DNA from: Lachnospiraceae bacterium
GTDB taxonomy: Bacteria; Bacillota; Clostridia; Lachnospirales; Lachnospiraceae
NCBI GenBank assembly: GCA_021771755.1
Contig: JAETOL010000002.1
Span: 109,141-173,140, forward strand
DNA: 64,000 bases
Reading direction: 5' to 3'
Part shown: positions 1 through 64,000 of the stretch, in pieces
Layout: the number at the start of each line of letters is the position of its first letter
How positions within the stretch are numbered: position 1 is the stretch's first letter
Program-made: the position numbers and the translations under genes
The notes under the pieces: generated by a model
Told to the model about the DNA's origin: nothing
The model's input: only the letters and a program-made list of their open reading frames with translations
Database searches by the model: none

Positions 1-1001
1 CCTCTTGGTTCATCATGATTTTCAATGATATTGGAGAGGAAACCAATGTCTCCGATACGTTTCTGAGAGTGGAAACAGCAGCGCTTGTAGTCGTCAGGAG
101 TAATTCTTTTGCGGTCGTACCAGCCTTTGTTACTGTCGCCGAAAACAACCGGAGCAAAGTCGAACATAGTGGAAAAATACCCATTGTCTCCAATGAAATC
201 CGGAAGCTCTTCGTCCTTCTCATTAAATACTTCCCCCACGGTAAACGCCTCATGAGGGGCAAAGCTGCGGTCACGCATTTCGCCCAGAAATTCCCCCACA
301 CCTTTGGCATCTGCCAGCATATGATCCACACAGGAAAGCCCGTCCGGACGGTCTGTGGGATAATTTTTATAAGGCAGTTTTTTCTTGATATTGATGATAG
401 CATCAATGCGGAAACCGCTGAGACCTCTGTCCATCCACCAGTTGATATTTTTGTAGACTTCCTCACGCACTTCCGGGTTTTCCCAGTTCAGATCCGGCTG
501 CTTTTTGTGGAAAAGATGGAGATACTGCCTGTCTGGATGACCGGGAAGCGGTTCCCATACAGATCCGCCGAAGTAGCTGCGCCAGTTGCAGGGAAGTTCT
601 CCGTCTTTACGGTCTTCGATATAGAAGAAATTTCCATATTTTCCTTCGGGATCTGCGCAGGCTTTTTGAAACCATTCGTGCTCATCGGAGCAGTGATTGA
701 CTACAAGATCCAGAAGAATGTACATCTCTCTTTTTCGTGCTTCTTCTATCAGCCGGTTCATATCTTCCAGAGTTCCGAAGGATGGATGAATGTTATAATA
801 GTCGGAAATATCATAGCCCTGATCGGCAAAAGGGGAAGGATAACAGGGGGAAATCCATACAATATCCACACCCAGATCCTTCAGATAATCCAGTTTCTGT
901 ATGATTCCGGGAACATCACCGATCCCGTCGCTGTTTGAGTCAAAAAAGCTTTTGGGATAGATCTGATAAGCAACCTTATCATGCCACCATTTACGTTCCA
1001 T
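1..1001 (-). CDS. malL: GH13 alpha-glucosidase (oligo-1,6-glucosidase type), 3' part outside window
   Basis: Cytoplasmic hydrolase releasing glucose from alpha-1,6 or alpha-1,4 oligosaccharides. The reverse strand reads open from an ATG at 1001 to the window edge, 333 codons; full-length relatives are about 550, so the C-terminal part is missing here. The N-terminus (KVAYQIYPKSFFDSNSDG) is typical of MalL/TreC enzymes. Conserved region I is DLVVNHCSDEHEWF. The nucleophile is Asp200 in GFRIDA, the acid/base Glu257 in FTVGEVF, and region IV is ENHDEPR at the edge. No signal peptide. AGGAGG lies 8 bases before the ATG. The frame is intact. Exact substrate (isomaltose, sucrose, trehalose-6-P) cannot be decided from this part. 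Confidence 0.9.
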   Translation of the reverse strand, partial: MERKWWHDKVAYQIYPKSFFDSNSDGIGDVPGIIQKLDYLKDLGVDIVWISPCYPSPFADQGYDISDYYNIHPSFGTLEDMNRLIEEARKREMYILLDLVVNHCSDEHEWFQKACADPEGKYGNFFYIEDRKDGELPCNWRSYFGGSVWEPLPGHPDRQYLHLFHKKQPDLNWENPEVREEVYKNINWWMDRGLSGFRIDAIINIKKKLPYKNYPTDRPDGLSCVDHMLADAKGVGEFLGEMRDRSFAPHEAFTVGEVFNEKDEELPDFIGDNGYFSTMFDFAPVVFGDSNKGWYDRKRITPDDYKRCCFHSQKRIGDIGFLSNIIENHDEPR

Positions 1002-1098
1002 AGTCTGTTCCTCCTGATATAAATCTGAGGTTTATTATAAAGCTTTCGCAAGGAAAAAACACTGGTCATATTGTCAAAAAAATAAAGGGCTTTTCTAT

Positions 1099-1120
1099 TG
1101 ACAAATACATGGATTTGTCA
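1099..1120. promoter_or_regulatory. Palindromic operator-like site upstream of feoB
   Basis: TGACAAAT (1099-1106) and ATTTGTCA (1113-1120) are perfect 8-bp inverted arms with a 6-base spacer, in the gap between the divergent malL-like gene and feoB. The left arm overlaps a TTGACA at 1098-1103. A second TTGACA at 1132-1137 followed by TATGAT at 1153-1158 (15-bp spacer, short) may be the feoB promoter. A further 7-bp inverted pair, AGTTATC/GATAACT, encloses it (1124-1162). A metal-responsive repressor is plausible for an iron transporter, but the site does not match a Fur or DtxR consensus I know. Confidence 0.45.
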
Positions 1121-1190
1121 TAAAGTTATCTTTGACAAACAGTAGTTATTGCTATGATAACTATGACGAAAGTGAAAAGAGGAAAAATGA

Positions 1191-3536
1191 ATGACGTTAA
1201 AGGATCTGCCGATCGGAAAGACGGCGACAATACGTTCTGTAGGCGGTGAAGGGGCATTAAGACAGCATTTTCTCGATATGGGACTGATTCCCCAGGGAGA
1301 TGTGACCATGGTCAAATATGCACCTATGGGAGACCCCATGGAGCTGCGTATCCACAGCTATGAGCTTACTCTTCGTCTTGCCGATGCGGAAAAAATTGAG
1401 ATAGAGAATATAAGAGATGCAGGAGTTCCTGCTGAAAAGAAGAAACGTTCAAGCCAGCCGATCCCTCATCCGGGACTTGGGGAAGGCGGTAAGTTTCATT
1501 ATAAAAAAACAGAAAACCCTCTGCCGGAAGGAGAACTTCTTACCTTTGCCCTGGCAGGAAACCAGAACTGCGGAAAGACCACGCTGTTTAACCAGTTGAC
1601 AGGCTCCAATCAGCATGTAGGGAATTTCCCGGGCGTTACGGTGGACAGGAAGGATGGTTCTATCCGTGGAAACAGCAATACACTGGTGACGGATCTTCCG
1701 GGTATTTATTCCATGTCTCCGTATTCCAGTGAGGAGATCGTAACCAGGAATTTTGTGCTGAATGAGCATCCAAGAGGCATCATCAATATTGTAGATGCAA
1801 CGAATATCGAAAGAAATCTTTACCTTACCATGCAGCTGATGGAACTGGATATCCCTATGGTCCTTGCTTTGAATATGATGGATGAGGTAAGAGAAAACGG
1901 CGGTTCCATAAATATCAACCGCATGGAGGAAATGCTGGGAATCCCGGTTGTTCCGATTTCTGCTGCTAAGAATGAGGGGATTGATGAGCTTGTAAGTCAT
2001 GCACTTCATGTTGCCAAGTATCAGGAAAAACCGGAAAAAATAGATTACTGTGATGCGGAGGATGACGGCGGAGCCGTACACAGATGCCTCCATGCCATCA
2101 TGCATCTGATCGAGGACCATGCCAGAGACGCAGAGATTCCCGTTCGATTTGCAGCAGCAAAACTCGCAGAGGGAGATGCACTGATTCTGGAAAAGCTGAA
2201 GCTGGATCAGAATGAAAAAGAAATGCTGGAACACATCGTCAAACAGATGGAAACAGAACGTGGCCTTGACCGTTCTGCCGCTATTGCCCATATGCGCTTC
2301 GACTTTATTGAGAAGATATGCGATGCATCTGTCGTGAAGCCAAAAGAAAGCAAGGAACATATCAGAAGTACGAAGATCGATCGGATCCTTACTGGAAAAT
2401 ACACAGCGATCCCATGTTTTGTCGGCATTATGGCTCTTGTTTTTTACCTGACTTTCAGTGTGATCGGAGCTTTTCTTGCAAACATCCTTGATATGGGTAT
2501 TTCTGCTTTGGGCGGTTATGTGGATCAGCTTATGACAGCGGCTCATGTAAACAGTGCGCTTCAGTCACTTGTGATGGACGGCATCTTCAATGGTGTGGGA
2601 AGTGTACTGAGTTTTCTTCCTGTTATTGTAACCCTGTTCTTTTTCCTGTCTCTTCTGGAGGACAGCGGATACATGGCAAGGGTGGCATTTGTGATGGATA
2701 AGCTGTTGAGAAAGATCGGACTTTCCGGACGGAGTATCGTCCCTATGCTGATCGGCTTCGGATGTACCGTACCGGGAGTTATGGCCAGCAGAACCCTTCC
2801 TTCTGAACGAGACAGAAGGATGACCATTCTCCTGACTCCATTTATGAGCTGTTCTGCCAAGCTTCCGATTTATGGATTTTTTGCAGCGGCTTTTTTCCCG
2901 AAAAACAGTGCTCTGGTAATGATCCTTCTGTACTTCGGAGGCATTGTTATGGGAATCCTGATGGCGCTTCTGCTCCGCCGCACCATGTTCAGCGGAGAGG
3001 CAGTTCCGTTTGTGATGGAGCTTCCGAACTATCGTATGCCGGGAGCAAAAAATGTAAGGCATCTTTTGTGGGATAAAGCGAAGGATTTCCTTCAGAGAGC
3101 ATTTACCGTAATTTTTCTTGCGACCCTTGTTATCTGGTTTTTACAGACCTTTGATATGCATTTGAATATTGTATCAGATTCAAAAGACAGTATCCTTGCC
3201 ATGATGGCAGGAGCGATTGCTCCGGTATTTAAACCTATGGGATTTGGAGACTGGCGGATCTCTACCGCTCTGATCACAGGCTTTATGGCAAAGGAAAGTG
3301 TGGTTTCTACCCTCTCTGTTTTGTTTGGAAGTACGGAAGCACTGCTGGCAGCCATTACTCCTCTGGCAGCGGCAAGCCTTCTTGTGTTCTGCCTTCTTTA
3401 TACGCCCTGTGTTGCGGCAATTGCAGCGATCAAAAGAGAACTGGGCGGCAAATGGGCTGTCGGCGTAGTGGTCGGACAGTGTGTGATCGCGTGGGTGGCG
3501 GCTCTGGCAGTTTACCTGATTGGCGGAATCTTTTAA
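1191..3536 (+). CDS. feoB: FeoA-FeoB fusion ferrous iron transporter
   Basis: Imports Fe(II) across the cytoplasmic membrane. Residues 1-75 form a FeoA SH3-like domain (LPIGKTATIRSVGG start), fused through a charged linker to FeoB. The G domain shows G1 GNQNCGKT at residue 123, G3 DLPG at 168, G4 NMMD and G5 SAAKNEG. The membrane part begins near residue 400 with Gate motifs (SGYMARVAFVMD, GFGCTVPGVMASRTL, CSAKLPIYGFF) and a second gate near the C-terminus (LLYTPCVAAIAAI). 781 residues, complete. feoA and feoB are separate genes in many bacteria; fusion is known in Clostridia. AGAGGA precedes the start; an out-of-frame ATG lies 4 bases upstream. Transcribed alone, ending at the hairpin at 3543. 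Confidence 0.95.
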   Translation: MTLKDLPIGKTATIRSVGGEGALRQHFLDMGLIPQGDVTMVKYAPMGDPMELRIHSYELTLRLADAEKIEIENIRDAGVPAEKKKRSSQPIPHPGLGEGGKFHYKKTENPLPEGELLTFALAGNQNCGKTTLFNQLTGSNQHVGNFPGVTVDRKDGSIRGNSNTLVTDLPGIYSMSPYSSEEIVTRNFVLNEHPRGIINIVDATNIERNLYLTMQLMELDIPMVLALNMMDEVRENGGSININRMEEMLGIPVVPISAAKNEGIDELVSHALHVAKYQEKPEKIDYCDAEDDGGAVHRCLHAIMHLIEDHARDAEIPVRFAAAKLAEGDALILEKLKLDQNEKEMLEHIVKQMETERGLDRSAAIAHMRFDFIEKICDASVVKPKESKEHIRSTKIDRILTGKYTAIPCFVGIMALVFYLTFSVIGAFLANILDMGISALGGYVDQLMTAAHVNSALQSLVMDGIFNGVGSVLSFLPVIVTLFFFLSLLEDSGYMARVAFVMDKLLRKIGLSGRSIVPMLIGFGCTVPGVMASRTLPSERDRRMTILLTPFMSCSAKLPIYGFFAAAFFPKNSALVMILLYFGGIVMGILMALLLRRTMFSGEAVPFVMELPNYRMPGAKNVRHLLWDKAKDFLQRAFTVIFLATLVIWFLQTFDMHLNIVSDSKDSILAMMAGAIAPVFKPMGFGDWRISTALITGFMAKESVVSTLSVLFGSTEALLAAITPLAAASLLVFCLLYTPCVAAIAAIKRELGGKWAVGVVVGQCVIAWVAALAVYLIGGIF

Positions 3537-3542
3537 ATAAGC

Positions 3543-3588
3543 AAAAAACATCGGATTCTTTATAGAAAGAGAAACCGGTGTTTTTTTG
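3543..3588 (+). terminator. Rho-independent terminator after feoB
   Basis: CATCGG (3549-3554) pairs with CCGGTG (3575-3580) with one G-U, extended by an A-run and a run of seven T (3581-3587). It lies 7 bases after the feoB stop. Confidence 0.75.
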
Positions 3589-3625
3589 TTGTTAGGGCAA
3601 ATAAACCATCTGCTGTTGAGGGTTA

Positions 3626-4435
3626 TTATTCGCACCGGATTGTAATCATAGTAATGTAATCGCTGCGATCGTTGATAGACATTTCATTCAATCCTTCTTC
3701 GTAGGCATGTCCGGTAAGGGTCAGATCATGTTCGCGGGCGTAGGCAAGAACAGACTGATAAACGGCAGGAATCCGGCTCCAGTCACCGATGCAGAAGGCT
3801 CGCAGATATTTTCCGGCAGGAAGGATCATATCCCAGCTATCAGAGGCAGGAGGGCAATAGGCGAAGAAGGAGTCGTAACCGGTAAAATTGCCTTCCTGAA
3901 GATTCTTTGTGGAGATGCGGCTTCCAAAGCTGTCATAAAGATGGAAGAGTTTCTTCAGGCGAAGTGAAAATTCAGCAGCAACAGAAAAATCTTCTTCATC
4001 ATATTTTCCGGAAATAGGGGAGGAGAGAATCAGCTTTTTTTCCGGAAGACTGCATAATTCGATTCTGCCATGCTGAGACTGCATTCCCAGTCTCAGACGT
4101 TCTGCTTTTTGCTCCAGAAAAGCCTGTGCAGATAAAAGCTGCTCGATGGATTCGTCGATCAGCTTTTTCTTTTTTGTCATCATCTGAGAAAAGGATTCGT
4201 CAGATGGTCTTGTTACATATTCCCGGATTTCATCAATAGAAAGTCCCACCTTGCGTAAGGTCAGAATCAATTCCAGCTGTGCAAACTGAAAGCAGGTATA
4301 GTAATGATAGCCGTTTTCCCGGATTACTTCCGGCTGAAATAATCCAATGTCATTATAATAGTGTAAAGTACGTTTGTTGACACCGGTAAATTTTGCAAAC
4401 TCCCCAGATGAATATAAATATTTTTTTTGATCCAT
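3626..4435 (-). CDS. MerR-family regulator with C-terminal effector domain
   Basis: One-component transcription activator of the BmrR/TipA class. An N-terminal winged HTH (SSGEFAKFTGVNKRTLHYYN, residues 9-28) is followed by a dimerisation helix (residues 85-115) and a GyrI-like ligand-binding domain of about 150 residues ending in EMSINDRSDYITMITI. 269 residues. It is transcribed divergently from the GNAT/ABC operon, and the shared gap holds a 19-bp-spacer promoter with a palindrome, so it very likely controls that operon. Ligand unknown; drug-like or lipophilic compounds are common for this class. Confidence 0.88.
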   Translation of the reverse strand: MDQKKYLYSSGEFAKFTGVNKRTLHYYNDIGLFQPEVIRENGYHYYTCFQFAQLELILTLRKVGLSIDEIREYVTRPSDESFSQMMTKKKKLIDESIEQLLSAQAFLEQKAERLRLGMQSQHGRIELCSLPEKKLILSSPISGKYDEEDFSVAAEFSLRLKKLFHLYDSFGSRISTKNLQEGNFTGYDSFFAYCPPASDSWDMILPAGKYLRAFCIGDWSRIPAVYQSVLAYAREHDLTLTGHAYEEGLNEMSINDRSDYITMITIRCE

Positions 4436-4446
4436 AAAATCCCCCC

Positions 4447-4477
4447 TTGACTGTACAGTTACTGTACATTATATGAT
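4447..4477 (+). promoter_or_regulatory. MerR-type promoter/operator (19-bp spacer) for GNAT-ABC operon
   Basis: TTGACT (-35, 4447-4452) and TATGAT (-10, 4472-4477) are separated by 19 bp, longer than the normal 17. The spacer holds a perfect inverted repeat GTACAG-TTA-CTGTAC (4453-4467). This overlong spacing with a central dyad is the hallmark of MerR-activated promoters, and a MerR gene starts 12 bases away on the other strand. Confidence 0.88.
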
Positions 4478-4520
4478 ACCTTCTGACAAAGAAGAAATCA
4501 ATAAGAAAGAGGAGATCATT

Positions 4521-5069
4521 ATGGAGTTTAAAACAGTAACCGAGCAGCAGTGGCCGAAGATAAAGGAAATTTATATGGAGGCATTCCCAAAGCGGGAAAG
4601 GAAACCGTATGTTATCCTGCGCCATTCTGTGAAAAAGAAAAAAGCAGTTGTTATGGCAGCAATGGAAAAAGAACAGCTTTTGGGATTTACAGTTCTGATC
4701 CCATATAAAGACATGGTTATGGTAGATTATCTGGCAGTATCTTCCAAAATCAGAAGTAAAGGAACAGGAAGTTACATTTTGCAGAACGTATGCAGGGAAT
4801 ATGCGGATAAAAAAATCGTTCTTCTGATCGAGTGTCTGGATAGTGCTGCGGAGAATCGGGACCAGAGGGCCGCGCGGCGAAAGTTTTATCTGAAAAATGG
4901 ATTTACTTCTTCTGACATTTTTATTGAGGGAGCCAGTGGGAAAATGGAGATTCTTAATTATGGCGGAAAGGTTTCGCAGGAGGATTATATTTCTTTACAG
5001 AAGCATGCTCTTGGAGCGATATTTTTTAAACTGTCCGGCATCAAAATTGTGAAAAGCAAGACGGTTTAA
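4521..5069 (+). CDS. GNAT-family N-acetyltransferase
   Basis: Probable acetyl-CoA-dependent acyltransferase of unknown substrate, 182 residues. The acetyl-CoA binding core is visible as VDYLAVSSKIRSKGTGSYIL, followed by the family's C-terminal KFYLKNGF strand. The start was placed at the ATG at 4521 because AGAGGAG lies 6 bases upstream; an in-frame ATG at 4473 overlaps the -10 box and is unlikely. It is the first gene after the MerR-type promoter and lies 25 bases before the ABC gene, so it may modify the same toxic compound the pump exports. That functional link is inference. Confidence 0.85.
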   Translation: MEFKTVTEQQWPKIKEIYMEAFPKRERKPYVILRHSVKKKKAVVMAAMEKEQLLGFTVLIPYKDMVMVDYLAVSSKIRSKGTGSYILQNVCREYADKKIVLLIECLDSAAENRDQRAARRKFYLKNGFTSSDIFIEGASGKMEILNYGGKVSQEDYISLQKHALGAIFFKLSGIKIVKSKTV

Positions 5070-5094
5070 AAGCAAGAAAGGGGATGCGGCGATT

Positions 5095-6735
5095 ATGAAA
5101 ATGATATTTTCAAAAGTAAAGTTAAAACCAAAACAGATCTCTGGTTTGTTTCTTCTGGTGCTGTTTTCGGCTGTGGGGCAGATGCTTCTGCCGTCTTTTC
5201 TGGCGCAGATGATCAGCCATGGAGTTGCGGAAAGCAAAAACAGTGTGATCTGGATGTATGCAGCGATCATGGCAGGGATTACGGTTTTGTCCTGTATCAT
5301 CAGCTTTTTGTCTGTTAAGATTGCCTCTTATATATCTACAGATTTTGCGGCACAGCTGAGAGAACTGGTTTTCTCCAGAGTGCAGGAGTTTTCGGCAGCG
5401 GAAATGGATCAGTTTGGTACCGCAAGTCTTATTACCAGAAGCACCTCAGATATTACCAATGTACAGAATTTTCTTACGCTGCTGCTTCGTGTGGGGCTGC
5501 TGGCGCCTATGATGGCAGCTGCAGGACTTGTGTTTTCCGCTGCCACAGGCGGTCAGGTCAGTTCCGTACTGCTGGTGGCTATTCCAGTGCTTCTGATTAC
5601 ACTGACGATCATTATGATATTTGCTTCCCGGTATTCCATTCGTCTGCGGAAAAAACTGGATCAGATCAACCGTCTGTTTCTGGAGTCTCTGGAAGGTGTG
5701 CGTGTGATACGTGCATTTAATAAACAGAAAGCAGAGAGTGCCCGTTTTGAGGAGGCTAATGGTGATTATGCGATGACAGCGATGGCTGCAGGCCGTATCA
5801 CCAGTCTTTTAATGCCGGTGATCAGTGTGATCTTTGGCGTTACCACAGCAGCTGTTCTGGGAATGGGAGCTTATTATGTGAATACAGGCGCTATGGAGGT
5901 AGGCTCTCTGGTGGCAAACAGCCAGTATATCAGTATGGTACTGACTTCGGTTATGATGCTGTCGCTGGTGATCATGATGTTTCCTACCAGCTATGCCTGT
6001 GCAAAACGAATTTCAGAAGTTCTGGAAACAGAAAGCTCTATCCGGGACGGAAGCTTTCCTCTGGAAAAACGTCCGGCACATGCCACCGTGGAGTTTCGTC
6101 ATGTGACATTTGCATATCCGAGGGCAGAAGAGCCGATTTTGAAGGATGTCAGTTTTGTGTCAAATCCAGGAGAGATCACAGCCATTATAGGAGGAACCGG
6201 ACGCGGCAAATCCAGTATCTTAAAACTGATCCCAAGGCTGTATGATCCGATGTTCGGGGAGGTGTTGATCGACGGAGTAAACGCAAAGGAATATCGCATG
6301 GAGGATCTGCGTTCTTTCATTGGATATGTTCCGCAGAAAAATGTACTGTTCTCCGGAGATATTGCGGAGAATCTGAATTTTGGAAAGGAAAATGGTACAG
6401 AGGAAGACTGGAAACAGGCGGCAAAGATCGCATGTGCAGATGAGTTTATCTGCAAAAAGAAACAGGGATATCATGAGGCTGTTGCCCAGGGAGGAACAAA
6501 TTTATCCGGAGGTCAGAGACAGCGTATGGCAATTGCCAGAGCTGTAATGAAAAAGCCGGAGATCTATGTGTTTGACGACAGTTTTTCGGCGTTGGATATG
6601 AAAACAGACAGACAGCTGCGCCAGAATCTGAAAGAGAGTATTGGAGAGGCAACCGTGATCATGGTGGCACAGAGAATCAGCACGATTCTGGATGCAGACC
6701 GTATCCTGGTGGTGGATGACGGACAGATCATTTGA
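5095..6735 (+). CDS. ABC exporter half-transporter, truncated by in-frame TGA
   Basis: Fused membrane-ATPase protein of the heterodimeric multidrug/lipid exporter type (YfiB/LmrC-like). Six TM segments occupy residues 15-300. The ATPase has Walker A GGTGRGKSS, Q-loop YVPQKNVLF, signature LSGGQRQR and Walker B VFDDSFSALD, where Asp replaces the catalytic Glu and VAQRIS replaces the H-loop His, as in the degenerate partner of heterodimers. The reading frame stops at TGA (6733-6735) after DDGQII, but the same frame continues for 27 more sense codons (NGTHKELL...LGKEAV) to TGA at 6817. One base change, probably GGA to TGA, explains this. Its partner downstream is a pseudogene, so the pump is probably dead. 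Confidence 0.85.
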   Translation: MKMIFSKVKLKPKQISGLFLLVLFSAVGQMLLPSFLAQMISHGVAESKNSVIWMYAAIMAGITVLSCIISFLSVKIASYISTDFAAQLRELVFSRVQEFSAAEMDQFGTASLITRSTSDITNVQNFLTLLLRVGLLAPMMAAAGLVFSAATGGQVSSVLLVAIPVLLITLTIIMIFASRYSIRLRKKLDQINRLFLESLEGVRVIRAFNKQKAESARFEEANGDYAMTAMAAGRITSLLMPVISVIFGVTTAAVLGMGAYYVNTGAMEVGSLVANSQYISMVLTSVMMLSLVIMMFPTSYACAKRISEVLETESSIRDGSFPLEKRPAHATVEFRHVTFAYPRAEEPILKDVSFVSNPGEITAIIGGTGRGKSSILKLIPRLYDPMFGEVLIDGVNAKEYRMEDLRSFIGYVPQKNVLFSGDIAENLNFGKENGTEEDWKQAAKIACADEFICKKKQGYHEAVAQGGTNLSGGQRQRMAIARAVMKKPEIYVFDDSFSALDMKTDRQLRQNLKESIGEATVIMVAQRISTILDADRILVVDDGQII

Positions 6736-6820
6736 AATGGAACACATAAGGAGCTGTTAAATACCTGCCCTCTTTATCGGGAAATTGCAGAGATACAATT
6801 GGGAAAGGAGGCAGTCTGAT

Positions 6821-8390
6821 ATGAAAAATATAAGGATATTTAAGCGGCTTTTGGGGTATCTGAAAGCATATCGCCTGCGTCTGGTTCTGGTGCTTTTGGC
6901 AGCGGTGATCAGTACGGCTTTTATGGTTCTTGCCCCTTTTCTTGTGGGAAAGGTGACTACAACACTTTTTGCCGGCATTGCAGATGGAGTGTTTTACTGG
7001 GAGACGATCCTCTGGCTTCTGGCGGCGCTGGTTGCACTTTATTTTGTCTCACAGCTGTTTTCCTTTCTGCAGGGATTTGGAATGGCAAAGATCACTGCCG
7101 ACGTGATGCAGACGATCCGAAGAGAGATCGATGAAAAAATGCATCGTTTAAAATTGAATTATTATGATGTTCATACACATGGAGATATATTAAGTGTAAT
7201 TACAAATGATGTAGACACCATTAATAATACCATCAGTCAGAATCTGACTGCAGTAGTGACTCAGGTAACAATGGCGGCAGGGGTAATGAAAGCAAGCGAA
7301 AAGTATTATGGGGAACAGCAGGAACTGTTGGGAAAACTGAATGGTTATGTGGAGGAAATGTATAATGGACAGACGGTAGTTCAGACCTTTCATTATCAGG
7401 AACGTGCAAAGAAGGAATTTGCCAGACTGAATGATGCACTGAAGACCAGTTCCAGAAAAGCAGAAACAACAGCAGGGGCGGTCAGCCCGATCACGACCAG
7501 GCTATGCTGGAATATACCTGGCGTTTTGCGGAGCCGTTTTCTGCTATTGCAGGAATGGCAGGAAGCTTTGGCGCGGCAGCGGCAGCAGGAAATCGTATTT
7601 TCAGCCTTCTGGATGCAGAAGAGGAGATTCCGGACAGCAAGCGGTGTGTGATTCCGGATGACCGCAGCGGTCGGGTTACTTTTGAGAATGTTAAATTCGG
7701 ATATACGCCGGATCATCTTCTGATGAACGGAATCAATCTGACAGTAGAGCCCGGACAGAAGGTTGCAGTTGTAGGGCCTACAGGCGCCGGAAAAACGACG
7801 CTTATCAATCTCCTGATGCGTTTCTATGAGGTAAACGGAGGCTCGATCCAGGTAGATGGAGTCAGGATTACAGATATGTCAAGAGAGGAACTTCGTGACC
7901 GTTTTGGTATGGTTCTTCAGGATACCTGGCTATTTGAGGGAACCATTGGAGAAAATATCGGATATGCGGAGAAAATATGCCGAAGGAAAAGATCAGGGAT
8001 GCTGCGGAATCTAGCTGTGCACACAGCTTTATCAAAACTCTCCCGGGAGGCTATGATATGATTCTGACCAAAGGAGCGGAAAATATCTCTCAGGGAGAAC
8101 GACAGCTTCTGACGATTGCCCGTGCCATTGCATCGGATCCGGAGATCATGATTCTGGATGAGGCTACCAGCAACGTGGATACTCATACAGAGGTTCTGAT
8201 CCAGAAAGCGATGGCAGAGCTGATGAAGGGACGTACCAGTTTCGTGATCGCCCATCGTCTTTCCACTATCCGGGATGCGGATATGATCCTTTATATGGAA
8301 GACGGGGATATTAAGGAAATGGGCGATCATGAGGAACTGATGAAAAAGAATGGAAAATATGTAGCTCTTTATATGAGCCAGTTTGCGTGA
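6821..8390 (+). pseudogene. ABC exporter half-transporter, broken by deletions and frameshifts
   Basis: Partner of the preceding ABC gene; ATG at 6821 has GGAGG upstream and abuts the ancestral stop of its neighbour. Frame 1 runs 6821-7651 and shows TM1-2, but after LTAVVTQVTMAAG (about 7275) it jumps to VMKASEKYYGEQQ, lacking TM3-4. After AGAVSPITT (about 7497) TM5 is missing and the true frame shifts to QAMLEYTWRF. A second frameshift near 7970, apparently one lost A, moves the frame to MPKEKIRDAAESS. The ATPase pieces are Walker A GPTGAGKTT, signature ISQGERQ and Walker B ILDEATSNVD with the catalytic Glu, i.e. the competent half. Three lesions make function very unlikely. Confidence 0.85.
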
Positions 8391-8397
8391 TAAAAAA

Positions 8398-9198
8398 CTA
8401 AAGTAGCTGCTGTACAGGAAGCTGCAGCTGGGTAATATATTCCGATTCGTCGGAGGTAGTATGGATATCGATCCAGAGAAGCTCCAGCAGGTCTCCGGTA
8501 ACTTTAAGATCATGAACTTCTGCATACTTTATCAGTTTTCTGCCCCAGTCGGTACTTTGGGAATAACTGCCCCTGTAAGTAACACAGAGATAATCGCCTC
8601 CGGGAATCTGCTTTTTTCCATTTTCATCAATCAGAAATACAGACTGATAGGAAAGGGATCTTTTTTCCAAAAGAGAGGAGCGGGAGATGACAGTTCCAAT
8701 TTGATTACTTCCGATAATGTATAGTTTTTCCTTATCCAGGTTGATCAGTCGCTTTATCAGCAGATCCATTTCTTCTGCAGCCTGATAGCCTTCTGACAAA
8801 AGATGACATCGGCGGGGCGGAAGGGTTATCTTTGTGATTTCATGCAGAGGAAGGTTCTGGGCAGAACGGATGGTATTTAAACGATGCGCCACATTTTTCT
8901 GAAGCTTCTGGAGTTTTAGCATCTGCTTATGGATGGCTTCCTGTTCTTCTTCCAGAAGCTTCAGGGAGGCGGCTGTATTGTGATCGTCCAGATATTCGCG
9001 GATCTGTTCCATAGTAAAACCGATGGAACGGAGATCCCGGATCACGTTCAGTCTCCAGATATCGTGGATGCTGTAGCGGCGGTATCCGGACTCCGAGCGT
9101 TCCGGTTTTATGATTCCGATTTCTTCATAATAACGGATGGAATCTACGCCAATGTCATAGAGCCTGGATATTTCACCGATTCTAAAATATTTTTTCAT
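8398..9198 (-). CDS. MerR-family regulator with GyrI-like C-terminus
   Basis: One-component activator, 266 residues. N-terminal winged HTH YFRIGEISRLYDIGVDSIRY, GYRRYS wing, long dimerisation helix (residues 75-115), and effector-binding domain of the BmrR/GyrI fold ending DESEYITQLQLPV. Two ATGs are close: the one at 9207 sits only one base from AGGAG, so the ATG at 9198, 10 bases from AGGAG, is preferred. It lies convergent to the ABC pseudogene and divergent from the YitT-like gene, whose promoter carries a 19-bp spacer and a 10-bp-arm palindrome. It most likely regulates that gene. Confidence 0.87.
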   Translation of the reverse strand: MKKYFRIGEISRLYDIGVDSIRYYEEIGIIKPERSESGYRRYSIHDIWRLNVIRDLRSIGFTMEQIREYLDDHNTAASLKLLEEEQEAIHKQMLKLQKLQKNVAHRLNTIRSAQNLPLHEITKITLPPRRCHLLSEGYQAAEEMDLLIKRLINLDKEKLYIIGSNQIGTVISRSSLLEKRSLSYQSVFLIDENGKKQIPGGDYLCVTYRGSYSQSTDWGRKLIKYAEVHDLKVTGDLLELLWIDIHTTSDESEYITQLQLPVQQLL

Positions 9199-9215
9199 AT
9201 TATACATTCTCCTGC

Positions 9216-9246
9216 TTGACTCTGGTATAATACCAGAGTTTATAAT
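9216..9246 (+). promoter_or_regulatory. MerR-type promoter/operator (19-bp spacer) for YitT-like gene
   Basis: TTGACT (9216-9221) and TATAAT (9241-9246) are 19 bp apart. ACTCTGGTAT (9219-9228) and ATACCAGAGT (9230-9239) form a perfect palindrome with a single central base. The arrangement is diagnostic for MerR-family control. Confidence 0.9.
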
Positions 9247-9280
9247 GATTTCAGATTCATAAAAAGAAAGGAAATCAAAA

Positions 9281-9919
9281 ATGCGTTCTATTTGGAAAGA
9301 AATGAAATGGTCTTCTGTGCTGCTTTTGCTGGGCGGAGGTGCTTTGCTGGCATTTGGCCTTTATAATGTCCATTCCATATCCGGTGTTACAGAGGGAGGA
9401 ATCCTGGGACTTACTCTTCTTCTGGAGCACTGGTTTGGAATTTCCCCTTCGTTTTCCGGTTTTCTTCTGACGGTGGTATGCTACTTTTTAGGCTGGAAGC
9501 TTCTGGGAAAACTGTTTCTGGTGTACTCCTTTATTTCGGCAGTGGGATTTTCTGTTTTTTACGGAATATTTGAGCAGTTTGATCCGTTGTTTCCTCAGAT
9601 TGCGGAAAAACCTCTTCTGGCTGCAGTGGTGGGAGCTTTGTTTGTAGGTGTCAGCGTGGGGATATGTGTGCGTGTAGGCGGCGCGCCTACCGGAGATGAT
9701 GCGCTTGCAATGAGCCTGTCCTCTGTGCTGCCTGTGGATATCCAGTGGATTTATCTTGCAAGTGATCTTGTTGTATTGCTGGCATCTCTCAGCTATATTC
9801 CGTTCAGCCGAATCATGTATTCACTTTTAACAGTCCTCCTGTCAGGACAGATCATCGGAATTATACAGAAGATCCGGCTTCCCGGATCTGTGGAGGCAGG
9901 AGAACTGTCTCAGAGCTGA
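9281..9919 (+). CDS. YitT-family (DUF161-like) membrane protein
   Basis: Integral membrane protein of 212 residues with five or six hydrophobic segments. The signature glycine-rich turn of the first helix pair (SGVTEGGILGLTLLLEHWFG) and the VGGAPTGDDALAMSL segment match YitT/YczE-like proteins of unknown transport role. AAAGAAAGGA lies 8 bases before the ATG. Single gene behind a MerR-type promoter, so its expression is probably induced by a small molecule. No C-terminal DUF2179 domain, which longer YitT proteins have. Confidence 0.75.
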   Translation: MRSIWKEMKWSSVLLLLGGGALLAFGLYNVHSISGVTEGGILGLTLLLEHWFGISPSFSGFLLTVVCYFLGWKLLGKLFLVYSFISAVGFSVFYGIFEQFDPLFPQIAEKPLLAAVVGALFVGVSVGICVRVGGAPTGDDALAMSLSSVLPVDIQWIYLASDLVVLLASLSYIPFSRIMYSLLTVLLSGQIIGIIQKIRLPGSVEAGELSQS

Positions 9920-10014
9920 TATGAAAAGCTTTGAAAAGAGTCTGTGTCTTTATTTTATCAGAGAATATGGTTTCTGAATATGAAAATTAAAAAAATTCTG
10001 CGGAATTGAATCCA

Positions 10015-10042
10015 CATAATCTGTATTTCCCCTGCATACATT
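10015..10042 (+). promoter_or_regulatory. Candidate sigma-E promoter of spoIIID
   Basis: CATACATT at 10035-10042 matches the sigma-E -10 (CATACA.T), and CATAAT at 10015-10020 matches the -35 (CATATT) at five of six bases with a 14-bp spacer. The site is 29 bases before the spoIIID start. spoIIID is a sigma-E gene in Bacillus subtilis, so the position makes sense. No good TTGACA/TATAAT pair is seen here. Confidence 0.6.
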
Positions 10043-10070
10043 GTAAAAAGATGTATCCAGGGGAATTTTT

Positions 10071-10202
10071 GTGAAAGATTATATCGAAGAACGGGCAGTG
10101 AAGATCGCATCTTATATCATTGAAACCAGAGCGACAGTCCGGCAGGCGGCAAAAAAGTTTGGGATTAGTAAGAGTACGGTACATATGGTAGTAATAAAAT
10201 AG
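10071..10202 (+). pseudogene. spoIIID: spoIIID, 5' part (gene interrupted by mobile element)
   Basis: SpoIIID is a small DNA-binding regulator of mother-cell sporulation genes. From a GTG at 10071 (AGGGGA upstream) the frame encodes VKDYIEERAVKIASYIIETR and the HTH VRQAAKKFGISKSTVH, matching SpoIIID up to His38 (10182-10184). It then reads foreign codons MVVIK and stops at 10202. The missing half, starting HKDCSERLAEINP, lies at 22127-22270. Joining 10071-10184 to 22130-22270 gives one uninterrupted 84-residue SpoIIID. As it stands, this fragment lacks most of the second half of the protein and is presumably inactive until the element is excised. Confidence 0.93.
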
Positions 10203-10208
10203 AACGGT
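10158..10208. other. attL: left junction of the spoIIID element
   Basis: spoIIID codons end at ACATA (10181-10185), a 5-bp sequence shared with the right junction (22126-22130). From 10186 to 10208 the sequence is element DNA that forms the right half of the reconstructed attP (ends GAACGGT, mirroring ACCGTTC at 22102-22108). The palindrome centre falls on the CA inside ACATA. Confidence 0.85.
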
Positions 10209-10244
10209 TTGTGAGTTGGGTGTGGAGAGTTGAATAGAGAGACG

Positions 10245-10271
10245 AAAAGGTCGGAGAGATTCCGGCCTTTT
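10245..10271 (+). terminator. Hairpin terminator at left end of element
   Basis: AAAAGGTCGG (10245-10254) pairs with CCGGCCTTTT (10262-10271) with one G-U. In the chromosome it would stop transcripts entering from spoIIID. In the excised circle it lies 7 bases after the new stop codon (10235-10237) of the recombinase gene, and would be its terminator. Confidence 0.7.
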
Positions 10272-10396
10272 ATGATGTCTGGATTGAATTGCGAATATAT
10301 AGATGATATACTTTGTTTAAGTAAAGAGGGACGTTATACTTTGTGTAAAGAGTAAAGTGAAAGGGAAAGGACAGCGGTTGCTGTCTAAAGAAAGCG

Positions 10397-11333
10397 ATGG
10401 AGAAAAAGTTTGGAAAGTTAGTTACAAGTGTAGGAAAGAATACAAAGGATTTATTACAAAAATCGAAAAATATTGCAATTCAGGCAGTTGATCAAAATGA
10501 TGATGGAAAATTTGATCTGGAAGATGTTTCTTCAATGGCAGCAACCGTTGGAAATGCTGTGAAAAAAGGTGCACAGACATTTAAGGAAACAACAGATGAA
10601 AAAGCACGTCAATTAGAATTAAAAGCTTTGCGTCCGATATTTTTAGAAACTTTGAATGATACTGATTTTTTCATGCCTAAATTTATTAGAATAACCGAAA
10701 GAGATAAGAAACATGCGGAAAGCGAAGTGTGTAGAGGTTCGATAGGCTTTTGTCTGATCAGAAAGAACTTCGTATTGTAAATATCTTTCGAGATTCCATA
10801 GATTCATATGGAGTGTCATTTTACCCGGATGGTGACAGTGAGCTTTATTATGTGGATCCTAGTAATAGGGATGAGTATATTGCTTTGGATGAATATTTTA
10901 GTTATTTGAAACAGGTACGAATCAGTGAATTACAAAGGATTGCACAGGATCTTGGAGCAAAGCATTTCAAAGTCACTTACAAAGAGGAAAAAACTTCATT
11001 TTCAGAAAAGAAGGTAAGCAAAAAAGTTACTGCAAAGTCAATCGCGTCTGCAGATGTGGAAGAGAATTATGAGGATAAAAAGTATTCAATCACAGAAATT
11101 GCAGCAGAGATGGAATGTCCAGGACATCCTCCGGTAAAACCGGTGTTAAAGTATATGAAATATGATCCGAGCATAAAAGGACTTGTAGAAATGAGAATGA
11201 ATGAGAATGGACCGTTGCTTCATCAAAAATTGATGCGGTACTAAGGGGTATGAAATGTACTGGAAATGCAACTGTAGTAAACGAAACCCAGAATGAGTCC
11301 AGAAGGTATCTGGAATATGAAATAGATTTTTAG
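10397..11333 (+). pseudogene. Decayed gene of unknown function with EF-hand-like loop
   Basis: Three consecutive open pieces in different frames look like one former protein. Piece 1 (10397-10780) starts MEKKFGKLVTSVGKNTKD and holds an EF-hand-like loop DQNDDGKFDLED (residues 33-44). Its true sequence appears to leave frame after CRGSIGF near 10750, continuing as LSDQKELRIVNIFRDSID in piece 2 (to 11244). A third piece, 11250-11333, ends NESRRYLEYEIDF, which fits a C-terminus. Piece 2 has a charged middle (EEKTSFSEKKVSKK). I do not recognise the family. A terminator follows at 11412. An alternative is two small independent genes overlapping at 10750. Confidence 0.55.
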
Positions 11334-11411
11334 GGAATACGGATATTGGTAAATATATGTACATAAAATGGCGGGATGATTTTTCGCCAGTAGATCTTAG
11401 AAAAAATAAAG

Positions 11412-11470
11412 GCATGAATTGCATTTTGAGCAGACAGGGTTGCTTAAATACAATTCATGCTTTTCTTTTT
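11412..11470 (+). terminator. Terminator after decayed EF-hand-like gene
   Basis: GCATGAATTG (11412-11421) and CAATTCATGC (11451-11460) are perfect 10-bp arms with a 29-base loop, followed by TTTTCTTTTT (11461-11470). Confidence 0.75.
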
Positions 11471-11532
11471 AATAGATTTACCCAAACTGATTTTTAGTTT
11501 GGCTGGTGTGTATTAAGGTAAATACACCCTAA

Positions 11533-11660
11533 AATATATTATAGTATAATGATTCCTTCGAGGCTATGGGGAGCGAAATCCCCATTAAGATTGCAGGGGA
11601 ACTAAACCTCAAGAAGTGAGTTTTGAGCAGCTCTGGCGAATCTTGCTCTGGTTCTAATAA
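11533..11660 (+). ncRNA. Candidate structured RNA in gene-free gap of the element
   Basis: The 11334-11832 gap has no convincing gene. After an AT-rich stretch containing TATAAT-like sequence (11545-11550), a perfect hairpin ATGGGGA-GCGAAA-TCCCCAT spans 11566-11585, followed by a weaker AAACCTCA/TGAGTTT pairing (about 11604-11623). This could be a small RNA or the leader of the 58-codon gene. No family recognised. Confidence 0.25.
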
Positions 11661-11832
11661 TGATGTTGATTAAAAAATTTTGAAATAGGGTATTTTTAGG
11701 CTTCTGAAACCTGTTATGAGTGAAGGGATATTTTTTGGATAAAGTCAATTTTGAAAAATAGAGACTATTTTATTGTTCTTTTTCATAGTAATGGACAAAG
11801 GTTAATGACAGGAAGGAGGTGGAAGCTCCGCT

Positions 11833-12009
11833 ATGAAGGAACGAAAGTTGAATTACAGATTTCATAATCCGAACACAGCGGCAGCCACCGCCGACTACAT
11901 ACTTAAAATTTTAATAGATGCAAATTCAGAAAAGGTGGAAAAAGTAATTAGGACTACGATGGATCAGGTGGTTCAAGCGTCGGAATGTGATGAGGGGGAT
12001 TCAGTGTAA
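11833..12009 (+). CDS. Small conserved mobile-element protein, 58 residues
   Basis: ATG at 11833 is preceded by GGAAGGAGG about 10 bases upstream. The protein starts MKERKLNYRFHNPN and contains TADYILKILIDANSEKVEK, a pattern I associate with short proteins found near serine recombinases and other mobile genes of Clostridia. It probably forms helices; no known domain and no membrane segment. Function unknown. It precedes the AlbA_2 gene by about 130 bases and may share its transcript. Confidence 0.6.
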   Translation: MKERKLNYRFHNPNTAAATADYILKILIDANSEKVEKVIRTTMDQVVQASECDEGDSV

Positions 12010-12142
12010 ATAGTGCATGGAATCTCCTGTTTTATTTCTGCATGTCTTGAGTTATGACTACAAATCAGTTAAAATTAGTTCTAGAAAGTCCTAGAATAGT
12101 CATAGCATTTAGTCATAGAAGATTTTGAAAGGTGGAAAAAGT

Positions 12143-13810
12143 ATGATTTATACGGACAACCAATTAAAAGAAAAAATAGTACAAATGATAGATGGCTTTG
12201 AAAGTGAAATTGTAGAATTTAAAGAGGCAAAAAGCAATTATTCGTTTAACGATATTGGAAAATACTTTTCAGCACTTAGTAATGAAGCAAATATTCGAGG
12301 ATATCAAGAAGCTTGGTTAATATTTGGGATTTCTAATGATAAGAAATTTGTTGGTACTGAATTCAGGAAACAGGGAAGTTTACAGAATTTAAAGAAAGAA
12401 CTTGTAAACGGGACAAATGAAAGATTAACATTCATGGAAATATATGAATTAACCATGGGAAAATGTCGTGTAGTAGCATTCCAGATTCCACCCGCAATTC
12501 GAGGTATACCTACAACATGGCAAGGGGCAGCTTATGCCAGAGAGCATGAAGCAGTTTGTCCTTTACCGATGAATAAGGTTGATTTGATAAGAAGCCAGAT
12601 TGGAATGGACTGGTCTAAAGAAATTGTTGAAGAGGCTTCGATGGAAGATTTGGATTCAGAGGCAGTTAAAAGAGCAAGAGAATTGTTCTCAAAACGCCAG
12701 AGCAACAGAAAAAAAGCACAGGAAGTTTTGAATAAGTTATCAGATGTTGAAGTGTTAAATAAGGCAGGAATTACTATTAAAGGGAAAATAACCAGAACCG
12801 CATTACTTTTGCTGGGAAATAGTGAATCTGCACATTATTTTGATGGATTTATTCCAAGAATCACGTGGACATTATATAATGCAGACAATTCTGTAAAGAC
12901 CTATGAACATTTTGATATGCCGATGCTTTTGGCTGTGGACAAGGTCTACTCTAGAATAAGAAACATAAAGTATCGATATATTGCGGGGCAACAGACATTA
13001 TTTCCTGATGAAGTGGATCAATATGAACCAGAGCTGATAAAAGAGATTATTAATAACTGTATTGCACATCAAGATTATCGTTTGCGTGGGAAAATCAACG
13101 TAGAGGAATTTGAAGATAAACTGGTTTTTATTAATGAGGGTGCCTTTATTCCTGAGACAATAGAGCAAGCACTGGAACCCGGATACAAACCGCCGTATTA
13201 CAGAAATGTATTTTTGTGTAATGCTATGGTAAATCTGTATATGATAGATACAAATTCAATGGGAATTCCGATGATGTATCAGATACAGAGAGATAAGTGC
13301 TTCCCATTGCCAACGTATGATTTAAATATAATTAACAGAGTTAAAGTTACGGTTTATGGAAAAATACTGGACAAAAACTATACGCAACTGCTGTATACTA
13401 ATGGAGACCTGGATATGAGAACTGTCTTTTTGTTGGATCAGGTCCAGAAACATGAAGTTGTTTCTAAGGAGAGCTTTAAGCAACTGAAAAAGCAAGGACT
13501 TGTTGAAGGACGGTATCCAAATATATTTGTGTCATTTAAAGTGGCTGATATCGTTGGTCAGAAAGCAGTGTATGTGCGTAACAAAGGACTTAATGATGAT
13601 ATTTGCAAACAATTGATTATTAAGGCATTAGAATCAATGGGAGAAGCAAGTAAGCAGGAATTGATGGAAGTGTTGGAAAAAGCGTTGCCGGAAGTTTTAA
13701 GTGATGAGCAGAAATCCAAGAAGGTATCTAATCTATTGCAAGCAATGAAAAAAGAAGGATTAGTGTTTGCAGAAGGTAAAAATCGATATGCAAAATGGAG
13801 TCTGAAATAG
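12143..13810 (+). CDS. AlbA_2 / GHKL-like ATP-binding protein
   Basis: 555-residue protein of the 'RNA-binding/AlbA_2 (Schlafen-like) domain' family. The N-terminal third (ESEIVEFKEAKSNYSFND, IGKYFSALSNEAN, WLIFGISND) is the AlbA_2 fold. A central section ELIKEIINNCIAHQDYRLRG with LVFINEGAF resembles the GHKL-ATPase N and G1 boxes. The C-terminus carries winged-helix-like repeats. Start placed at 12143 (AAGGTGG upstream) rather than a TTG 18 bases earlier. Such proteins are often annotated as transcriptional regulators or RecG-like helicases and are frequent in defence islands. It is followed by jetA after 77 bases; it may regulate the system or be a separate defence gene. Codon use is more AT-rich than in jetABCD. 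Confidence 0.75.
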   Translation: MIYTDNQLKEKIVQMIDGFESEIVEFKEAKSNYSFNDIGKYFSALSNEANIRGYQEAWLIFGISNDKKFVGTEFRKQGSLQNLKKELVNGTNERLTFMEIYELTMGKCRVVAFQIPPAIRGIPTTWQGAAYAREHEAVCPLPMNKVDLIRSQIGMDWSKEIVEEASMEDLDSEAVKRARELFSKRQSNRKKAQEVLNKLSDVEVLNKAGITIKGKITRTALLLLGNSESAHYFDGFIPRITWTLYNADNSVKTYEHFDMPMLLAVDKVYSRIRNIKYRYIAGQQTLFPDEVDQYEPELIKEIINNCIAHQDYRLRGKINVEEFEDKLVFINEGAFIPETIEQALEPGYKPPYYRNVFLCNAMVNLYMIDTNSMGIPMMYQIQRDKCFPLPTYDLNIINRVKVTVYGKILDKNYTQLLYTNGDLDMRTVFLLDQVQKHEVVSKESFKQLKKQGLVEGRYPNIFVSFKVADIVGQKAVYVRNKGLNDDICKQLIIKALESMGEASKQELMEVLEKALPEVLSDEQKSKKVSNLLQAMKKEGLVFAEGKNRYAKWSLK

Positions 13811-13887
13811 TTTCTGGGATCGGGTAGGGTTTTATTAATTACCTACATTTTTACTTTACGATAAATAATAATAGAGAAGGTAAAAGA

Positions 13888-15303
13888 ATGTCATATTTTG
13901 ATAGCTTGAATGATAAATTTTTTAATCCATTTTGCTGCAGAAACCGTGAGGTTTATTTTGAAAGTATTAGTCTGCTTATTGAAAAATCGAAGGAAATTCC
14001 GATTCTGTATGAGACGGATGCCAGACAGTGCTTAATTATCTATTTGCAGAATTGTATGTATTCTATAGAGACGGAAGATATCGGTGAGGAGATCAGCAGC
14101 GTGCGGAGTCCGCAGGAAAATGCATCCGCCATTTTACGATATTTTCGCACATGCGGCTGGATTACACCGAAGGAAATCGGGCGTACCGGAGATAACATCG
14201 CTTCCGTTTCCGCTTACTGCCGCAAATTAATTGATGCGATTCATCGAATTTTTGATCAGGATACGAACAGCACAATCACAAATCATATTTTTTCCATTTA
14301 TGAGATCCTGAAAACATCTCTGGGAAAAGACAGTGCCCGTGCGATCCGACCGTATTCCAATATCCTTGTGCCTCTGGTCGAAAATGAATGCGACCTGAAA
14401 AATGAACTTCTAATCTTAAAAGACAGTATTCGTGAGATCATGCGTGCCGTTATGAAAATGCCGGATGTAAATAGTTTCGGACAGTTTCTGATCAAAGATG
14501 AGATGCTGACACGTTTTTTTAATGACTATTTCTTTATAAAAAAGAGCGGTCTGATTCCCTCCTATATTTCTGAGATTGCCCGAATGCTGCGTCGGCTCAG
14601 ACGTTCGGAACTGTATGATAAAATGCTGAGCGAATATAGAAAACTGAAGAATAACGATGAATTCAGGGCAAAAGAAATCATTGACCGTCAGTTTGGCGAA
14701 ATGGAAAGTTTTATCAACTTTGAATATGAACAGGAAATGAACTATATTGATAACAAAATCAATACCTACTACAATTTGTATGCGACCCGCATGATGCTGG
14801 TGCTAAGCAACGGCACCAATCTTGAACATGTCATAAACCGGATTCTGATGCTGTTAAAAGATATGGACGAGGAGAACCGGGAGTTTGTTTTGCAGCAGCT
14901 GGCGCAGACGCATCAGCTGCAAAGTGTCGGATTTATCAGCAGAAAATCTTTTGAGCGTCGGAAAAAGGCCAATCCGAACCTGAAAAATGCCGGAATTGTT
15001 ATGGATGAACTTTCGGAGGAAGAGAGACAGCGGCTGACAGATGAACTGATAACGGAGACACCGGACCGATACAGTCTTGATCATGTAAAAGATTACTTTG
15101 ACCGGATGACGTTCTTAAGGGATAAGCTGCGTGTGGATGAATGCGGCGTGCGTACAAGGGACGATGCGATGATGGTGGCTGCCAGTATGATCTATTCGGG
15201 CACAGCCGGATTTCCATATGAGGTAGAGTTCGAAGAGGGAACCGTTGAGACAGAAGTTGCAACAATCAGCAAAATCAGTATAAAGAGGAAATGCGATGAG
15301 TGA
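13888..15303 (+). CDS. jetA: Wadjet component JetA (MukF/kleisin-like)
   Basis: First gene of a tightly overlapping four-gene operon with the order and sizes of Wadjet plasmid-defence systems. 471 residues; start MSYFDSLNDKFFNPFCCRNR with GAGAAGG upstream. N-terminal winged-helix-like part, then long helices with charged coiled-coil character (residues 240-300), and a C-terminal part around SLDHVKDYFDRMTFL. JetA is the kleisin that bridges the SMC-like JetC. I would place it in the DUF5716-type JetA family (not the DUF3375 family of type I) from memory of the N-terminus; this subtype call is tentative. Overlaps jetB by 8 bases. Confidence 0.85.
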   Translation: MSYFDSLNDKFFNPFCCRNREVYFESISLLIEKSKEIPILYETDARQCLIIYLQNCMYSIETEDIGEEISSVRSPQENASAILRYFRTCGWITPKEIGRTGDNIASVSAYCRKLIDAIHRIFDQDTNSTITNHIFSIYEILKTSLGKDSARAIRPYSNILVPLVENECDLKNELLILKDSIREIMRAVMKMPDVNSFGQFLIKDEMLTRFFNDYFFIKKSGLIPSYISEIARMLRRLRRSELYDKMLSEYRKLKNNDEFRAKEIIDRQFGEMESFINFEYEQEMNYIDNKINTYYNLYATRMMLVLSNGTNLEHVINRILMLLKDMDEENREFVLQQLAQTHQLQSVGFISRKSFERRKKANPNLKNAGIVMDELSEEERQRLTDELITETPDRYSLDHVKDYFDRMTFLRDKLRVDECGVRTRDDAMMVAASMIYSGTAGFPYEVEFEEGTVETEVATISKISIKRKCDE

Positions 15304-15961
15304 TATCAGTTTACAGATTACAATAAAAGAAGAGAATGGTATTTTATTTAAAAGATGTGTTCGAAAATTGCTGGAATCTACATTTATTCTCAGGGAGAAG
15401 GATGAGAAATTATTTTCCTTTGTATCCAGAGAATCAAACCGACAGGACATTTCCGAATATCTTCGGATGATAGGCTTTGATATTCTGGTGGATGTAAAAA
15501 CGGGTGTCAGTATGCTGATTGTCAGCGAAGAGGATGAGGAAACAGTGGGACTGAAACGTGCGAATGTAATTACATTTTCCACGCTCCAGTATCACATGCT
15601 TCTGGTTTTGTGGAAGGTCTATCTGGAAAATCTGGGATATAACGAAGGAAATTTTGTCACAAAGGGTGATTTGATTGATAAAATTAAATCTTACGGCGTT
15701 GTACCGACGAAACAGGAACTGGGTGCGGCTTTTAAACTGTTCAAAAAGTACAGTCTGATTAATTTTGACGAGGATGATCATGGGGAGGATATGAAAATTC
15801 AGCTCTATCCCTCCTTGCAGTTTGGCTGGGATATTCCGCAGTTCCAGACGGTTGCAGATGAATATCTGAAACGGAATGAGACGGAGGAAGAAACTGCTGA
15901 CAATTCTGAAGAGGAAATACAGCAGATAAGTTTAGAAGATTATGAGGAGGACGAGGTATGA
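15296..15961 (+). CDS. jetB: Wadjet component JetB (MukE/kite-like)
   Basis: 221 residues; acidic C-terminal tail (NSEEEIQQISLEDYEEDEV). In the known complex JetB is the winged-helix KITE subunit that binds the JetA kleisin. Winged-helix-like segments are visible around LQYHMLLVLWKVYLENLGY and TKQELGAAFKLFKKYSLIN. The ATG overlaps the jetA stop by 8 bases, and its own stop overlaps the jetC ATG by 4, indicating translational coupling and fixed stoichiometry. Identified mainly by position and size; the sequence alone is not distinctive to me. Confidence 0.8.
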   Translation: MSDISLQITIKEENGILFKRCVRKLLESTFILREKDEKLFSFVSRESNRQDISEYLRMIGFDILVDVKTGVSMLIVSEEDEETVGLKRANVITFSTLQYHMLLVLWKVYLENLGYNEGNFVTKGDLIDKIKSYGVVPTKQELGAAFKLFKKYSLINFDEDDHGEDMKIQLYPSLQFGWDIPQFQTVADEYLKRNETEEETADNSEEEIQQISLEDYEEDEV

Positions 15962-18900
15962 TTATATTGAAAAAAGTCCGCCTAATTAATTGGTATGGAT
16001 TTTCCAATGTTACTGCGCCTATCGGCCTTTTTACACTGATCGCAGGAAAAAACGGAAATGGGAAGTCGGTTATGTTGGATGCTATTAAATATGCTGCATT
16101 TGGCGATACGATTTTTAACAAATCATCAGAAAACAAAGGAAGCAGAACACTTTCTTCGTATACCAGAGGGCTTCTTGATGCAACGGCCGGAACCTATATG
16201 CGTCCGGCCGACAAGGCGCCCAATGTATATAGCCATATTGTACAGGAATATTATGATGATGTGGAAGAAAAGTTCTTTATTCTCGGAGCAGTGATTGAGA
16301 CGAATGCTTCAAACAACTGTCAGACTCTGAGATATGTTGCGGACAAAACATCTCTGGATGATATGGAACATCTATATGTGCAAAATGGAATGAAAATGCC
16401 ATATTCCGCTTCACAGCTGCAAAAAAAATATGGACTTACTCTGCTTCTGCGGGAACCGGGAATTCAGAAGTTTATGCAGATGACCGGCCTGAAGCTGAAT
16501 ATCAATCAGGTAAATGCCTATCTTCGGAAACTGCGCGGCATTATGTCTTATGATCCCAATGCGAAAATTGATAAATTCATCAGAGAGAGCGTTCTGGAGG
16601 AACGAAATGTGGACTTTACCAAACTGATTGAGGCAAAAGGGAACATTGAGCGGTTGAATGATACCTTTTCCCTGATTCAGGAAGAGATTGAGGAGCTGGA
16701 AAAAATCCTGAGTGAATATGATACCTGTGAAAATGAGAAGAATCGTCTGCTGGCGGATGATATTAAGATTGTTTACCGACGGATGAAAAGATTAAATGTA
16801 GAGATTGAGGAAAAGATCCGTGAGCAGAATATTGCATCTAGGAAAAAGAGTGAGATGGTACAGACGCTGGAGGTACTGGAACAAAGAAGTGATGCAATTA
16901 ATCAGAGACTGATTCAGGCACAGATCAGTCTAAACCGGTTAGACAGTACAAAAATGATTCAGGAAGAAGAAAAACGTCTCGATGTATTAAGGAAAGAAAA
17001 ACGACAACTCTCTCTGGCAAAAAATGATCTGGAACAGTTCCAGACAAAGGTAAGTGAGATCCTCTACGAATTTTTAGAAGATGGACGTGAAGTGGAAAAA
17101 AAGGAAATGCTGACCTCGCTCAGCAGCAGTTTCTGTTCTGCGTTTGAAAAAGAGAGTGCAGTTGCCTGGTTAAAGCAGGCGGTAAATGAGCGTTATGATG
17201 ATTTTACGGCACAGGGTGCTTTGATCAGACAGGAAATCGAAAAACTGGAGCGAAAGTTAGGCGAGCAGGAAAAAATTCTGGAAGAAGCCAGAAAGCGCAG
17301 GAATACATATGCGCAGATTCCGGAGTATGTGGGATTGAAAGATGAGATAAATCGTGAGTTTGCAAAACGGAAGTTTCCGGCGGAGGCGAAATTTGCCTGT
17401 GAGTATGTGATCGACATTACAGATGAGTCCTGGCGTGATGCGATTGAGGCATTTCTTGGTATTCGCCGGTATACGATTCTGGTGGATCCGGAGTATTATG
17501 ATATTGCTGATGATGTACTGAACCGTTCCAAGAACAGATATGCACATTTGTTCAATACGAAACTGTTGATGAAGAAAAAAATTGAACCGGAAAAAGATTC
17601 GGTGGTGCATTTCCTGAACATTAAAAATAAGGTGGCAAAGAAATATTTTGATTTTCAGTTGGGAAGAATGCATGCTGTGAAGTTGGAGGAGGTTAGAAAC
17701 CGAGAAAATGCAATTTCTGTGGAAGGGCGTGTGTCTGTTAATATGGATAGTTATTTCCTGTGTTTTGAACGTATCCGCTCCTATTATCTGGGGCAGGAAA
17801 CATTTGAACTGAACCGGAAACGCGCAGAAAAGGAAATTATAAGATTACAGGCAGAGCGTGGGGAAAAACTTTCTGCCCGGAAAACAATTGCAGACAGAAA
17901 GAACCGCTTGAGTCAGGATAAGGAATTTTTTAAAGAGTATGATTATGATGTGCATGCAAAGTATCAGAAGACAGTAAAAGAACTGGATGAATCGCATAAA
18001 CAGCTGGAGAAACTGAAAAAGGCACAGAAGAATAACAGAGAATATCTGGAATTGAGTCAGCTGGTATCCCGTCTTGAGGATGAGCATGCTGCGGTGAAGA
18101 ATGAGCAGAAAGAGGCAATGAACGAGAACAGCAGGCTGGAAACAACGATTCAGGTCTGCGGAAATGCCATTGATACGAAAACAATGGAGTTTAATAAGGA
18201 AAAAGAAAAATTCACAGAATATAAGATTTCGGCTTATCCGGTTGTTCAGAGAGCGGTTGAGGCATACGAAAAATACGTGGAAGCCGGAATGACAGGAACA
18301 GGAGGAATCATTGCTTCGGAGACAAGAAGCCGCTTATCAAGAGGTATTGAACAGCACAGGAAAGCACTGATCGGCCTGCAATCTAGCTATAATGTAAAAC
18401 ATTCGGATAACTCAATGCCGGTTGGAGAGACGGACCGGGATGTATATGCGAAGCGAAAAGACCGCATCTGGATGGACGATCTGCAGGAAATACGTGAAAA
18501 GCTGGATGCTCAGACAAAACGTTATGAGGATATCTTCAAAAACGAATTTGTGCTGACAATTTTGAAGATCTGTGACAATGCACAGGATGATCTCAAACAG
18601 ATCAATGCAGAACTGGCGAAACTGAACTTTTCAACCCGATACCAGTTTGATGTTCATTATGTGAAAGATGGATCGGAGTACGCTAAGATTATTGAGTATG
18701 CAAAGTATCTGGATGAAAGAGAAAAGCTGGGAGACAATTCCGGACAGATGACCCTCGGTATGGTGACTTCCGTATCGGACGAGGAGGGTGAGCAGCTGGA
18801 ACGGGAACTGAAACAGATCATTACTCGGATTATCGAGAAAAACAGTGATGAAACCATTGCACGTTTTGCAGATTACCGGAATTACATGACATATGAGATT

Positions 18901-19266
18901 CTCATGAGCAATCATATTCTGGATCGTGCAAAATTGTCGCGCCAGACAGGGTTTAACTCAGGTGCGGAAGTGCAGATTCCTTATTTGTTAATTTTATCTT
19001 CTGCATTGCTTATGATTTACAATCAGAAGGTGAATTCTGCCAGACTGGTATTTATTGATGAGCCGTTCGCCAAGATGGATCCAGGCAATGTGAAGCTGAT
19101 GCTGGATTTTATGAAAAAACAGAATCTGCAGGTAATTTTCTGCTCGCCGGACAAGACGGAGTCAATCGGCAACGAATGTGAAGTGATTTTGCCGGTACTG
19201 CGAGTACGGCCAGACAGTATGCAGCTTGGTATTGTGCAGTTCCATGAGGAGAAGACTTATGAATGA
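15958..19266 (+). CDS. jetC: Wadjet component JetC (SMC/MukB-like ATPase)
   Basis: 1102-residue SMC-like ATPase, the DNA loop-extruding motor of Wadjet. Walker A GKNGNGKS at residues 30-37 sits in the N-terminal head. Two long coiled-coil arms (about 230-430 and 630-860) flank a hinge-like globular region around ITDESWRDAIEAFLGIRRY. The C-terminal head has Walker B LVFIDEPF with Asp1034/Glu1035, followed by VIFCSPDKTESIG. Length and architecture match JetC rather than chromosomal SMC (about 1,180 residues with a different hinge). Overlaps jetB by 4 and jetD by 8 bases. Confidence 0.9.
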   Translation: MIILKKVRLINWYGFSNVTAPIGLFTLIAGKNGNGKSVMLDAIKYAAFGDTIFNKSSENKGSRTLSSYTRGLLDATAGTYMRPADKAPNVYSHIVQEYYDDVEEKFFILGAVIETNASNNCQTLRYVADKTSLDDMEHLYVQNGMKMPYSASQLQKKYGLTLLLREPGIQKFMQMTGLKLNINQVNAYLRKLRGIMSYDPNAKIDKFIRESVLEERNVDFTKLIEAKGNIERLNDTFSLIQEEIEELEKILSEYDTCENEKNRLLADDIKIVYRRMKRLNVEIEEKIREQNIASRKKSEMVQTLEVLEQRSDAINQRLIQAQISLNRLDSTKMIQEEEKRLDVLRKEKRQLSLAKNDLEQFQTKVSEILYEFLEDGREVEKKEMLTSLSSSFCSAFEKESAVAWLKQAVNERYDDFTAQGALIRQEIEKLERKLGEQEKILEEARKRRNTYAQIPEYVGLKDEINREFAKRKFPAEAKFACEYVIDITDESWRDAIEAFLGIRRYTILVDPEYYDIADDVLNRSKNRYAHLFNTKLLMKKKIEPEKDSVVHFLNIKNKVAKKYFDFQLGRMHAVKLEEVRNRENAISVEGRVSVNMDSYFLCFERIRSYYLGQETFELNRKRAEKEIIRLQAERGEKLSARKTIADRKNRLSQDKEFFKEYDYDVHAKYQKTVKELDESHKQLEKLKKAQKNNREYLELSQLVSRLEDEHAAVKNEQKEAMNENSRLETTIQVCGNAIDTKTMEFNKEKEKFTEYKISAYPVVQRAVEAYEKYVEAGMTGTGGIIASETRSRLSRGIEQHRKALIGLQSSYNVKHSDNSMPVGETDRDVYAKRKDRIWMDDLQEIREKLDAQTKRYEDIFKNEFVLTILKICDNAQDDLKQINAELAKLNFSTRYQFDVHYVKDGSEYAKIIEYAKYLDEREKLGDNSGQMTLGMVTSVSDEEGEQLERELKQIITRIIEKNSDETIARFADYRNYMTYEILMSNHILDRAKLSRQTGFNSGAEVQIPYLLILSSALLMIYNQKVNSARLVFIDEPFAKMDPGNVKLMLDFMKKQNLQVIFCSPDKTESIGNECEVILPVLRVRPDSMQLGIVQFHEEKTYE

Positions 19267-20467
19267 TTATGAAGAAAAGATGCTGCTTCTTCTGGTTGAA
19301 AAATACAGGAAAAGCAAAAAAGACAGCGGAACCGGTCGCATTAACAGGAGAACGCAGATTAAACCGATAGAATTATACAGAGGATATAATCGGAATGATG
19401 GAGATCTGGAGCAGATTAATGCTATCAATGAAACTGCCAGTAAATACCGGGAAAAAGGATTTCTGACTTTTGAAATGAAGAAATTCAGCAACGAGATTTC
19501 TTCGATCTATCTGGTTGATGAGAAAGTGGAGGAAGCGGAACGATATCTGACGGAGCACTATCAGTATGAGTCGAAGCATGAAAAAATGAAACAGGTAAAG
19601 AAAATTATTGAACAGTACAGCGGTTATTCTCCGGTTGCAGATCGGGAATGTGCAAAACTTCAGGCGAGTCTCGATAAAAATGTGGTGCCAAAGGACTATG
19701 AACAGACAAAAGAGGTGTTAAGGGCATTGATTTTTATTGAACGGAATGAACGACCCCTTTATGTACGCGAGGCATCCATGCTGATTTATGGAAGTTCGAA
19801 GTATCTGGAAGATAATACACTGGATGTGGTGTGTGGGTTGATTCGAAAATTCCGTGGAAAACCCTGTGAGGAAAATGAACTTCCGGACGAGATATTAAGC
19901 GACTATCGAATTGTAAAGGAAACGCAGAAAATCTGTTTAAAAGGGGATATCGTAATTGTGAAATCCGGAAAGACGCTGGAACTTGGAAGTTTTCGAAGTG
20001 GTGTAGAGTTTTATGCGGATGAATTGGATGAAATCGAAAGGATTACAGTCAATAATCAGCGATTTATTACTGTGGAAAATAAGACATCGTATATGCGGTG
20101 TGGAGAAGCAGATACGGCTTATTTTTATCTGGGTGGATATGCAAACCGGTTTCAGCGGGACTTCCTGAAGATGATATATGGGGATAATCCAGGAGTCCAG
20201 TACTTTCATTTTGGAGATATTGATGCCGGTGGCTTTTATATACATGAGAATCTGTGCAGGATTACAGAAATTCCGTTTGGAATTTATCGGATGTCTGTAA
20301 ATGAGTTGAAGAATCCCCGGTATAAAAACTGTCTGCTCAGTCTTTCACGAAATGACAGGAAACGTCTGAAAACGCTGGCTGAACATAATGTTTATCAGGA
20401 AACAGTGAAGTATATGCTTGAGCGGGATGTAAAACTGGAACAGGAGATTGTGAGTTATTACTCTTAA
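19259..20467 (+). CDS. jetD: Wadjet component JetD (Toprim nuclease)
   Basis: 402 residues. JetD is the topoisomerase VI-like Toprim nuclease that cuts the circular DNA trapped by JetABC. The Toprim motifs are visible: Glu273 in ITVENKTSYM and the DxD pair Asp320/Asp322 in FHFGDIDAGGFYIHENL. An N-terminal winged-helix-containing arm precedes them. The start at 19259 overlaps the jetC stop by 8 bases, behind GAGGAG. All expected catalytic residues are present, so the system looks intact. An AT-rich gap with a promoter for the recombinase follows. Confidence 0.9.
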   Translation: MNDYEEKMLLLLVEKYRKSKKDSGTGRINRRTQIKPIELYRGYNRNDGDLEQINAINETASKYREKGFLTFEMKKFSNEISSIYLVDEKVEEAERYLTEHYQYESKHEKMKQVKKIIEQYSGYSPVADRECAKLQASLDKNVVPKDYEQTKEVLRALIFIERNERPLYVREASMLIYGSSKYLEDNTLDVVCGLIRKFRGKPCEENELPDEILSDYRIVKETQKICLKGDIVIVKSGKTLELGSFRSGVEFYADELDEIERITVNNQRFITVENKTSYMRCGEADTAYFYLGGYANRFQRDFLKMIYGDNPGVQYFHFGDIDAGGFYIHENLCRITEIPFGIYRMSVNELKNPRYKNCLLSLSRNDRKRLKTLAEHNVYQETVKYMLERDVKLEQEIVSYYS

Positions 20468-20497
20468 GAGATAATTTAAGGTTCCTCTGCTTTTATG

Positions 20498-20525
20498 TTT
20501 ACAATTTTCCATTTTACAATATAAT
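20498..20525 (+). promoter_or_regulatory. Vegetative-type promoter of the serine recombinase
   Basis: TTTACA (20498-20503) and TATAAT (20520-20525) are 16 bp apart, 47 bases before the recombinase start. This is a sigma-A-like promoter. I see no convincing sigma-E box here, unlike upstream of spoIIID. Confidence 0.6.
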
Positions 20526-20571
20526 AAAGTTGTAACAGAACGACACAATTCTAACAGAAAGGTTACCCAAC

Positions 20572-22131
20572 ATGAATATAGCAGCTTATTGTCGCGTCTC
20601 CACTGATAAAACCGACCAGCTCAACAGCCTGGAAGCTCAAAAGGAGTTCTTCTCTGAATACACGAAGCGAACCGGTGATACCCTTGTAAGATTATATGCA
20701 GACGAGGGTATTTCTGGAACTAAAATTAAAAATCGGAAGGAATTTCTTCGCATGATGTCTGATGCGGAGCATGGTCTCTTTGACATGGTCGTTGTAAAAG
20801 ACATTTCCCGTTTTGCCAGAAATACGGTGGATCTTTTGCAGAACATCCGTAAGCTGAAAGCGTTAGGTATTGAAACCCAGTTCCTCACAGCTAACATGAC
20901 CAGCATGGGAAACAGTGAATTTGTGCTGACCATCTTCGGCGCTCTTGCCCAGGAAGAAAGTGCCAATACTTCCAAGCGTGTGAAATTCGGCAAGAAAATG
21001 AATGCGGAAAAAGGACGGGTTCCCAATATTGTGTACGGATATGATAAGACCATCGGCGATTATTTCAATCTGGCTATCAATCAAGAAGAGGCAAAGGTCA
21101 TCCGTCAGATTTATCAGTGGTATACGGAGGAAGGCTACGGTGCAGCCAAGATTGCCAATATGTTGAATGAAAAAGGGCTGACTACAAAGCGGAATTGTAA
21201 GTGGAGTCAGAATGCAATCTGCCGGATTTTGACTAATGAGATTTACACCGGAAAAATTATCAATGGAAAACAGGAAGTGACGGATTTCCTGACAGGCCAG
21301 AGAGCGGATAAAGACGAGACAGAATGGATGGTTGTGGAGCGACCGGAACTGCGGATTATTGATGACAAAACCTTTGAAAAGGCAGGAGAAACCCTTCATT
21401 CCAGACATGCGTCTTTCAATATGAAGCACGAACGACAAAGCAATAAATATCTGTTTTCAACATTGATAAAATGTAAGGAATGTGGATGGTCATTTCGCCG
21501 GACCGTTCGGACTTATAAGAACACTTATGTCCGCTGGGTTTGCTCCGGACATAATGGGCGTGGAGCAGACAGTTGTCCAAATGCAGTGAAGGTGGACGAA
21601 GAAGAACTGATTGAAGTTTTACAAGAATATTTTGCGGAAGTCTTGAAGCAGAAGAAAAAGGTAATCAACCATGTAGTCAACGAATTTCAGCGTGTTTACA
21701 AAGCCAAGGACGAGAATCTGGAATATGAGAAAGAGTTGAACGTGCAGCTTGCAAAACTGCAAAAGACCAGACAGAAATATATGGACATGTACACCGATGA
21801 TCTGATTACCCGCGAAGAATTGAACGAAAAAATCGGTGGTATGCGACAGGAAATCGAGCGTCTGGAAAATGAACTTAAGATGGTTTCTTATCATCTGACC
21901 AAAGGGGAACAGCTGGAAACGGTTTTAAATAATACCTTCAAAGAGATTGAAGATATTACCGATGTTCGTCAGATGACGAATGAGCAGTTAAAGAAAATTA
22001 TCCAGAAGATTGAGGTGGACAAGGACGGAAATGTGGATATTTTCCTGCGTCTGTTCGGCGACCTTGGATTAGACGAGTCTGTGCTGGTAGAGGATAACAT
22101 TACCGTTCCTGATAATAACATCCAAACATAA
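20572..22131 (+). CDS. Large serine recombinase of the spoIIID element
   Basis: 519-residue site-specific recombinase that should integrate and excise the element. The resolvase domain starts MNIAAYCRVSTDKTDQLN with catalytic Ser10, and contains RLYADEGISGT and VVKDISRFARNTVDL. A recombinase domain (GYGAAKIANMLNEKG, WSQNAICRILTNEIYTG) and a zinc ribbon (CKECGWSF ... CPNAVKV) follow, then a coiled coil (residues 370-450). Same class as SpoIVCA, which excises skin from sigK. Its TAA stop (22129-22131) lies in the att core, created by the junction with spoIIID. In the circular form the frame would continue 17 codons (YGSNKIERFVSWVWRVE) to a stop at 10235. Confidence 0.93.
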   Translation: MNIAAYCRVSTDKTDQLNSLEAQKEFFSEYTKRTGDTLVRLYADEGISGTKIKNRKEFLRMMSDAEHGLFDMVVVKDISRFARNTVDLLQNIRKLKALGIETQFLTANMTSMGNSEFVLTIFGALAQEESANTSKRVKFGKKMNAEKGRVPNIVYGYDKTIGDYFNLAINQEEAKVIRQIYQWYTEEGYGAAKIANMLNEKGLTTKRNCKWSQNAICRILTNEIYTGKIINGKQEVTDFLTGQRADKDETEWMVVERPELRIIDDKTFEKAGETLHSRHASFNMKHERQSNKYLFSTLIKCKECGWSFRRTVRTYKNTYVRWVCSGHNGRGADSCPNAVKVDEEELIEVLQEYFAEVLKQKKKVINHVVNEFQRVYKAKDENLEYEKELNVQLAKLQKTRQKYMDMYTDDLITREELNEKIGGMRQEIERLENELKMVSYHLTKGEQLETVLNNTFKEIEDITDVRQMTNEQLKKIIQKIEVDKDGNVDIFLRLFGDLGLDESVLVEDNITVPDNNIQT

Positions 22132-22152
22132 AGACTGTTCTGAACGATTAGC
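22102..22152. other. attR: right junction of the spoIIID element
   Basis: Element DNA up to 22125, then ACATA (22126-22130) shared with attL, then spoIIID coding sequence. 22102-22124 pairs in inverted fashion with 10186-10208: 15 of 23 positions match, including the outer 7 (ACCGTTC) and the inner CCA. Together they form an attP-like imperfect palindrome. Confidence 0.83.
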
Positions 22153-22270
22153 GGAGATTAACCCCGGTCTGGCAGCAGAGGTGCGCCAGGTTCTGGATGT
22201 CAACAAGGCAGAACGCCATATCAGAGGAGGACTTGCTACCAGAGAGAAATATTTGCACAGAGTGATATAA
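22127..22270 (+). pseudogene. spoIIID: spoIIID, 3' part (gene interrupted by mobile element)
   Basis: From CAT at 22127 the frame reads HKDCSERLAEINPGLAAEVR and then VLDVNKAERHIRGGLATREK, ending YLHRVI at TAA 22270. This is the conserved C-terminal half of SpoIIID, including the basic helix (NKAERHIRGG). There is no start codon or ribosome binding site of its own. The sequence is intact and complementary to the fragment at 10071, with no frame lesions in either half, which suggests that selection has kept the gene restorable. A strong hairpin terminator follows. Confidence 0.93.
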
Positions 22271-22275
22271 AAAAT

Positions 22276-22314
22276 AAAACCCCCGGTTTTTCTATTCGGA
22301 AAACCGGGGGTTTT
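22276..22314. terminator. Bidirectional terminator between spoIIID and MFS gene
   Basis: AAAACCCCCGGTTTT (22276-22290) and AAAACCGGGGGTTTT (22300-22314) are perfect 15-bp arms. It can serve spoIIID on the plus strand and the convergent MFS gene on the minus strand. Confidence 0.85.
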
Positions 22315-22337
22315 GAAATAGGATAAGAAGAAATTTA

Positions 22338-23600
22338 TCAATCTTCGATATTCTGCTTTTTGATCACTTTTCTGATATAGAAGCTAAGGAAAAATCCGAT
22401 CACTGCAAAGGATGCCATAAGTAAGAATACGATACGATATCCGGCAAGTCCTTCTGCGCTGTCAAGGATAAATCCGTAAACTGCATACATAAATGCTCCC
22501 GGCAGGTAACCGACAAAGGAACCGATAGACATTGCAGAACCTGTAATGTCGCGGGGAACTTTTACTTCAGCCATTGGTGCAAAGAAGATTGCACGCATGC
22601 TGTAGATAAATGCACTGATGGTAAGTGTAATGGCAAGACCTGGGAGAAGTCCCATTGTTTTGTGTGGCAGGAAGGCAAATACAGCCAGGATGCCGGCAAC
22701 AATCACAAAACAGATCTGCAGGTATTTGGTGGCAGATTTTAATACCTTATCGGAAATGAAGCCGCCGATAGGTCCGCCGAGCATTTTAAGGGCATACTGG
22801 TTGACGATTCCGTATACACCTACAAGAGCTGCAGGAAGGGCATATGCTTCTTCCAGGAACGGGATGAAATAGGTAAGTCCGCAGTATACACTGTAAACAA
22901 AGAAAATATTAAGAGAAACCAACCAGATATTTTTGTTCTTTAAAGCGCGCATAATGGTGTTGTCTTTTTTGGTTTCTTTGTCATCCGTCTGCTTATCTGC
23001 AACTGGTTCTGGCTTGTCATGATCCAGAAGGAAAAAGGCAATAATGGCGATAACGCCAGGTACGATAGCGTAAAACAGAATCGCGGTACGGAGACCGTTA
23101 GCTGTACTTCCCATTGCGGAGAAAATTGCAAGTGCACAGGAGGCAATCAGGGTATCAACAAGCCCGCGGCCTGCTTCCAGAATACCAAACATACGTCCCT
23201 GTTCGTCTTCGTTTCCAAGAAGCCGCACTGTTTTTAGCATGGTGGGCCAGTATAGCATATCTGCAAAGATTGCCAGTAAACAGTATAGTAACAAGAATAC
23301 CGGATAAGACGGGAATGTGGAAAGTACCAGACCACATGCGCATATTCCCAGCAGTGAGAAAGGGATGAGATATTTTTTGGAAACGCGGTCAACGATCAGA
23401 ATCGCAGCCAGGAATCCAAAGGTGGAGATCCATCCGGCAACACTCATTGCGACACCGATTTGTGTGTGGGATAATCCCATAAATTCCTGCATGGGAACAT
23501 AGAAAGCATCTTTCATAAATCCCAGCTTGTAAATGGTTCCGGCGCCCAGCATCAGGGTACCGAAGGAGATCCATTTTTTATCCAGCTTTTTTCCAGCCAT
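22338..23600 (-). CDS. MFS transporter (organophosphate/sugar-acid type)
   Basis: 420-residue secondary transporter with 12 predicted TM segments and a charged cytoplasmic loop (KPEPVADKQTDDKETKKDN, about residues 205-223). Sequence style (FYVPMQEFMGLSHTQIGVAM, ILIVDRVSKKYLIPF) resembles the YihN/GlpT-like branch. It diverges from the DeoR gene across a 230-base gap, has a strong promoter, and shares a 13-bp repeat with the DeoR promoter, so it is probably part of the same regulon as the downstream phosphodiesterase and D-serine genes. Substrate unknown. Confidence 0.85.
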   Translation of the reverse strand: MAGKKLDKKWISFGTLMLGAGTIYKLGFMKDAFYVPMQEFMGLSHTQIGVAMSVAGWISTFGFLAAILIVDRVSKKYLIPFSLLGICACGLVLSTFPSYPVFLLLYCLLAIFADMLYWPTMLKTVRLLGNEDEQGRMFGILEAGRGLVDTLIASCALAIFSAMGSTANGLRTAILFYAIVPGVIAIIAFFLLDHDKPEPVADKQTDDKETKKDNTIMRALKNKNIWLVSLNIFFVYSVYCGLTYFIPFLEEAYALPAALVGVYGIVNQYALKMLGGPIGGFISDKVLKSATKYLQICFVIVAGILAVFAFLPHKTMGLLPGLAITLTISAFIYSMRAIFFAPMAEVKVPRDITGSAMSIGSFVGYLPGAFMYAVYGFILDSAEGLAGYRIVFLLMASFAVIGFFLSFYIRKVIKKQNIED

Positions 23601-23626
23601 TTTTATTCACCTCTGATATTTTTTTT

Positions 23627-23639
23627 AGGAAACAGATTT
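23627..23639. repeat. Operator-like repeat, MFS side
   Basis: AGGAAACAGATTT, identical to 23797-23809. It lies between the MFS promoter and its start codon. The pair flanks the divergent promoters and is a good candidate DeoR-family binding site. Confidence 0.6.
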
Positions 23640-23651
23640 TGCTTGTCTTTA

Positions 23652-23680
23652 AGTATAGTTGTAAAAAGTTGTAATGTCAA
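23652..23680 (-). promoter_or_regulatory. Promoter of MFS gene
   Basis: On the minus strand TTGACA (23675-23680) and TATACT (23652-23657) are separated by exactly 17 bp, about 52 bases before the start codon. Confidence 0.75.
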
Positions 23681-23761
23681 GTATAAATGTGTAAAATATT
23701 GCATATATGTTGCTCATATGTGCTATAAGTTGTATTTTTGTGTATTTTAAGAAAGAATTAC

Positions 23762-23790
23762 TTGCAAAAACACGATGGGTATAGTATATT
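23762..23790 (+). promoter_or_regulatory. Promoter of DeoR-phosphodiesterase-symporter operon
   Basis: TTGCAA (23762-23767) and TATATT (23785-23790) with a 17-bp spacer. The second operator-like repeat begins 7 bases downstream, where a bound repressor would block the polymerase. Confidence 0.7.
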
Positions 23791-23796
23791 GAAATC

Positions 23797-23809
23797 AGGA
23801 AACAGATTT
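23797..23809. repeat. Operator-like repeat, DeoR side
   Basis: Second copy of AGGAAACAGATTT, between the -10 box and the deoR-type gene start. Confidence 0.6.
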
Positions 23810-23831
23810 AGTGGAAAGGAGTAAATGTTGT

Positions 23832-24623
23832 ATGCTATCAGAACAACGTCATCAGGAAATCATTAATATTCTTGCCAGAGACGGAAGTGTGAAAACTACT
23901 ACATTATGTAAGAAATTGTCTGCATCCAGAGAGACAGTAAGAAGAGACCTGGAACATCTTGAAACGAATGGCAGACTCAAAAGAATCCATGGAGGGGCAA
24001 TGCGGGTCGAAACGCAGCATGAAGACAGCGGGGATTATGTTTCTTTTGAAAAGAGAAAAAGTGAGCATTCTGCCTATAAAGAAGAGGTAGCGCTGGAAGC
24101 TGCGCAACATATATCAGAAGGTCAGGTGATCGCCCTGGATTCCGGAACGACGGCTTTGGAACTTGCAAGAGTAATCAAGAACCGTTTTCATTCTCTTACA
24201 GTAATTTCTAACTCACTGATGATTGCAAATGAGCTGGCTGATGCAAAAGGCATTACTCTTATTTTGACAGGCGGTGTCTATAATCGCGAAGAAAATGCAT
24301 TTCTTTCTGATATGGCTACTCTGATCCTCTCAAAAGTAAACATCGATGTTCTTTTTCTTACTACCTGTGGAATATCCGCAGAAAGAGGGATTACATATCA
24401 GAGAGTAGACGACCTGATCATTCAGAATAAACTGGTCGAAGCATCCGATAAGACCATTGTGATTACAGACAGTTCTAAGTTGGGAAAAAATTCCCTTGTA
24501 AGAATGAGCGGTATTGAAGAAGTGTCCATGATCATCACGGACTCTCATGCCGACCCGGAACAGATAGAAAGACTGGAACAGGCCGGAGTAGAAGTTGTAG
24601 TTGCAAAAGAAAGGACAGAATAA
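23832..24623 (+). CDS. DeoR-family transcriptional repressor
   Basis: 263 residues. N-terminal HTH (RHQEIINILARDGSVKTTTL, SASRETVRRDLEHLE) and a C-terminal sugar-phosphate-sensing ISOCOT domain with ALDSGTTALELA, LTGGVYNREENAF and ITDSSKLGKNSLV. Members usually repress catabolic operons and are released by a phosphorylated intermediate. Start placed at 23832, 10 bases after GGAAAGGAG; an upstream GTG at 23811 overlaps that ribosome binding site. First gene of a five- or six-gene run. Confidence 0.88.
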   Translation: MLSEQRHQEIINILARDGSVKTTTLCKKLSASRETVRRDLEHLETNGRLKRIHGGAMRVETQHEDSGDYVSFEKRKSEHSAYKEEVALEAAQHISEGQVIALDSGTTALELARVIKNRFHSLTVISNSLMIANELADAKGITLILTGGVYNREENAFLSDMATLILSKVNIDVLFLTTCGISAERGITYQRVDDLIIQNKLVEASDKTIVITDSSKLGKNSLVRMSGIEEVSMIITDSHADPEQIERLEQAGVEVVVAKERTE

Positions 24624-24627
24624 AATT

Positions 24628-25962
24628 ATGTTACAGACAGAAGGACATGACAAACATAATTCACCAAGTATTTTACTGGTTTCTGTGGACGCACTGAAAC
24701 CGGAGTTTGTATTTGAGCAGGAGCGTTTAGGTGTAAAACTTCCTGTTATTACCAATTATTTTGTAGAAAAAGGCTTAACTGCCGGAGATGGTATGAAAAG
24801 TGTTTTTCCGACATTTACCTACCCGTGTCATCAGAGTATGATCACAGGCACGAATCCGGCAATACATAAAATCGTCAATAACGGGATTTTTGATCCGCTG
24901 GGAGAACATTTGGGGGCATGGCACTGGTTTGCCAATACAGAGGTAAAAACTCTCTGGGAAGCTGCCAAAGAAAACGGATACTGGTCAGCAAGCGTGGCTT
25001 TCCCAACATCTGTAGGAGCCAGAGGAGATTTCATCGCACCGGAGTTCTGGTGGGACGGATCAGCTCTTGACAGTCGTTTCATTGATGCAGTGGCAAAACC
25101 ACAGGGAATTATTGCTGAAATGGAAAAAGAGATTGGACAGTATGCAGGCGGTCTTGACCTGTCAGATAATGGCGATGCACAGAGAGGAAAAGCGGCTCTC
25201 TGGATGCTTAAGAATAAGATTGCTCCTGTGATTTCTGAGAAACCTTTCTTTATGTCTGCATATTTTGCCAGCTTTGATGAAAGTGCTCATCAGTATGGAG
25301 TATATAGCAACGAAGCTGCAAGAAGCCTGGAAAAGATTGATAAAATGCTGGGAGAACTGATTGAAGAAGCAATGAAAATTACAGATGGCCATCTGATCGT
25401 CTGTGTGGTTTCCGATCATGGCTCTCTTGATAATACACATAATATTTCTCCTAATGTGCTTCTCCATGATGCAGGGCTGGTCCAGACGGATGAGAATGGA
25501 AGAGTGATTTCCTGGAAAGCATTCAGCCAGAGAGCCGGAGGAACTGCGGAAGTACGTCTGGCAGATCCGGAGGATAAAGAAGCGGCAGATGCTTTAAAGA
25601 AAATCATGGATCAGCTTCTGGCAGATGAAAACAGCGGAATCATGGAAGTCCTGAACGGCGAAGAGGCCAAAAAACGCGGCGGCTTCCCGGAGGCGGCTTA
25701 TGTACTTGTCTCTGATAAAGGATATGAGCTCAGGGATGATGTGACCGGGGACTACTGCCGTACCAGACTGACCCAGAAAGCACAGCACGGATATAATGAA
25801 AATTTCCCGGAAATGAGAGCTTCCTTTATGCTGACAGGGGAAGGCATCACGAAAGGAAATGTAGAAAATGTGCATCTTATTGACGTAGCGCCTACTCTTG
25901 CCGGATTAATGGGATTCGTCCTGCCGGATGCAGAAGGCCGTGATCTTTTAAAACAGGGATAA
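24628..25962 (+). CDS. Alkaline-phosphatase-superfamily phosphodiesterase (NPP-like)
   Basis: Metal-dependent hydrolase of phosphodiesters or pyrophosphates, 444 residues. Metal ligands and nucleophile of the nucleotide pyrophosphatase/phosphodiesterase family can be followed: Asp in VSVDALKPE, nucleophile Thr in VFPTFTYPCH, DESAHQYG, VSDHGS, and the final His in AQHGYNENFPEM. No signal peptide, so it acts in the cytoplasm on an imported compound. It begins 4 bases after the DeoR stop and ends 4 bases before the symporter start. The natural substrate is unknown; the DeoR sensor and OPA-like MFS suggest an organophosphate. Confidence 0.85.
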   Translation: MLQTEGHDKHNSPSILLVSVDALKPEFVFEQERLGVKLPVITNYFVEKGLTAGDGMKSVFPTFTYPCHQSMITGTNPAIHKIVNNGIFDPLGEHLGAWHWFANTEVKTLWEAAKENGYWSASVAFPTSVGARGDFIAPEFWWDGSALDSRFIDAVAKPQGIIAEMEKEIGQYAGGLDLSDNGDAQRGKAALWMLKNKIAPVISEKPFFMSAYFASFDESAHQYGVYSNEAARSLEKIDKMLGELIEEAMKITDGHLIVCVVSDHGSLDNTHNISPNVLLHDAGLVQTDENGRVISWKAFSQRAGGTAEVRLADPEDKEAADALKKIMDQLLADENSGIMEVLNGEEAKKRGGFPEAAYVLVSDKGYELRDDVTGDYCRTRLTQKAQHGYNENFPEMRASFMLTGEGITKGNVENVHLIDVAPTLAGLMGFVLPDAEGRDLLKQG

Positions 25963-25966
25963 GATT

Positions 25967-27349
25967 ATGGAAGCGATCGAAGTTTTCTTTAAAACAATCG
26001 CAGATTTTCTGTGGAAGGACTGGATGCTGGTTATGCTGCTCGGTCTGGGTATCCTGTATACCCTTGTCACCAGATTTGCCCAGATCCGCTTTTTTCCATA
26101 TGTGATAAAACAACTGATTCAGAACGTGAAAGAAGGTCGCAGGACGAAAAAGGAAGAGGGAAAATTTTCTTCTTATCAGGCGCTTTGTACCGCCATTGCC
26201 AGCTGTGTGGGCAGTGGGAATATTGTAGGCGTGGCTACGGCTATCCTTGCAGGCGGCCCGGGTGTTTTATTCTGGATGTGGGTGGCGGCCTTTGTGGGAA
26301 TGGCCACCAAGCTGGCGGAGATTACCCTGGGAATCCGATATCGCAGCCAGGATAAAGACGGCAATGTGACTGGAGGCCCTATGTATTATATTGCCCATGC
26401 TTTTAAACTGAAATGGGTGGGCGCCCTGGCGGCAGTCCTTCTTTTTATTCAGAATGCAGCAGCCACTCTGATACAGTCCAATACCATTGCAGGCGTTGTA
26501 AAGGAAGCATTTTCTGTTACGCCTCTTGTGACAGGAATCATCCTTGCCGTGATAATGGTTTCCATTATCAGCGGCGGCCTGAAACGTCTGATTCATACGG
26601 CAGAAAAGATCGTACCGATTATGGCATCTGTATATATTCTGGGCGGTCTGATCGTAATCCTGGTCAATATAGAGTCTCTTCCGGCAGTATTTGCATCTAT
26701 CATAGAAGGTGCTTTTACTCTGGAGACAGGCGTGGGAGTAGCAGCCGGTTTTACTATGAGACAGGCTATGCGATACGGTGTTGCAAGAGGTCTTTATTCC
26801 AATGAAGCCGGTGAAGGTTCCGCGGCTGTACTGCATTCTTCAGCGCAGGTGGATCATCCGGTACGTCAGGGATTATATGGTATTCTGGAAGTGTTTATCG
26901 ATACCATTATCCTTTGCAGCACAACAGGAATTACCATTCTGATCACGGGAGTAAACCAGGTACATACACATGCACCGACTCTTGCGGCAGAAGCTTTTGG
27001 AACGGTATTTCCGGCTATGCGCTTTGTGATCTATATCAGTTTGATCCTGTTTGCAGGTACCTCGATTATGAGTCAGTGGTATTTTGGACATGTGAGTCTT
27101 ACTTATCTGAATAAACCAAAGGGTGCGGTAATCTACCGGATCATCTTCCCGTTTCTTATCATTCTGGGAAGCATGAGCACCATTGAAATGGTATGGTCCA
27201 TACAGGACTGTGCCCTGGGACTTCTTATCATTCCGAATGTGATCGCGCTGATCATACTGGTACCGGAAGTGAAGTCGCTGATAAAAGAATTTACAGATCC
27301 AAAAAACGGATATTTAGAGAAGAAAGGAATGGGTCAAGATGAAGGCTGA
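25967..27349 (+). CDS. AGCS-family sodium:amino-acid symporter
   Basis: Sodium-coupled importer of alanine, glycine or related small amino acids, 460 residues with about 10-11 TM segments. Family signatures visible: TAIASCVGSGNIVGVATAI (substrate/Na region), GPMYYIAHAF, and RGLYSNEAGEGSAAVLHSSA. Because it overlaps the D-serine dehydratase start by 11 bases, D-serine (or D-alanine/glycine) is a reasonable substrate. AGCS members accepting D-amino acids are known (DagA/AlsT class). Confidence 0.9.
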   Translation: MEAIEVFFKTIADFLWKDWMLVMLLGLGILYTLVTRFAQIRFFPYVIKQLIQNVKEGRRTKKEEGKFSSYQALCTAIASCVGSGNIVGVATAILAGGPGVLFWMWVAAFVGMATKLAEITLGIRYRSQDKDGNVTGGPMYYIAHAFKLKWVGALAAVLLFIQNAAATLIQSNTIAGVVKEAFSVTPLVTGIILAVIMVSIISGGLKRLIHTAEKIVPIMASVYILGGLIVILVNIESLPAVFASIIEGAFTLETGVGVAAGFTMRQAMRYGVARGLYSNEAGEGSAAVLHSSAQVDHPVRQGLYGILEVFIDTIILCSTTGITILITGVNQVHTHAPTLAAEAFGTVFPAMRFVIYISLILFAGTSIMSQWYFGHVSLTYLNKPKGAVIYRIIFPFLIILGSMSTIEMVWSIQDCALGLLIIPNVIALIILVPEVKSLIKEFTDPKNGYLEKKGMGQDEG

Positions 27350-28658
27350 GTTAAACAAATATATAGAAACAATCCCTGCTGTTGCGGATGCAGCAGCTCT
27401 GAAAGAAACCTTCTGGTTAAATGAAAAAAAAGTGCCGGCAGCAGAGCAGAACATTACGGAAGTAAATCCGGAGCAGATCAAAGACGCAAGCGACAGACTG
27501 CTTCGCTTTGCGCCATACCTGAAAAAAGTATTCCCGGAGCTTGAAGAAACAAACGGTATTATCGAGTCAGAACTCAGAGAAATACCGGCTATGAAGAGCT
27601 TTTTGGATGAAGCTTATGGCGCAGAAATCCAGGGAAAATTAATGCTGAAAATGGACAGTGACCTTCCGGTATCCGGGTCTGTAAAAGCTCGCGGAGGAAT
27701 CTATGAGGTTCTGAAGCATGCAGAAGATCTTGCTTTGGAAGCCGGTATGCTGAAAGAAACAGACGATTACAGCGTTCTTGCTGATCCGGAATTTCAGGAA
27801 TTTTTTGGAAAACATACCGTTCAGGTTGGAAGTACGGGAAATCTTGGAATGAGTATCGGCATTATGAGTGCAAAGCTTGGTTTTCATGTAATCGTACACA
27901 TGTCTTCTGATGCAAAACAGTGGAAAAAGGACCTGCTCCGCAGCCGCGGTGTAGAGGTGATCGAATATGCAGATGATTATTGTGCAGCCGTAGAACAGGG
28001 AAGAAAAAATTCTGATCTGGATCCCATGAGCTATTTTGTAGATGATGAGAATTCCCAGAATCTTTTTATGGGATATAGTGTTGCAGGCGAGAGACTTGCA
28101 AAACAGCTTGAAGAACAGAACATCGTAGTTGATGAGGAGCATCCGCTGTTTGTTTATATTCCCTGCGGCATCGGCGGAGCACCGGGCGGAGTTACCTATG
28201 GAATCAAGGAAATCTTTGGGGATCATGTACACTGTTTCTTTACAGAACCTACACATGCATGCTGTATGATGCTGGGAATGGCAACCGGTCTTCATGATGG
28301 AATCAGTGTCAGAGATCTGGATATTGATGGCAGAACAGATGCCGACGGTCTTGCAGTAGGACGTCCGTCTGCCTTTGTAGGCCGTGTGATCCAGCCGATG
28401 CTGTCCGGTATTGCAACCATTCAGGACAGTAAGCTTTACGACCTGATGAGAGGGCTTCTGAAATCAGAGGAGATCTTTATTGAGCCGAGTTCCTGTGCGG
28501 CTTTTGCAGCACTGATCCGTCCGCAGGACATGAAGAAATATATTCAGGATAATGATCTTGCTGATAAAATGAAAAATGCAACTCATATAGCATGGGCAAC
28601 CGGCGGCCGTATGGTTCCGGAAGAAACAAGAGAGATTTATATTAAAACAGGATTATAA
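27339..28658 (+). CDS. dsdA: D-serine dehydratase (D-serine ammonia-lyase)
   Basis: PLP enzyme converting D-serine to pyruvate and ammonia, 439 residues, the usual DsdA length. The PLP-binding lysine is Lys116 in SGSVKARGG. Other motifs are QVGSTGNLGMSIG, VHMSSDAKQWKKDLLR, the glycine-rich phosphate loop PCGIGGAPGG, and the late EPSSCAAFAAL. GGAATGGG precedes the ATG, which overlaps the symporter frame by 11 bases. Together with the AGCS transporter it gives an uptake-and-deamination route for D-serine. Confidence 0.95.
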   Translation: MKAELNKYIETIPAVADAAALKETFWLNEKKVPAAEQNITEVNPEQIKDASDRLLRFAPYLKKVFPELEETNGIIESELREIPAMKSFLDEAYGAEIQGKLMLKMDSDLPVSGSVKARGGIYEVLKHAEDLALEAGMLKETDDYSVLADPEFQEFFGKHTVQVGSTGNLGMSIGIMSAKLGFHVIVHMSSDAKQWKKDLLRSRGVEVIEYADDYCAAVEQGRKNSDLDPMSYFVDDENSQNLFMGYSVAGERLAKQLEEQNIVVDEEHPLFVYIPCGIGGAPGGVTYGIKEIFGDHVHCFFTEPTHACCMMLGMATGLHDGISVRDLDIDGRTDADGLAVGRPSAFVGRVIQPMLSGIATIQDSKLYDLMRGLLKSEEIFIEPSSCAAFAALIRPQDMKKYIQDNDLADKMKNATHIAWATGGRMVPEETREIYIKTGL

Positions 28659-28663
28659 AATAT

Positions 28664-29470
28664 ATGGCTTACAAGTTGCTTGTTTTGGATATAGACGGAA
28701 CAGTAACCAATTCTGACAAAAAGGTTTTAAAAGAAACAAGAGAAGCTGTTGTCCATCTTCAGGAAAAAGGAATTCATGTGGCAATTGCTTCTGGACGGGC
28801 GCCGCAGGGGATTTATTCTGTAGCAGAAGAATTGGAACTGGACAGATTTGGAAATTACATTCTTGCATTTAATGGGGCAAAAATTATTAATTTCCAGACG
28901 AAAGAATGTATTTATGAGAAAAAACTTCCGTTAAATATACCATTGCAGCTTCTGAAAGATGCGGTAAAATGTGGTCTTGGTTTTCTGACATATGGACCAG
29001 ATTTTCTGATGGCAGGTACGGCTCCGGATCCTTATATGATGCTGGAATCTCAGATCAGCAATATGCCTTTGAAGTACTGTGGAAATCTGGCGGCAGAGAT
29101 TGATTTTCCGGTACATGGCTGTCTGCTGACAGGAGATCCTGTAAATATTGAAGTTATGGAACCAGAATTTGTTCGGAAATATTGCCATGAAACAGAGATT
29201 TTTCGTTCAGAACCATGTTTTCTGGAAGTTGTGTCGAAAAATGTAGATAAGGCGTATAGTCTGAAGCATCTTCTGCGTATTCTTGGGATACCTCGTGAGG
29301 AAATTGTTTGTTGTGGAGACAGTTTTAATGATATTTCTATGATTCAGTTTGCCGGTTTAGGTGTGGCAATGGCAAACGGGCAGGAAAAATTAAAAATGAT
29401 CGCAAATTATGTTACAGATGCAGATAATGACCATAATGGTATTGCGGAGGTTATTGAAAAATTTTTTTAA
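28664..29470 (+). CDS. Cof-type HAD-superfamily phosphatase
   Basis: 268 residues. HAD motif I DIDGTVTNSD with both aspartates, motif II ASGRA, a C2B cap in the middle, and motif III/IV KHLLRILGIPREEIVCCGDSFNDISM. Typical substrates are sugar phosphates, FMN or PLP. It starts 5 bases after dsdA with a weak ribosome binding site, so it is probably cotranscribed; dephosphorylation of an intermediate would fit but is not shown. The strong terminator at 29501 closes the operon. Confidence 0.88.
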   Translation: MAYKLLVLDIDGTVTNSDKKVLKETREAVVHLQEKGIHVAIASGRAPQGIYSVAEELELDRFGNYILAFNGAKIINFQTKECIYEKKLPLNIPLQLLKDAVKCGLGFLTYGPDFLMAGTAPDPYMMLESQISNMPLKYCGNLAAEIDFPVHGCLLTGDPVNIEVMEPEFVRKYCHETEIFRSEPCFLEVVSKNVDKAYSLKHLLRILGIPREEIVCCGDSFNDISMIQFAGLGVAMANGQEKLKMIANYVTDADNDHNGIAEVIEKFF

Positions 29471-29500
29471 TTGCAGGCTGTTGAGAACGACTGGATGATC

Positions 29501-29556
29501 GCCGGAAAATACAGATTTTACTTAAGTAAAGGTGTATTTTCCGGCCATTGTTTTTT
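29501..29556 (+). terminator. Terminator of the D-serine operon
   Basis: GCCGGAAAATACA (29501-29513) and TGTATTTTCCGGC (29533-29545) are perfect 13-bp arms, followed by ATTGTTTTTT. Confidence 0.85.
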
Positions 29557-29567
29557 AAGAAGCATTC

Positions 29568-29596
29568 TTGTATTTTACAGGCAAATCAGATAGAAT
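29568..29596 (+). promoter_or_regulatory. Promoter of the DUF5107/TPR gene
   Basis: TTGTAT (29568-29573), 17-bp spacer, TAGAAT (29591-29596), about 70 bases upstream of the start. Confidence 0.5.
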
Positions 29597-29666
29597 GAAG
29601 GTAAAATATTTTACAGAATTTCCGCAAAACACAGAATAATTCAGCGGAGATTATGGAGGAGGATAT

Positions 29667-31595
29667 ATGCAGCCGACACTAACTTTTGAGGAAATAAAAC
29701 TGCGTACTGCGGAATTGGGGCCGCAGAGCAGTGTTCCGGATCTTTTGGGGGAAATGATCCTGCAGAATAACCTGGAGTTTGCTCTGGATGAAAAGGACGA
29801 AATATATGAGGCATATGGAAGGAAAGCCACTGCCTATCCATACAGACAGCAGAATGGATATACCAGAGAACTGACAGAGAAGAAAGTAAAAGCAGCAGTT
29901 CTGGAGAATACCTGGCTGAAAGCCGTGTTTCTGCCGGAGTATGGAGGAAGACTGTGGAAGCTGTGGGATAAGGAAGCCGGAAGAGACCTTTTATATACGA
30001 ATGATGTGCTCCGTTTCAGTAATCTGGCAGTGAGAAATGCATGGTTCAGTGGGGGCGTGGAATGGAATATTGGTGTGATCGGACATACGCCTCTGACAGC
30101 AGAACCTTTGTATACTGCGCAGACGGAAACGGAAAAAGGAGATCCTGTCCTTCGCATGTACGAGTATGAAAGAATCCGCGGCGTGGTGTACCAGATGGAT
30201 TTCTGGCTGGAAAAAAGAAGCCGTTTTCTTAATTGCAGAATGCGTATTGTAAATGAAAGCGCCAGAGTGCTTCCTATGTACTGGTGGAGCAATATTGCAG
30301 TTCCGGAGTACGAGGGCGGAAGGATTACGGTTCCGGCAGAAAGTGCTTATACAAACAGCAATGGTATGGTTTATAAGGTTCCGATTCCAATGGTCAAAGG
30401 AAAAGATATCACGGAATATGGGAATATAGAAACCTCTGTAGACTACTTCTTTGATATACCGGAAAAGAATCCAAAATATATTTTCAATATGGATAAAAAC
30501 GGATATGGACTTATGCAGATCTCTACCAGAAGACTGGGCAGCAGGAAGCTGTTTTCTTGGGGGAATTCTGACGGATCAGACAGATGGCAGGAGTTTCTGA
30601 CGGAGGAAGCCGGTAAATATCTGGAGATTCAGGCAGGTCTTGCCAAGACTCAGTATGGCTGTATTCCGATGGCTCCACATACGGCCTGGGAGTGGATAGA
30701 ACAGTATGGAGCAGTACAGCTTTCTGAGGAGATCAGACAGATGGATCATGAGGAAAGAAGTAAATTTCTTACCACAAAAATCAAGCGGAAACGAGTGCCT
30801 GACAAACTGGAGCAGATACTGAAAAATACTGAAGAAATGGCAAAAGCAGAGGCAGAGCTTGTATGGAAAGGAAATGGCTATGGCGCCATGGAGGAACATG
30901 GCACCAGTGTTTCTCATTTGAAATTTGAGATGCAGGAGAAGTCACTGAAGGACTGGAAGAGGTTTTTTGAAACGGGAATCCTTCACTGTCCGGATCCTTC
31001 AGAGGTACCGGATGAGTTTATTATTACAGAGGAAAATCTGGGCTTTCTGAAGGAAACGATATCGGAAAAAAACAGTCATAACTGGTATGCGTTTTATCAT
31101 CTGGGGATCGGATATTTTGTATCTGAAAAATATAAAAAAGCAAAAAAAGCATTCAGGAAATCTCTGGAATTAAAAGAAAATCCATGGGCACTGCACGGAC
31201 TGAGCTGCATTTATCTTCTGCAGGAAAAAAGGGAAAAAGCGGTTTCCTGTATCACAAAAGGAATGGCGCTGAGGGCAGAGGATGCCTCTTACATCAAGGA
31301 AGGATTTCGTATTCTCTCCTTCTGTGAGGCTTACGAAGAAATCTGTACGATATACAAAAGTCTGGATAAAAAACTCCGTAAAAATAACCGGATCTGTTTC
31401 GGATATATCAATGCACTTCACAAACTGGGGAAAGATGAGAAAGCCTATAAACTCCTGGAAAAGGATGGGGGAATGATCCTGGAAGATATCCGGGAAGGAG
31501 AGGATTCCATTGGGCAGCTGTGGAGAGAACTATATGAAAAACTATTTGAAGAGAAAGCAGAAATCCCTCACAAATATAATTTCAAGGCAATATAA
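29667..31595 (+). CDS. DUF5107 and TPR-repeat protein
   Basis: 642 residues. The N-terminal 350 form a galactose-mutarotase-like beta-sandwich of the DUF5107 type (LENTWLKAVFLPEYGGRLWK, YWWSNIAVPEYEGGRITVP), often associated with carbohydrate-active proteins. The C-terminal 200 hold TPR-like helices (WYAFYHLGIGYFVSEKYKKA, ALHGLSCIYLLQEKREKA). No signal peptide. GGAGGA is 5 bases before the ATG. Longer homologues have more TPRs. Role unknown; glycan binding or processing is plausible. Confidence 0.75.
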   Translation: MQPTLTFEEIKLRTAELGPQSSVPDLLGEMILQNNLEFALDEKDEIYEAYGRKATAYPYRQQNGYTRELTEKKVKAAVLENTWLKAVFLPEYGGRLWKLWDKEAGRDLLYTNDVLRFSNLAVRNAWFSGGVEWNIGVIGHTPLTAEPLYTAQTETEKGDPVLRMYEYERIRGVVYQMDFWLEKRSRFLNCRMRIVNESARVLPMYWWSNIAVPEYEGGRITVPAESAYTNSNGMVYKVPIPMVKGKDITEYGNIETSVDYFFDIPEKNPKYIFNMDKNGYGLMQISTRRLGSRKLFSWGNSDGSDRWQEFLTEEAGKYLEIQAGLAKTQYGCIPMAPHTAWEWIEQYGAVQLSEEIRQMDHEERSKFLTTKIKRKRVPDKLEQILKNTEEMAKAEAELVWKGNGYGAMEEHGTSVSHLKFEMQEKSLKDWKRFFETGILHCPDPSEVPDEFIITEENLGFLKETISEKNSHNWYAFYHLGIGYFVSEKYKKAKKAFRKSLELKENPWALHGLSCIYLLQEKREKAVSCITKGMALRAEDASYIKEGFRILSFCEAYEEICTIYKSLDKKLRKNNRICFGYINALHKLGKDEKAYKLLEKDGGMILEDIREGEDSIGQLWRELYEKLFEEKAEIPHKYNFKAI

Positions 31596-31603
31596 GTGCA
31601 AAA

Positions 31604-31631
31604 TTAAAAGGGCTTTTTACAGCCCTTTTAA
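31604..31631. terminator. Bidirectional terminator between convergent genes
   Basis: TTAAAAGGGCT (31604-31614) and AGCCCTTTTAA (31621-31631) form an 11-bp stem with a 6-base loop. It serves the TPR gene and overlaps the last codons of the convergent aminotransferase. Confidence 0.7.
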
Positions 31632-32705
31632 TACGTTTATCAGTTTTTGGTTATGCTCCGGAAGCATGATACAGAATCGAACAAATTCACCTTCAAGACA
31701 CTGGAAAGAGGAGCAGTCCCGGATCATCAGCCCCTGGCGAATGCAGGCTTCAAATACCTGGAAAGAGGTCAGATCTGGTTGGACGATTTGCAGAAGGAGA
31801 AAGTTTGCATAGGCCGGATATACTTTAAAAGCCGGAATTTCTTTCAGTTCCTGATATAATTTTTTTCTTTCAGAAAGGATCAGATTCCGCGTATTCTGAA
31901 TATAGTCTTTGTCTTTTAGAAGCAGTTCTCCGGTAAAAGCCCCCAGACTGTTCAAAGACCAGGGAATCTGTTTTTCTTTCATCTGGGAGAGGAACTTCCT
32001 GTTTCCGCTGATCCCATAGCCAAGACGCATGCCTGGTGCAGCAAAGAATTTGGATACGCCCCGGAGAACCATGAGATTATCGAATTCCTGCGTCAGAGGA
32101 ACAGAAGTGACTGCGGAAATATCCGGTGCAAATTCCACATAAGTTTCATCGATCATTACAAAGATATTTTTCTCCTGACAGAAGCTTAAAAGCTTTTTCA
32201 TATCCTCCTGCAAAATGGCGGAGGAGGTTGGATTGTTGGGATTGCACAGGATCAGAAAATCATAGCCGTTTTCCAGAGTCCGGCACAGATCTTCTATATC
32301 AAGTGCAAATGCGCTGCTTTCCTGTAAATGATAATATTCCTGTGTGCTTCCGGAAAATGCCAGTTCCCGGGAATATTCAGAATAAGTGGGTCCAAGGATC
32401 AGGGTATGCTTTGGAGCGCGTTCCTGGATCAGAAGTGCGATCAGCTCGCTGGAGCCGTTTCCCGGGAGGATAAAATCAGCGGGTATGCCGCAGTATTCCG
32501 AAATCGTATTTCGTAAAGAGGTATATTCTCTGTCTGGGTAGGAAGACAGAAGATCAAGGTTTTCGGACAGTTCTTTTTTGGCATTGGGAGAAAGTCCCAG
32601 AGGGTTTACGTTGGCGCCGAAATTGATAATATCGTCTTTTTTTAAATGATAATATTCACATATTTTTTCAATATCACTTCCGTGAAAAACAGGTTTTGAA
32701 GTCAT
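31617..32705 (-). CDS. Class I/II PLP aminotransferase (HisC/CobD-like)
   Basis: 362 residues. The N-terminus IINFGANVNPLGLSP is typical of threonine-phosphate decarboxylase CobD and histidinol-phosphate aminotransferase HisC. PLP contacts: GNGSSELIALL, CNPNNPTSS, MIDETYVEFAPD, and the Schiff-base lysine in VLRGVSKFFAAPGMRLGYG. Start placed at 32705 behind AGAGGAG; an ATG 39 bases upstream has no ribosome binding site. No cob or his genes are nearby, so the substrate cannot be assigned from context. Confidence 0.85.
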   Translation of the reverse strand: MTSKPVFHGSDIEKICEYYHLKKDDIINFGANVNPLGLSPNAKKELSENLDLLSSYPDREYTSLRNTISEYCGIPADFILPGNGSSELIALLIQERAPKHTLILGPTYSEYSRELAFSGSTQEYYHLQESSAFALDIEDLCRTLENGYDFLILCNPNNPTSSAILQEDMKKLLSFCQEKNIFVMIDETYVEFAPDISAVTSVPLTQEFDNLMVLRGVSKFFAAPGMRLGYGISGNRKFLSQMKEKQIPWSLNSLGAFTGELLLKDKDYIQNTRNLILSERKKLYQELKEIPAFKVYPAYANFLLLQIVQPDLTSFQVFEACIRQGLMIRDCSSFQCLEGEFVRFCIMLPEHNQKLINVLKGL

Positions 32706-32793
32706 GGAAACAATCTCCTCTCTGCAGCAGTTTTTCTTTATCATATAGCATTTTTACCCTGCGTGCAATAGATTGCGGGTGATTTTGGATATA

Positions 32794-32822
32794 TTGACAC
32801 GGCTGCTGTGTGAGAGTAGAAT
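32794..32822 (+). promoter_or_regulatory. Promoter of small unknown gene
   Basis: TTGACA (32794-32799), 17-bp spacer, TAGAAT (32817-32822). About 90 bases of leader follow, with a GGGA/TCCC hairpin (about 32864-32881). Confidence 0.7.
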
Positions 32823-32911
32823 TGCATACATAAATGTAAAGTATTAAGGCATAAAGGTGCCGGGACCCTATTTATAAATCCCGCAGAAAGTGATTAGAAA
32901 GGAGAAGAACT

Positions 32912-33160
32912 ATGAGATTGGAAATTGTGCAGGAAGCACTTAAAAAGAAGAATATCAGCTTTCAGTATACAGAAGAGGATGGATGTGGAAGCCTGGACTT
33001 TATGTTCCGTGGTCTGGGCTTTCATGTGTGGGAATATTATGACAGTATCTGGGGTGCAGAGACGAATATCTACGAGGCGGGAAGAAGCCAGGACATAGAA
33101 GGCGACTATGAACAGGAGATCGCGCGGGAGATCCTGTCCTGGCCGGATATGATCAGCTGA
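32912..33160 (+). CDS. Small conserved protein of unknown function
   Basis: 82 residues, start MRLEIVQEALKKKNISFQYT behind GAAAGGAGA. Acidic, soluble, single-domain; pattern EEDGCGSLDFMFRGLGFHVW. Similar small proteins occur in Lachnospiraceae, sometimes labelled kinase without support. It has its own strong promoter, so it is a real gene. No function can be given. Confidence 0.7.
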   Translation: MRLEIVQEALKKKNISFQYTEEDGCGSLDFMFRGLGFHVWEYYDSIWGAETNIYEAGRSQDIEGDYEQEIAREILSWPDMIS

Positions 33161-33214
33161 AAACTGCAGAAAAATACCGGAAAAGAAGAGGAGACTCCTT
33201 CTTTCCCGGTACTG

Positions 33215-34780
33215 TTATCTGTTTTTATCGATGAAATCACAGATGCGTTTGCAGTTATTATGGTCGCGGAAAGCAAAGAGATCTTTCCGCATTTTTTTGT
33301 ATTCTTCTTTTTCACAGAAGTCCATTTGGATATAGTGCTTTATGCAGCTGATCAGCTGGGTTTCCTGAATACAGCGGTCGCCAAAAAGATCATGCTCCAT
33401 GTCCAGATAGCTGCCATTTGTTTTTTCGTATAATTCATGATCAAACTGATAAAAGACAACAGGCTTTTCCAGATAATAGACATCCCAACATACACTTGAA
33501 TAATCGGTAATAAGCATGGAGCATTCCATAATCAGCTGGTTCAGAGCGCATTGACCAAATGAGACCAGTTGGATCAAAGAGCTTTCCGCGTGAAAAGTAT
33601 TGATAAATTCTTTGAGCTTTGGATGGATATAAAAGATCATTTTTGTGTGAGTTTTTTCCAGCAGGGACAGCAGTTCTTTGTTTTGAAACAGGTTCATGTA
33701 AGTCTGATAATATTCACTCCTGCAGAAAAAATCATCGTCTTTATCCTCCAGCCAGGAACGCCAGGTGGGCATGACCAGGATCTTTTTTTCTTCTGGATCT
33801 GCCTTGTTTTCCAGGACGTCCCATCTGGCCAGTCCTACAATGGGAGCATGAGCTTTATCATAACCAAAATATTCTGTAACAATGTGCTGTTCGGCTTCAG
33901 AGGAAACGGCAAAATAAGTCATTGGACTGGCTCCATCTTTACCAAAAAGATTTTCTACACGTTTTAATCCAAGGACACCATGCTGCAGGAAAAAGATGTC
34001 ATGACGATTGATTTCTCTGGAAATCAGGTTTGGCATAGGTTTCCATGCAAAGGCGTGGAGACGGGCGTCTGAAGCAACATAAAGATCTGCCAGAAGCAGA
34101 TAAAGGATGTGGCGGAAGCTCATAAAAGGCAGGACTTGTTTTTTGTATTGCTGCACATCAGACCATTGAGCGGATGATCGATCCAGTATAAAATAAATCT
34201 GCCGGCGTCTTTGAGGAGGAAGCTGTTCCATGCAGTATTGAAAGAAATAAAAGCCGTTATCCTGAGCAGAGGAACTGTATTTTTCATAAATAAGCCAGAT
34301 CTTTTTCTTTTTCCAGAAAGGTTTCAGAAGTCTGGAAAGTGCAAATGCGGCCAGCTCTTTTAGCTGAGTGGAGATGCCGTCATATTTTGATATTGGACGG
34401 CAGCGCAGGAGAAATTTATGACAGGGACCGCCCATTGGAAAGAAAAGAAAATTCTGACCGGAGGTTATTTTATAGCTGAAAAGGATCAGAGATGCACGTA
34501 TATGATTGTCCAGCACAGCTGCAAAAGTACGGTTTTCCATGGAAACTGAGAGTTCCCAGTCATCCGTGCGGAGCCTCAGCAGACCGGTGTCAATACAGGT
34601 CTGTATTACGGTTTTGTCTGTATGAGAAACTGTAAAATCCAGAGAAACTGCAGCCGGGCTTATTTCATTTTTGCAGATCAGTGTTATGGATGAGGGATTC
34701 AGCTGCTGTTCTGACTGAAGTGTCAGATACATCATGGCTTTTTTTATTTTGACAGAGGTAACATAAATAATGGTTTCCAT
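33215..34780 (-). CDS. CDP-glycerol glycerophosphotransferase-family protein (TagB/TagF-like)
   Basis: 521 residues. The C-terminal 370 show the family core: IWLIYEKYSSSAQDNGFYFF, FLQHGVLGLKRVENLF, VGLARWDVL, MPTWRSW, FYIHPKLKEF, and CSMLITDYSSVCWDVYYLEK. These enzymes add glycerol- or ribitol-phosphate units to teichoic-acid-like polymers at the inner membrane face. The first 150 residues are a divergent beta-rich accessory region. Strong similarity in layout to the protein at 36061-38169; the two flank an acyltransferase, pointing to synthesis of a decorated surface polymer. Confidence 0.85.
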   Translation of the reverse strand: METIIYVTSVKIKKAMMYLTLQSEQQLNPSSITLICKNEISPAAVSLDFTVSHTDKTVIQTCIDTGLLRLRTDDWELSVSMENRTFAAVLDNHIRASLILFSYKITSGQNFLFFPMGGPCHKFLLRCRPISKYDGISTQLKELAAFALSRLLKPFWKKKKIWLIYEKYSSSAQDNGFYFFQYCMEQLPPQRRRQIYFILDRSSAQWSDVQQYKKQVLPFMSFRHILYLLLADLYVASDARLHAFAWKPMPNLISREINRHDIFFLQHGVLGLKRVENLFGKDGASPMTYFAVSSEAEQHIVTEYFGYDKAHAPIVGLARWDVLENKADPEEKKILVMPTWRSWLEDKDDDFFCRSEYYQTYMNLFQNKELLSLLEKTHTKMIFYIHPKLKEFINTFHAESSLIQLVSFGQCALNQLIMECSMLITDYSSVCWDVYYLEKPVVFYQFDHELYEKTNGSYLDMEHDLFGDRCIQETQLISCIKHYIQMDFCEKEEYKKMRKDLFAFRDHNNCKRICDFIDKNR

Positions 34781-34842
34781 GACAAACTCCTTATAATATG
34801 GTATAAAATAGAAAGGGTTCTAAAAACATAATGATTATGCTG

Positions 34843-34871
34843 ATTTTATAATACAATGACCACATTGTCAA
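34843..34871 (-). promoter_or_regulatory. Promoter of the TagB/TagF-like gene
   Basis: On the minus strand TTGACA (34866-34871) and TAAAAT (34843-34848) with a 17-bp spacer, about 60 bases before the ATG at 34780. The -35 overlaps a TGAC-N6-GTCA dyad (34857-34870). Confidence 0.65.
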
Positions 34872-34899
34872 AAAATAAAAGGGAACAGGATATTATAAT

Positions 34900-36012
34900 A
34901 TGAAAGAAAACTTAAAATTTACAAAACAGAATACTCTTGCAGTGAAGGGAATAGCGATCATATTTCTGCTGTGCTATCATTGTTTTTCGCAGAAGGCCCG
35001 TCTTTATGGGGCTGAGGTGAGTTTTTGGCCATTGTCGGAGGAAACGGCGTTTATGATCTGCAGAGGAATGGTCATCTGTGTAGGGATGTTTGCTTTTTTA
35101 TCTGCATATGGGCTTACATTGTCCATAAAGTCTTCATGGCAGGACTACTGTTTTTCGGGTCATGAAGCAGCAATGTTTGTGCTGAAAAGATATGTGAAGC
35201 TTTTCTTTATGTTCATGCTGCCGTTTTTCTTTTGTGCCAGTCTTACTTTTTTAACAGATACCTCGCGTTATCGAAATGGTTTTTGGGAAAATATGGCCGG
35301 CGTTGTAATGGACTTTTTTGGAGTGGGGCAGATATTCGGGACAGAATTGATGGTCAACACCTGGTGGTTTTTGAGCCTGGAGATACTGATCATAGTTTTT
35401 ATACCATTTATGGTAAGGTTTTACAAAAAATACAGCTGGCTTATTGTGCCGATGATCCTGCTTCCGGGAAGTTTTCTGCTGGAAAAGCATGTCCACCTGA
35501 CAAAGTATCTTTTTGTGGTTCCGCTGGCAGTCTGGTTTGCAGATCGACAGATTCTGGAACGTCTGAAAAGCTTTTCGCCTCTGAAAAACAGAGTGATGGG
35601 GAAAATCCTGAAGTTTCTTTTTTTGACGGGACTTCTTCTTGTGATGTTTCGAGTATATGATACCAGGTGGGGCGTTCTGCATTTTGAATTTCTTTTAAAT
35701 GGGCTGCTCCCTGTTGTGATGATATGGTGGGCGTATGAATTTGTGATAGAACTTCCGGTGATCCGCCCGGTGCTGGAATTTTTGGGAAAACATTCTGCAG
35801 ATATCTTTTTTACGCATACCTTTGTGCGTTCTCTGTGGATGACAAATGTAGTATATTCTTTCCGCCATGCATTGTTTATCTTTTTGTTCCTGCTGGGGGT
35901 AAGCCTTATCATTTCCTTTATCCTGGATTTTATCCGCAAAAAACTGTGGTACAACCAGATAACCGGAAGGCTGGCAGAACGATTTCTGATCTGGGCGGAC
36001 AATACTTTATAA
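34900..36012 (+). CDS. Acyltransferase-3 family membrane protein
   Basis: 370 residues, about 10 TM segments. The N-terminal LAVKGIAIIFLLCYHCFSQ holds the KGI..LL..YH motif with the conserved His of O-acyltransferases (OatA/WecH type), which transfer acetyl or succinyl groups to surface glycans. No extracellular SGNH domain. Divergent from the TagB/TagF-like gene at 33215 and convergent with the one at 36061, so it probably decorates the polymer those enzymes make. Confidence 0.82.
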   Translation: MKENLKFTKQNTLAVKGIAIIFLLCYHCFSQKARLYGAEVSFWPLSEETAFMICRGMVICVGMFAFLSAYGLTLSIKSSWQDYCFSGHEAAMFVLKRYVKLFFMFMLPFFFCASLTFLTDTSRYRNGFWENMAGVVMDFFGVGQIFGTELMVNTWWFLSLEILIIVFIPFMVRFYKKYSWLIVPMILLPGSFLLEKHVHLTKYLFVVPLAVWFADRQILERLKSFSPLKNRVMGKILKFLFLTGLLLVMFRVYDTRWGVLHFEFLLNGLLPVVMIWWAYEFVIELPVIRPVLEFLGKHSADIFFTHTFVRSLWMTNVVYSFRHALFIFLFLLGVSLIISFILDFIRKKLWYNQITGRLAERFLIWADNTL

Positions 36013-36013
36013 G

Positions 36014-36051
36014 AAAAAGCGGCAGCCGGAATTTTACGGCAGCCGCTTTTT
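36014..36051. terminator. Bidirectional terminator
   Basis: AAAAAGCGGC at 36015 pairs with GCCGCTTTTT ending near 36051, with a partly paired GCCG/CGGC interior. Serves the acyltransferase gene and the convergent minus-strand gene. Confidence 0.75.
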
Positions 36052-36060
36052 CTGGGTGGA

Positions 36061-38169
36061 TTAAAGTAGTTTTTCTTTGATTTCTTCGCAAATATGTCTG
36101 CTGTGCTGCTGGTCTTTGAAATTAAAGTAAAACCTCCGCAGCTGTTCATGCTCTGGCTTCATCTTAAAGTTGTTTTTGATCTGTTCCTCCAGAAGCGCCA
36201 GAAGCTGTTCCTGATTTTCCGCCCGGTCTCCAAAAAGCTCCGTACGCATATCCAGATAGCTGCCGTGTGCTTCTTCGTATTTGTCCAGATCGAACTGATA
36301 GAAGATAGTAGGTTTATCCTGATAAAGGATGTCCCAGCAGACGCTGGAATAGTCTGTGATCAGCATACGGCAGCGCATCAGCATTTCGTTGACTGCCGTT
36401 TCTCCAAAGGAAACCAGATGGATCCGTTCGCTTTTGGTCTGGAACTGGTCTGAGTATTCCTGGAATTTGGCGTGAAGATAGAAGTTGACTTCCAGATCAT
36501 ATTTTTCTAACAGATCCGCCAGCTTTCTGGAGTTCAGAAGAGCCATATAATGGGTAAAATAATCGCTTGCTTCAAAGTCTTTGTCCGGAACAGAATCCAG
36601 CCAGTTTCTCCAGGTTGGCATGATCATGATCTCTCTGCGGTCCTGTGACTTGTCATGGAGAACGTCCCAGCGCGGAAGACCGGTATTGATTACTTCTTTC
36701 GGTTCATAACCAAAATTATCAACGATGGTCTGTTTTTCTGTGTCTGTAGAGACGACAAACAGATCACATGCGCCCTTTTGTCCTTTTCCATAGAAATTGT
36801 CTACTTTTTTCAGAGCAATAACTCCATGCTGGAGAAAAACAAATGGTATTTTTTTGATATAACGGTTAAAAATACTGTGCCTGCTCTGGAGAGGGTAAGT
36901 ATGGTATCTGGAATCAGAGCTGACGATCAGATCGGCAGCCAGGATGTAACATAGATGCCGCAGGCTCATAAAATCCAGAAGTCGGTTTTTATAAGGAAGC
37001 ACCCGTTCTCTGTCAGGAGAATCCTTTGTTATGATATAGTAAATATTTTTTCCGAGGAATTGTTCTTCCTGGTTGTCCATGCAGTGCTTAAAGAAATAGT
37101 ATCCATTGTCCTGCGCCATAGAGGAAAATTTTTCACATACAAGACAGATGTGTTTTTTCTTCCAGTAAGGGCGGGCGATCCGATAAAGAAAGAGCGCAAG
37201 GAACTCCCGAAAAATAACATTGAGTCCATCGTAGCTGTTTTTTTCCCGGTATGCGAAAGCCAATGTCTGTTTGCCGGTATAGTAAGGATAAAGGAAAAAG
37301 CCTTTTTCCCCGGAAAAAGAACCGTTGTACAGAAATTTCTGATACATTCGGGCAGGAACATCCATGGAAATGGGCAATGCTCCGGTGTTTTCTGTGACAG
37401 GTCCCTGCAGAATGATGCGCACATCCCAGTAGATACTTTTTAATTCTACGGTTTTCAGGTCAAGCGAAACAGTAACCCGGAGAAGATCGCCATGTTTTTT
37501 GGCAGACAGGGTCTGAAAATCATAGGAAACAGCATCTTCTGACAGTTTGCTTCGAAAGCTGAAAACCGTCTTTACGTAGTTATGCAAACCTGTTTCCAGA
37601 TCGAATTTCAGTTTCAAGATGCCTCCGTTCATGCGGCAGGAACGAAGGAGACAGGTATGGGTGAGCTCCAGATACCGGTTCCGGCTGCAAAGAGCCGCGC
37701 AAAAGAGGTTTTTGAAGTCTTTTTTATTGGCGGCAATGCCTACATATTCTATAGGAGAAGTTTCGGAAGTTTCCTGGAGCCATATTTCCGCAGCGAAGAT
37801 CCGGTATCTCTCAGGCATGGAAGTGGGAGGATCTTGTTCGCTCAGAGCGTAGAAAACCTGTTTATTGTTAAGCATACATTCTATAAAAAAACAAAAAGTA
37901 GTCTGCCGTCCCAACACTGCCATTTTCTTAAGGGGTGTCAGATCCACAAGAAAAGTGTCTGTGCCGGATGTCTCGGATTCGAGATAAAAAGGTGTGCTTT
38001 CTTTTATATTCTGAACCAGAATCCGTACTTCCCCGGTGTGGTCAGAGGGAAGCCCTGCAACAGTGAGGGAAATATGATTTTCCCGGGGGACTGTGACAGT
38101 CAGGTTGAGAATTCCGGATTTTTCATCAAAAAGTGAAAAATCTATATTGGGATGATCTGTACGATTCAT
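36061..38169 (-). CDS. CDP-glycerol glycerophosphotransferase-family protein, with long N-terminal extension
   Basis: 702 residues. Start placed at 38169 (GGAGGCATC before ATG) rather than 63 bases upstream. The C-terminal 370 carry the same motifs as its paralogue: HICLVCEKFSSMAQDNGYYF, FLQHGVIALKKVDNFYGK, TGLPRWDVLHD, MPTWRNWLDS, CRMLITDYSSVCWDILYQD. The N-terminal 330 residues are beta-rich repeats of unknown role. The upstream gap to rplJ is AT-rich. Expected role is teichoic-acid-like chain polymerisation. Confidence 0.85.
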   Translation of the reverse strand: MNRTDHPNIDFSLFDEKSGILNLTVTVPRENHISLTVAGLPSDHTGEVRILVQNIKESTPFYLESETSGTDTFLVDLTPLKKMAVLGRQTTFCFFIECMLNNKQVFYALSEQDPPTSMPERYRIFAAEIWLQETSETSPIEYVGIAANKKDFKNLFCAALCSRNRYLELTHTCLLRSCRMNGGILKLKFDLETGLHNYVKTVFSFRSKLSEDAVSYDFQTLSAKKHGDLLRVTVSLDLKTVELKSIYWDVRIILQGPVTENTGALPISMDVPARMYQKFLYNGSFSGEKGFFLYPYYTGKQTLAFAYREKNSYDGLNVIFREFLALFLYRIARPYWKKKHICLVCEKFSSMAQDNGYYFFKHCMDNQEEQFLGKNIYYIITKDSPDRERVLPYKNRLLDFMSLRHLCYILAADLIVSSDSRYHTYPLQSRHSIFNRYIKKIPFVFLQHGVIALKKVDNFYGKGQKGACDLFVVSTDTEKQTIVDNFGYEPKEVINTGLPRWDVLHDKSQDRREIMIMPTWRNWLDSVPDKDFEASDYFTHYMALLNSRKLADLLEKYDLEVNFYLHAKFQEYSDQFQTKSERIHLVSFGETAVNEMLMRCRMLITDYSSVCWDILYQDKPTIFYQFDLDKYEEAHGSYLDMRTELFGDRAENQEQLLALLEEQIKNNFKMKPEHEQLRRFYFNFKDQQHSRHICEEIKEKLL

Positions 38170-38282
38170 GATGCCTCCGTATATAAAGTGTAATAATTTA
38201 AACATTACACAATTATAACATATATGTAACAAATATTAAATATTTAGAATGAAAAAAACTTTATCTTTTTTTAAAATAAATA

Positions 38283-38311
38283 TTGACATGGAGAATGACA
38301 CATGATATTGT
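38283..38311 (+). promoter_or_regulatory. Promoter of rplJL operon
   Basis: TTGACA (38283-38288), 17-bp spacer, TATTGT (38306-38311). Confidence 0.75.
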
Positions 38312-38317
38312 ATTACA

Positions 38318-38437
38318 GAACGCTGCCGAAGACAGTAGGTGCCGTAAGGCATAAGGATCAAAACGCCTACCGAGGACTTAGTATTCTGATAAGATTACAG
38401 GAGACCTTACTGTCGTGGTACAGTAGGGCTTTTTTTA
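38318..38437 (+). ncRNA. L10 leader with attenuator
   Basis: The rplJ transcript has a long 5' leader whose folded part (GTAGGTGCCG...CGCCTACCGAGG, about 38335-38385) resembles the ribosomal L10 leader, where L10(L12)4 binds to repress its own operon. It ends in a terminator hairpin CCTTACTGT (38405-38413) / ACAGTAGGG (38420-38428) followed by a T-run (38430-38436), so control is probably by attenuation. Confidence 0.75.
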
Positions 38438-38493
38438 TCTCAGTATCCATTGCAACGGCGGTATATCAAAATCTATAAGGAGGTGTACCATTT

Positions 38494-39003
38494 ATGGCAA
38501 AAGTAGAACTGAAACAACCAATCGTAGAAGAAATCGCAAACAGCATTAAAGACGCTCAGTCAGTAGTTCTGGTAAACTACAGTGGTCTTACTGTTGAACA
38601 GGACACTGTTCTGCGTAAGGAATTAAGAGAAGCTGGGGTTCAGTATAAAGTTTACAAAAACACAATGATGAACCGTGCTTTTGCAGGAACAGACTGTGAA
38701 TGCCTTTCCAAACATCTGGAAGGTACAAACGCACTGGCAATCTCTGCTACAGATGCGACAGCACCTGCAAGAATCCTTGCCAAATATGCGAAACAGTTCC
38801 CGGCACTGGAACTGATCGCTGGTGTGGTTGAAGGAAACTACAATGATCAGGCTGGAATCCAGGCTCTGTCCCAGATCCCGTCCAGAGAAGAACTTCTTGG
38901 AAAACTTCTTGGAAGCATTCAGTCTCCGATCACAAACTTCGCTCGTGTGCTTAATCAGATTGCAGAGGCACAGGGAGGAAACGCAGAAGCAGCGGCTGAA
39001 TAA
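38494..39003 (+). CDS. rplJ: 50S ribosomal protein L10
   Basis: 169 residues, full length. Anchors the L7/L12 stalk to 23S rRNA. N-terminal KVELKQPIVEEIANSIKDAQ and VLVNYSGLTVEQDT are typical; the C-terminal helix that binds L7/L12 dimers is present. AAGGAGGTG lies 9 bases before the ATG. Followed after 46 bases by rplL, the universal order. Confidence 0.98.
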   Translation: MAKVELKQPIVEEIANSIKDAQSVVLVNYSGLTVEQDTVLRKELREAGVQYKVYKNTMMNRAFAGTDCECLSKHLEGTNALAISATDATAPARILAKYAKQFPALELIAGVVEGNYNDQAGIQALSQIPSREELLGKLLGSIQSPITNFARVLNQIAEAQGGNAEAAAE

Positions 39004-39049
39004 GGCCGGCATAAATTAAAAAAATAATATTATATGGAGGGAAATTAAA

Positions 39050-39424
39050 ATGGCAAAATTAACAACAGAAGAATTTATTGCAGCAATCAAAGAGTTATCT
39101 GTATTAGAGTTAAATGATCTTGTAAAAGCTTGTGAGGAAGAGTTCGGTGTATCCGCAGCAGCAGGCGTTGTAGTTGCAGCAGCAGGTGCAGCAGGCGAGG
39201 CAGCTGAAGAGAAAGACGAGTTCGACGTAGAGCTTACAGAAGTAGGCCCGAACAAAGTTAAAGTTATCAAAGTTGTTCGTGAAGTAACAGGTCTTGGTCT
39301 GAAAGAAGCTAAAGCTGTAGTTGACGGTGCTCCGAAGGTAGTTAAAGAGGGCGCTTCCAAAGCTGAGGCTGAGGACATCAAAGCAAAACTGGAAGCAGAG
39401 GGAGCAAAGATCACTCTGAAATAA
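39050..39424 (+). CDS. rplL: 50S ribosomal protein L7/L12
   Basis: 124 residues. N-terminal dimerisation helices ([20 protein letters not shown]), an Ala/Gly-rich hinge, and the C-terminal factor-binding domain ending [20 protein letters not shown]. Recruits translation GTPases. Strongly biased codon use as expected for a highly expressed gene. Confidence 0.98.
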
Positions 39425-39454
39425 TTCAGTATGAACAAAAGAGACAGCGCAGGG

Positions 39455-39485
39455 ACGCCGCAGGTGTTCCTGCGTTTCTTTTTGT
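39455..39485 (+). terminator. Terminator after rplL
   Basis: CGCAGG (39459-39464), loop TGTT, CCTGCG (39469-39474), then TTTCTTTTTG. Confidence 0.75.
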
Positions 39486-39505
39486 AGAAAAAATAAAAAA
39501 ATCAG

Positions 39506-39534
39506 TTGACAGGTTGACAGAGCTATGTTATAGT
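39506..39534 (+). promoter_or_regulatory. Promoter of rpoBC
   Basis: TTGACA (39506-39511), 17-bp spacer, TATAGT (39529-39534), about 95 bases before rpoB. rpoBC therefore has its own promoter separate from rplJL. Confidence 0.75.
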
Positions 39535-39628
39535 GAAAAATGCTATATTATGGCAAGATATGCCTGTTTGCCTTAAATTGCAGACGGGATCATGTTATAA
39601 TAAATAAAAAAACAGGGGTGAAACGTCA

Positions 39629-42600
39629 ATGGAAAAAAACAGAATTCGTTCTGTAAAAACTGGAAAAAGCATGCGTATGAGCTACCAGAGACAAAAAGAA
39701 GTCCTGGAAATGCCGAATCTGATCGAAATCCAGAAAGATTCCTACAAATGGTTCCTCGATGAAGGGTTAAAAGAAGTGTTCGATGATATTTCTCCGATCG
39801 CGGATTACGGCGGAAAGCTTAGTCTGGAATTCATCGACTTTACATTTGACGCAAAGGATGCGAAGTATACAATTGAGCAGTGTAAAGAGCGTGACGTGAC
39901 TTATGCCGCACCTTTGAAGGTTCGAGTGAGACTGATTAACAAGGAAACAGAAGAGATCAACGAACACGAGATTTTCATGGGAGACCTTCCGTTAATGACG
40001 GAAACAGGTACATTTGTGATCAACGGTGCAGAGCGTGTTATCGTAAGCCAGTTGGTACGTTCCCCTGGAATCTATTATGCAATCGCACATGACAAAGTTG
40101 GTAAAAGGTTATTTTCCAGTACCGTAATCCCCAACAGAGGTGCATGGCTGGAGTATGAGACAGACTCCAACGATGTGTTCTATGTTCGTGTGGACAGGAC
40201 CAGAAAGGTCCCGATCACTGTGCTGATTCGTGCCCTTGGTATCGGCACCAATGCGGAAATCGTAGATCTGTTTGGTGAGGAGCCCAAGATCCTTGCCAGC
40301 TTTACAAAAGACACTTCCACAAATTACCAGGAAGGTCTTCTGGAATTATATAAGAAGATCCGTCCGGGCGAGCCTCTTGCAGTAGAGAGCGCAGAAAGCC
40401 TGATCATGGCAATGTTCTTTGATCCGAGAAGATATGACCTTGCCAAAGTAGGACGTTACAAATTTAATAAGAAGCTTCATTTTTATAACAGAATCACAGG
40501 ACATAAGCTTGCCGAAACAGTTGTGGATCCGTCTACAGGCGAGATTCTTGCAGAAGAAGGCGCAAATGTAACAAAAGAACTGGCTTACAAAATTCAGAAT
40601 GCAGCCGTTCCTTTTGTCTGGATCCAGGGTGAAGAACGTAAGATCAAAGTTCTTTCCAACCTTATGGTGGATATTGCTGCTCATGTGGAGCTTGGCTGCG
40701 ATCCGAAAGATCTGGGTATTACAGAATTAGTATATTATCCGGTTCTTGAAAAAATTCTGGAAGAAAATGACAGCATTGAGGATATCAAGGATGCAATCCG
40801 CAGAGATATCCATGATCTGATTCCGAAGCATATCACAAAGGAAGATATCCTTGCTTCCATTAACTATAACATGCACCTGGAATACGGCCTTGGAAATGAT
40901 GATGACATCGATCATCTGGGCAACCGTCGTATCCGTTCTGTGGGTGAATTGCTTCAGAACCAGTACCGTATCGGTCTTTCCAGACTGGAAAGAGTGGTAC
41001 GTGAGCGTATGACAACTCAGGATACAGAGAATATTTCTCCGCAGTCCCTGATCAATATCAAGCCTGTAACCGCGGCAGTGAAAGAGTTCTTTGGCTCTTC
41101 CCAGCTGTCACAGTTTATGGATCAGAACAACCCGCTTGGTGAGCTGACCCACAAGAGACGTCTGTCTGCCCTGGGACCAGGAGGTCTGTCCCGAGACAGA
41201 GCCGGATTTGAGGTTCGAGACGTTCACTACTCCCATTACGGACGTATGTGCCCGATCGAAACTCCTGAGGGTCCGAACATCGGTCTGATCAACTCTCTTG
41301 CATCCTATGCAAGAATCAATCAGTATGGTTTTGTTGAGGCGCCGTACAGAAAGATCGATAAAACAGATCCGTCCAATCCGGTTGTAACTGACGAGGTTGT
41401 CTACATGACAGCCGACGAGGAAGATAATTACCATGTAGCACAGGCCAATGAGCCTCTGGATGAAAGAGGACACTTTGTCCATAAAAACGTATCCGGTCGT
41501 TTCCGCGAGGAGACACAGGAGTACGAGAGACATATGTTTGATTACATGGATGTATCTCCTAAGATGGTATTTTCCGTTGCTACAGCACTGATTCCTTTCC
41601 TTCAGAACGACGATGCCAACCGTGCGCTGATGGGATCCAACATGCAGCGTCAGGCGGTTCCGCTTCTGACAACAGAAGCTCCGGTCGTTGGAACTGGTAT
41701 GGAAACAAAAACAGCGGTAGACTCCGGTGTTTGTGTGGTAGCTAAGAAATCCGGTACGGTTCTTCGTTCTACATCTACCGATATCAGTATCAAAAATGAT
41801 GACGGAACAAAGGATGATTACCATCTGACTAAATTCCTCAGAAGTAACCAGAGCAACTGTTATAACCAGAAACCGATCGTGTTCCAGGGTGAGCATGTAG
41901 AGGCTGGACAGGTTATCGCAGACGGTCCTTCCACTTCCAATGGAGAACTGGCTCTTGGTAAGAACCCGCTGATCGGATTCATGACCTGGGAAGGTTACAA
42001 CTACGAGGATGCTGTCCTTTTAAGTGAAAAACTTGTTCAGGACGATGTTTACACGTCTGTCCACATTGAAGAATATGAAGCAGAAGCCAGAGACACCAAA
42101 CTGGGACCGGAAGAGATCACAAGAGACGTTCCGGGTGTTGGTGATGATGCTCTGAAAGATCTGGATGAGCGTGGTATCATCCGTATCGGCGCAGAAGTAC
42201 GTGCCGGAGATATCCTGGTAGGTAAGGTTACACCAAAGGGTGAAACAGAGCTTACTGCAGAAGAGCGTCTGCTCCGTGCTATTTTTGGTGAGAAGGCAAG
42301 AGAGGTACGTGATACTTCCCTTAAGGTTCCTCATGGTGAATATGGTATCATTGTGGATGCAAAAGTATTCACAAGAGAGAACGGCGATGAGCTTTCTCCT
42401 GGTGTAAATCAGTCTGTTCGTATTTATATCGCTCAGAAACGTAAGATTTCTGTCGGTGATAAAATGGCCGGACGTCACGGTAACAAGGGTGTTGTTTCCC
42501 GTGTACTTCCTGTTGAAGATATGCCGTTCCTTCCAAATGGACGTCCGCTGGATATCGTGCTGAATCCTCTGGGTGTGCCGTCACGTATGAACATCGGACA

Positions 42601-43486
42601 GGTGCTGGAGATCCATTTAAGTCTTGCTGCCAAGGCACTTGGCTTTAATGTGGCAACTCCTGTATTTGACGGTGCGAACGAGAATGATATTCAGGATACA
42701 CTGGAACTGGCAAATGATTATGTAAATACAGAGGACTTTGAAGAATTCCGTGCAAAATATCAGGATATTCTTGCTCCTGACGTTATGCAGTATCTGGATG
42801 AGAACAAGGCTCACAGAGAACTGTGGAAGGGTGTTCCGATCTCCAGAGACGGTAAGGTTCGCCTTCGCGACGGCCGTACCGGAGAATACTTTGACAGTCC
42901 TGTAACCATTGGACACATGCATTACCTGAAACTGCATCATCTGGTAGACGATAAGATCCATGCACGTTCTACAGGTCCATACTCCCTGGTAACACAGCAG
43001 CCACTGGGTGGTAAAGCTCAGTTCGGCGGTCAGCGTTTCGGAGAGATGGAGGTTTGGGCTCTGGAGGCTTATGGCGCATCTTATACTCTTCAGGAGATTC
43101 TGACAGTGAAGTCGGATGATGTGGTAGGTCGTGTGAAAACTTATGAAGCAATTATCAAAGGTGATAATATTCCTGAGCCGGGAATTCCGGAGTCTTTCAA
43201 GGTTCTGCTGAAAGAGCTTCAGTCTCTTGGACTAGATGTAAAAGTCTTAAGAGAGGATAATACTGAGGTGGAAATCATGGAGACTGTGGATTACGGTGAT
43301 ACAGATCTTCGTTCCGTGATCGAAGGTGACAGACATAACAGAGACCGCGAAGAGGAATCCTTCGGTAAACACGGTTACACACAGCAGGAGTTCGAGGGTG
43401 AAGAACTTGTAGATGTGGAAGAGGAAGACGATGAAGAGGAAGATGCATACTTCTTCGGCGACGATACTCTTGATGACGAAGAATAG
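39629..43486 (+). CDS. rpoB: RNA polymerase beta subunit
   Basis: 1285 residues, complete. The rifampicin pocket reads [20 protein letters not shown], the wild-type pattern (Asp516, His526 and Ser531 in E. coli numbering are unchanged). Catalytic-region motifs include [20 protein letters not shown] and [14 protein letters not shown]. Acidic C-terminal tail. Followed after 16 bases by rpoC. Confidence 0.99.
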
Positions 43487-43502
43487 AAAGGGGAAAGAAT
43501 AC

Positions 43503-46500
43503 ATGGCAGAAACAACCAATACCAATGCAACATATCAGCCAATGACTTTCGATGCCATTAAAATCGGACTGGCGTCCCCTGAGAAGATCAGAGAGTGGTC
43601 CAGAGGCGAGGTCACAAAGCCTGAGACTATCAATTATCGTACTCTGAAACCGGAAAAGGACGGACTTTTCTGCGAGAGAATCTTCGGACCGAGCAAGGAC
43701 TGGGAGTGCCACTGCGGTAAATACAAAAAAATCCGTTATAAAGGTGTTGTTTGTGACCGATGCGGTGTTGAGGTCACTAAGGCGTCTGTCAGAAGAGAGC
43801 GTATGGGTCATATCGAGCTTGCTGCTCCGGTATCTCATATCTGGTATTTCAAGGGAATCCCGTCCAGAATGGGTCTGATCCTTGATCTCTCTCCAAGAAC
43901 ATTGGAAAAGGTTTTATACTTTGCAAATTATATCGTACTGGATCCGGCTGATTCCGGACTCCAGTACAAACAGGTCCTTACTGAGAAGGAATATCAGGAT
44001 GCCCGTGAGTCTTACGGAAACGGCTTCCGTGTAGGAATGGGCGCAGAATCCATTATGGAACTTCTTAAGGACATTGATCTGGAAAAAGATGCAGAAGAGC
44101 TGAAAAAAGAGCTTGTGGATGCAACAGGCCAGAAGCGTGCAAGAATCATCAAACGTCTGGAGGTAGTGGAATCCTTCCGTGAATCCGGAAACCGTCCGGA
44201 ATGGATGATCATGACTGCGATTCCGGTAATCCCGCCAGATCTTCGTCCTATGGTACAGCTTGACGGCGGACGTTTTGCAACATCTGACCTGAATGATCTG
44301 TACAGAAGGATCATCAACCGAAATAACCGTCTGAAAAGACTGCTGGAGCTTGGAGCTCCGGATATCATTGTCCGCAACGAGAAGCGTATGCTTCAGGAGG
44401 CGGTAGATGCGCTGATCGATAACGGACGCCGTGGCCGTCCTGTTACCGGACCGGGAAACAGAGCACTGAAATCCCTTTCTGATATGCTGAAGGGTAAATC
44501 CGGACGTTTTCGTCAGAACCTTCTGGGTAAACGAGTTGACTACTCCGGACGTTCTGTTATCGTCGTTGGACCGGAACTGAAAATTTATCAGTGCGGTCTT
44601 CCGAAAGAGATGGCGATCGAGCTGTTCAAGCCTTTTGTTATGAAAGAGCTTGTTGCAAACGGTACCTCTCATAACATTAAGAATGCCAAGAAAATGGTAG
44701 AGAAGCTTGAGCCGGCAGTATGGGACGTTCTCGAGGACGTTATTAAGGAACATCCGGTTATGCTGAACCGTGCACCTACACTGCATCGTCTGGGTATCCA
44801 GGCATTTGAGCCGATCCTTGTAGAAGGTAAAGCAATCAAGCTTCATCCGCTTGTTTGTACAGCGTTTAACGCAGACTTTGACGGTGACCAGATGGCGGTA
44901 CATCTTCCGCTTTCTGTTGAGGCACAGGCAGAATGCCGTTTCCTCCTGCTGTCACCAAACAACCTTCTGAAACCGTCAGATGGTGGTCCGGTAGCCGTTC
45001 CTTCACAGGATATGGTCCTTGGTATCTACTACCTGACACAGGAAAGACCGGGATATCCGGGAGAAGGCAAGTTCTTCAAGAGTGTAAACGAGGCAATTCT
45101 TGCTTACGAAAATAAAGTCATCACACTGCAGTCCAGAATTAAAGTTCGCTGCACAAAGACCATGCCGGATGGAAATGTTCTTTCCGGAAATGTAGAGTCT
45201 ACACTGGGACGTTTCCTCTTTAATGAGATTCTTCCACAGGATCTGGGATTTGTAGACAGAAGCGTTCCGGGAAATGAACTTCTTCTTGAGGTAGATTTCC
45301 TGGTAGGCAAGAAACAGCTGAAACAGATTCTGGAAAAAGTCATTAACACACATGGAGCAACCAAGACTGCTGAGGTTCTTGATGCAATCAAGGCAACTGG
45401 TTACAAATATTCCACTCGTGCAGCCATGACTGTATCCATTTCCGATATGACTGTGCCTCCTCAGAAACCTGAGATGATCCAGAATGCGCAGAATATCGTG
45501 GATAAAATCACAAAGAACTACAAACGTGGTCTTATTACAGAGGAAGAACGTTATAAAGAGGTTGTGGAAACCTGGAAGAAGACTGACGATGAGCTTACCA
45601 GAGCTCTGCTGGATGGTCTTGACAAGTACAACAACATCTTTATGATGGCTGACTCCGGAGCCCGTGGTTCTGATAAGCAGATCAAACAGCTGGCAGGTAT
45701 GCGAGGCCTGATGGCAGATACAACCGGTCATACCATTGAGCTTCCTATCAAGTCCAACTTCCGTGAGGGTCTTGATGTACTGGAATACTTTATGTCAGCT
45801 CATGGAGCCCGTAAGGGACTTTCCGATACCGCCCTCCGTACAGCCGACTCCGGTTATCTGACAAGACGAATGGTTGACGTTTCTCAGGAACTGATCGTCC
45901 GTGAGACAGACTGCTGTGAGACAAGAGACGAGATCTCCGGTATGTATGTGAAAGGATTCATGGACGGAAAAGAGGAGATTGAAAGTCTTCAGGAACGTAT
46001 CACAGGAAGATTCTCCTGTGAGACTATTAAGAACAAAGACGGAGAAGTGCTTGTAAAAGCCAACCATATGATCACGCCGAAACGTGCAGCCCGCATTATG
46101 TCTGAGGGTGTGAACGCTGAGGGCGGTCCGATCGATCAGGTTAAGATCCGTACCATTCTGACCTGTAAGTGCAAGGTAGGTGTTTGTGCGAAGTGTTACG
46201 GTGCCAACATGGCAACTGGTGAGCCAGTTCAGGTTGGTGAGTCTGTAGGTATCATTGCTGCTCAGTCCATTGGTGAGCCTGGTACACAGCTGACCATGCG
46301 TACCTTCCATACCGGTGGTGTTGCCGGCGGCGATATCACACAGGGTCTTCCTCGTGTCGAGGAGCTTTTTGAGGCACGTAAGCCGAAGGGTCTTGCGATC
46401 ATCACTGAAATTCCGGGTATTGCAGTGATTAACGATACCAAGAAGAAACGTGAGATCATTGTAACGGATCAGAAAACAGGAGATTCCAAAACTTATCTGA

Positions 46501-47207
46501 TTCCTTACGGATCACGTATCAAGATCATGGATGGACAGCTTCTTGAGGCTGGTGATGAACTTACCGAAGGTAGCGTAAATCCACATGATATCCTTAGAAT
46601 CAAGGGTGTTCGTGCAGTTCAGGATTACATGCTCCGTGAGGTTCAGCGTGTATATCGTCTTCAGGGTGTTGAGATCAGTGATAAACATATCGAGGTTCTG
46701 GTACGCCAGATGCTGAAGAAGATCCGTATCGAGGACAATGGAGATACAGAATTCCTTCCAGGAACACTGGTTGATGTTCTTGATTTCGAAGAAGTCAACG
46801 AACAACTGGAAAAAGAAGGAAAGACTCCGGCAGAAGGAAAACAGGTAATGCTTGGTATCACCAAAGCTTCTCTGGCAACAGATTCCTTCCTGTCAGCAGC
46901 ATCCTTCCAGGAAACCACCAAGGTTCTGACAGAGGCTGCGATCAAGGGTAAAGTCGATCACCTTGTAGGCCTGAAGGAAAATGTTATCATTGGTAAACTG
47001 ATTCCTGCAGGTACCGGCCTGAAGCGCTACAGCGCGATCAAGCTCGATACAGGAATGCCGGAAGAGGAAGAAGAGGCAGTAACAGAAGAGATTGTTGAAG
47101 AAACAGTTGTTGCTGAAGACACCTTCCAGGAAACAGATGATATGGAAGATATGATGGAAACAGAAGAAAATGCTGATGCAGAAGAAGTGTTTTCTGAAGA
47201 GGAATAA
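43503..47207 (+). CDS. rpoC: RNA polymerase beta' subunit
   Basis: 1234 residues. The N-terminal zinc-binding domain shows [20 protein letters not shown]. The catalytic Mg motif is [17 protein letters not shown] second Cys cluster is [13 protein letters not shown]. Start at 43503 behind AAAGGGG; frames reading upstream in this frame are inside rpoB. Acidic tail. Ends at a strong terminator. Confidence 0.99.
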
Positions 47208-47248
47208 AAAGAACCGCATCTGCGGCGAATAAAGAAGTACAAAAGAAG

Positions 47249-47281
47249 TCCTTTGGGTAGTAATGCCCAAAGGATTTTTTT
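47249..47281 (+). terminator. Terminator after rpoC
   Basis: TCCTTTGGG (47249-47257) pairs with CCCAAAGGA (47266-47274), then seven T. Confidence 0.85.
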
Positions 47282-47398
47282 CTGCAACAGGACTGATTTC
47301 TTAAGATTTTGTGAAAAATTTTGGAATAAAATCGAAAAATACAGACAGGCAAACTACCTCATGTTATAATAGGAACACCAATGAAAGGGGGGAGCAGA

Positions 47399-49123
47399 AT
47401 GGAAAAGCAGTTGCCGGTTTCCGTATGGCCGGAGTGGAAGATTGTTGAAAAGATCGGAGAAGGGTCTTTTGGTAAGGTATATAAAGCCCGGAGAACAGAT
47501 CAGGGTAAGACTTTTTATTCTGCGATCAAGGTTATCACCATTCCCTCCAGTCAGGGAGAACTCAGCAGTGTGCGTTCTGAAAATCCGGATGAACAGTCCG
47601 TGAAAGAGTATTTTCATAGTCTTGTGGAAGACTGTATCCAGGAAGTGAATACCATGGAATATTTCCGGGGAAATTCCCATGTGGTTTCTGTAGAAGACTA
47701 CAAGGTAGTGGAATATCTGGATGATATCGGATGGGATATTTATATAAGGATGGAATATCTTACTGGATTTCTCGATTATTGTGCAGGGAAAGAACTGAGC
47801 GAAAAAGAAGTGATCCAGCTGGGAATCGATTTGTGTAAGGCCCTGGAATACTGTCAGAAACAAAATATTATACACAGAGATATCAAACCGGAGAATATTT
47901 TTGTATCCCGTTTTGGAGAGTTTAAGCTGGGAGATTTCGGGATTGCCCGGGAGCTTGACCGGAATGCCAGCGGACTTTCCAAAAAAGGAACTTTTTCTTA
48001 TATGGCGCCAGAGATGTATAAAGGCGAAAATTATGATCACAGAGTGGATATTTATTCATTAGGAATTGTTTTATATAAATTGAGAAATCATAATCGTCTG
48101 CCATTTATCAGCCTGGGAAAACAATTGATCACATACAGAGATAAAGAAAATGCACTGACGAGAAGAATGTCTGGAGAAGAAATTCCTGCACCTGTAGAAG
48201 CTGGCGAAGGACTTAGTCAGGTCATTCGAAAAGCATGCGCGTACAGAAGAGAGGATCGCTATCAAACGGCAGAAGAATTTCGTGAGGCTCTTGAAAGACT
48301 GAAATATCAGACACCTCATCCGGAAAGAAAAAAAGAGACGGAAGAGAAGAAAAAAGTCCAAAGAGCAGAAAAAGAACCTGAAAACAGGCAAAAAAAGGCA
48401 ATAACTACTCATCCAATGACCGATAACGGGAAACGAAAGGCACAGAAGCCGGAAAATGACCGTAAACCGGGACAAAGGACAGGGAATGCTACGCCTAAAA
48501 AAAGAAAGTTTGATCCTCTGGTGGCTGCAGTGATCATTATGACAATTGCAGTATGTGTGGTTATAGGAGTTTGTATATGGCTGGTCAGAGAAAGCGCAGA
48601 ACTTCGGAGACTGAAACAGTCCGTTACAGAAACTGTGGAATCTGCAGAAAATAAGCAGCTGCAGGATACTCTCAAAAAGATTTCATCGCAGGCGACTGAG
48701 ATTACAGAAAATCTGAATAATTATAACTGGATTGGATCAGAGCAGGAGGGACGGATCAGTTATCTGAAAACAGAAGGAGAAGAAACAGATTTGATGAAGG
48801 TCCTGATCTATCCTAAGATTTCAGAAGACGGGTGCTACGAAGAGTATTATTACTGGGAGGGAGAGCTGTTCTTTGCCTACATATGGGCAGACCACCACTG
48901 TATTCCGGAATTGAAAGAAGGAGAACAGAGGGTAGATCTCTATTATTATGATGAAGGCGAACTGATACGCTGGATAGATGAAAACAATATATGTCATGAT
49001 AATGAAACAGACAACCATGAGTATTTACAGAGAGAAGAGAAATACCTGGACAATGCGGAAAAATTTGCGATGGAGCTGAACATGGGAACTTCGGCAGAAA
49101 GGACAGGAGATAATATTGGATAG
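47399..49123 (+). CDS. Membrane-anchored Ser/Thr protein kinase
   Basis: 574 residues, Hanks-type kinase. Glycine loop GEGSFGKVYKAR, ATP lysine in YSAIKVI, catalytic Asp161 in HRDIKPEN, DFGIAR, and SYMAPEMYKGENYDHRVDIY. A basic linker (residues 300-370) leads to one TM helix (about 375-397, VAAVIIMTIAVCVVIGVCIW) and a 170-residue outer domain without PASTA repeats. An extended -10 (TGTTATAAT, 47362-47370) lies upstream. Forms a three-gene unit with a PP2C phosphatase and an unknown protein. Differs from PrkC, which has PASTA domains and binds muropeptides, so the signal sensed is unknown. Confidence 0.9.
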   Translation: MEKQLPVSVWPEWKIVEKIGEGSFGKVYKARRTDQGKTFYSAIKVITIPSSQGELSSVRSENPDEQSVKEYFHSLVEDCIQEVNTMEYFRGNSHVVSVEDYKVVEYLDDIGWDIYIRMEYLTGFLDYCAGKELSEKEVIQLGIDLCKALEYCQKQNIIHRDIKPENIFVSRFGEFKLGDFGIARELDRNASGLSKKGTFSYMAPEMYKGENYDHRVDIYSLGIVLYKLRNHNRLPFISLGKQLITYRDKENALTRRMSGEEIPAPVEAGEGLSQVIRKACAYRREDRYQTAEEFREALERLKYQTPHPERKKETEEKKKVQRAEKEPENRQKKAITTHPMTDNGKRKAQKPENDRKPGQRTGNATPKKRKFDPLVAAVIIMTIAVCVVIGVCIWLVRESAELRRLKQSVTETVESAENKQLQDTLKKISSQATEITENLNNYNWIGSEQEGRISYLKTEGEETDLMKVLIYPKISEDGCYEEYYYWEGELFFAYIWADHHCIPELKEGEQRVDLYYYDEGELIRWIDENNICHDNETDNHEYLQREEKYLDNAEKFAMELNMGTSAERTGDNIG

Positions 49124-49985
49124 GCAGAAGATGTCGTATCGGATCGAATATGCTTATGTATGTCATATAGGCAAGGTACGAAATAATAATGAAGATAACT
49201 TCTGGTGCTGCGGAGAATCCCTTCCTGCACAGAACCAGGGAATGGATCATATCAGAAGCGGAAGTGTCTCTCAGTCAGAACTTCCGCTTCTGGCGGTATT
49301 TGACGGTATGGGTGGAGAAAGCTGCGGGGAAATGGCGTCTTTCCTGGCTGCTGATGCCTGCGGAGAATATTATGACCAGAAAAAGAAACAGTTTCCAAAA
49401 GATCCAGAGGGATTTCTGAAGAAAATCTGTACGGAGATGAACCGGGCAGTGTGTGATTACAGTACAGAAAATAAAATACGTAGTATGGGGACCACAGCAG
49501 CAATGCTGGTATTTTCCGGAGAAGGCGCCTATGGATGTAATCTTGGAGACAGCAGAATCTATCAGTCGGGAGAGGGACTTTTAAGACGTGTTTCACAGGA
49601 TCATGTTTTGGGAGGTTCTCTGTTTGGTAAATCGCCTCTTGTTCAATATGTAGGGATTCCGGAAGAACATATGGCTTTGGAACCGTCTCTGGTGAGACTT
49701 GATCCGATGCCTGGAATGCGGTATCTGCTGTGTTCAGACGGATTGACAGATATGCTTTCAGACGGAGAGATTGCAGATATTCTGACGAGAGAGATAACCG
49801 TCCGTGAAACGGTAGAACTTCTTCTGGATCGTGCTTTGAAAAAAGGTGGAAGAGACAATACAACCGTAGTGCTCTGCGAAGTCAGAGAGACAGAAAAAAA
49901 CTGGCTCCGGAGATGGGTTGATAAAATTCGCAAAAGATATGAGGGTGAAAAAGATGAAGAACCGAATGCAGGATCTGGATTTTGA
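49116..49985 (+). CDS. PP2C-family Ser/Thr phosphatase
   Basis: 289 residues. Metal-binding PP2C motifs: NNNEDNFW, FDGMGGESCGEMAS, GTTAAMLVF, NLGDSRIYQ, CSDGLTDMLSDGE and GGRDNTTVV. It should reverse phosphorylation by the kinase encoded just upstream. A TTG start at 49116, 6 bases from AGGAG and overlapping the kinase stop by 8 bases, is preferred over an ATG at 49131 that has a poorer site. The C-terminus is a basic extension (WLRRWVDKIRKRYEGE). Confidence 0.88.
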   Translation: MDRQKMSYRIEYAYVCHIGKVRNNNEDNFWCCGESLPAQNQGMDHIRSGSVSQSELPLLAVFDGMGGESCGEMASFLAADACGEYYDQKKKQFPKDPEGFLKKICTEMNRAVCDYSTENKIRSMGTTAAMLVFSGEGAYGCNLGDSRIYQSGEGLLRRVSQDHVLGGSLFGKSPLVQYVGIPEEHMALEPSLVRLDPMPGMRYLLCSDGLTDMLSDGEIADILTREITVRETVELLLDRALKKGGRDNTTVVLCEVRETEKNWLRRWVDKIRKRYEGEKDEEPNAGSGF

Positions 49986-51174
49986 ACAGACAGTTGCGTT
50001 TGACAGAGTAGAAGAATTTGAATTTACGCGAAAAGCAGCTCAGCGTTTCAGACAGGTGGTCAGTCTGGAAGGATTTGAAGACGAAGATGCAGATGTGATC
50101 TTTCATTATCTTTATAAAGAGATGGAACTGGTTTCCTTTGGGGATCATCTGAAACGCTATATTTATGAGAGGGCAGGACTGGAGGAACCTTATGGAGAAG
50201 TGACACAGGATATTTACAGAGATATTGTGATTGATTCCTTTCACGAAACCTGTACGCCAAAATCCATGAAACCCACCTCCACGAAACTGACTTCACTGGT
50301 AAACAACTGGCTTACACAGGCATCGGTAAAAAGAGAGACGGTTTTTCTTCTGGGATTTGGACTGAAGATGAGTGCAGATGATGTGTCGGATTTTCTTACT
50401 AGAGTATTGAGAGAGCAGGATTTTGATTTTCATAATCCGGAAGAGGTGATCTACTGGTACTGTTATTTTCAGCAGCACGGTTATCACAAGGCGGAAGAAC
50501 TGAAAAAAAGATACGCAGAGCTGAAACCGGATGAAGACTACACAGAGGCATCCCGAGTGTTTTCCGGAGGTCTGTGTCTGGATACGGAAGAAAAACTGTT
50601 GCGATATCTGGCATATGTCAAAGCGGGTGCCGATGATCCTATGTCAGAAAAGAGTCAGGCCTTTCAGGAATTTCAGAAACTTTTGAACAGAGCGAAGGAA
50701 ATTATCGCTTCTATGTATCAGGGGGATGAGGAAGAAAAAGAACGTGGAAAAGTGTGGACAGTTACAGATATTTCGGATTCTGATGTGGAAAAGGTTATCT
50801 GCAGCGGGATACCGGTAAATAAAATGGGAAATCTGAAAAAAATGTCCGCATCCATTCTTGCAAAGCACTTTAGCCAGAAGCGTTTCAGCCGGCAGAGGAT
50901 CAACAGCATCATGAACCATAAACTGCCGGTGGAGAGATTTGACCTGATCACACTGGAATTTTTTATTGTGTCTCAGGAGATGCAGGATGAAGATCCTTAT
51001 CAGAGATATCGCCATTTTCTGGATGAGATACAGGAAGTACTTCATAAATGCGGCATGAGCGAGATCTATATCGTAAATCCATATGAATGTTTTTTACTGA
51101 TGTGTCTTTTGACAGACTGCCCGCTGGCTGTTTTTGCCGATATTTGGGAAATGTCTTATGAGGAAATGGAATAA
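49954..51174 (+). CDS. Unknown protein linked to kinase-phosphatase pair
   Basis: 406 residues, start at ATG 49954 behind GAGGGTG, overlapping the phosphatase by 32 bases. Helical and soluble with no TM segment. Visible features: TSLVNNWLTQASVKRETVFLLG, a winged-helix-like middle, and a C-terminal region SASILAKHFSQKRFSRQRIN. I do not recognise a family. The tight overlap suggests it works with, or is a substrate of, the kinase. No obvious phosphoacceptor motif can be named. Confidence 0.7.
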   Translation: MKNRMQDLDFEQTVAFDRVEEFEFTRKAAQRFRQVVSLEGFEDEDADVIFHYLYKEMELVSFGDHLKRYIYERAGLEEPYGEVTQDIYRDIVIDSFHETCTPKSMKPTSTKLTSLVNNWLTQASVKRETVFLLGFGLKMSADDVSDFLTRVLREQDFDFHNPEEVIYWYCYFQQHGYHKAEELKKRYAELKPDEDYTEASRVFSGGLCLDTEEKLLRYLAYVKAGADDPMSEKSQAFQEFQKLLNRAKEIIASMYQGDEEEKERGKVWTVTDISDSDVEKVICSGIPVNKMGNLKKMSASILAKHFSQKRFSRQRINSIMNHKLPVERFDLITLEFFIVSQEMQDEDPYQRYRHFLDEIQEVLHKCGMSEIYIVNPYECFLLMCLLTDCPLAVFADIWEMSYEEME

Positions 51175-51220
51175 ATAAGAAGAAATAAGAAAAACCTGGG
51201 TTAAATTTAAAGAAAATACC

Positions 51221-51249
51221 TTGACAGCCGTATTTTTACAGGATATAAT
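51221..51249 (+). promoter_or_regulatory. Promoter of rpsL-rpsG-fusA (str) operon
   Basis: Consensus TTGACA (51221-51226), 17-bp spacer, TATAAT (51244-51249), 112 bases upstream of rpsL. Confidence 0.88.
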
Positions 51250-51360
51250 GAGCAGGCGTGCAATAGGAATGCTCTTCTTTTTGTGCGTGAAAATTTGACA
51301 ATAGCAACCGCAAGAACCCCATGGGGAGTCCATGGAGAATTAATCGGGAGGTGAAATGGA

Positions 51361-51777
51361 ATGCCAACATTCAACCAGTTAGTAAGAAAAGGACGTCAGA
51401 CCACTGTAAAGAAATCTACAGCACCGGCTCTGCAGAAGACATTCAACTCTTTAAGAAAGAAAGCAGTAGAGCAGTCTGCACCGCAGAAACGTGGCGTTTG
51501 TACAGCAGTTAAAACTGCAACCCCTAAAAAACCTAACTCCGCTCTTAGAAAGATCGCCAGAGTTCGTCTTTCCAACGGAATCGAGGTAACAAGCTACATT
51601 CCGGGAGAGGGACACAACCTTCAGGAGCATAGCGTTGTTCTTATCCGTGGTGGTAGGGTTAAAGACTTACCTGGTACAAGATACCACATCATCAGAGGTA
51701 CTCTTGATACTGCAGGTGTAGCAAACAGAAAACAGGCTCGCTCCAAATACGGCGCTAAGAGACCGAAAAAGAAATAA
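51361..51777 (+). CDS. rpsL: 30S ribosomal protein S12
   Basis: 138 residues, decoding-site protein. Streptomycin-determining lysines are wild type in [11 protein letters not shown] and [21 protein letters not shown] precedes the ATG. Confidence 0.99.
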
Positions 51778-51778
51778 A

Positions 51779-51867
51779 GCAAATTTCGCAGCGTAGCGAA
51801 GAAATTTGCGATGCTTCTCGATTGCAAAGCGATTGAGAAGGTTCCCGTCTTACTGAAAGGCAGGGAC
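51779..51867 (+). promoter_or_regulatory. Hairpin cluster in rpsL-rpsG spacer
   Basis: The 255-base spacer begins with three successive stem-loops: GCAAATTTC/GAAATTTGC (51779-51809), CTTCTC..ATTGC-AAA-GCGAT..GAGAAG (51814-51840), and GTTCCC/GGGAC (51841-51867). None has a T-run. S7 represses its own message at the S12-S7 spacer in E. coli; this may be the equivalent control region or an RNA processing site. The rest, 51868-52032, shows GGTAT/ATACC (about 51917-51931) and nothing else clear. Confidence 0.45.
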
Positions 51868-51954
51868 ACAACATTATCTATCATTTGTAGAATCACTAAC
51901 AGCTATAAATTTGTACGGTATTCCATATACCCTGTCGGTTGCGGGTTAATATAG

Positions 51955-52503
<549 letters not shown>

Positions 52504-52521
52504 TTAGAGGAGGAAAATCCA

Positions 52522-54639
52522 TTGGCTGGAAGAGAATATCCATTAGAAAGAACCAGAAACATCGGTATCATGGCGCATATCGATGCTGGTAAAACTACAA
52601 CAACAGAGCGTATTCTTTACTATACCGGCGTTAACTACAAGATTGGTGATACTCATGAAGGTACTGCTACCATGGACTGGATGGAGCAGGAGCAGGAAAG
52701 AGGTATCACAATCACTTCAGCAGCTACAACATGTCACTGGACTCTGCAGGAAAACTGCAAGCCGAAAGCAGGAGCTCTTGAGCATCGTATCAACATCATT
52801 GATACCCCTGGACACGTTGACTTTACTGTTGAGGTAGAGCGTTCTCTTCGTGTATTAGACGGCGCTGTTGGCGTTTTCTGTGCAAAGGGTGGCGTTGAGC
52901 CGCAGTCTGAAAACGTATGGCGTCAGGCTGACACATACAACGTACCGAGAATGGCATTTATCAATAAAATGGACATCCTCGGCGCTGATTTCTACGGAGC
53001 TGTAGAGCAGATCAAGACCCGTCTGGGCAAAAATGCTATCTGCATCCAGCTTCCAATTGGTAAAGAAGATGAATTTAAGGGAATCATTGACCTGTTCGAG
53101 ATGAAAGCTTACATCTACAACGATGACAAGGGTGATGATATCTCTATCGTTGATATTCCGGAAGAAATGAAGGATGACGCAGAGCTGTATCGTACAGAGC
53201 TTGTAGAGAAGATCTGTGAGCTTGACGATGATCTGATGATGGAGTATCTGGAAGGTGAAGAACCGTCTGTAGAAGTAATGAAAGCAGCACTTAGAAAAGC
53301 TACATGTGAGTGTGCAGCTGTTCCGGTTTGCTGTGGTACTGCTTACAGAAACAAAGGTGTTCAGAAGCTTCTTGATGCAATCATTGAGTATATGCCGTCT
53401 CCGCTTGATGTACCGGCTATCGACGGAACAGACCTTGAGGGAAATGAAATTGTAAGACACTCTTCTGATGAAGAGCCGTTCGCAGCACTTGCATTCAAGA
53501 TCATGGCTGACCCGTTCGTAGGAAAGCTTGCTTTCTTCCGTGTATATTCAGGAACAATGAATTCCGGTTCTTACGTTCTGAACTCCTCTAAAGGAAAGAA
53601 AGAGCGTGTAGGACGTATCCTTCAGATGCATGCGAATAAGAGACAGGAGATTGACAAAGTTTACTCCGGCGATATCGCAGCAGCAGTAGGATTCAAAGTA
53701 ACAGGTACAGGTGATACCATCTGCGACGAGCAGCATCCGGTTATCCTGGAATCCATGGAATTCCCGGAACCTGTTATCGAGCTTGCAATCGAGCCTAAGA
53801 CAAAAGCAGGCCAGGGTAAACTTGGCGAAGCTCTTGTTAAACTGGCAGAGGAAGACCCGACATTCCGTGCTCATACAAACCAGGAAACTGGTCAGACAAT
53901 CATCGCCGGAATGGGTGAGCTTCATCTGGAGATCATCGTTGACCGTCTCCTTCGTGAATTCAAGGTAGAGGCTAACGTAGGTGCTCCTCAGGTTGCTTAT
54001 AAAGAGACAATTACGAAAGCTGTTGAAGTTGACAGCAAATATGCAAAACAGTCCGGTGGTCGTGGTCAGTACGGTCACTGTAAAGTTAAATTCGAGCCTA
54101 TGGATGCCAACGGCGAAGAACTGTACAAGTTTGAGTCTACTGTTGTCGGCGGTGCTATTCCGAAGGAATATATCCCGGCAGTTGGTGAAGGTATCGAAGA
54201 GGCAATGAAGGCTGGACAGCTTGGCGGATATCCGGTTGTTGGTATCCATGCTAACGTATATGACGGTTCCTACCATGAAGTCGACTCTTCTGAGATGGCA
54301 TTCCACATTGCAGGTTCTCTTGCATTCAAGGATGCTATGCAGAAGGCATCCCCGATTCTCCTTGAGCCAATCATGAGAGTTGAGGTTACTACTCCGGAGG
54401 ATTACATGGGTGATGTTATCGGTGATATCAACTCCCGTCGTGGTCGTATCGAGGGTATGGATGATATCGGCGGAGGTAAGATGATCCGTGGTTTCGTTCC
54501 GCTTTCCGAAATGTTCGGATATGCAACAGACCTTCGTTCCAGAACTCAGGGACGTGGTAACTACTCCATGTTCTTCGAGAAATATGAGCCGGTTCCGAAG
54601 TCCGTACAGGAAAAGATCCTTTCCAAGAAAGACGCTTAA
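52522..54639 (+). CDS. fusA: Elongation factor G
   Basis: 705-residue translocase GTPase. TTG start at 52522 behind AGAGGAGGAA. G1 [10 protein letters not shown]2 region [13 protein letters not shown]3 DTPGHVDF, G4 NKMD. Domains II-V complete, ending [15 protein letters not shown]. No fusidic-acid lesions were assessed. 18 bases after rpsG. Confidence 0.99.
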
Positions 54640-54655
54640 TCGATTCATAAAATAC

Positions 54656-54684
54656 TTGCAAATATCCTTGATTTGCAATATAAT
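54656..54684 (+). promoter_or_regulatory. Promoter of tuf
   Basis: TTGCAA (54656-54661), 17-bp spacer, TATAAT (54679-54684), 74 bases before the tuf start; gives tuf independent transcription. Confidence 0.75.
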
Positions 54685-54757
54685 CAAGGATAGTAAGTTT
54701 ACTTTAAAAAAATCTGCTCTGATAGAAAGAGCCAAGTTTTAAGGAGGACATTTTAAA

Positions 54758-55951
54758 ATGGCAAAGGCTAAGTTTGAGAGAAGCAAACCGCATTGTAACA
54801 TTGGTACCATTGGACACGTAGACCATGGTAAAACAACACTTACAGCAGCTATTACTAAAGTTCTGTCTGAGAGAGTAGCTGGTAACTCCGCTACAGCTTT
54901 CGAGAACATCGATAAAGCTCCGGAAGAAAGAGAGCGTGGTATCACAATCTCCACAGCACACGTTGAGTATGAGACAGAGAAGAGACATTATGCACACGTT
55001 GACTGCCCAGGACATGCTGACTACGTTAAGAACATGATCACTGGTGCTGCTCAGATGGACGGCGCTATCCTTGTTGTTGCAGCTACAGACGGTGTTATGG
55101 CTCAGACTAAAGAGCACATCCTTCTTTCCCGTCAGGTAGGTGTTCCTTACATCGTTGTATTCATGAACAAATGTGACATGGTTGACGATGAGGAGCTTCT
55201 TGAGCTGGTTGAGATGGAGATCCGTGAGCTTCTTTCCGAGTATGACTTCCCGGGCGATGACATTCCGGTTATCCAGGGTTCTGCTCTTAAAGCTCTTGAA
55301 AATCCGAACAGCGAGTGGGGCGACAAGATCATGGAGCTCATGGCTGCAGTAGATAGCTACATCCCGGATCCGAAGCGTGACACAGATAAAGACTTCGTTA
55401 TGCCTGTAGAGGACGTATTCTCTATCACAGGTCGTGGTACTGTTGCAACAGGCCGTGTTGAGGCTGGTGTTCTTCACGTATCTGAGGAAGTTGAAATCGT
55501 TGGTATCAAAGAAGAGACACGTAAAGTTGTTGTAACTGGTATCGAGATGTTCCGTAAGCTTCTTGACGAGGCTCAGGCTGGTGACAACATCGGTGCACTT
55601 CTTCGTGGTGTTCAGAGAAACGAGATCGAGCGTGGACAGGTTCTTGCTAAACCAGGCACAATCACATGCCATACAAAATTCACAGCTCAGGTTTACGTTC
55701 TGACAAAAGACGAGGGTGGCCGTCATACACCGTTCTTCAACAACTATCGTCCGCAGTTCTACTTCAGAACAACTGACGTAACAGGTGTTTGCAACCTTCC
55801 AGAAGGAACAGAGATGTGCATGCCTGGAGATAACATCGAGATGACAATCGAGCTGATTCATCCGATCGCTATGGCTCAGGGTCTTACATTCGCTATCCGT
55901 GAAGGCGGACGTACTGTAGGATCAGGCCGTGTTGCTACAGTTATCGAGTAA
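54758..55951 (+). CDS. tuf: Elongation factor Tu
   Basis: 397 residues. G1 [10 protein letters not shown]3 [13 protein letters not shown]4 NKCDMVDD. The last 18 codons ([17 protein letters not shown] and stop) lie inside the left direct repeat of the mobile element that follows, so this tail was probably supplied by the element on integration; the displaced original tail is at 63885-63940 and encodes the same residues with silent differences. The protein is therefore unaltered. Confidence 0.99.
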
Positions 55952-55953
55952 TC
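55898..55953 (+). repeat. attL direct repeat (3' end of tuf)
   Basis: 56-bp segment repeated at 63885-63940 with two mismatches (C55906/T63893 and A55939/T63926). The longest identical core is 32 bp, 55907-55938. Confidence 0.92.
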
Positions 55954-56018
55954 ACTGATTATCAGATAAATTATATATAGTGTTATCGTAAGATAACTTT
56001 GTGTCCAAGCGTAAGATG

Positions 56019-56048
56019 CCCCGGAAACCTTGTGTTTCTGGGGTTTTT
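56019..56048 (+). terminator. Terminator after tuf, encoded by the element
   Basis: CCCCGGAAAC (56019-56028) and GTTTCTGGGG (56034-56043) with one G-U, then TTTTT. It lies inside the element, so tuf now ends on element-supplied sequence. Confidence 0.8.
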
Positions 56049-56158
56049 CTGTATCTTAAAGAGAGAATGATTTGAAAAATTATAAGTAGAGAAATAGCGA
56101 AATATTTATCAGCAAGATAAAATACAGATAAATTTAAAATTGAAAAATAAGACCAGTG

Positions 56159-56175
56159 GTGCCAAAACGGTGCCC
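56159..56175. repeat. Terminal motif, left (probable integrase arm site)
   Basis: GGTGCCAAAACGGTGCC, itself two GGTGCC copies 5 bases apart; identical to 63765-63781 at the other end, same orientation. Likely arm-type binding site of the integrase or excisionase. Confidence 0.6.
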
Positions 56176-56182
56176 AAAAAGA

Positions 56183-56223
56183 AACTCCTGCGAATGTTTG
56201 CCATTCACAGGAGTGATTTTTTA
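56183..56223. terminator. Bidirectional terminator after xre gene
   Basis: ACTCCTG (56185-56191) / CAGGAGT (56209-56215) with inner GAATG/CATTC and T-runs on both strands; ends the minus-strand regulator. Confidence 0.7.
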
Positions 56224-56703
56224 CCAACCTTTAATCTGCTTGATCTGTTCAGCACGTTTCGGATCTCGATGATATTGCAGTTTCAGACGGATTGTTTCTA
56301 CAACTTCCTGTCTGGCTTCATCATCAAGCTGATAGAATGATGTAAGTAGATTATCTACATCAGGCATACTATTTTTGCCAAAAAGATACATCAACGGATA
56401 CATAGAATTTTTTAAGTAAGTCTTTACACGACTTGCGTCTAAGGCTCCGTTCAAACCGTCTGGAAGTGTAGGATAAATCTCTTCTTCCTTAATTGTGCCA
56501 GAAAATGGACTGGCAGAACATATCTCATTCACATCAATTTGCAATTCGTTTGCAAGTCTTAAAGCAAAATCAAATCGAATATTGGAATCTTTTTGAATGA
56601 TTGAATATAAGGTTGTAGCACTGATTCCAGTTGCTTTTGCAATTTTACGGACATTTGTGCCTTTTTCATCAAGATATTTCTTTAAATTTTTACCGTCACC
56701 CAT
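56221..56703 (-). CDS. XRE-family transcriptional regulator
   Basis: 160 residues. Cro/CI-type HTH: LKKYLDEKGTNVRKIAKATG, SATTLYSIIQKDSNIRFDFA. A C-terminal part of about 80 residues contains SFYQLDDEARQEVVETIRLK. Start at 56703, behind AAGGAGG; an ATG 18 bases upstream overlaps that site. Divergent from xis-int, with TACGAA palindromes between, so it is the probable repressor of excision. Confidence 0.85.
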   Translation of the reverse strand: MGDGKNLKKYLDEKGTNVRKIAKATGISATTLYSIIQKDSNIRFDFALRLANELQIDVNEICSASPFSGTIKEEEIYPTLPDGLNGALDASRVKTYLKNSMYPLMYLFGKNSMPDVDNLLTSFYQLDDEARQEVVETIRLKLQYHRDPKRAEQIKQIKGW

Positions 56704-56799
56704 AGAATCCTCCTTTTTCATATATTAAAAAAATACGAAAAACATAAATCTATTAAATATCATATCACAGATTTGGAATAAAATAAAGAAAAAATAATA

Positions 56800-56812
56800 T
56801 ACGAAATTCGTA
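56800..56812. promoter_or_regulatory. Palindromic operator O1
   Basis: TACGAA-A-TTCGTA, perfect 6-bp arms around one base. A TACGAA half site follows at about 56823. Confidence 0.65.
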
Positions 56813-56831
56813 AAAATGTAATTACGAAATA

Positions 56832-56860
56832 TTGACAACGATTAAAATACATGATATTAT
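56832..56860 (+). promoter_or_regulatory. Promoter of xis-int
   Basis: TTGACA (56832-56837), 17-bp spacer, TATTAT (56855-56860), bracketed by operator-like palindromes at 56800 and 56866. Confidence 0.8.
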
Positions 56861-56865
56861 CAATT

Positions 56866-56878
56866 TACGAAAATCGTA
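56866..56878. promoter_or_regulatory. Palindromic operator O2
   Basis: TACGA-AAA-TCGTA just downstream of the xis-int -10 box; same half site as O1, positioned to block transcription. Confidence 0.6.
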
Positions 56879-56934
56879 CAAATACAAAATACAGTAAACG
56901 TATTTGAAGTCTAAAGAGGAAAGGAGGATGCAAA

Positions 56935-57129
56935 ATGGCAAGCTACAATTATATGATGAGTGCTGATGAAGTGGCACAGGAATTAAACTGTTCAAAATCT
57001 CATGCCTATAAACTGGTAAAAGCTATGAATAAGGAACTGGCTGCACAGGGATATATTACGATGGCTGGAAGAATACCAAAGGCATTTTGGGCAAAAAAGA
57101 TGTATGGCTATGAAATAGCAGGAAATTAA
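56935..57129 (+). CDS. Excisionase-like small HTH protein
   Basis: 64 residues with a MerR/excisionase-type HTH: MSADEVAQELNCSKSHAYKL, followed by a short wing. AAAGGAGG lies 7 bases before the ATG. It precedes the integrase by 12 bases, the usual xis-int order, and probably sets the direction of recombination. It could instead be a small transcription factor. Confidence 0.75.
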   Translation: MASYNYMMSADEVAQELNCSKSHAYKLVKAMNKELAAQGYITMAGRIPKAFWAKKMYGYEIAGN

Positions 57130-57141
57130 AGGAGGATCAAT

Positions 57142-58233
57142 ATGGCTTACAGAGAAAAAGACACAAAAAAATGGACAGCCCAGTGGTTTGAGACTAATGT
57201 TATGGGTGAGAAGAAAAAACGCAGAAAGCGTGGATTTGAAACAAAGCGAGAAGCATTGGAGTTTGAACGAAGTAAAAAGTTAAGCAATGAGCGAAGTATG
57301 GATATGAGACTGAGCGATTTTATTGAGATTTATTTTTCAGACAAACAGAATGAACTGAAGGATCGGACAATCAAAAATAAAAGATATATGATGCAACAGC
57401 ATATTATTCCATACTTTGGAAATCAGATGATGAGTGAGATTAAGGCTTCACAGATTATTCAGTGGCAGAATGAAATTCAGAAGAAAGGATATTCAGATTC
57501 TTATCTGAGAATGATTCAGAATCAGTTGACCAGTCTGTTTACACATGCAGCTAAGATCTATGATTTGCCGGTTAATCCATGTAAGAAAGTGAAACGAATG
57601 GGAAATTCGGATTCAAGAAGTTTGAACTTCTGGACACTGGACGAGTATAAACAGTTTATACAGACAATGGAGCCGGGAACACGATATTATCTTATGTTTG
57701 AGGTATTGTTTTGGACTGGATGCAGAATCGGGGAGCTGCTTGCGATTACAAAAGCTGACATTAATTTTGAGAAAAATCAGCTCAGTATCAATAAGACTTA
57801 TTATCGAACAGGAATGCAGGATATTATCACAGAACCGAAAACAAAACAGTCTTTTCGGACAATCGAAATTCCAGAATTTCTAAAAGAGGAAATTAAGAAA
57901 TTTGTAGATGGTCACTATGGAATGCCAGATACAGAAAGATTATTTCCAGTCGTTCAGGAAGCGGTACAGCATAAGATGAAACGGCAGATTGAGTTGGCAG
58001 GAGTAAAGAAAATCCGAGTGCATGATCTTAGACATAGTCATGTAGCTTATCTCATTGAGAAAGGCGTGGAACCATTACTGATTCGGGACAGATTAGGGCA
58101 TAAAGATATTCGTATCACATTGAACACTTATGGACATCTTTATCCAAATCAGCAGAGGAAGATTGCAAATCTGCTGGATAATGAAAATGGAAATGCTGTT
58201 ACTGGTTTGGGAGAAGCAAGAGATGAAGGTTGA
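57142..58233 (+). CDS. int: Tyrosine integrase of the tuf element
   Basis: 363 residues. N-terminal AP2-like arm-binding domain (KKWTAQWFETNVMGEKKKRR), SAM-like core-binding domain (LSDFIEIYFSDKQNELKDRT), and catalytic domain with Arg195 (TGCRIGELL), HDLRHSHVAYLI, LGHKDIRITL and nucleophile Tyr330 (NTYGHLYP). All catalytic residues are present. Acts at the 3' end of tuf, judging from the flanking repeats. Confidence 0.93.
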   Translation: MAYREKDTKKWTAQWFETNVMGEKKKRRKRGFETKREALEFERSKKLSNERSMDMRLSDFIEIYFSDKQNELKDRTIKNKRYMMQQHIIPYFGNQMMSEIKASQIIQWQNEIQKKGYSDSYLRMIQNQLTSLFTHAAKIYDLPVNPCKKVKRMGNSDSRSLNFWTLDEYKQFIQTMEPGTRYYLMFEVLFWTGCRIGELLAITKADINFEKNQLSINKTYYRTGMQDIITEPKTKQSFRTIEIPEFLKEEIKKFVDGHYGMPDTERLFPVVQEAVQHKMKRQIELAGVKKIRVHDLRHSHVAYLIEKGVEPLLIRDRLGHKDIRITLNTYGHLYPNQQRKIANLLDNENGNAVTGLGEARDEG

Positions 58234-58402
58234 AAAGATAAAAGAAAAAGCCCAGATAGATAATCTGAGCAAGTTCTCTGATAATCAGATTCACTGATAT
58301 ACCATCTTGGCAGATTCAGTATATCACGAATCGGGAAATACGACAATTCCCGAATATCTGTTTATCAGAGACTTGCCCGGAAGGGCAGGAGGAGATAATG
58401 GA

Positions 58403-59485
58403 ATGAACATGAATGAAAAAAATATAATTGAGAATTGTAGAATAGAACCAAAACTGAAACTGATTAATATGGATTCAGTAGAGGTGGAACAGGTAGAATG
58501 GCTGCTTTATCCGTTTATTCCTTATGGGAAAGTGACCATTATACAGGGAGATCCAGGTGAAGGAAAGACAACGATGGTACTTCAGATTATCGCAAAACTG
58601 ACCAAAGGGGAACCGATTCTTCCTGTCACTGATACAATGAAAACAAAAGAAAAACGAAGTGATGAAGTCGATAGTGAGAATGCGGATTTAAATGCCGAAG
58701 ACAATAGGCAGGAACACTCTCTTATGTCGCCTGTAAATGTGATTTACCAGACAGCAGAAGATGGTCTTGGAGATACTATTAAACCTAGATTACTTGCGGC
58801 AGGTGCAGATTGTTCAAAGGTGCTGGTGATTGATGATAGCGATCAGCCACTGACAATGGCAGATGTTCGATTGGAAGAAGCTATCGTGCAGACAAAAGCA
58901 AAAATGGTTGTTCTTGATCCGATTCAGGGATTCTTGGGAGCAGAGGTAGATATGCACCGGGCAAATGAGATCAGACCACTGATGAAGCGTATCGCAGTGC
59001 TAGCAGAAAAATATCACTGTGCAATCATTTTAATTGGTCATATGAACAAAAACAGTAATGGTAAATCTTCTTATCGTGGACTGGGTTCTATTGATTTTCA
59101 GGCGGCTGCAAGAAGTGTTTTGATTGTCGGGCGAGTGAAGGAAGAACCGGAAATAAGAGTGGTATGCCATACGAAAAGTTCTCTTGCACCGGAAGGAACG
59201 TCGATTGCATTCAGACTGGATAAAAATAATGGGTTTGAATGGATTGGAGAATATGATATCAGTGCCGATGAACTTCTTAATGGAGACAGTAGAGGACAAA
59301 AAATCCAGAAAGCAAAAGAATTTTTGCTTGAGATTCTGGCAAACGGAGGAATGACTCAAAAGAAAATTGCAGAAGAAGCAGAATCCAGAGGAATAAAAAG
59401 AAAAACGTTGTGGAATGCCAAACGGGAACTTGAAATTGATTCCGTAAAACGAGGAAAACAATGGTATTGGATGTTGCCAGAATAA
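58403..59485 (+). CDS. RepA/RecA-like AAA ATPase
   Basis: 360 residues. Walker A QGDPGEGKTTM and Walker B MVVLDPIQGFLG, with GHMNKNSNGKSSYRGLGSID downstream: the hexameric helicase family of RepA/RSF1010 type found in mobile elements. A C-terminal winged helix (KKIAEEAESRGIKRKTLWNA) probably binds DNA. Start at 58403 behind AGGAGGAG. Likely supports replication of the excised circle. The 58234-58402 gap holds only short inverted repeats. Confidence 0.82.
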   Translation: MNMNEKNIIENCRIEPKLKLINMDSVEVEQVEWLLYPFIPYGKVTIIQGDPGEGKTTMVLQIIAKLTKGEPILPVTDTMKTKEKRSDEVDSENADLNAEDNRQEHSLMSPVNVIYQTAEDGLGDTIKPRLLAAGADCSKVLVIDDSDQPLTMADVRLEEAIVQTKAKMVVLDPIQGFLGAEVDMHRANEIRPLMKRIAVLAEKYHCAIILIGHMNKNSNGKSSYRGLGSIDFQAAARSVLIVGRVKEEPEIRVVCHTKSSLAPEGTSIAFRLDKNNGFEWIGEYDISADELLNGDSRGQKIQKAKEFLLEILANGGMTQKKIAEEAESRGIKRKTLWNAKRELEIDSVKRGKQWYWMLPE

Positions 59486-59552
59486 AAAAGGAAGATGGCA
59501 AGATTACCATTTCTTAAGAAGGGGGAATCTTACCACCTTGAAAGGAGAACAG

Positions 59553-59792
59553 ATGCAAAATAAAAGTGTACAGATTCCATATGAGTTATTTTTTCAACTC
59601 CTGCAATATTTTTTGATGGATAACTACGATGGTGAAGAAATAATCCGGCTGGGATTGGAGAAAAAACTGGATGCAATGATGAATCGTGAAGTGTACAGCA
59701 AATCCAAAACGGCACCAACGGAAGAAGAAAGGGAAAGATTCCGGCAGGAATATCTGGACAGAAAGGGAATGCAAGAGAGCTTTCGATGGTAA
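59553..59792 (+). CDS. Small mobile-element protein
   Basis: 79 residues, start behind AAAGGAG. Sequence SVQIPYELFFQLLQYFLMDN and EEERERFRQEYLDRKGMQ; helical and charged. Similar proteins sit beside mob genes in Firmicutes elements. Function unknown; perhaps an accessory mobilisation or copy-control protein. Confidence 0.7.
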   Translation: MQNKSVQIPYELFFQLLQYFLMDNYDGEEIIRLGLEKKLDAMMNREVYSKSKTAPTEEERERFRQEYLDRKGMQESFRW

Positions 59793-59939
59793 CAGTCCTT
59801 ACTGATTACTTTATTACAGGAGCGTGTCACGCACCTGTGAGAAATAAACAAGGAGAATGCCGGTAAGGTGCAAACGAAAGGTTCTGATTGAACTGTGAAT
59901 TTAACGGAAATTTTATCGCTGTGAAAGGAGAATGGTACA

Positions 59940-60167
59940 ATGAAACAAGGAAGATTAGGATATAACAGTAGCAATGACAGATATGGCTTATTATCATCAG
60001 ATTTATGGATCGATACGGGATTTCACTGTGGAGAAGGTCTTGAGGTGCTGATTGACGATAAGTGGGTAAGGACAAGAATGGAGATGAATACGGCAAGAGA
60101 ATGGTATCTGGTGGGAACGCCGTACTGTGGAAATCTGGAATATGTGCAGGCGAGAATACCGGAATAA
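59940..60167 (+). CDS. DUF5348-like small protein
   Basis: 75 residues: MKQGRLGYNSSNDRYGLLSS, with LWIDTGFHCGEGLEVLIDDK and a GTPYCGNLEYVQAR end. This matches the DUF5348 proteins common in clostridial mobile elements. Beta-rich; function unknown. AAAGGAG lies 8 bases before the ATG. Confidence 0.78.
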   Translation: MKQGRLGYNSSNDRYGLLSSDLWIDTGFHCGEGLEVLIDDKWVRTRMEMNTAREWYLVGTPYCGNLEYVQARIPE

Positions 60168-60221
60168 TTTAGTTGAGAGAGTAACGAAGGAGATAAAATA
60201 GGTCTCCGCTCCGCTTCGGTC

Positions 60222-60352
60222 GGTGCAGGGCAGACGTCCTCCGGACGTCTTGCACCCCGGCAGGGCGCAAGGGTACTTTTGATGGACGGTACGGCTGTCG
60301 AAAGTGCTTTTGCGTTACTTTTGACAAAAGTAACAAAACCGCCGTATCCGGC
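60222..60352. other. Candidate oriT
   Basis: GC-rich, dyad-dense gap just before the relaxase gene. GGTGCA..AGACGTCC-TCC-GGACGTCT-TGCACC (60222-60256), GTTACTTTTG-A-CAAAAGTAAC (60314-60334, perfect 10-bp arms) and GCCG-TATC-CGGC (60341-60352). MobV relaxases usually nick upstream of their own gene. The exact nick site cannot be named. Confidence 0.55.
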
Positions 60353-60440
60353 GACAGTTTCTTAAATATCGCCATAACTGGCGTAAATAAAAATCACGTG
60401 CGATATCTGGCACTCGAACAGAGAGGAGATGAGAAAACTT

Positions 60441-61778
60441 ATGATGAAACGAACGATTAGTGGTATGATCGGAGCCGGTTCACTGGCTCATAACAGACGG
60501 GATTTTATAGCAGAAAATGTAGATCCAGACAGAGTACAACTGAATATTTGCTACCAGAATGAGAATCTGAAAGAAGTTTATAAAGAGCTATTTGACGATG
60601 CTGTGGAGAGATATAATGTTGGGAAAAGAAAGGACAGGCAGATTGCAAATTATTATGAAAAAATACGACAGAGCAAACAAGAAAAGTTGTTTCATGAAGT
60701 GATATTCCAGATTGGAAATCGTGAGGATATGGCAGTGGGAACGACAGAAGGAGATATGGCTGTAAAGGTACTGGATGAATATGTGAAAGACTTCCAAAAA
60801 CGGAATCCGACACTTTGTGTATTTAGCTGCTATCTGCACCAGGATGAAGCAACACCACATTTACATATTGACTTTGTGCCTTATGTGACTAACTGGAAGG
60901 GAAAAGGAATGGATACCAGAGTTTCACTGAAACAGGCATTGAAAAGCCTTGGATTTCAAGGTGGAAATAAGCATGATACAGAACTGAATCAGTGGATAAA
61001 CCATGAAAAAGAAGTGCTGGCAGAAATTGCAAAGCAATATGGAATTGAATGGGAGCAGAAAGGCACACATGAAGAGCATTTGGATGTTTACAATTTCAAG
61101 AAAAAAGAACGCAAAAAGGAAGTTGCAGAGTTAGAAGTTCAAAAAGCTAGGTTGGAGGAAAAAAATGCCAGACTAGAAGAACGCAAAGTGGTGATGGAAG
61201 AAATAAATGAGAGGATGCTTGACCAATTGGATGAACTTGAGAAGGATATTTGTAAGGTTCAGGATAATTTGGATAAAACAGAAAAAGAAGCAGAAAAATC
61301 AAAGAAACAAGCCGAGAAATATGAAAAACAGCTTAAACGGATAGCTCCTCTTGCAGATAATATAAGGCGATATGCTGGGGAGTTTTCTAAACCCATAGAT
61401 GAAGTGCTTCCAGAAGCAGATTTTCTGGAATCTGCTAAAACCTATCGAGAGAAGAAGGCAAAGCCAGTGATTGGAAAATTGAAGGAATTACTATATAGCT
61501 TATATCTGGCATATATCAAAATTCGTGAAGAAGTTGATAGAGTTCAGTATAAATATAACAGATTAGAGAGTTCAAACAAAATGTTAGCTATGCGGAATCA
61601 GGAGCAGATAGAGGTAATCGACAGTCTTAAAGAAGAAAATCAGGATTATTACCGATTGAAACGAGCAGTTGGCGAGAATAAGGCGGATATGCTTGTTCAA
61701 GCAGAGAGAAATCGGGAGATAGAAGAATATGAAATAAGAAAGGCACTAAAAAAGAGATATGACAAAGGTGCAAGATAA
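60441..61778 (+). CDS. mobV: MobV-family relaxase (Pre/Mob type)
   Basis: 445 residues. N-terminal RTISGMIGAGSLAHNRR, and the HxDExTPHxH metal/catalytic motif at residues 133-143 (HQDEATPHLH). The C-terminal half is coiled coil (residues 215-300) and helical. Nicks oriT and leads the strand into the recipient through a helper's secretion channel. Start uncertain: ATG at 60429 abuts the GGAG, so 60441 (or 60444) is preferred. Confidence 0.9.
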   Translation: MMKRTISGMIGAGSLAHNRRDFIAENVDPDRVQLNICYQNENLKEVYKELFDDAVERYNVGKRKDRQIANYYEKIRQSKQEKLFHEVIFQIGNREDMAVGTTEGDMAVKVLDEYVKDFQKRNPTLCVFSCYLHQDEATPHLHIDFVPYVTNWKGKGMDTRVSLKQALKSLGFQGGNKHDTELNQWINHEKEVLAEIAKQYGIEWEQKGTHEEHLDVYNFKKKERKKEVAELEVQKARLEEKNARLEERKVVMEEINERMLDQLDELEKDICKVQDNLDKTEKEAEKSKKQAEKYEKQLKRIAPLADNIRRYAGEFSKPIDEVLPEADFLESAKTYREKKAKPVIGKLKELLYSLYLAYIKIREEVDRVQYKYNRLESSNKMLAMRNQEQIEVIDSLKEENQDYYRLKRAVGENKADMLVQAERNREIEEYEIRKALKKRYDKGAR

Positions 61779-61807
61779 GGAGGGTACGAATAGATAGAAG
61801 GTATGGA

Positions 61808-61921
61808 ATGTTGCGTAAAATATATTTAAAGGAAAATAAGTCCGCCAACTATCAGTTTATGCTGTTACCGGAAATATTGAGGAAGGTGTATAAAGAAGCT
61901 AGGGTAGGGGCTGATGAATAA
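61808..61921 (+). CDS. Possible 37-residue protein
   Basis: Short frame starting MLRKIYLKENKSANYQFMLL and ending KEARVGADE. There is no good ribosome binding site, but the codon pattern looks protein-like and similar to neighbours. It could be a remnant of a longer gene. Low confidence. Confidence 0.3.
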   Translation: MLRKIYLKENKSANYQFMLLPEILRKVYKEARVGADE

Positions 61922-62084
61922 TATTCTGAAATGCGTGGAGGAGATAATGTTAAGCGAAATGATGTATGCGTAGAAAGCAGAATTTATGTTACGAATAAAA
62001 TAAGAATTTGAAACTAAAATTTTCTGATAAATAATGAAACTAATTTGATATTTGAAAATAAGAAGTGTATAATCAAAATAAATA

Positions 62085-62215
62085 GGAGCAGAGGCTGCAT
62101 ACTACTATAGGCAGGCTGGACGAAGGGATTTAGATCCCGGTTAATAGTAGGATAATCCTGTTAGACATGAGAGGTTAGCAGGTATAGGGAAGAAGGGAAC
62201 ACAGATTCGCCTTCA
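62085..62215 (+). ncRNA. Candidate structured RNA upstream of efflux gene
   Basis: Five stems in about 130 bases: GCAG/CTGC (62088-62098), CTACTAT (62102-62108)/ATAGTAG (62144-62150) enclosing GGGAT-TTAG-ATCCC (62125-62138), CCTGTTA (62157-62163)/TAGCAGG (62176-62182), and GAAGG (62192-62196)/CCTTC (62210-62214). It precedes a 44-codon ORF and an MFS pump, so a regulatory leader is plausible. I do not recognise the family. Confidence 0.4.
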
Positions 62216-62222
62216 AAAAAGG

Positions 62223-62357
62223 ATGACGTTTTATTTCGTGTACCCTTCTGACTGGAAAACGAAGTGGATCGCAACTGAAATGACACAGATTCCATCTATT
62301 ATGAATGCTTATCATTGCTTACAATTTTGTGAATTATTGTACAAACAGCTAAAATAG
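62223..62357 (+). CDS. 44-residue ORF between structured RNA and MFS gene
   Basis: Starts MTFYFVYPSDWKTKWIATEM and ends LLYKQLK. Aromatic-rich and protein-like. Ends 48 bases before the MFS start. Could be a leader peptide for drug-induced attenuation, a small protein, or a gene remnant. A weak AAAAAAGG lies directly before the ATG. Confidence 0.35.
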   Translation: MTFYFVYPSDWKTKWIATEMTQIPSIMNAYHCLQFCELLYKQLK

Positions 62358-62404
62358 AGGCTTTTTGTGCAAAATAAATAAGAAAGTAGAGAGAGGAAAC
62401 AGGT

Positions 62405-63664
62405 ATGAACAAACATGAGTTGTATCATAACCACAATTACGTTTATCTGCTGATTTCTAATATCATTAATCGATGTGGTGATTCATTAGATACAATACTT
62501 TTTACATGGTTGGTATATTTACTTACAAATAGTGCAGGGTGGTCTGCGATTATTTTTGGTATTAATCAAGCTACTTCTGTAATTATTCAACCATTTATAG
62601 GTCCATTAGTCGAGAATATGAATAAAAAGAAAGTGTTAGTACTTTCAGATATAGCTCGAGTTCTGTTAGTTTTGTATATATTATATGTATATACACAAAA
62701 CATGCTTTCACCATTAATATTGGTTTTTATGACAATATCCATTTCATTAATAGAAGCATTTCATATGCCAGCAGGGGTAGCAGTTATTCAGCATGTACTT
62801 CCTAATGAACATTATGATAAAGGTGTAAGTGTCAATGTGTCTTGTACCAAAATAGCAGTATTAGTTGGAACTGGCTTGTCAGGCATAGTGATTAGTTCAT
62901 TTGGAATAGGTATTTCTTTAGCGATAGATGCTTTGATATTTTTAATATCAGCGTTGCTTATAGTAAAAATAGAATTTTCTGTTCAAGAAGAAAAGAAGAC
63001 AAACCGAATAATTGGCAGAGAATATTTAATTTCGCTTAGAGATGGATTTAGTTATGTATTTGACCATAAGAAGCTATTAAAACTATGTTTTTTATGTATT
63101 CTAATTAATTCAGCAGTGGTTCCATTTGATGCACTGCTCGCCCCGATTGCAAGAGAAATGTTTAGTGGAGATGCCAAAATTGTTTCATTACTAAGTGTAA
63201 GCGTAACTATTGGTACTATTTTGGGATCATTGACTTTTGCAAAAATGAAAGAGGAGAAAAAAAATAATACACTTGTTACATTTTGTGGAATTGTTTTAGG
63301 TGTATACTATGTTTTTATTGCATTTGTTTCAAAATATATTGCAAATCCTATAACTCAAAAATTACTGTTGCTAATCGGTTCGATAATAATTGGTGCAGCA
63401 TTGGGATTAATGATTACTTATGTACAAGTGAAATTTGTAAAAGAAGTTACTAAAGAATATATAGGACGTGTTTCTGCAATTCGATTTTCACTTACATACG
63501 CATGCGCGCCAGTGGTATCTTTTGTGATTAGTATTATATACAAAGTTACTGTTGTTGATACAAGTTCACTTTTTGTGGGATTTGGTATTGTAATAATAAT
63601 TCTTTTTCTTTTGGCAAATAAGATTACGTTTTCTCCTTTGAAGAAAGGCGATAAAAGTTATTAG
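62405..63664 (+). CDS. MFS efflux transporter (macrolide-efflux-like), element cargo
   Basis: 419 residues, 12 TM segments. Start HELYHNHNYVYLLISNIINR, with the N-terminal motif DSLDTILFTWLVYLLT and the loop GPLVENMNKKKVLVLSDIAR, the pattern of MFS_3/MefA-like drug exporters. AGAGAGGAAA precedes the ATG. Very AT-rich compared with the chromosome, consistent with recent transfer. Substrate unknown; resistance should not be assumed from sequence alone. Confidence 0.82.
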   Translation: MNKHELYHNHNYVYLLISNIINRCGDSLDTILFTWLVYLLTNSAGWSAIIFGINQATSVIIQPFIGPLVENMNKKKVLVLSDIARVLLVLYILYVYTQNMLSPLILVFMTISISLIEAFHMPAGVAVIQHVLPNEHYDKGVSVNVSCTKIAVLVGTGLSGIVISSFGIGISLAIDALIFLISALLIVKIEFSVQEEKKTNRIIGREYLISLRDGFSYVFDHKKLLKLCFLCILINSAVVPFDALLAPIAREMFSGDAKIVSLLSVSVTIGTILGSLTFAKMKEEKKNNTLVTFCGIVLGVYYVFIAFVSKYIANPITQKLLLLIGSIIIGAALGLMITYVQVKFVKEVTKEYIGRVSAIRFSLTYACAPVVSFVISIIYKVTVVDTSSLFVGFGIVIIILFLLANKITFSPLKKGDKSY

Positions 63665-63764
63665 AAATTATTTATATGAAAAACTGGCTGCTTTTTGGCT
63701 ATAAATTAAAGCTGATAGAGAAGAGTATAAACAGCAGAAGAGAAGCTTTTTGACTGAGGCTTCC

Positions 63765-63781
63765 GGTGCCAAAACGGTGCC
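63765..63781. repeat. Terminal motif, right (probable integrase arm site)
   Basis: Second copy of GGTGCCAAAACGGTGCC, about 100 bases inside the right repeat. The surrounding 63665-63884 gap shows no gene. Confidence 0.6.
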
Positions 63782-63884
63782 AAGAAATCAGGCAAATAAA
63801 AATAAATAGTACAAATCAGTCGTTTTTCACTGTATTTTGGAGAGAAAACCATAAAAAATATGAGGTAAAATGATATTAAAGTAT

Positions 63885-63940
63885 CGTGAAGGTGGACGTA
63901 CTGTAGGATCAGGCCGTGTTGCTACTGTTATCGAGTAATC
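63885..63940 (+). repeat. attR direct repeat: displaced original tuf tail
   Basis: Encodes [17 protein letters not shown] and stop with two silent differences from the tuf copy (GGT for GGC, ACT for ACA). No start codon or upstream tuf sequence, so it is only the tail. Chromosomal DNA follows to 64000; nothing recognisable in it. Confidence 0.92.
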
Positions 63941-64000
63941 TGCACGATTAGCAATGAGCAGTGCAAGGTCGAGGAAAATATCCCATGGGAGTTTACTCAC

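Follow-up and report, generated by a model that had tools for sequence, protein, structure and literature searches.

In the mother-cell cascade SpoIIID is described as an early factor that acts under Sigma-E, ahead of Sigma-K and GerE (PMC517825), and the locus analysed here raises the question of how this regulator could be made from a gene that lies in two parts. In the window (the whole stretch of 64,000 nucleotides that was analysed, to which all positions refer), the sole spoIIID gene of a gut Blautia species is interrupted at codon 38/39 by an element of 11.9 kb. The N-terminal half (10071-10184, + strand, codons 1-38, PF12116 match 1-40) starts with a GTG codon that is preceded by AGGGGAA and, judged from the translation, would extend to a 43-residue peptide in the split state; the C-terminal half (22127-22270, + strand, PF12116 match 37-80) translates as codons 38-84 plus the stop. 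A Sigma-E-type promoter is predicted upstream (10013-10043, + strand, CATAATC..CATACATT), in an arrangement that is alike in intact and split Blautia loci. The preliminary description of this DNA had stated that the halves lie 11.9 kb apart in one orientation and free of lesions, that ACATA is common to both junctions (10181-10185 and 22126-22130), and that recombination there would yield an 84-residue SpoIIID with no codon missing. Coordinates and translations bear this out: joining the halves in silico restores the reading frame exactly and gives VKDYIEER...SKSTVH-KDCSERL...LHRVI, 84 residues with zero codons lost, from which the nearest intact SpoIIIDs (P0001 and P0002) differ by two or three residues, start codon aside. 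The intact second copy that had been named as counter-evidence did not turn up: over the whole genome (a 164-contig draft, 99.98% complete) PF12116 finds just the two halves, and no second intact spoIIID was found in any of the further public genomes with such elements (10/10).

Site-specific recombination is provided for by the element itself, which carries the gene of a 519-aa large serine recombinase (LSR; 20572-22131, + strand), in which the Resolvase, Recombinase and Zn_ribbon_recom (zinc ribbon) domains of Pfam are all present, whose N-terminal block is conserved (alignment A1) and which matches a PHROGs integrase (E 8.3e-117). Its gene ends at the right junction, as had been noted before, the TAA (22129-22131) lying inside the core. 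The left att arm (10182-10207), to which the left ends of other elements are similar, starts within the attL core and in part repeats, in inverted orientation, the right arm (22102-22131), which includes the attR core. The unsplit attP of viral contig L158 is palindromic and centred on CA, and the crossover is therefore probably the CA at 10182-10183 / 22127-22128.

A gene that is interrupted in a draft of 164 contigs could be the product of an assembly error or a chimaera, but we regard this as excluded: the same arrangement is found inside single contigs, both in the one-contig genomes G017, G062 and G295 and in the named isolate Schaedlerella arabinosiphila (L050). Chance is excluded as well, because the same split codon and the same recombinase family recur in a search that made no use of spoIIID, in which, at a score of 590 bits or more, 51 of the 54 full-length LSRs adjoin a spoIIID half, the codon being the same; no half was found at three recombinase loci. 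Among the lower-scoring full-length LSRs none (0/22) lies at a spoIIID half on the same strand. When 86 LSRs are placed in a tree, 5 changes account for the spoIIID label, as compared with 22 in shuffles, and the window LSR falls in the spoIIID-targeting part. A second class of elements (L138, L140 and L143) contains a run of serine recombinases.

Half-only spoIIID is present in 13 of the 38 Blautia genomes that have the gene and, at the level of the family, in 29 of the 241 Lachnospiraceae genomes with the gene. In 26 Blautia genomes out of 64 no spoIIID match exceeded the cut-off, many of these 26 being incomplete; parts of the genus may therefore be able to do without sporulation. That spoIIID is absent altogether from many relatives would suit a parasitic insertion, for which spoIIID is a conserved attachment site, excision is rare and untimed, and carriers sporulate badly until the element leaves. 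The 13 Blautia genomes with halves only argue against it, and so does the state of the halves: the decay in relatives that had been considered earlier was not encountered, as all C-halves found beside a recombinase are open (49/49) and none of the N-halves has a stop (0/11), with the proviso that a half decayed beyond the reach of tblastn would escape detection. The median pairwise dN/dS in Blautia is 0.033 (N) and 0.123 (C) for the split halves and 0.048 (N part) and 0.074 (C part) for intact spoIIID, and thus of the same order, in a comparison where synonymous sites are near saturation and late relaxation would be missed. Elements of different species are 96-100% identical over their common parts, as compared with ~74-93% for the alignable flanks. 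Several insertions are therefore recent, and intact halves there prove little; these identities show that part of the insertions are young and mobile, not long established, and the element family spreads between species, a point that counts in favour of the parasitic insertion.

Beyond the preliminary description, which was confined to the split gene and its recombinase, the analysis recovered the recurrence in other genomes, a Wadjet operon and a conserved small gene. The cargo differs among elements, and defence genes, by which the carriage of a parasitic insertion can be paid for, are often present. In the window element two overlapping ORFs of 127 and 164 aa (10397-11244, + strand), perhaps one frame-shifted gene, had no match in Pfam, PADLOC or PHROGs. 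A Schlafen AlbA_2 / HATPase_c_4 protein (12125-13810, + strand, Pfam) precedes jetA (13888-15303, E 1.9e-245), jetB (15296-15961, E 9.4e-93), jetC (15958-19266, E 0, 1691.7 bits) and jetD (19226-20467, E 8.5e-150), which are consecutive on the + strand and have type I models as their best PADLOC matches. Wadjet is an anti-plasmid defence system. Phage head, tail and lysis genes found no match among the element ORFs (nine by PHROGs, eight by Pfam); the related viral contig L157 does carry phage structural and lysis genes. Unsplit attP forms are present in viral contigs that carry an LSR of this family; only the recombinase search yielded them (none by exact pattern), and phages therefore use the spoIIID site too; these contigs, one of them with phage genes, are again what a parasitic insertion would lead one to expect. 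The LSR relatives on plasmids were all below 60% identity (489 records; 27-33% among the matches listed). Phage records yielded one relative, a 57% match in MT838016, which was rejected as a phage carrier as it carries a spoIIID C-half and is a bacterial fragment.

The small gene (11833-12009, + strand) encodes a protein of 58 residues, proposed to be a recombination directionality factor (RDF). Besides the LSR, its relatives are common to 25 of the 27 complete elements (not to L148 and L149); they occur in 40 of the 54 loci of the recombinase search and in 56 of 73 loci overall. Of the 14 recombinase loci in which no relative was detected, 8 have records that start at most 2.2 kb from the LSR; in L076, L081, L089, L098, L100 and L101 none was detected despite 10 kb of upstream sequence. 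Of the 56 loci with both genes, 55 have the small gene and the LSR on one strand, the exception being L062, where the small gene is divergent; in 25 it lies no more than 500 nt ahead of the LSR. An initial count (40/43 loci, 40/40 on the LSR strand) was dropped, as its loci had partly been chosen by small-gene presence; the rescan of the whole set lowered the presence, and the contrast between the promoters of small gene and LSR persisted. The protein belongs to no Pfam or PHROGs family, its predicted model is a two-helix hairpin (pLDDT 86), and the best match among solved structures had an E-value of 0.083.

Upstream of the small gene lies a conserved promoter block of mother-cell type (11762-11801, + strand, GACTATT-N14-CATAGTAAT plus ATGGACAA), in which ATGGACAA resembles the core of a SpoIIID box according to prediction; a Sigma-A-like promoter (20498-20525, + strand, TTTACA-N16-TATAAT) precedes the LSR. 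We scanned 73 loci, copies left out and related loci not being independent, with a Sigma-E and a Sigma-A model, that of Sigma-E being of the B. subtilis type since the host's own promoters are too few for a model. The Sigma-E model exceeded shuffles by 5.73 bits for the small-gene upstreams (32/55 at p ≤ 0.05; CATA in 44/55) and by 0.70 bits for those of the LSR (8/73 at p ≤ 0.05); the Sigma-A model did so by 1.36 bits for the LSR (16/73 at p ≤ 0.05, 57/73 short of the threshold) and by 0.52 bits for the small gene (4/55 at p ≤ 0.05). In most loci the small gene is thus predicted to have a Sigma-E-type promoter, and for the LSR there is a tendency towards a Sigma-A-like promoter. The block before the small gene has been kept in Lachnospiraceae and Oscillospiraceae elements and in viral contig L158, which again argues against the parasitic insertion with its untimed excision, and on balance we consider that explanation unlikely.

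In the C. difficile skin element the LSR CD1231 is reported to be expressed from a Sigma-A promoter and the RDF CD1234 from a Sigma-E promoter (PMC5025042). As the predicted wiring is the same here, we infer that the small protein is a directionality factor and that excision in the mother cell restores spoIIID. The reading that we hold to be probable is that the element splits the sole spoIIID gene and that the 58-residue RDF, driven by Sigma-E, turns the LSR to excision in the mother cell, so that the 84-residue SpoIIID is restored. In growing cells the LSR would be made from its Sigma-A-like promoter and keep the element integrated. Once Sigma-E is active the small protein would be made, in the mother cell only, bind the LSR and permit recombination of attL with attR, after which the Sigma-E-type promoter of spoIIID would drive the full-length gene; SpoIIID may in turn repress the small gene via the box beside its -10 region and thereby close the loop. 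In the forespore the element would stay in place, so that the spore line would inherit it. As SpoIIID is not available for the repair of its own split gene, a switch that depends on Sigma-E only is predicted; the Sigma-E-type promoter predicted for the small gene agrees with the earlier suggestion that the switch would have to act soon after Sigma-E. The skin-like character that had been proposed for an element interrupting spoIIID, with restoration by excision, is supported by the sequence; control of sporulation by it would follow from the predicted wiring.

A quite different outcome would be a dead end, with the element stuck, spoIIID lost and the lineage no longer sporulating. One LSR of the family (G331, L148) has an in-frame TAG, and the element of the present strain is known only in its integrated form. 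In the window, however, the LSR, the small gene, the att arms, the spoIIID promoter and both halves are all intact, and the dN/dS values of the halves given above do not differ in order from those of intact genes. The host also retains spoIVA and spoIIIAA, both over the cut-off, and an unsplit sigK, which also speak for the probable reading (sigK and spoIID, however, are below the NCBIfam cut-offs, which counts against it), and we judge a dead end to be very improbable.

A wider proposal is that spoIIID is a common landing site across several Bacillota orders, where a single LSR clade, together with the small partner protein, on defence islands and temperate phages, would enter at the same codon and form a one-shot timer (Sigma-E, RDF, excision, SpoIIID, RDF off); to us the arguments for and against it seem evenly balanced. 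If true, no DNA rearrangement known from the mother-cell cascade would be earlier, and sporulation in many gut bacteria would be controlled by mobile elements. The family is common in Blautia, occurs in many further gut bacteria and provides LSR/partner pairs that are ready for use and whose att sites are defined. As pure speculation, JetABCD of the Wadjet carrier could cut the very 11.9-kb circle on which it is excised, and spoIIID would then be locked on. A literature search, in which subscription papers were sparsely covered and preprints not, found no report of a spoIIID-intervening element, and yielded nothing useful by way of published statements that the named hosts of these elements sporulate.

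Intervening elements are known in sigK, gerE, spsM, spoVFB, spoVR and yabG (PMC5025042, PMC10747680). The likeness to the C. difficile skin element in sigK, as far as that is described (PMC5025042), is that an LSR element lies within the gene of a mother-cell regulator, that excision restores the gene, and that the LSR has a Sigma-A promoter and the small RDF a Sigma-E promoter, the promoters here being predicted ones. The target here is spoIIID, upstream of sigK in the cascade, and the cargo includes a defence system, whereas skin is described as prophage-like. Expression of CD1234 is reported to need SpoIIID (PMC5025042), which would be impossible here before excision; SpoIIID is described as taking part in both B. 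subtilis and C. difficile skin, unlike in the switch predicted here. In the SP-beta prophage of B. subtilis spsM (SprA/SprB) an LSR and an RDF expressed in the mother cell likewise restore a sporulation gene (PMC4191935, PMC5025042, PMC10747680), and viral contigs exist for the present LSR family too; spsM is a spore-envelope gene, however, and spoIIID encodes a regulator. The gin element in B. cereus gerE (GirA-C, GirX) is, according to its description, also not a phage and lies in a small gene for a mother-cell regulator, and its serine recombinase run is met again in the second class of elements mentioned above, but the window element has one LSR, and gerE is late where spoIIID is early (PMC5595907). 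The vfbin (spoVFB) and yin (yabG) elements share the insertion into sporulation genes, their targets not being regulator genes, and yin is reported as unique to one strain (PMC10747680), whereas the present family is widespread. All four genes of Wadjet type I are present as in other such systems, but here they lie inside an element that intervenes in a sporulation gene.

The two halves of spoIIID were recovered where the preliminary description had placed them: the N-half (10071-10184) and the C-half (22127-22270) lie 11.9 kb apart on the same strand and have the core ACATA in common. Joining them in silico yields, as had been proposed for excision, an 84-residue SpoIIID with zero codons lost; the unjoined N-half would terminate at 43 residues. 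The large serine recombinase (LSR; 20572-22131, + strand) indeed ends at the right junction, with its stop codon within the att core. A second, intact spoIIID, the finding that would argue against such a switch, was not found: a PF12116 search of the whole 3.70-Mb genome (99.98% complete) retrieved no spoIIID besides the two halves, and whole-genome searches of ten public genomes from the LSR set gave two halves and no intact gene in 10/10.

Interruption of spoIIID proved to recur when such loci were counted in the Lachnospiraceae, a check proposed at the outset. Within Blautia, the host genus, spoIIID scored above the cut-off in 38 of 64 genomes, and in 13 of the 38 the matches covered half-genes only (both halves on one contig, n = 9; on two contigs, n = 2; a single half, n = 2). 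The family sample contained 241 genomes (out of 397) with spoIIID over the cut-off, 29 of which had halves only, a call based on best E-values between 1e-24 and 1e-15. Re-examination of 27 of these 29 gave two pieces in 20 and one piece in 7, and contig breaks may lie behind some one-piece cases; an LSR of the window's family (E ≤ 1e-100) was present in 16/27, in 14 at about 140 nt or less from the C-half. In three of the remaining genomes (loci L138, L140 and L143, in G195, G139 and G234) a run of different serine recombinases directly precedes a C-half whose split lies one or two codons later; a second, different recombinase class has reached nearly the same spot, in an arrangement reminiscent of gin in gerE with its three recombinases. 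Some individual genomes deviated: i) in G169 (contig C33, 63511-138633) the halves are 75 kb apart with the LSR adjoining the C-half, and some spoIIID elements may thus be much larger, perhaps prophages; ii) in G331 (contig C49, 9891-11375) the recombinase beside an open C-half has an in-frame TAG, either decay or a sequencing error; and iii) in G031 (L047, 2091-2678) an N-half with an element left end, an attL remnant, lies some 230 nt ahead of an intact spoIIID that has a promoter of its own, either a scar or a re-acquired copy.

The same association emerged when the LSR alone was used as the query (best 80 of 579 loci analysed; hosts: Lachnospiraceae, Oscillospiraceae, Clostridium, Ruminiclostridium, Anaerobacterium and Pelosinus-like). 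Among these loci, 51 of the 54 with a full-length LSR of at least 590 bits have a spoIIID half, always divided at the codon seen in the window, no half being seen at L048, L069 and L098, and 0/22 lower-scoring full-length LSRs had a half on the same strand; L102 carries an N-half (17205-17366, - strand) opposite in strand to a recombinase some 6 kb away. When 86 LSRs were placed in a tree, the spoIIID label was clustered, with 5 changes versus a shuffled mean of 22 (0/500 shuffles as low). The C-half starts less than 200 nt from the LSR stop in 45/49. Of the halves found at LSR loci, all 49 C-halves were open to the stop and 0 of the 11 N-halves contained a stop codon. Downstream of the recombinase in L099 (1081 and ~11560-11620) lies an apparent second, attP-like left end and not a spoIIID C-half, which looks like two elements in tandem.

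Median pairwise dN/dS within Blautia, calculated from unsaturated pairs only, was 0.033 (N) and 0.123 (C) for split halves (21 and 12 of 36 pairs) and 0.048 (N) and 0.074 (C) for intact genes (122 and 70 of 190). Between L037 and L040, 13.6 kb of element sequence is 100.0% identical, with alignable flanks of just 130-150 nt at 75-86%, and L033 and L036 share 12.3 kb at 96.5% with a flank of 172 nt at 74%. Such near-identical elements within diverged flanks indicate that the family moves between species, and in these cases intact halves may only reflect a young insertion. An unsplit attP follows the LSR in four viral contigs (L157 and L158-L160, the latter nearly identical over the 21.5 kb compared), which implies that forms not integrated at spoIIID exist. 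The attP arms are inverted around CA (AACCGTTCT...AGAACGGTT in L157), and L157 has matches to endolysin, tail fibre, DNA polymerase and DNA ligase.

The window element contains, from left to right: two ORFs without assigned function, a 58-residue protein, a Schlafen/AlbA_2 protein, JetA-B-C-D (Wadjet type I) and the LSR. PHROGs matched the LSR (integrase), the AlbA_2 protein (helicase) and, weakly, JetC, and no head, tail or lysis genes. The first two ORFs (10397-11244; 127 and 164 aa) overlap, lack family matches and may be one frame-shifted gene. Among the other 26 complete elements, PADLOC or Pfam scans (93/127 listed ORFs) gave matches in 23, among them AbiL/RloA-like ATPases (6 proteins), RloB (4), AriAB, a type II restriction enzyme and methyltransferase, and a match to the NERD-helicase model for a defence system with reverse transcriptase; L152 includes an antiporter-type protein. 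Defence genes are frequent among the cargo, yet it is not solely defence.

Clustering of ORFs across 18 complete elements (five being near copies of one Blautia element) recovered one family besides the LSR in 18/18 (15 by blastp, two by tblastn, L093 weakly): that of the 58-residue protein (11833-12009, + strand), a putative recombination directionality factor (RDF). With L148-L156 added it occurs in 25/27, no relative being found in L148 and L149, and it was detected at 40 of the 54 high-scoring LSR loci; eight of the 14 records without it begin at most 2.2 kb from the LSR. It has the motif KLNYRFHNPNT, a confident two-helix predicted structure, no Pfam or PHROGs match, and 3250 relatives among 3622 candidates, hypothetical or uncharacterised wherever named among the matches listed. 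Related NPNT-type copies near LSRs using other sites (L105, L109, L110, L161-L163) fit the expectation for a recombinase partner. In 55 of 56 loci with both genes the strand is shared (L062 is divergent), and the small gene starts less than 500 nt before the LSR in 25.

A block, GACTATT-N14-CATAGTWATGGACAAAG (TCATATT-N14-CATAATAT in L108), is conserved in variant forms upstream of the small gene, in elements from hosts belonging to different families. Promoters were scored against shuffles in 73 loci, near copies left out. Loci that are related do not count as independent in these scores. Under a B. subtilis-type sigma-E model, small-gene upstreams scored +5.73 bits on average (32/55 at p ≤ 0.05) and LSR upstreams +0.70 (8/73); the sigma-A model gave the reverse order but a weaker contrast (LSR +1.36, 16/73; small gene +0.52, 4/55). 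CATA occurs at the expected interval upstream of the small gene in 44/55, and WWRRACAR just downstream in 23/55 versus 3.1 expected from mononucleotide shuffles; the position of this SpoIIID-box-like motif suggests negative feedback. CATA boxes also precede the host's own spoIIID, sigK, spoIVA and spoIIIAA. Repeats similar to the att arms (TTGTAACAGAACG ... TAACAGAAAGG; window 20520-20570, and relatives) follow the recombinase promoter and would suit autoregulation.

The skin element of C. difficile is described as being excised once CD1234, an RDF that depends on sigma-E, joins CD1231, a constitutively made LSR (PMC5025042), and the predicted promoters suggest the same division of labour here. 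Excision of the spoIIID element in the mother cell is therefore probable: the small protein, made from a predicted sigma-E-type promoter, would act with the LSR as CD1234 does with CD1231. Skin excision requires SpoIIID, whereas that of the spoIIID element cannot and would have to proceed without it. In sections of a 2023 paper the sporulation genes named as interrupted are sigK, spsM, spoVFB, gerE and yabG (PMC10747680), and a 2016 paper adds spoVR (PMC5025042); spoIIID is not among the genes named there. Phage phi6013 of C. pasteurianum is reported to encode a spoIIID (PMC5027557), a different case from interruption of the gene. The principle of the sporulation-gene-intervening element is already known; spoIIID is a new and earlier target, and the family that occupies it is widespread, has a partner protein of its own and often carries defence genes.
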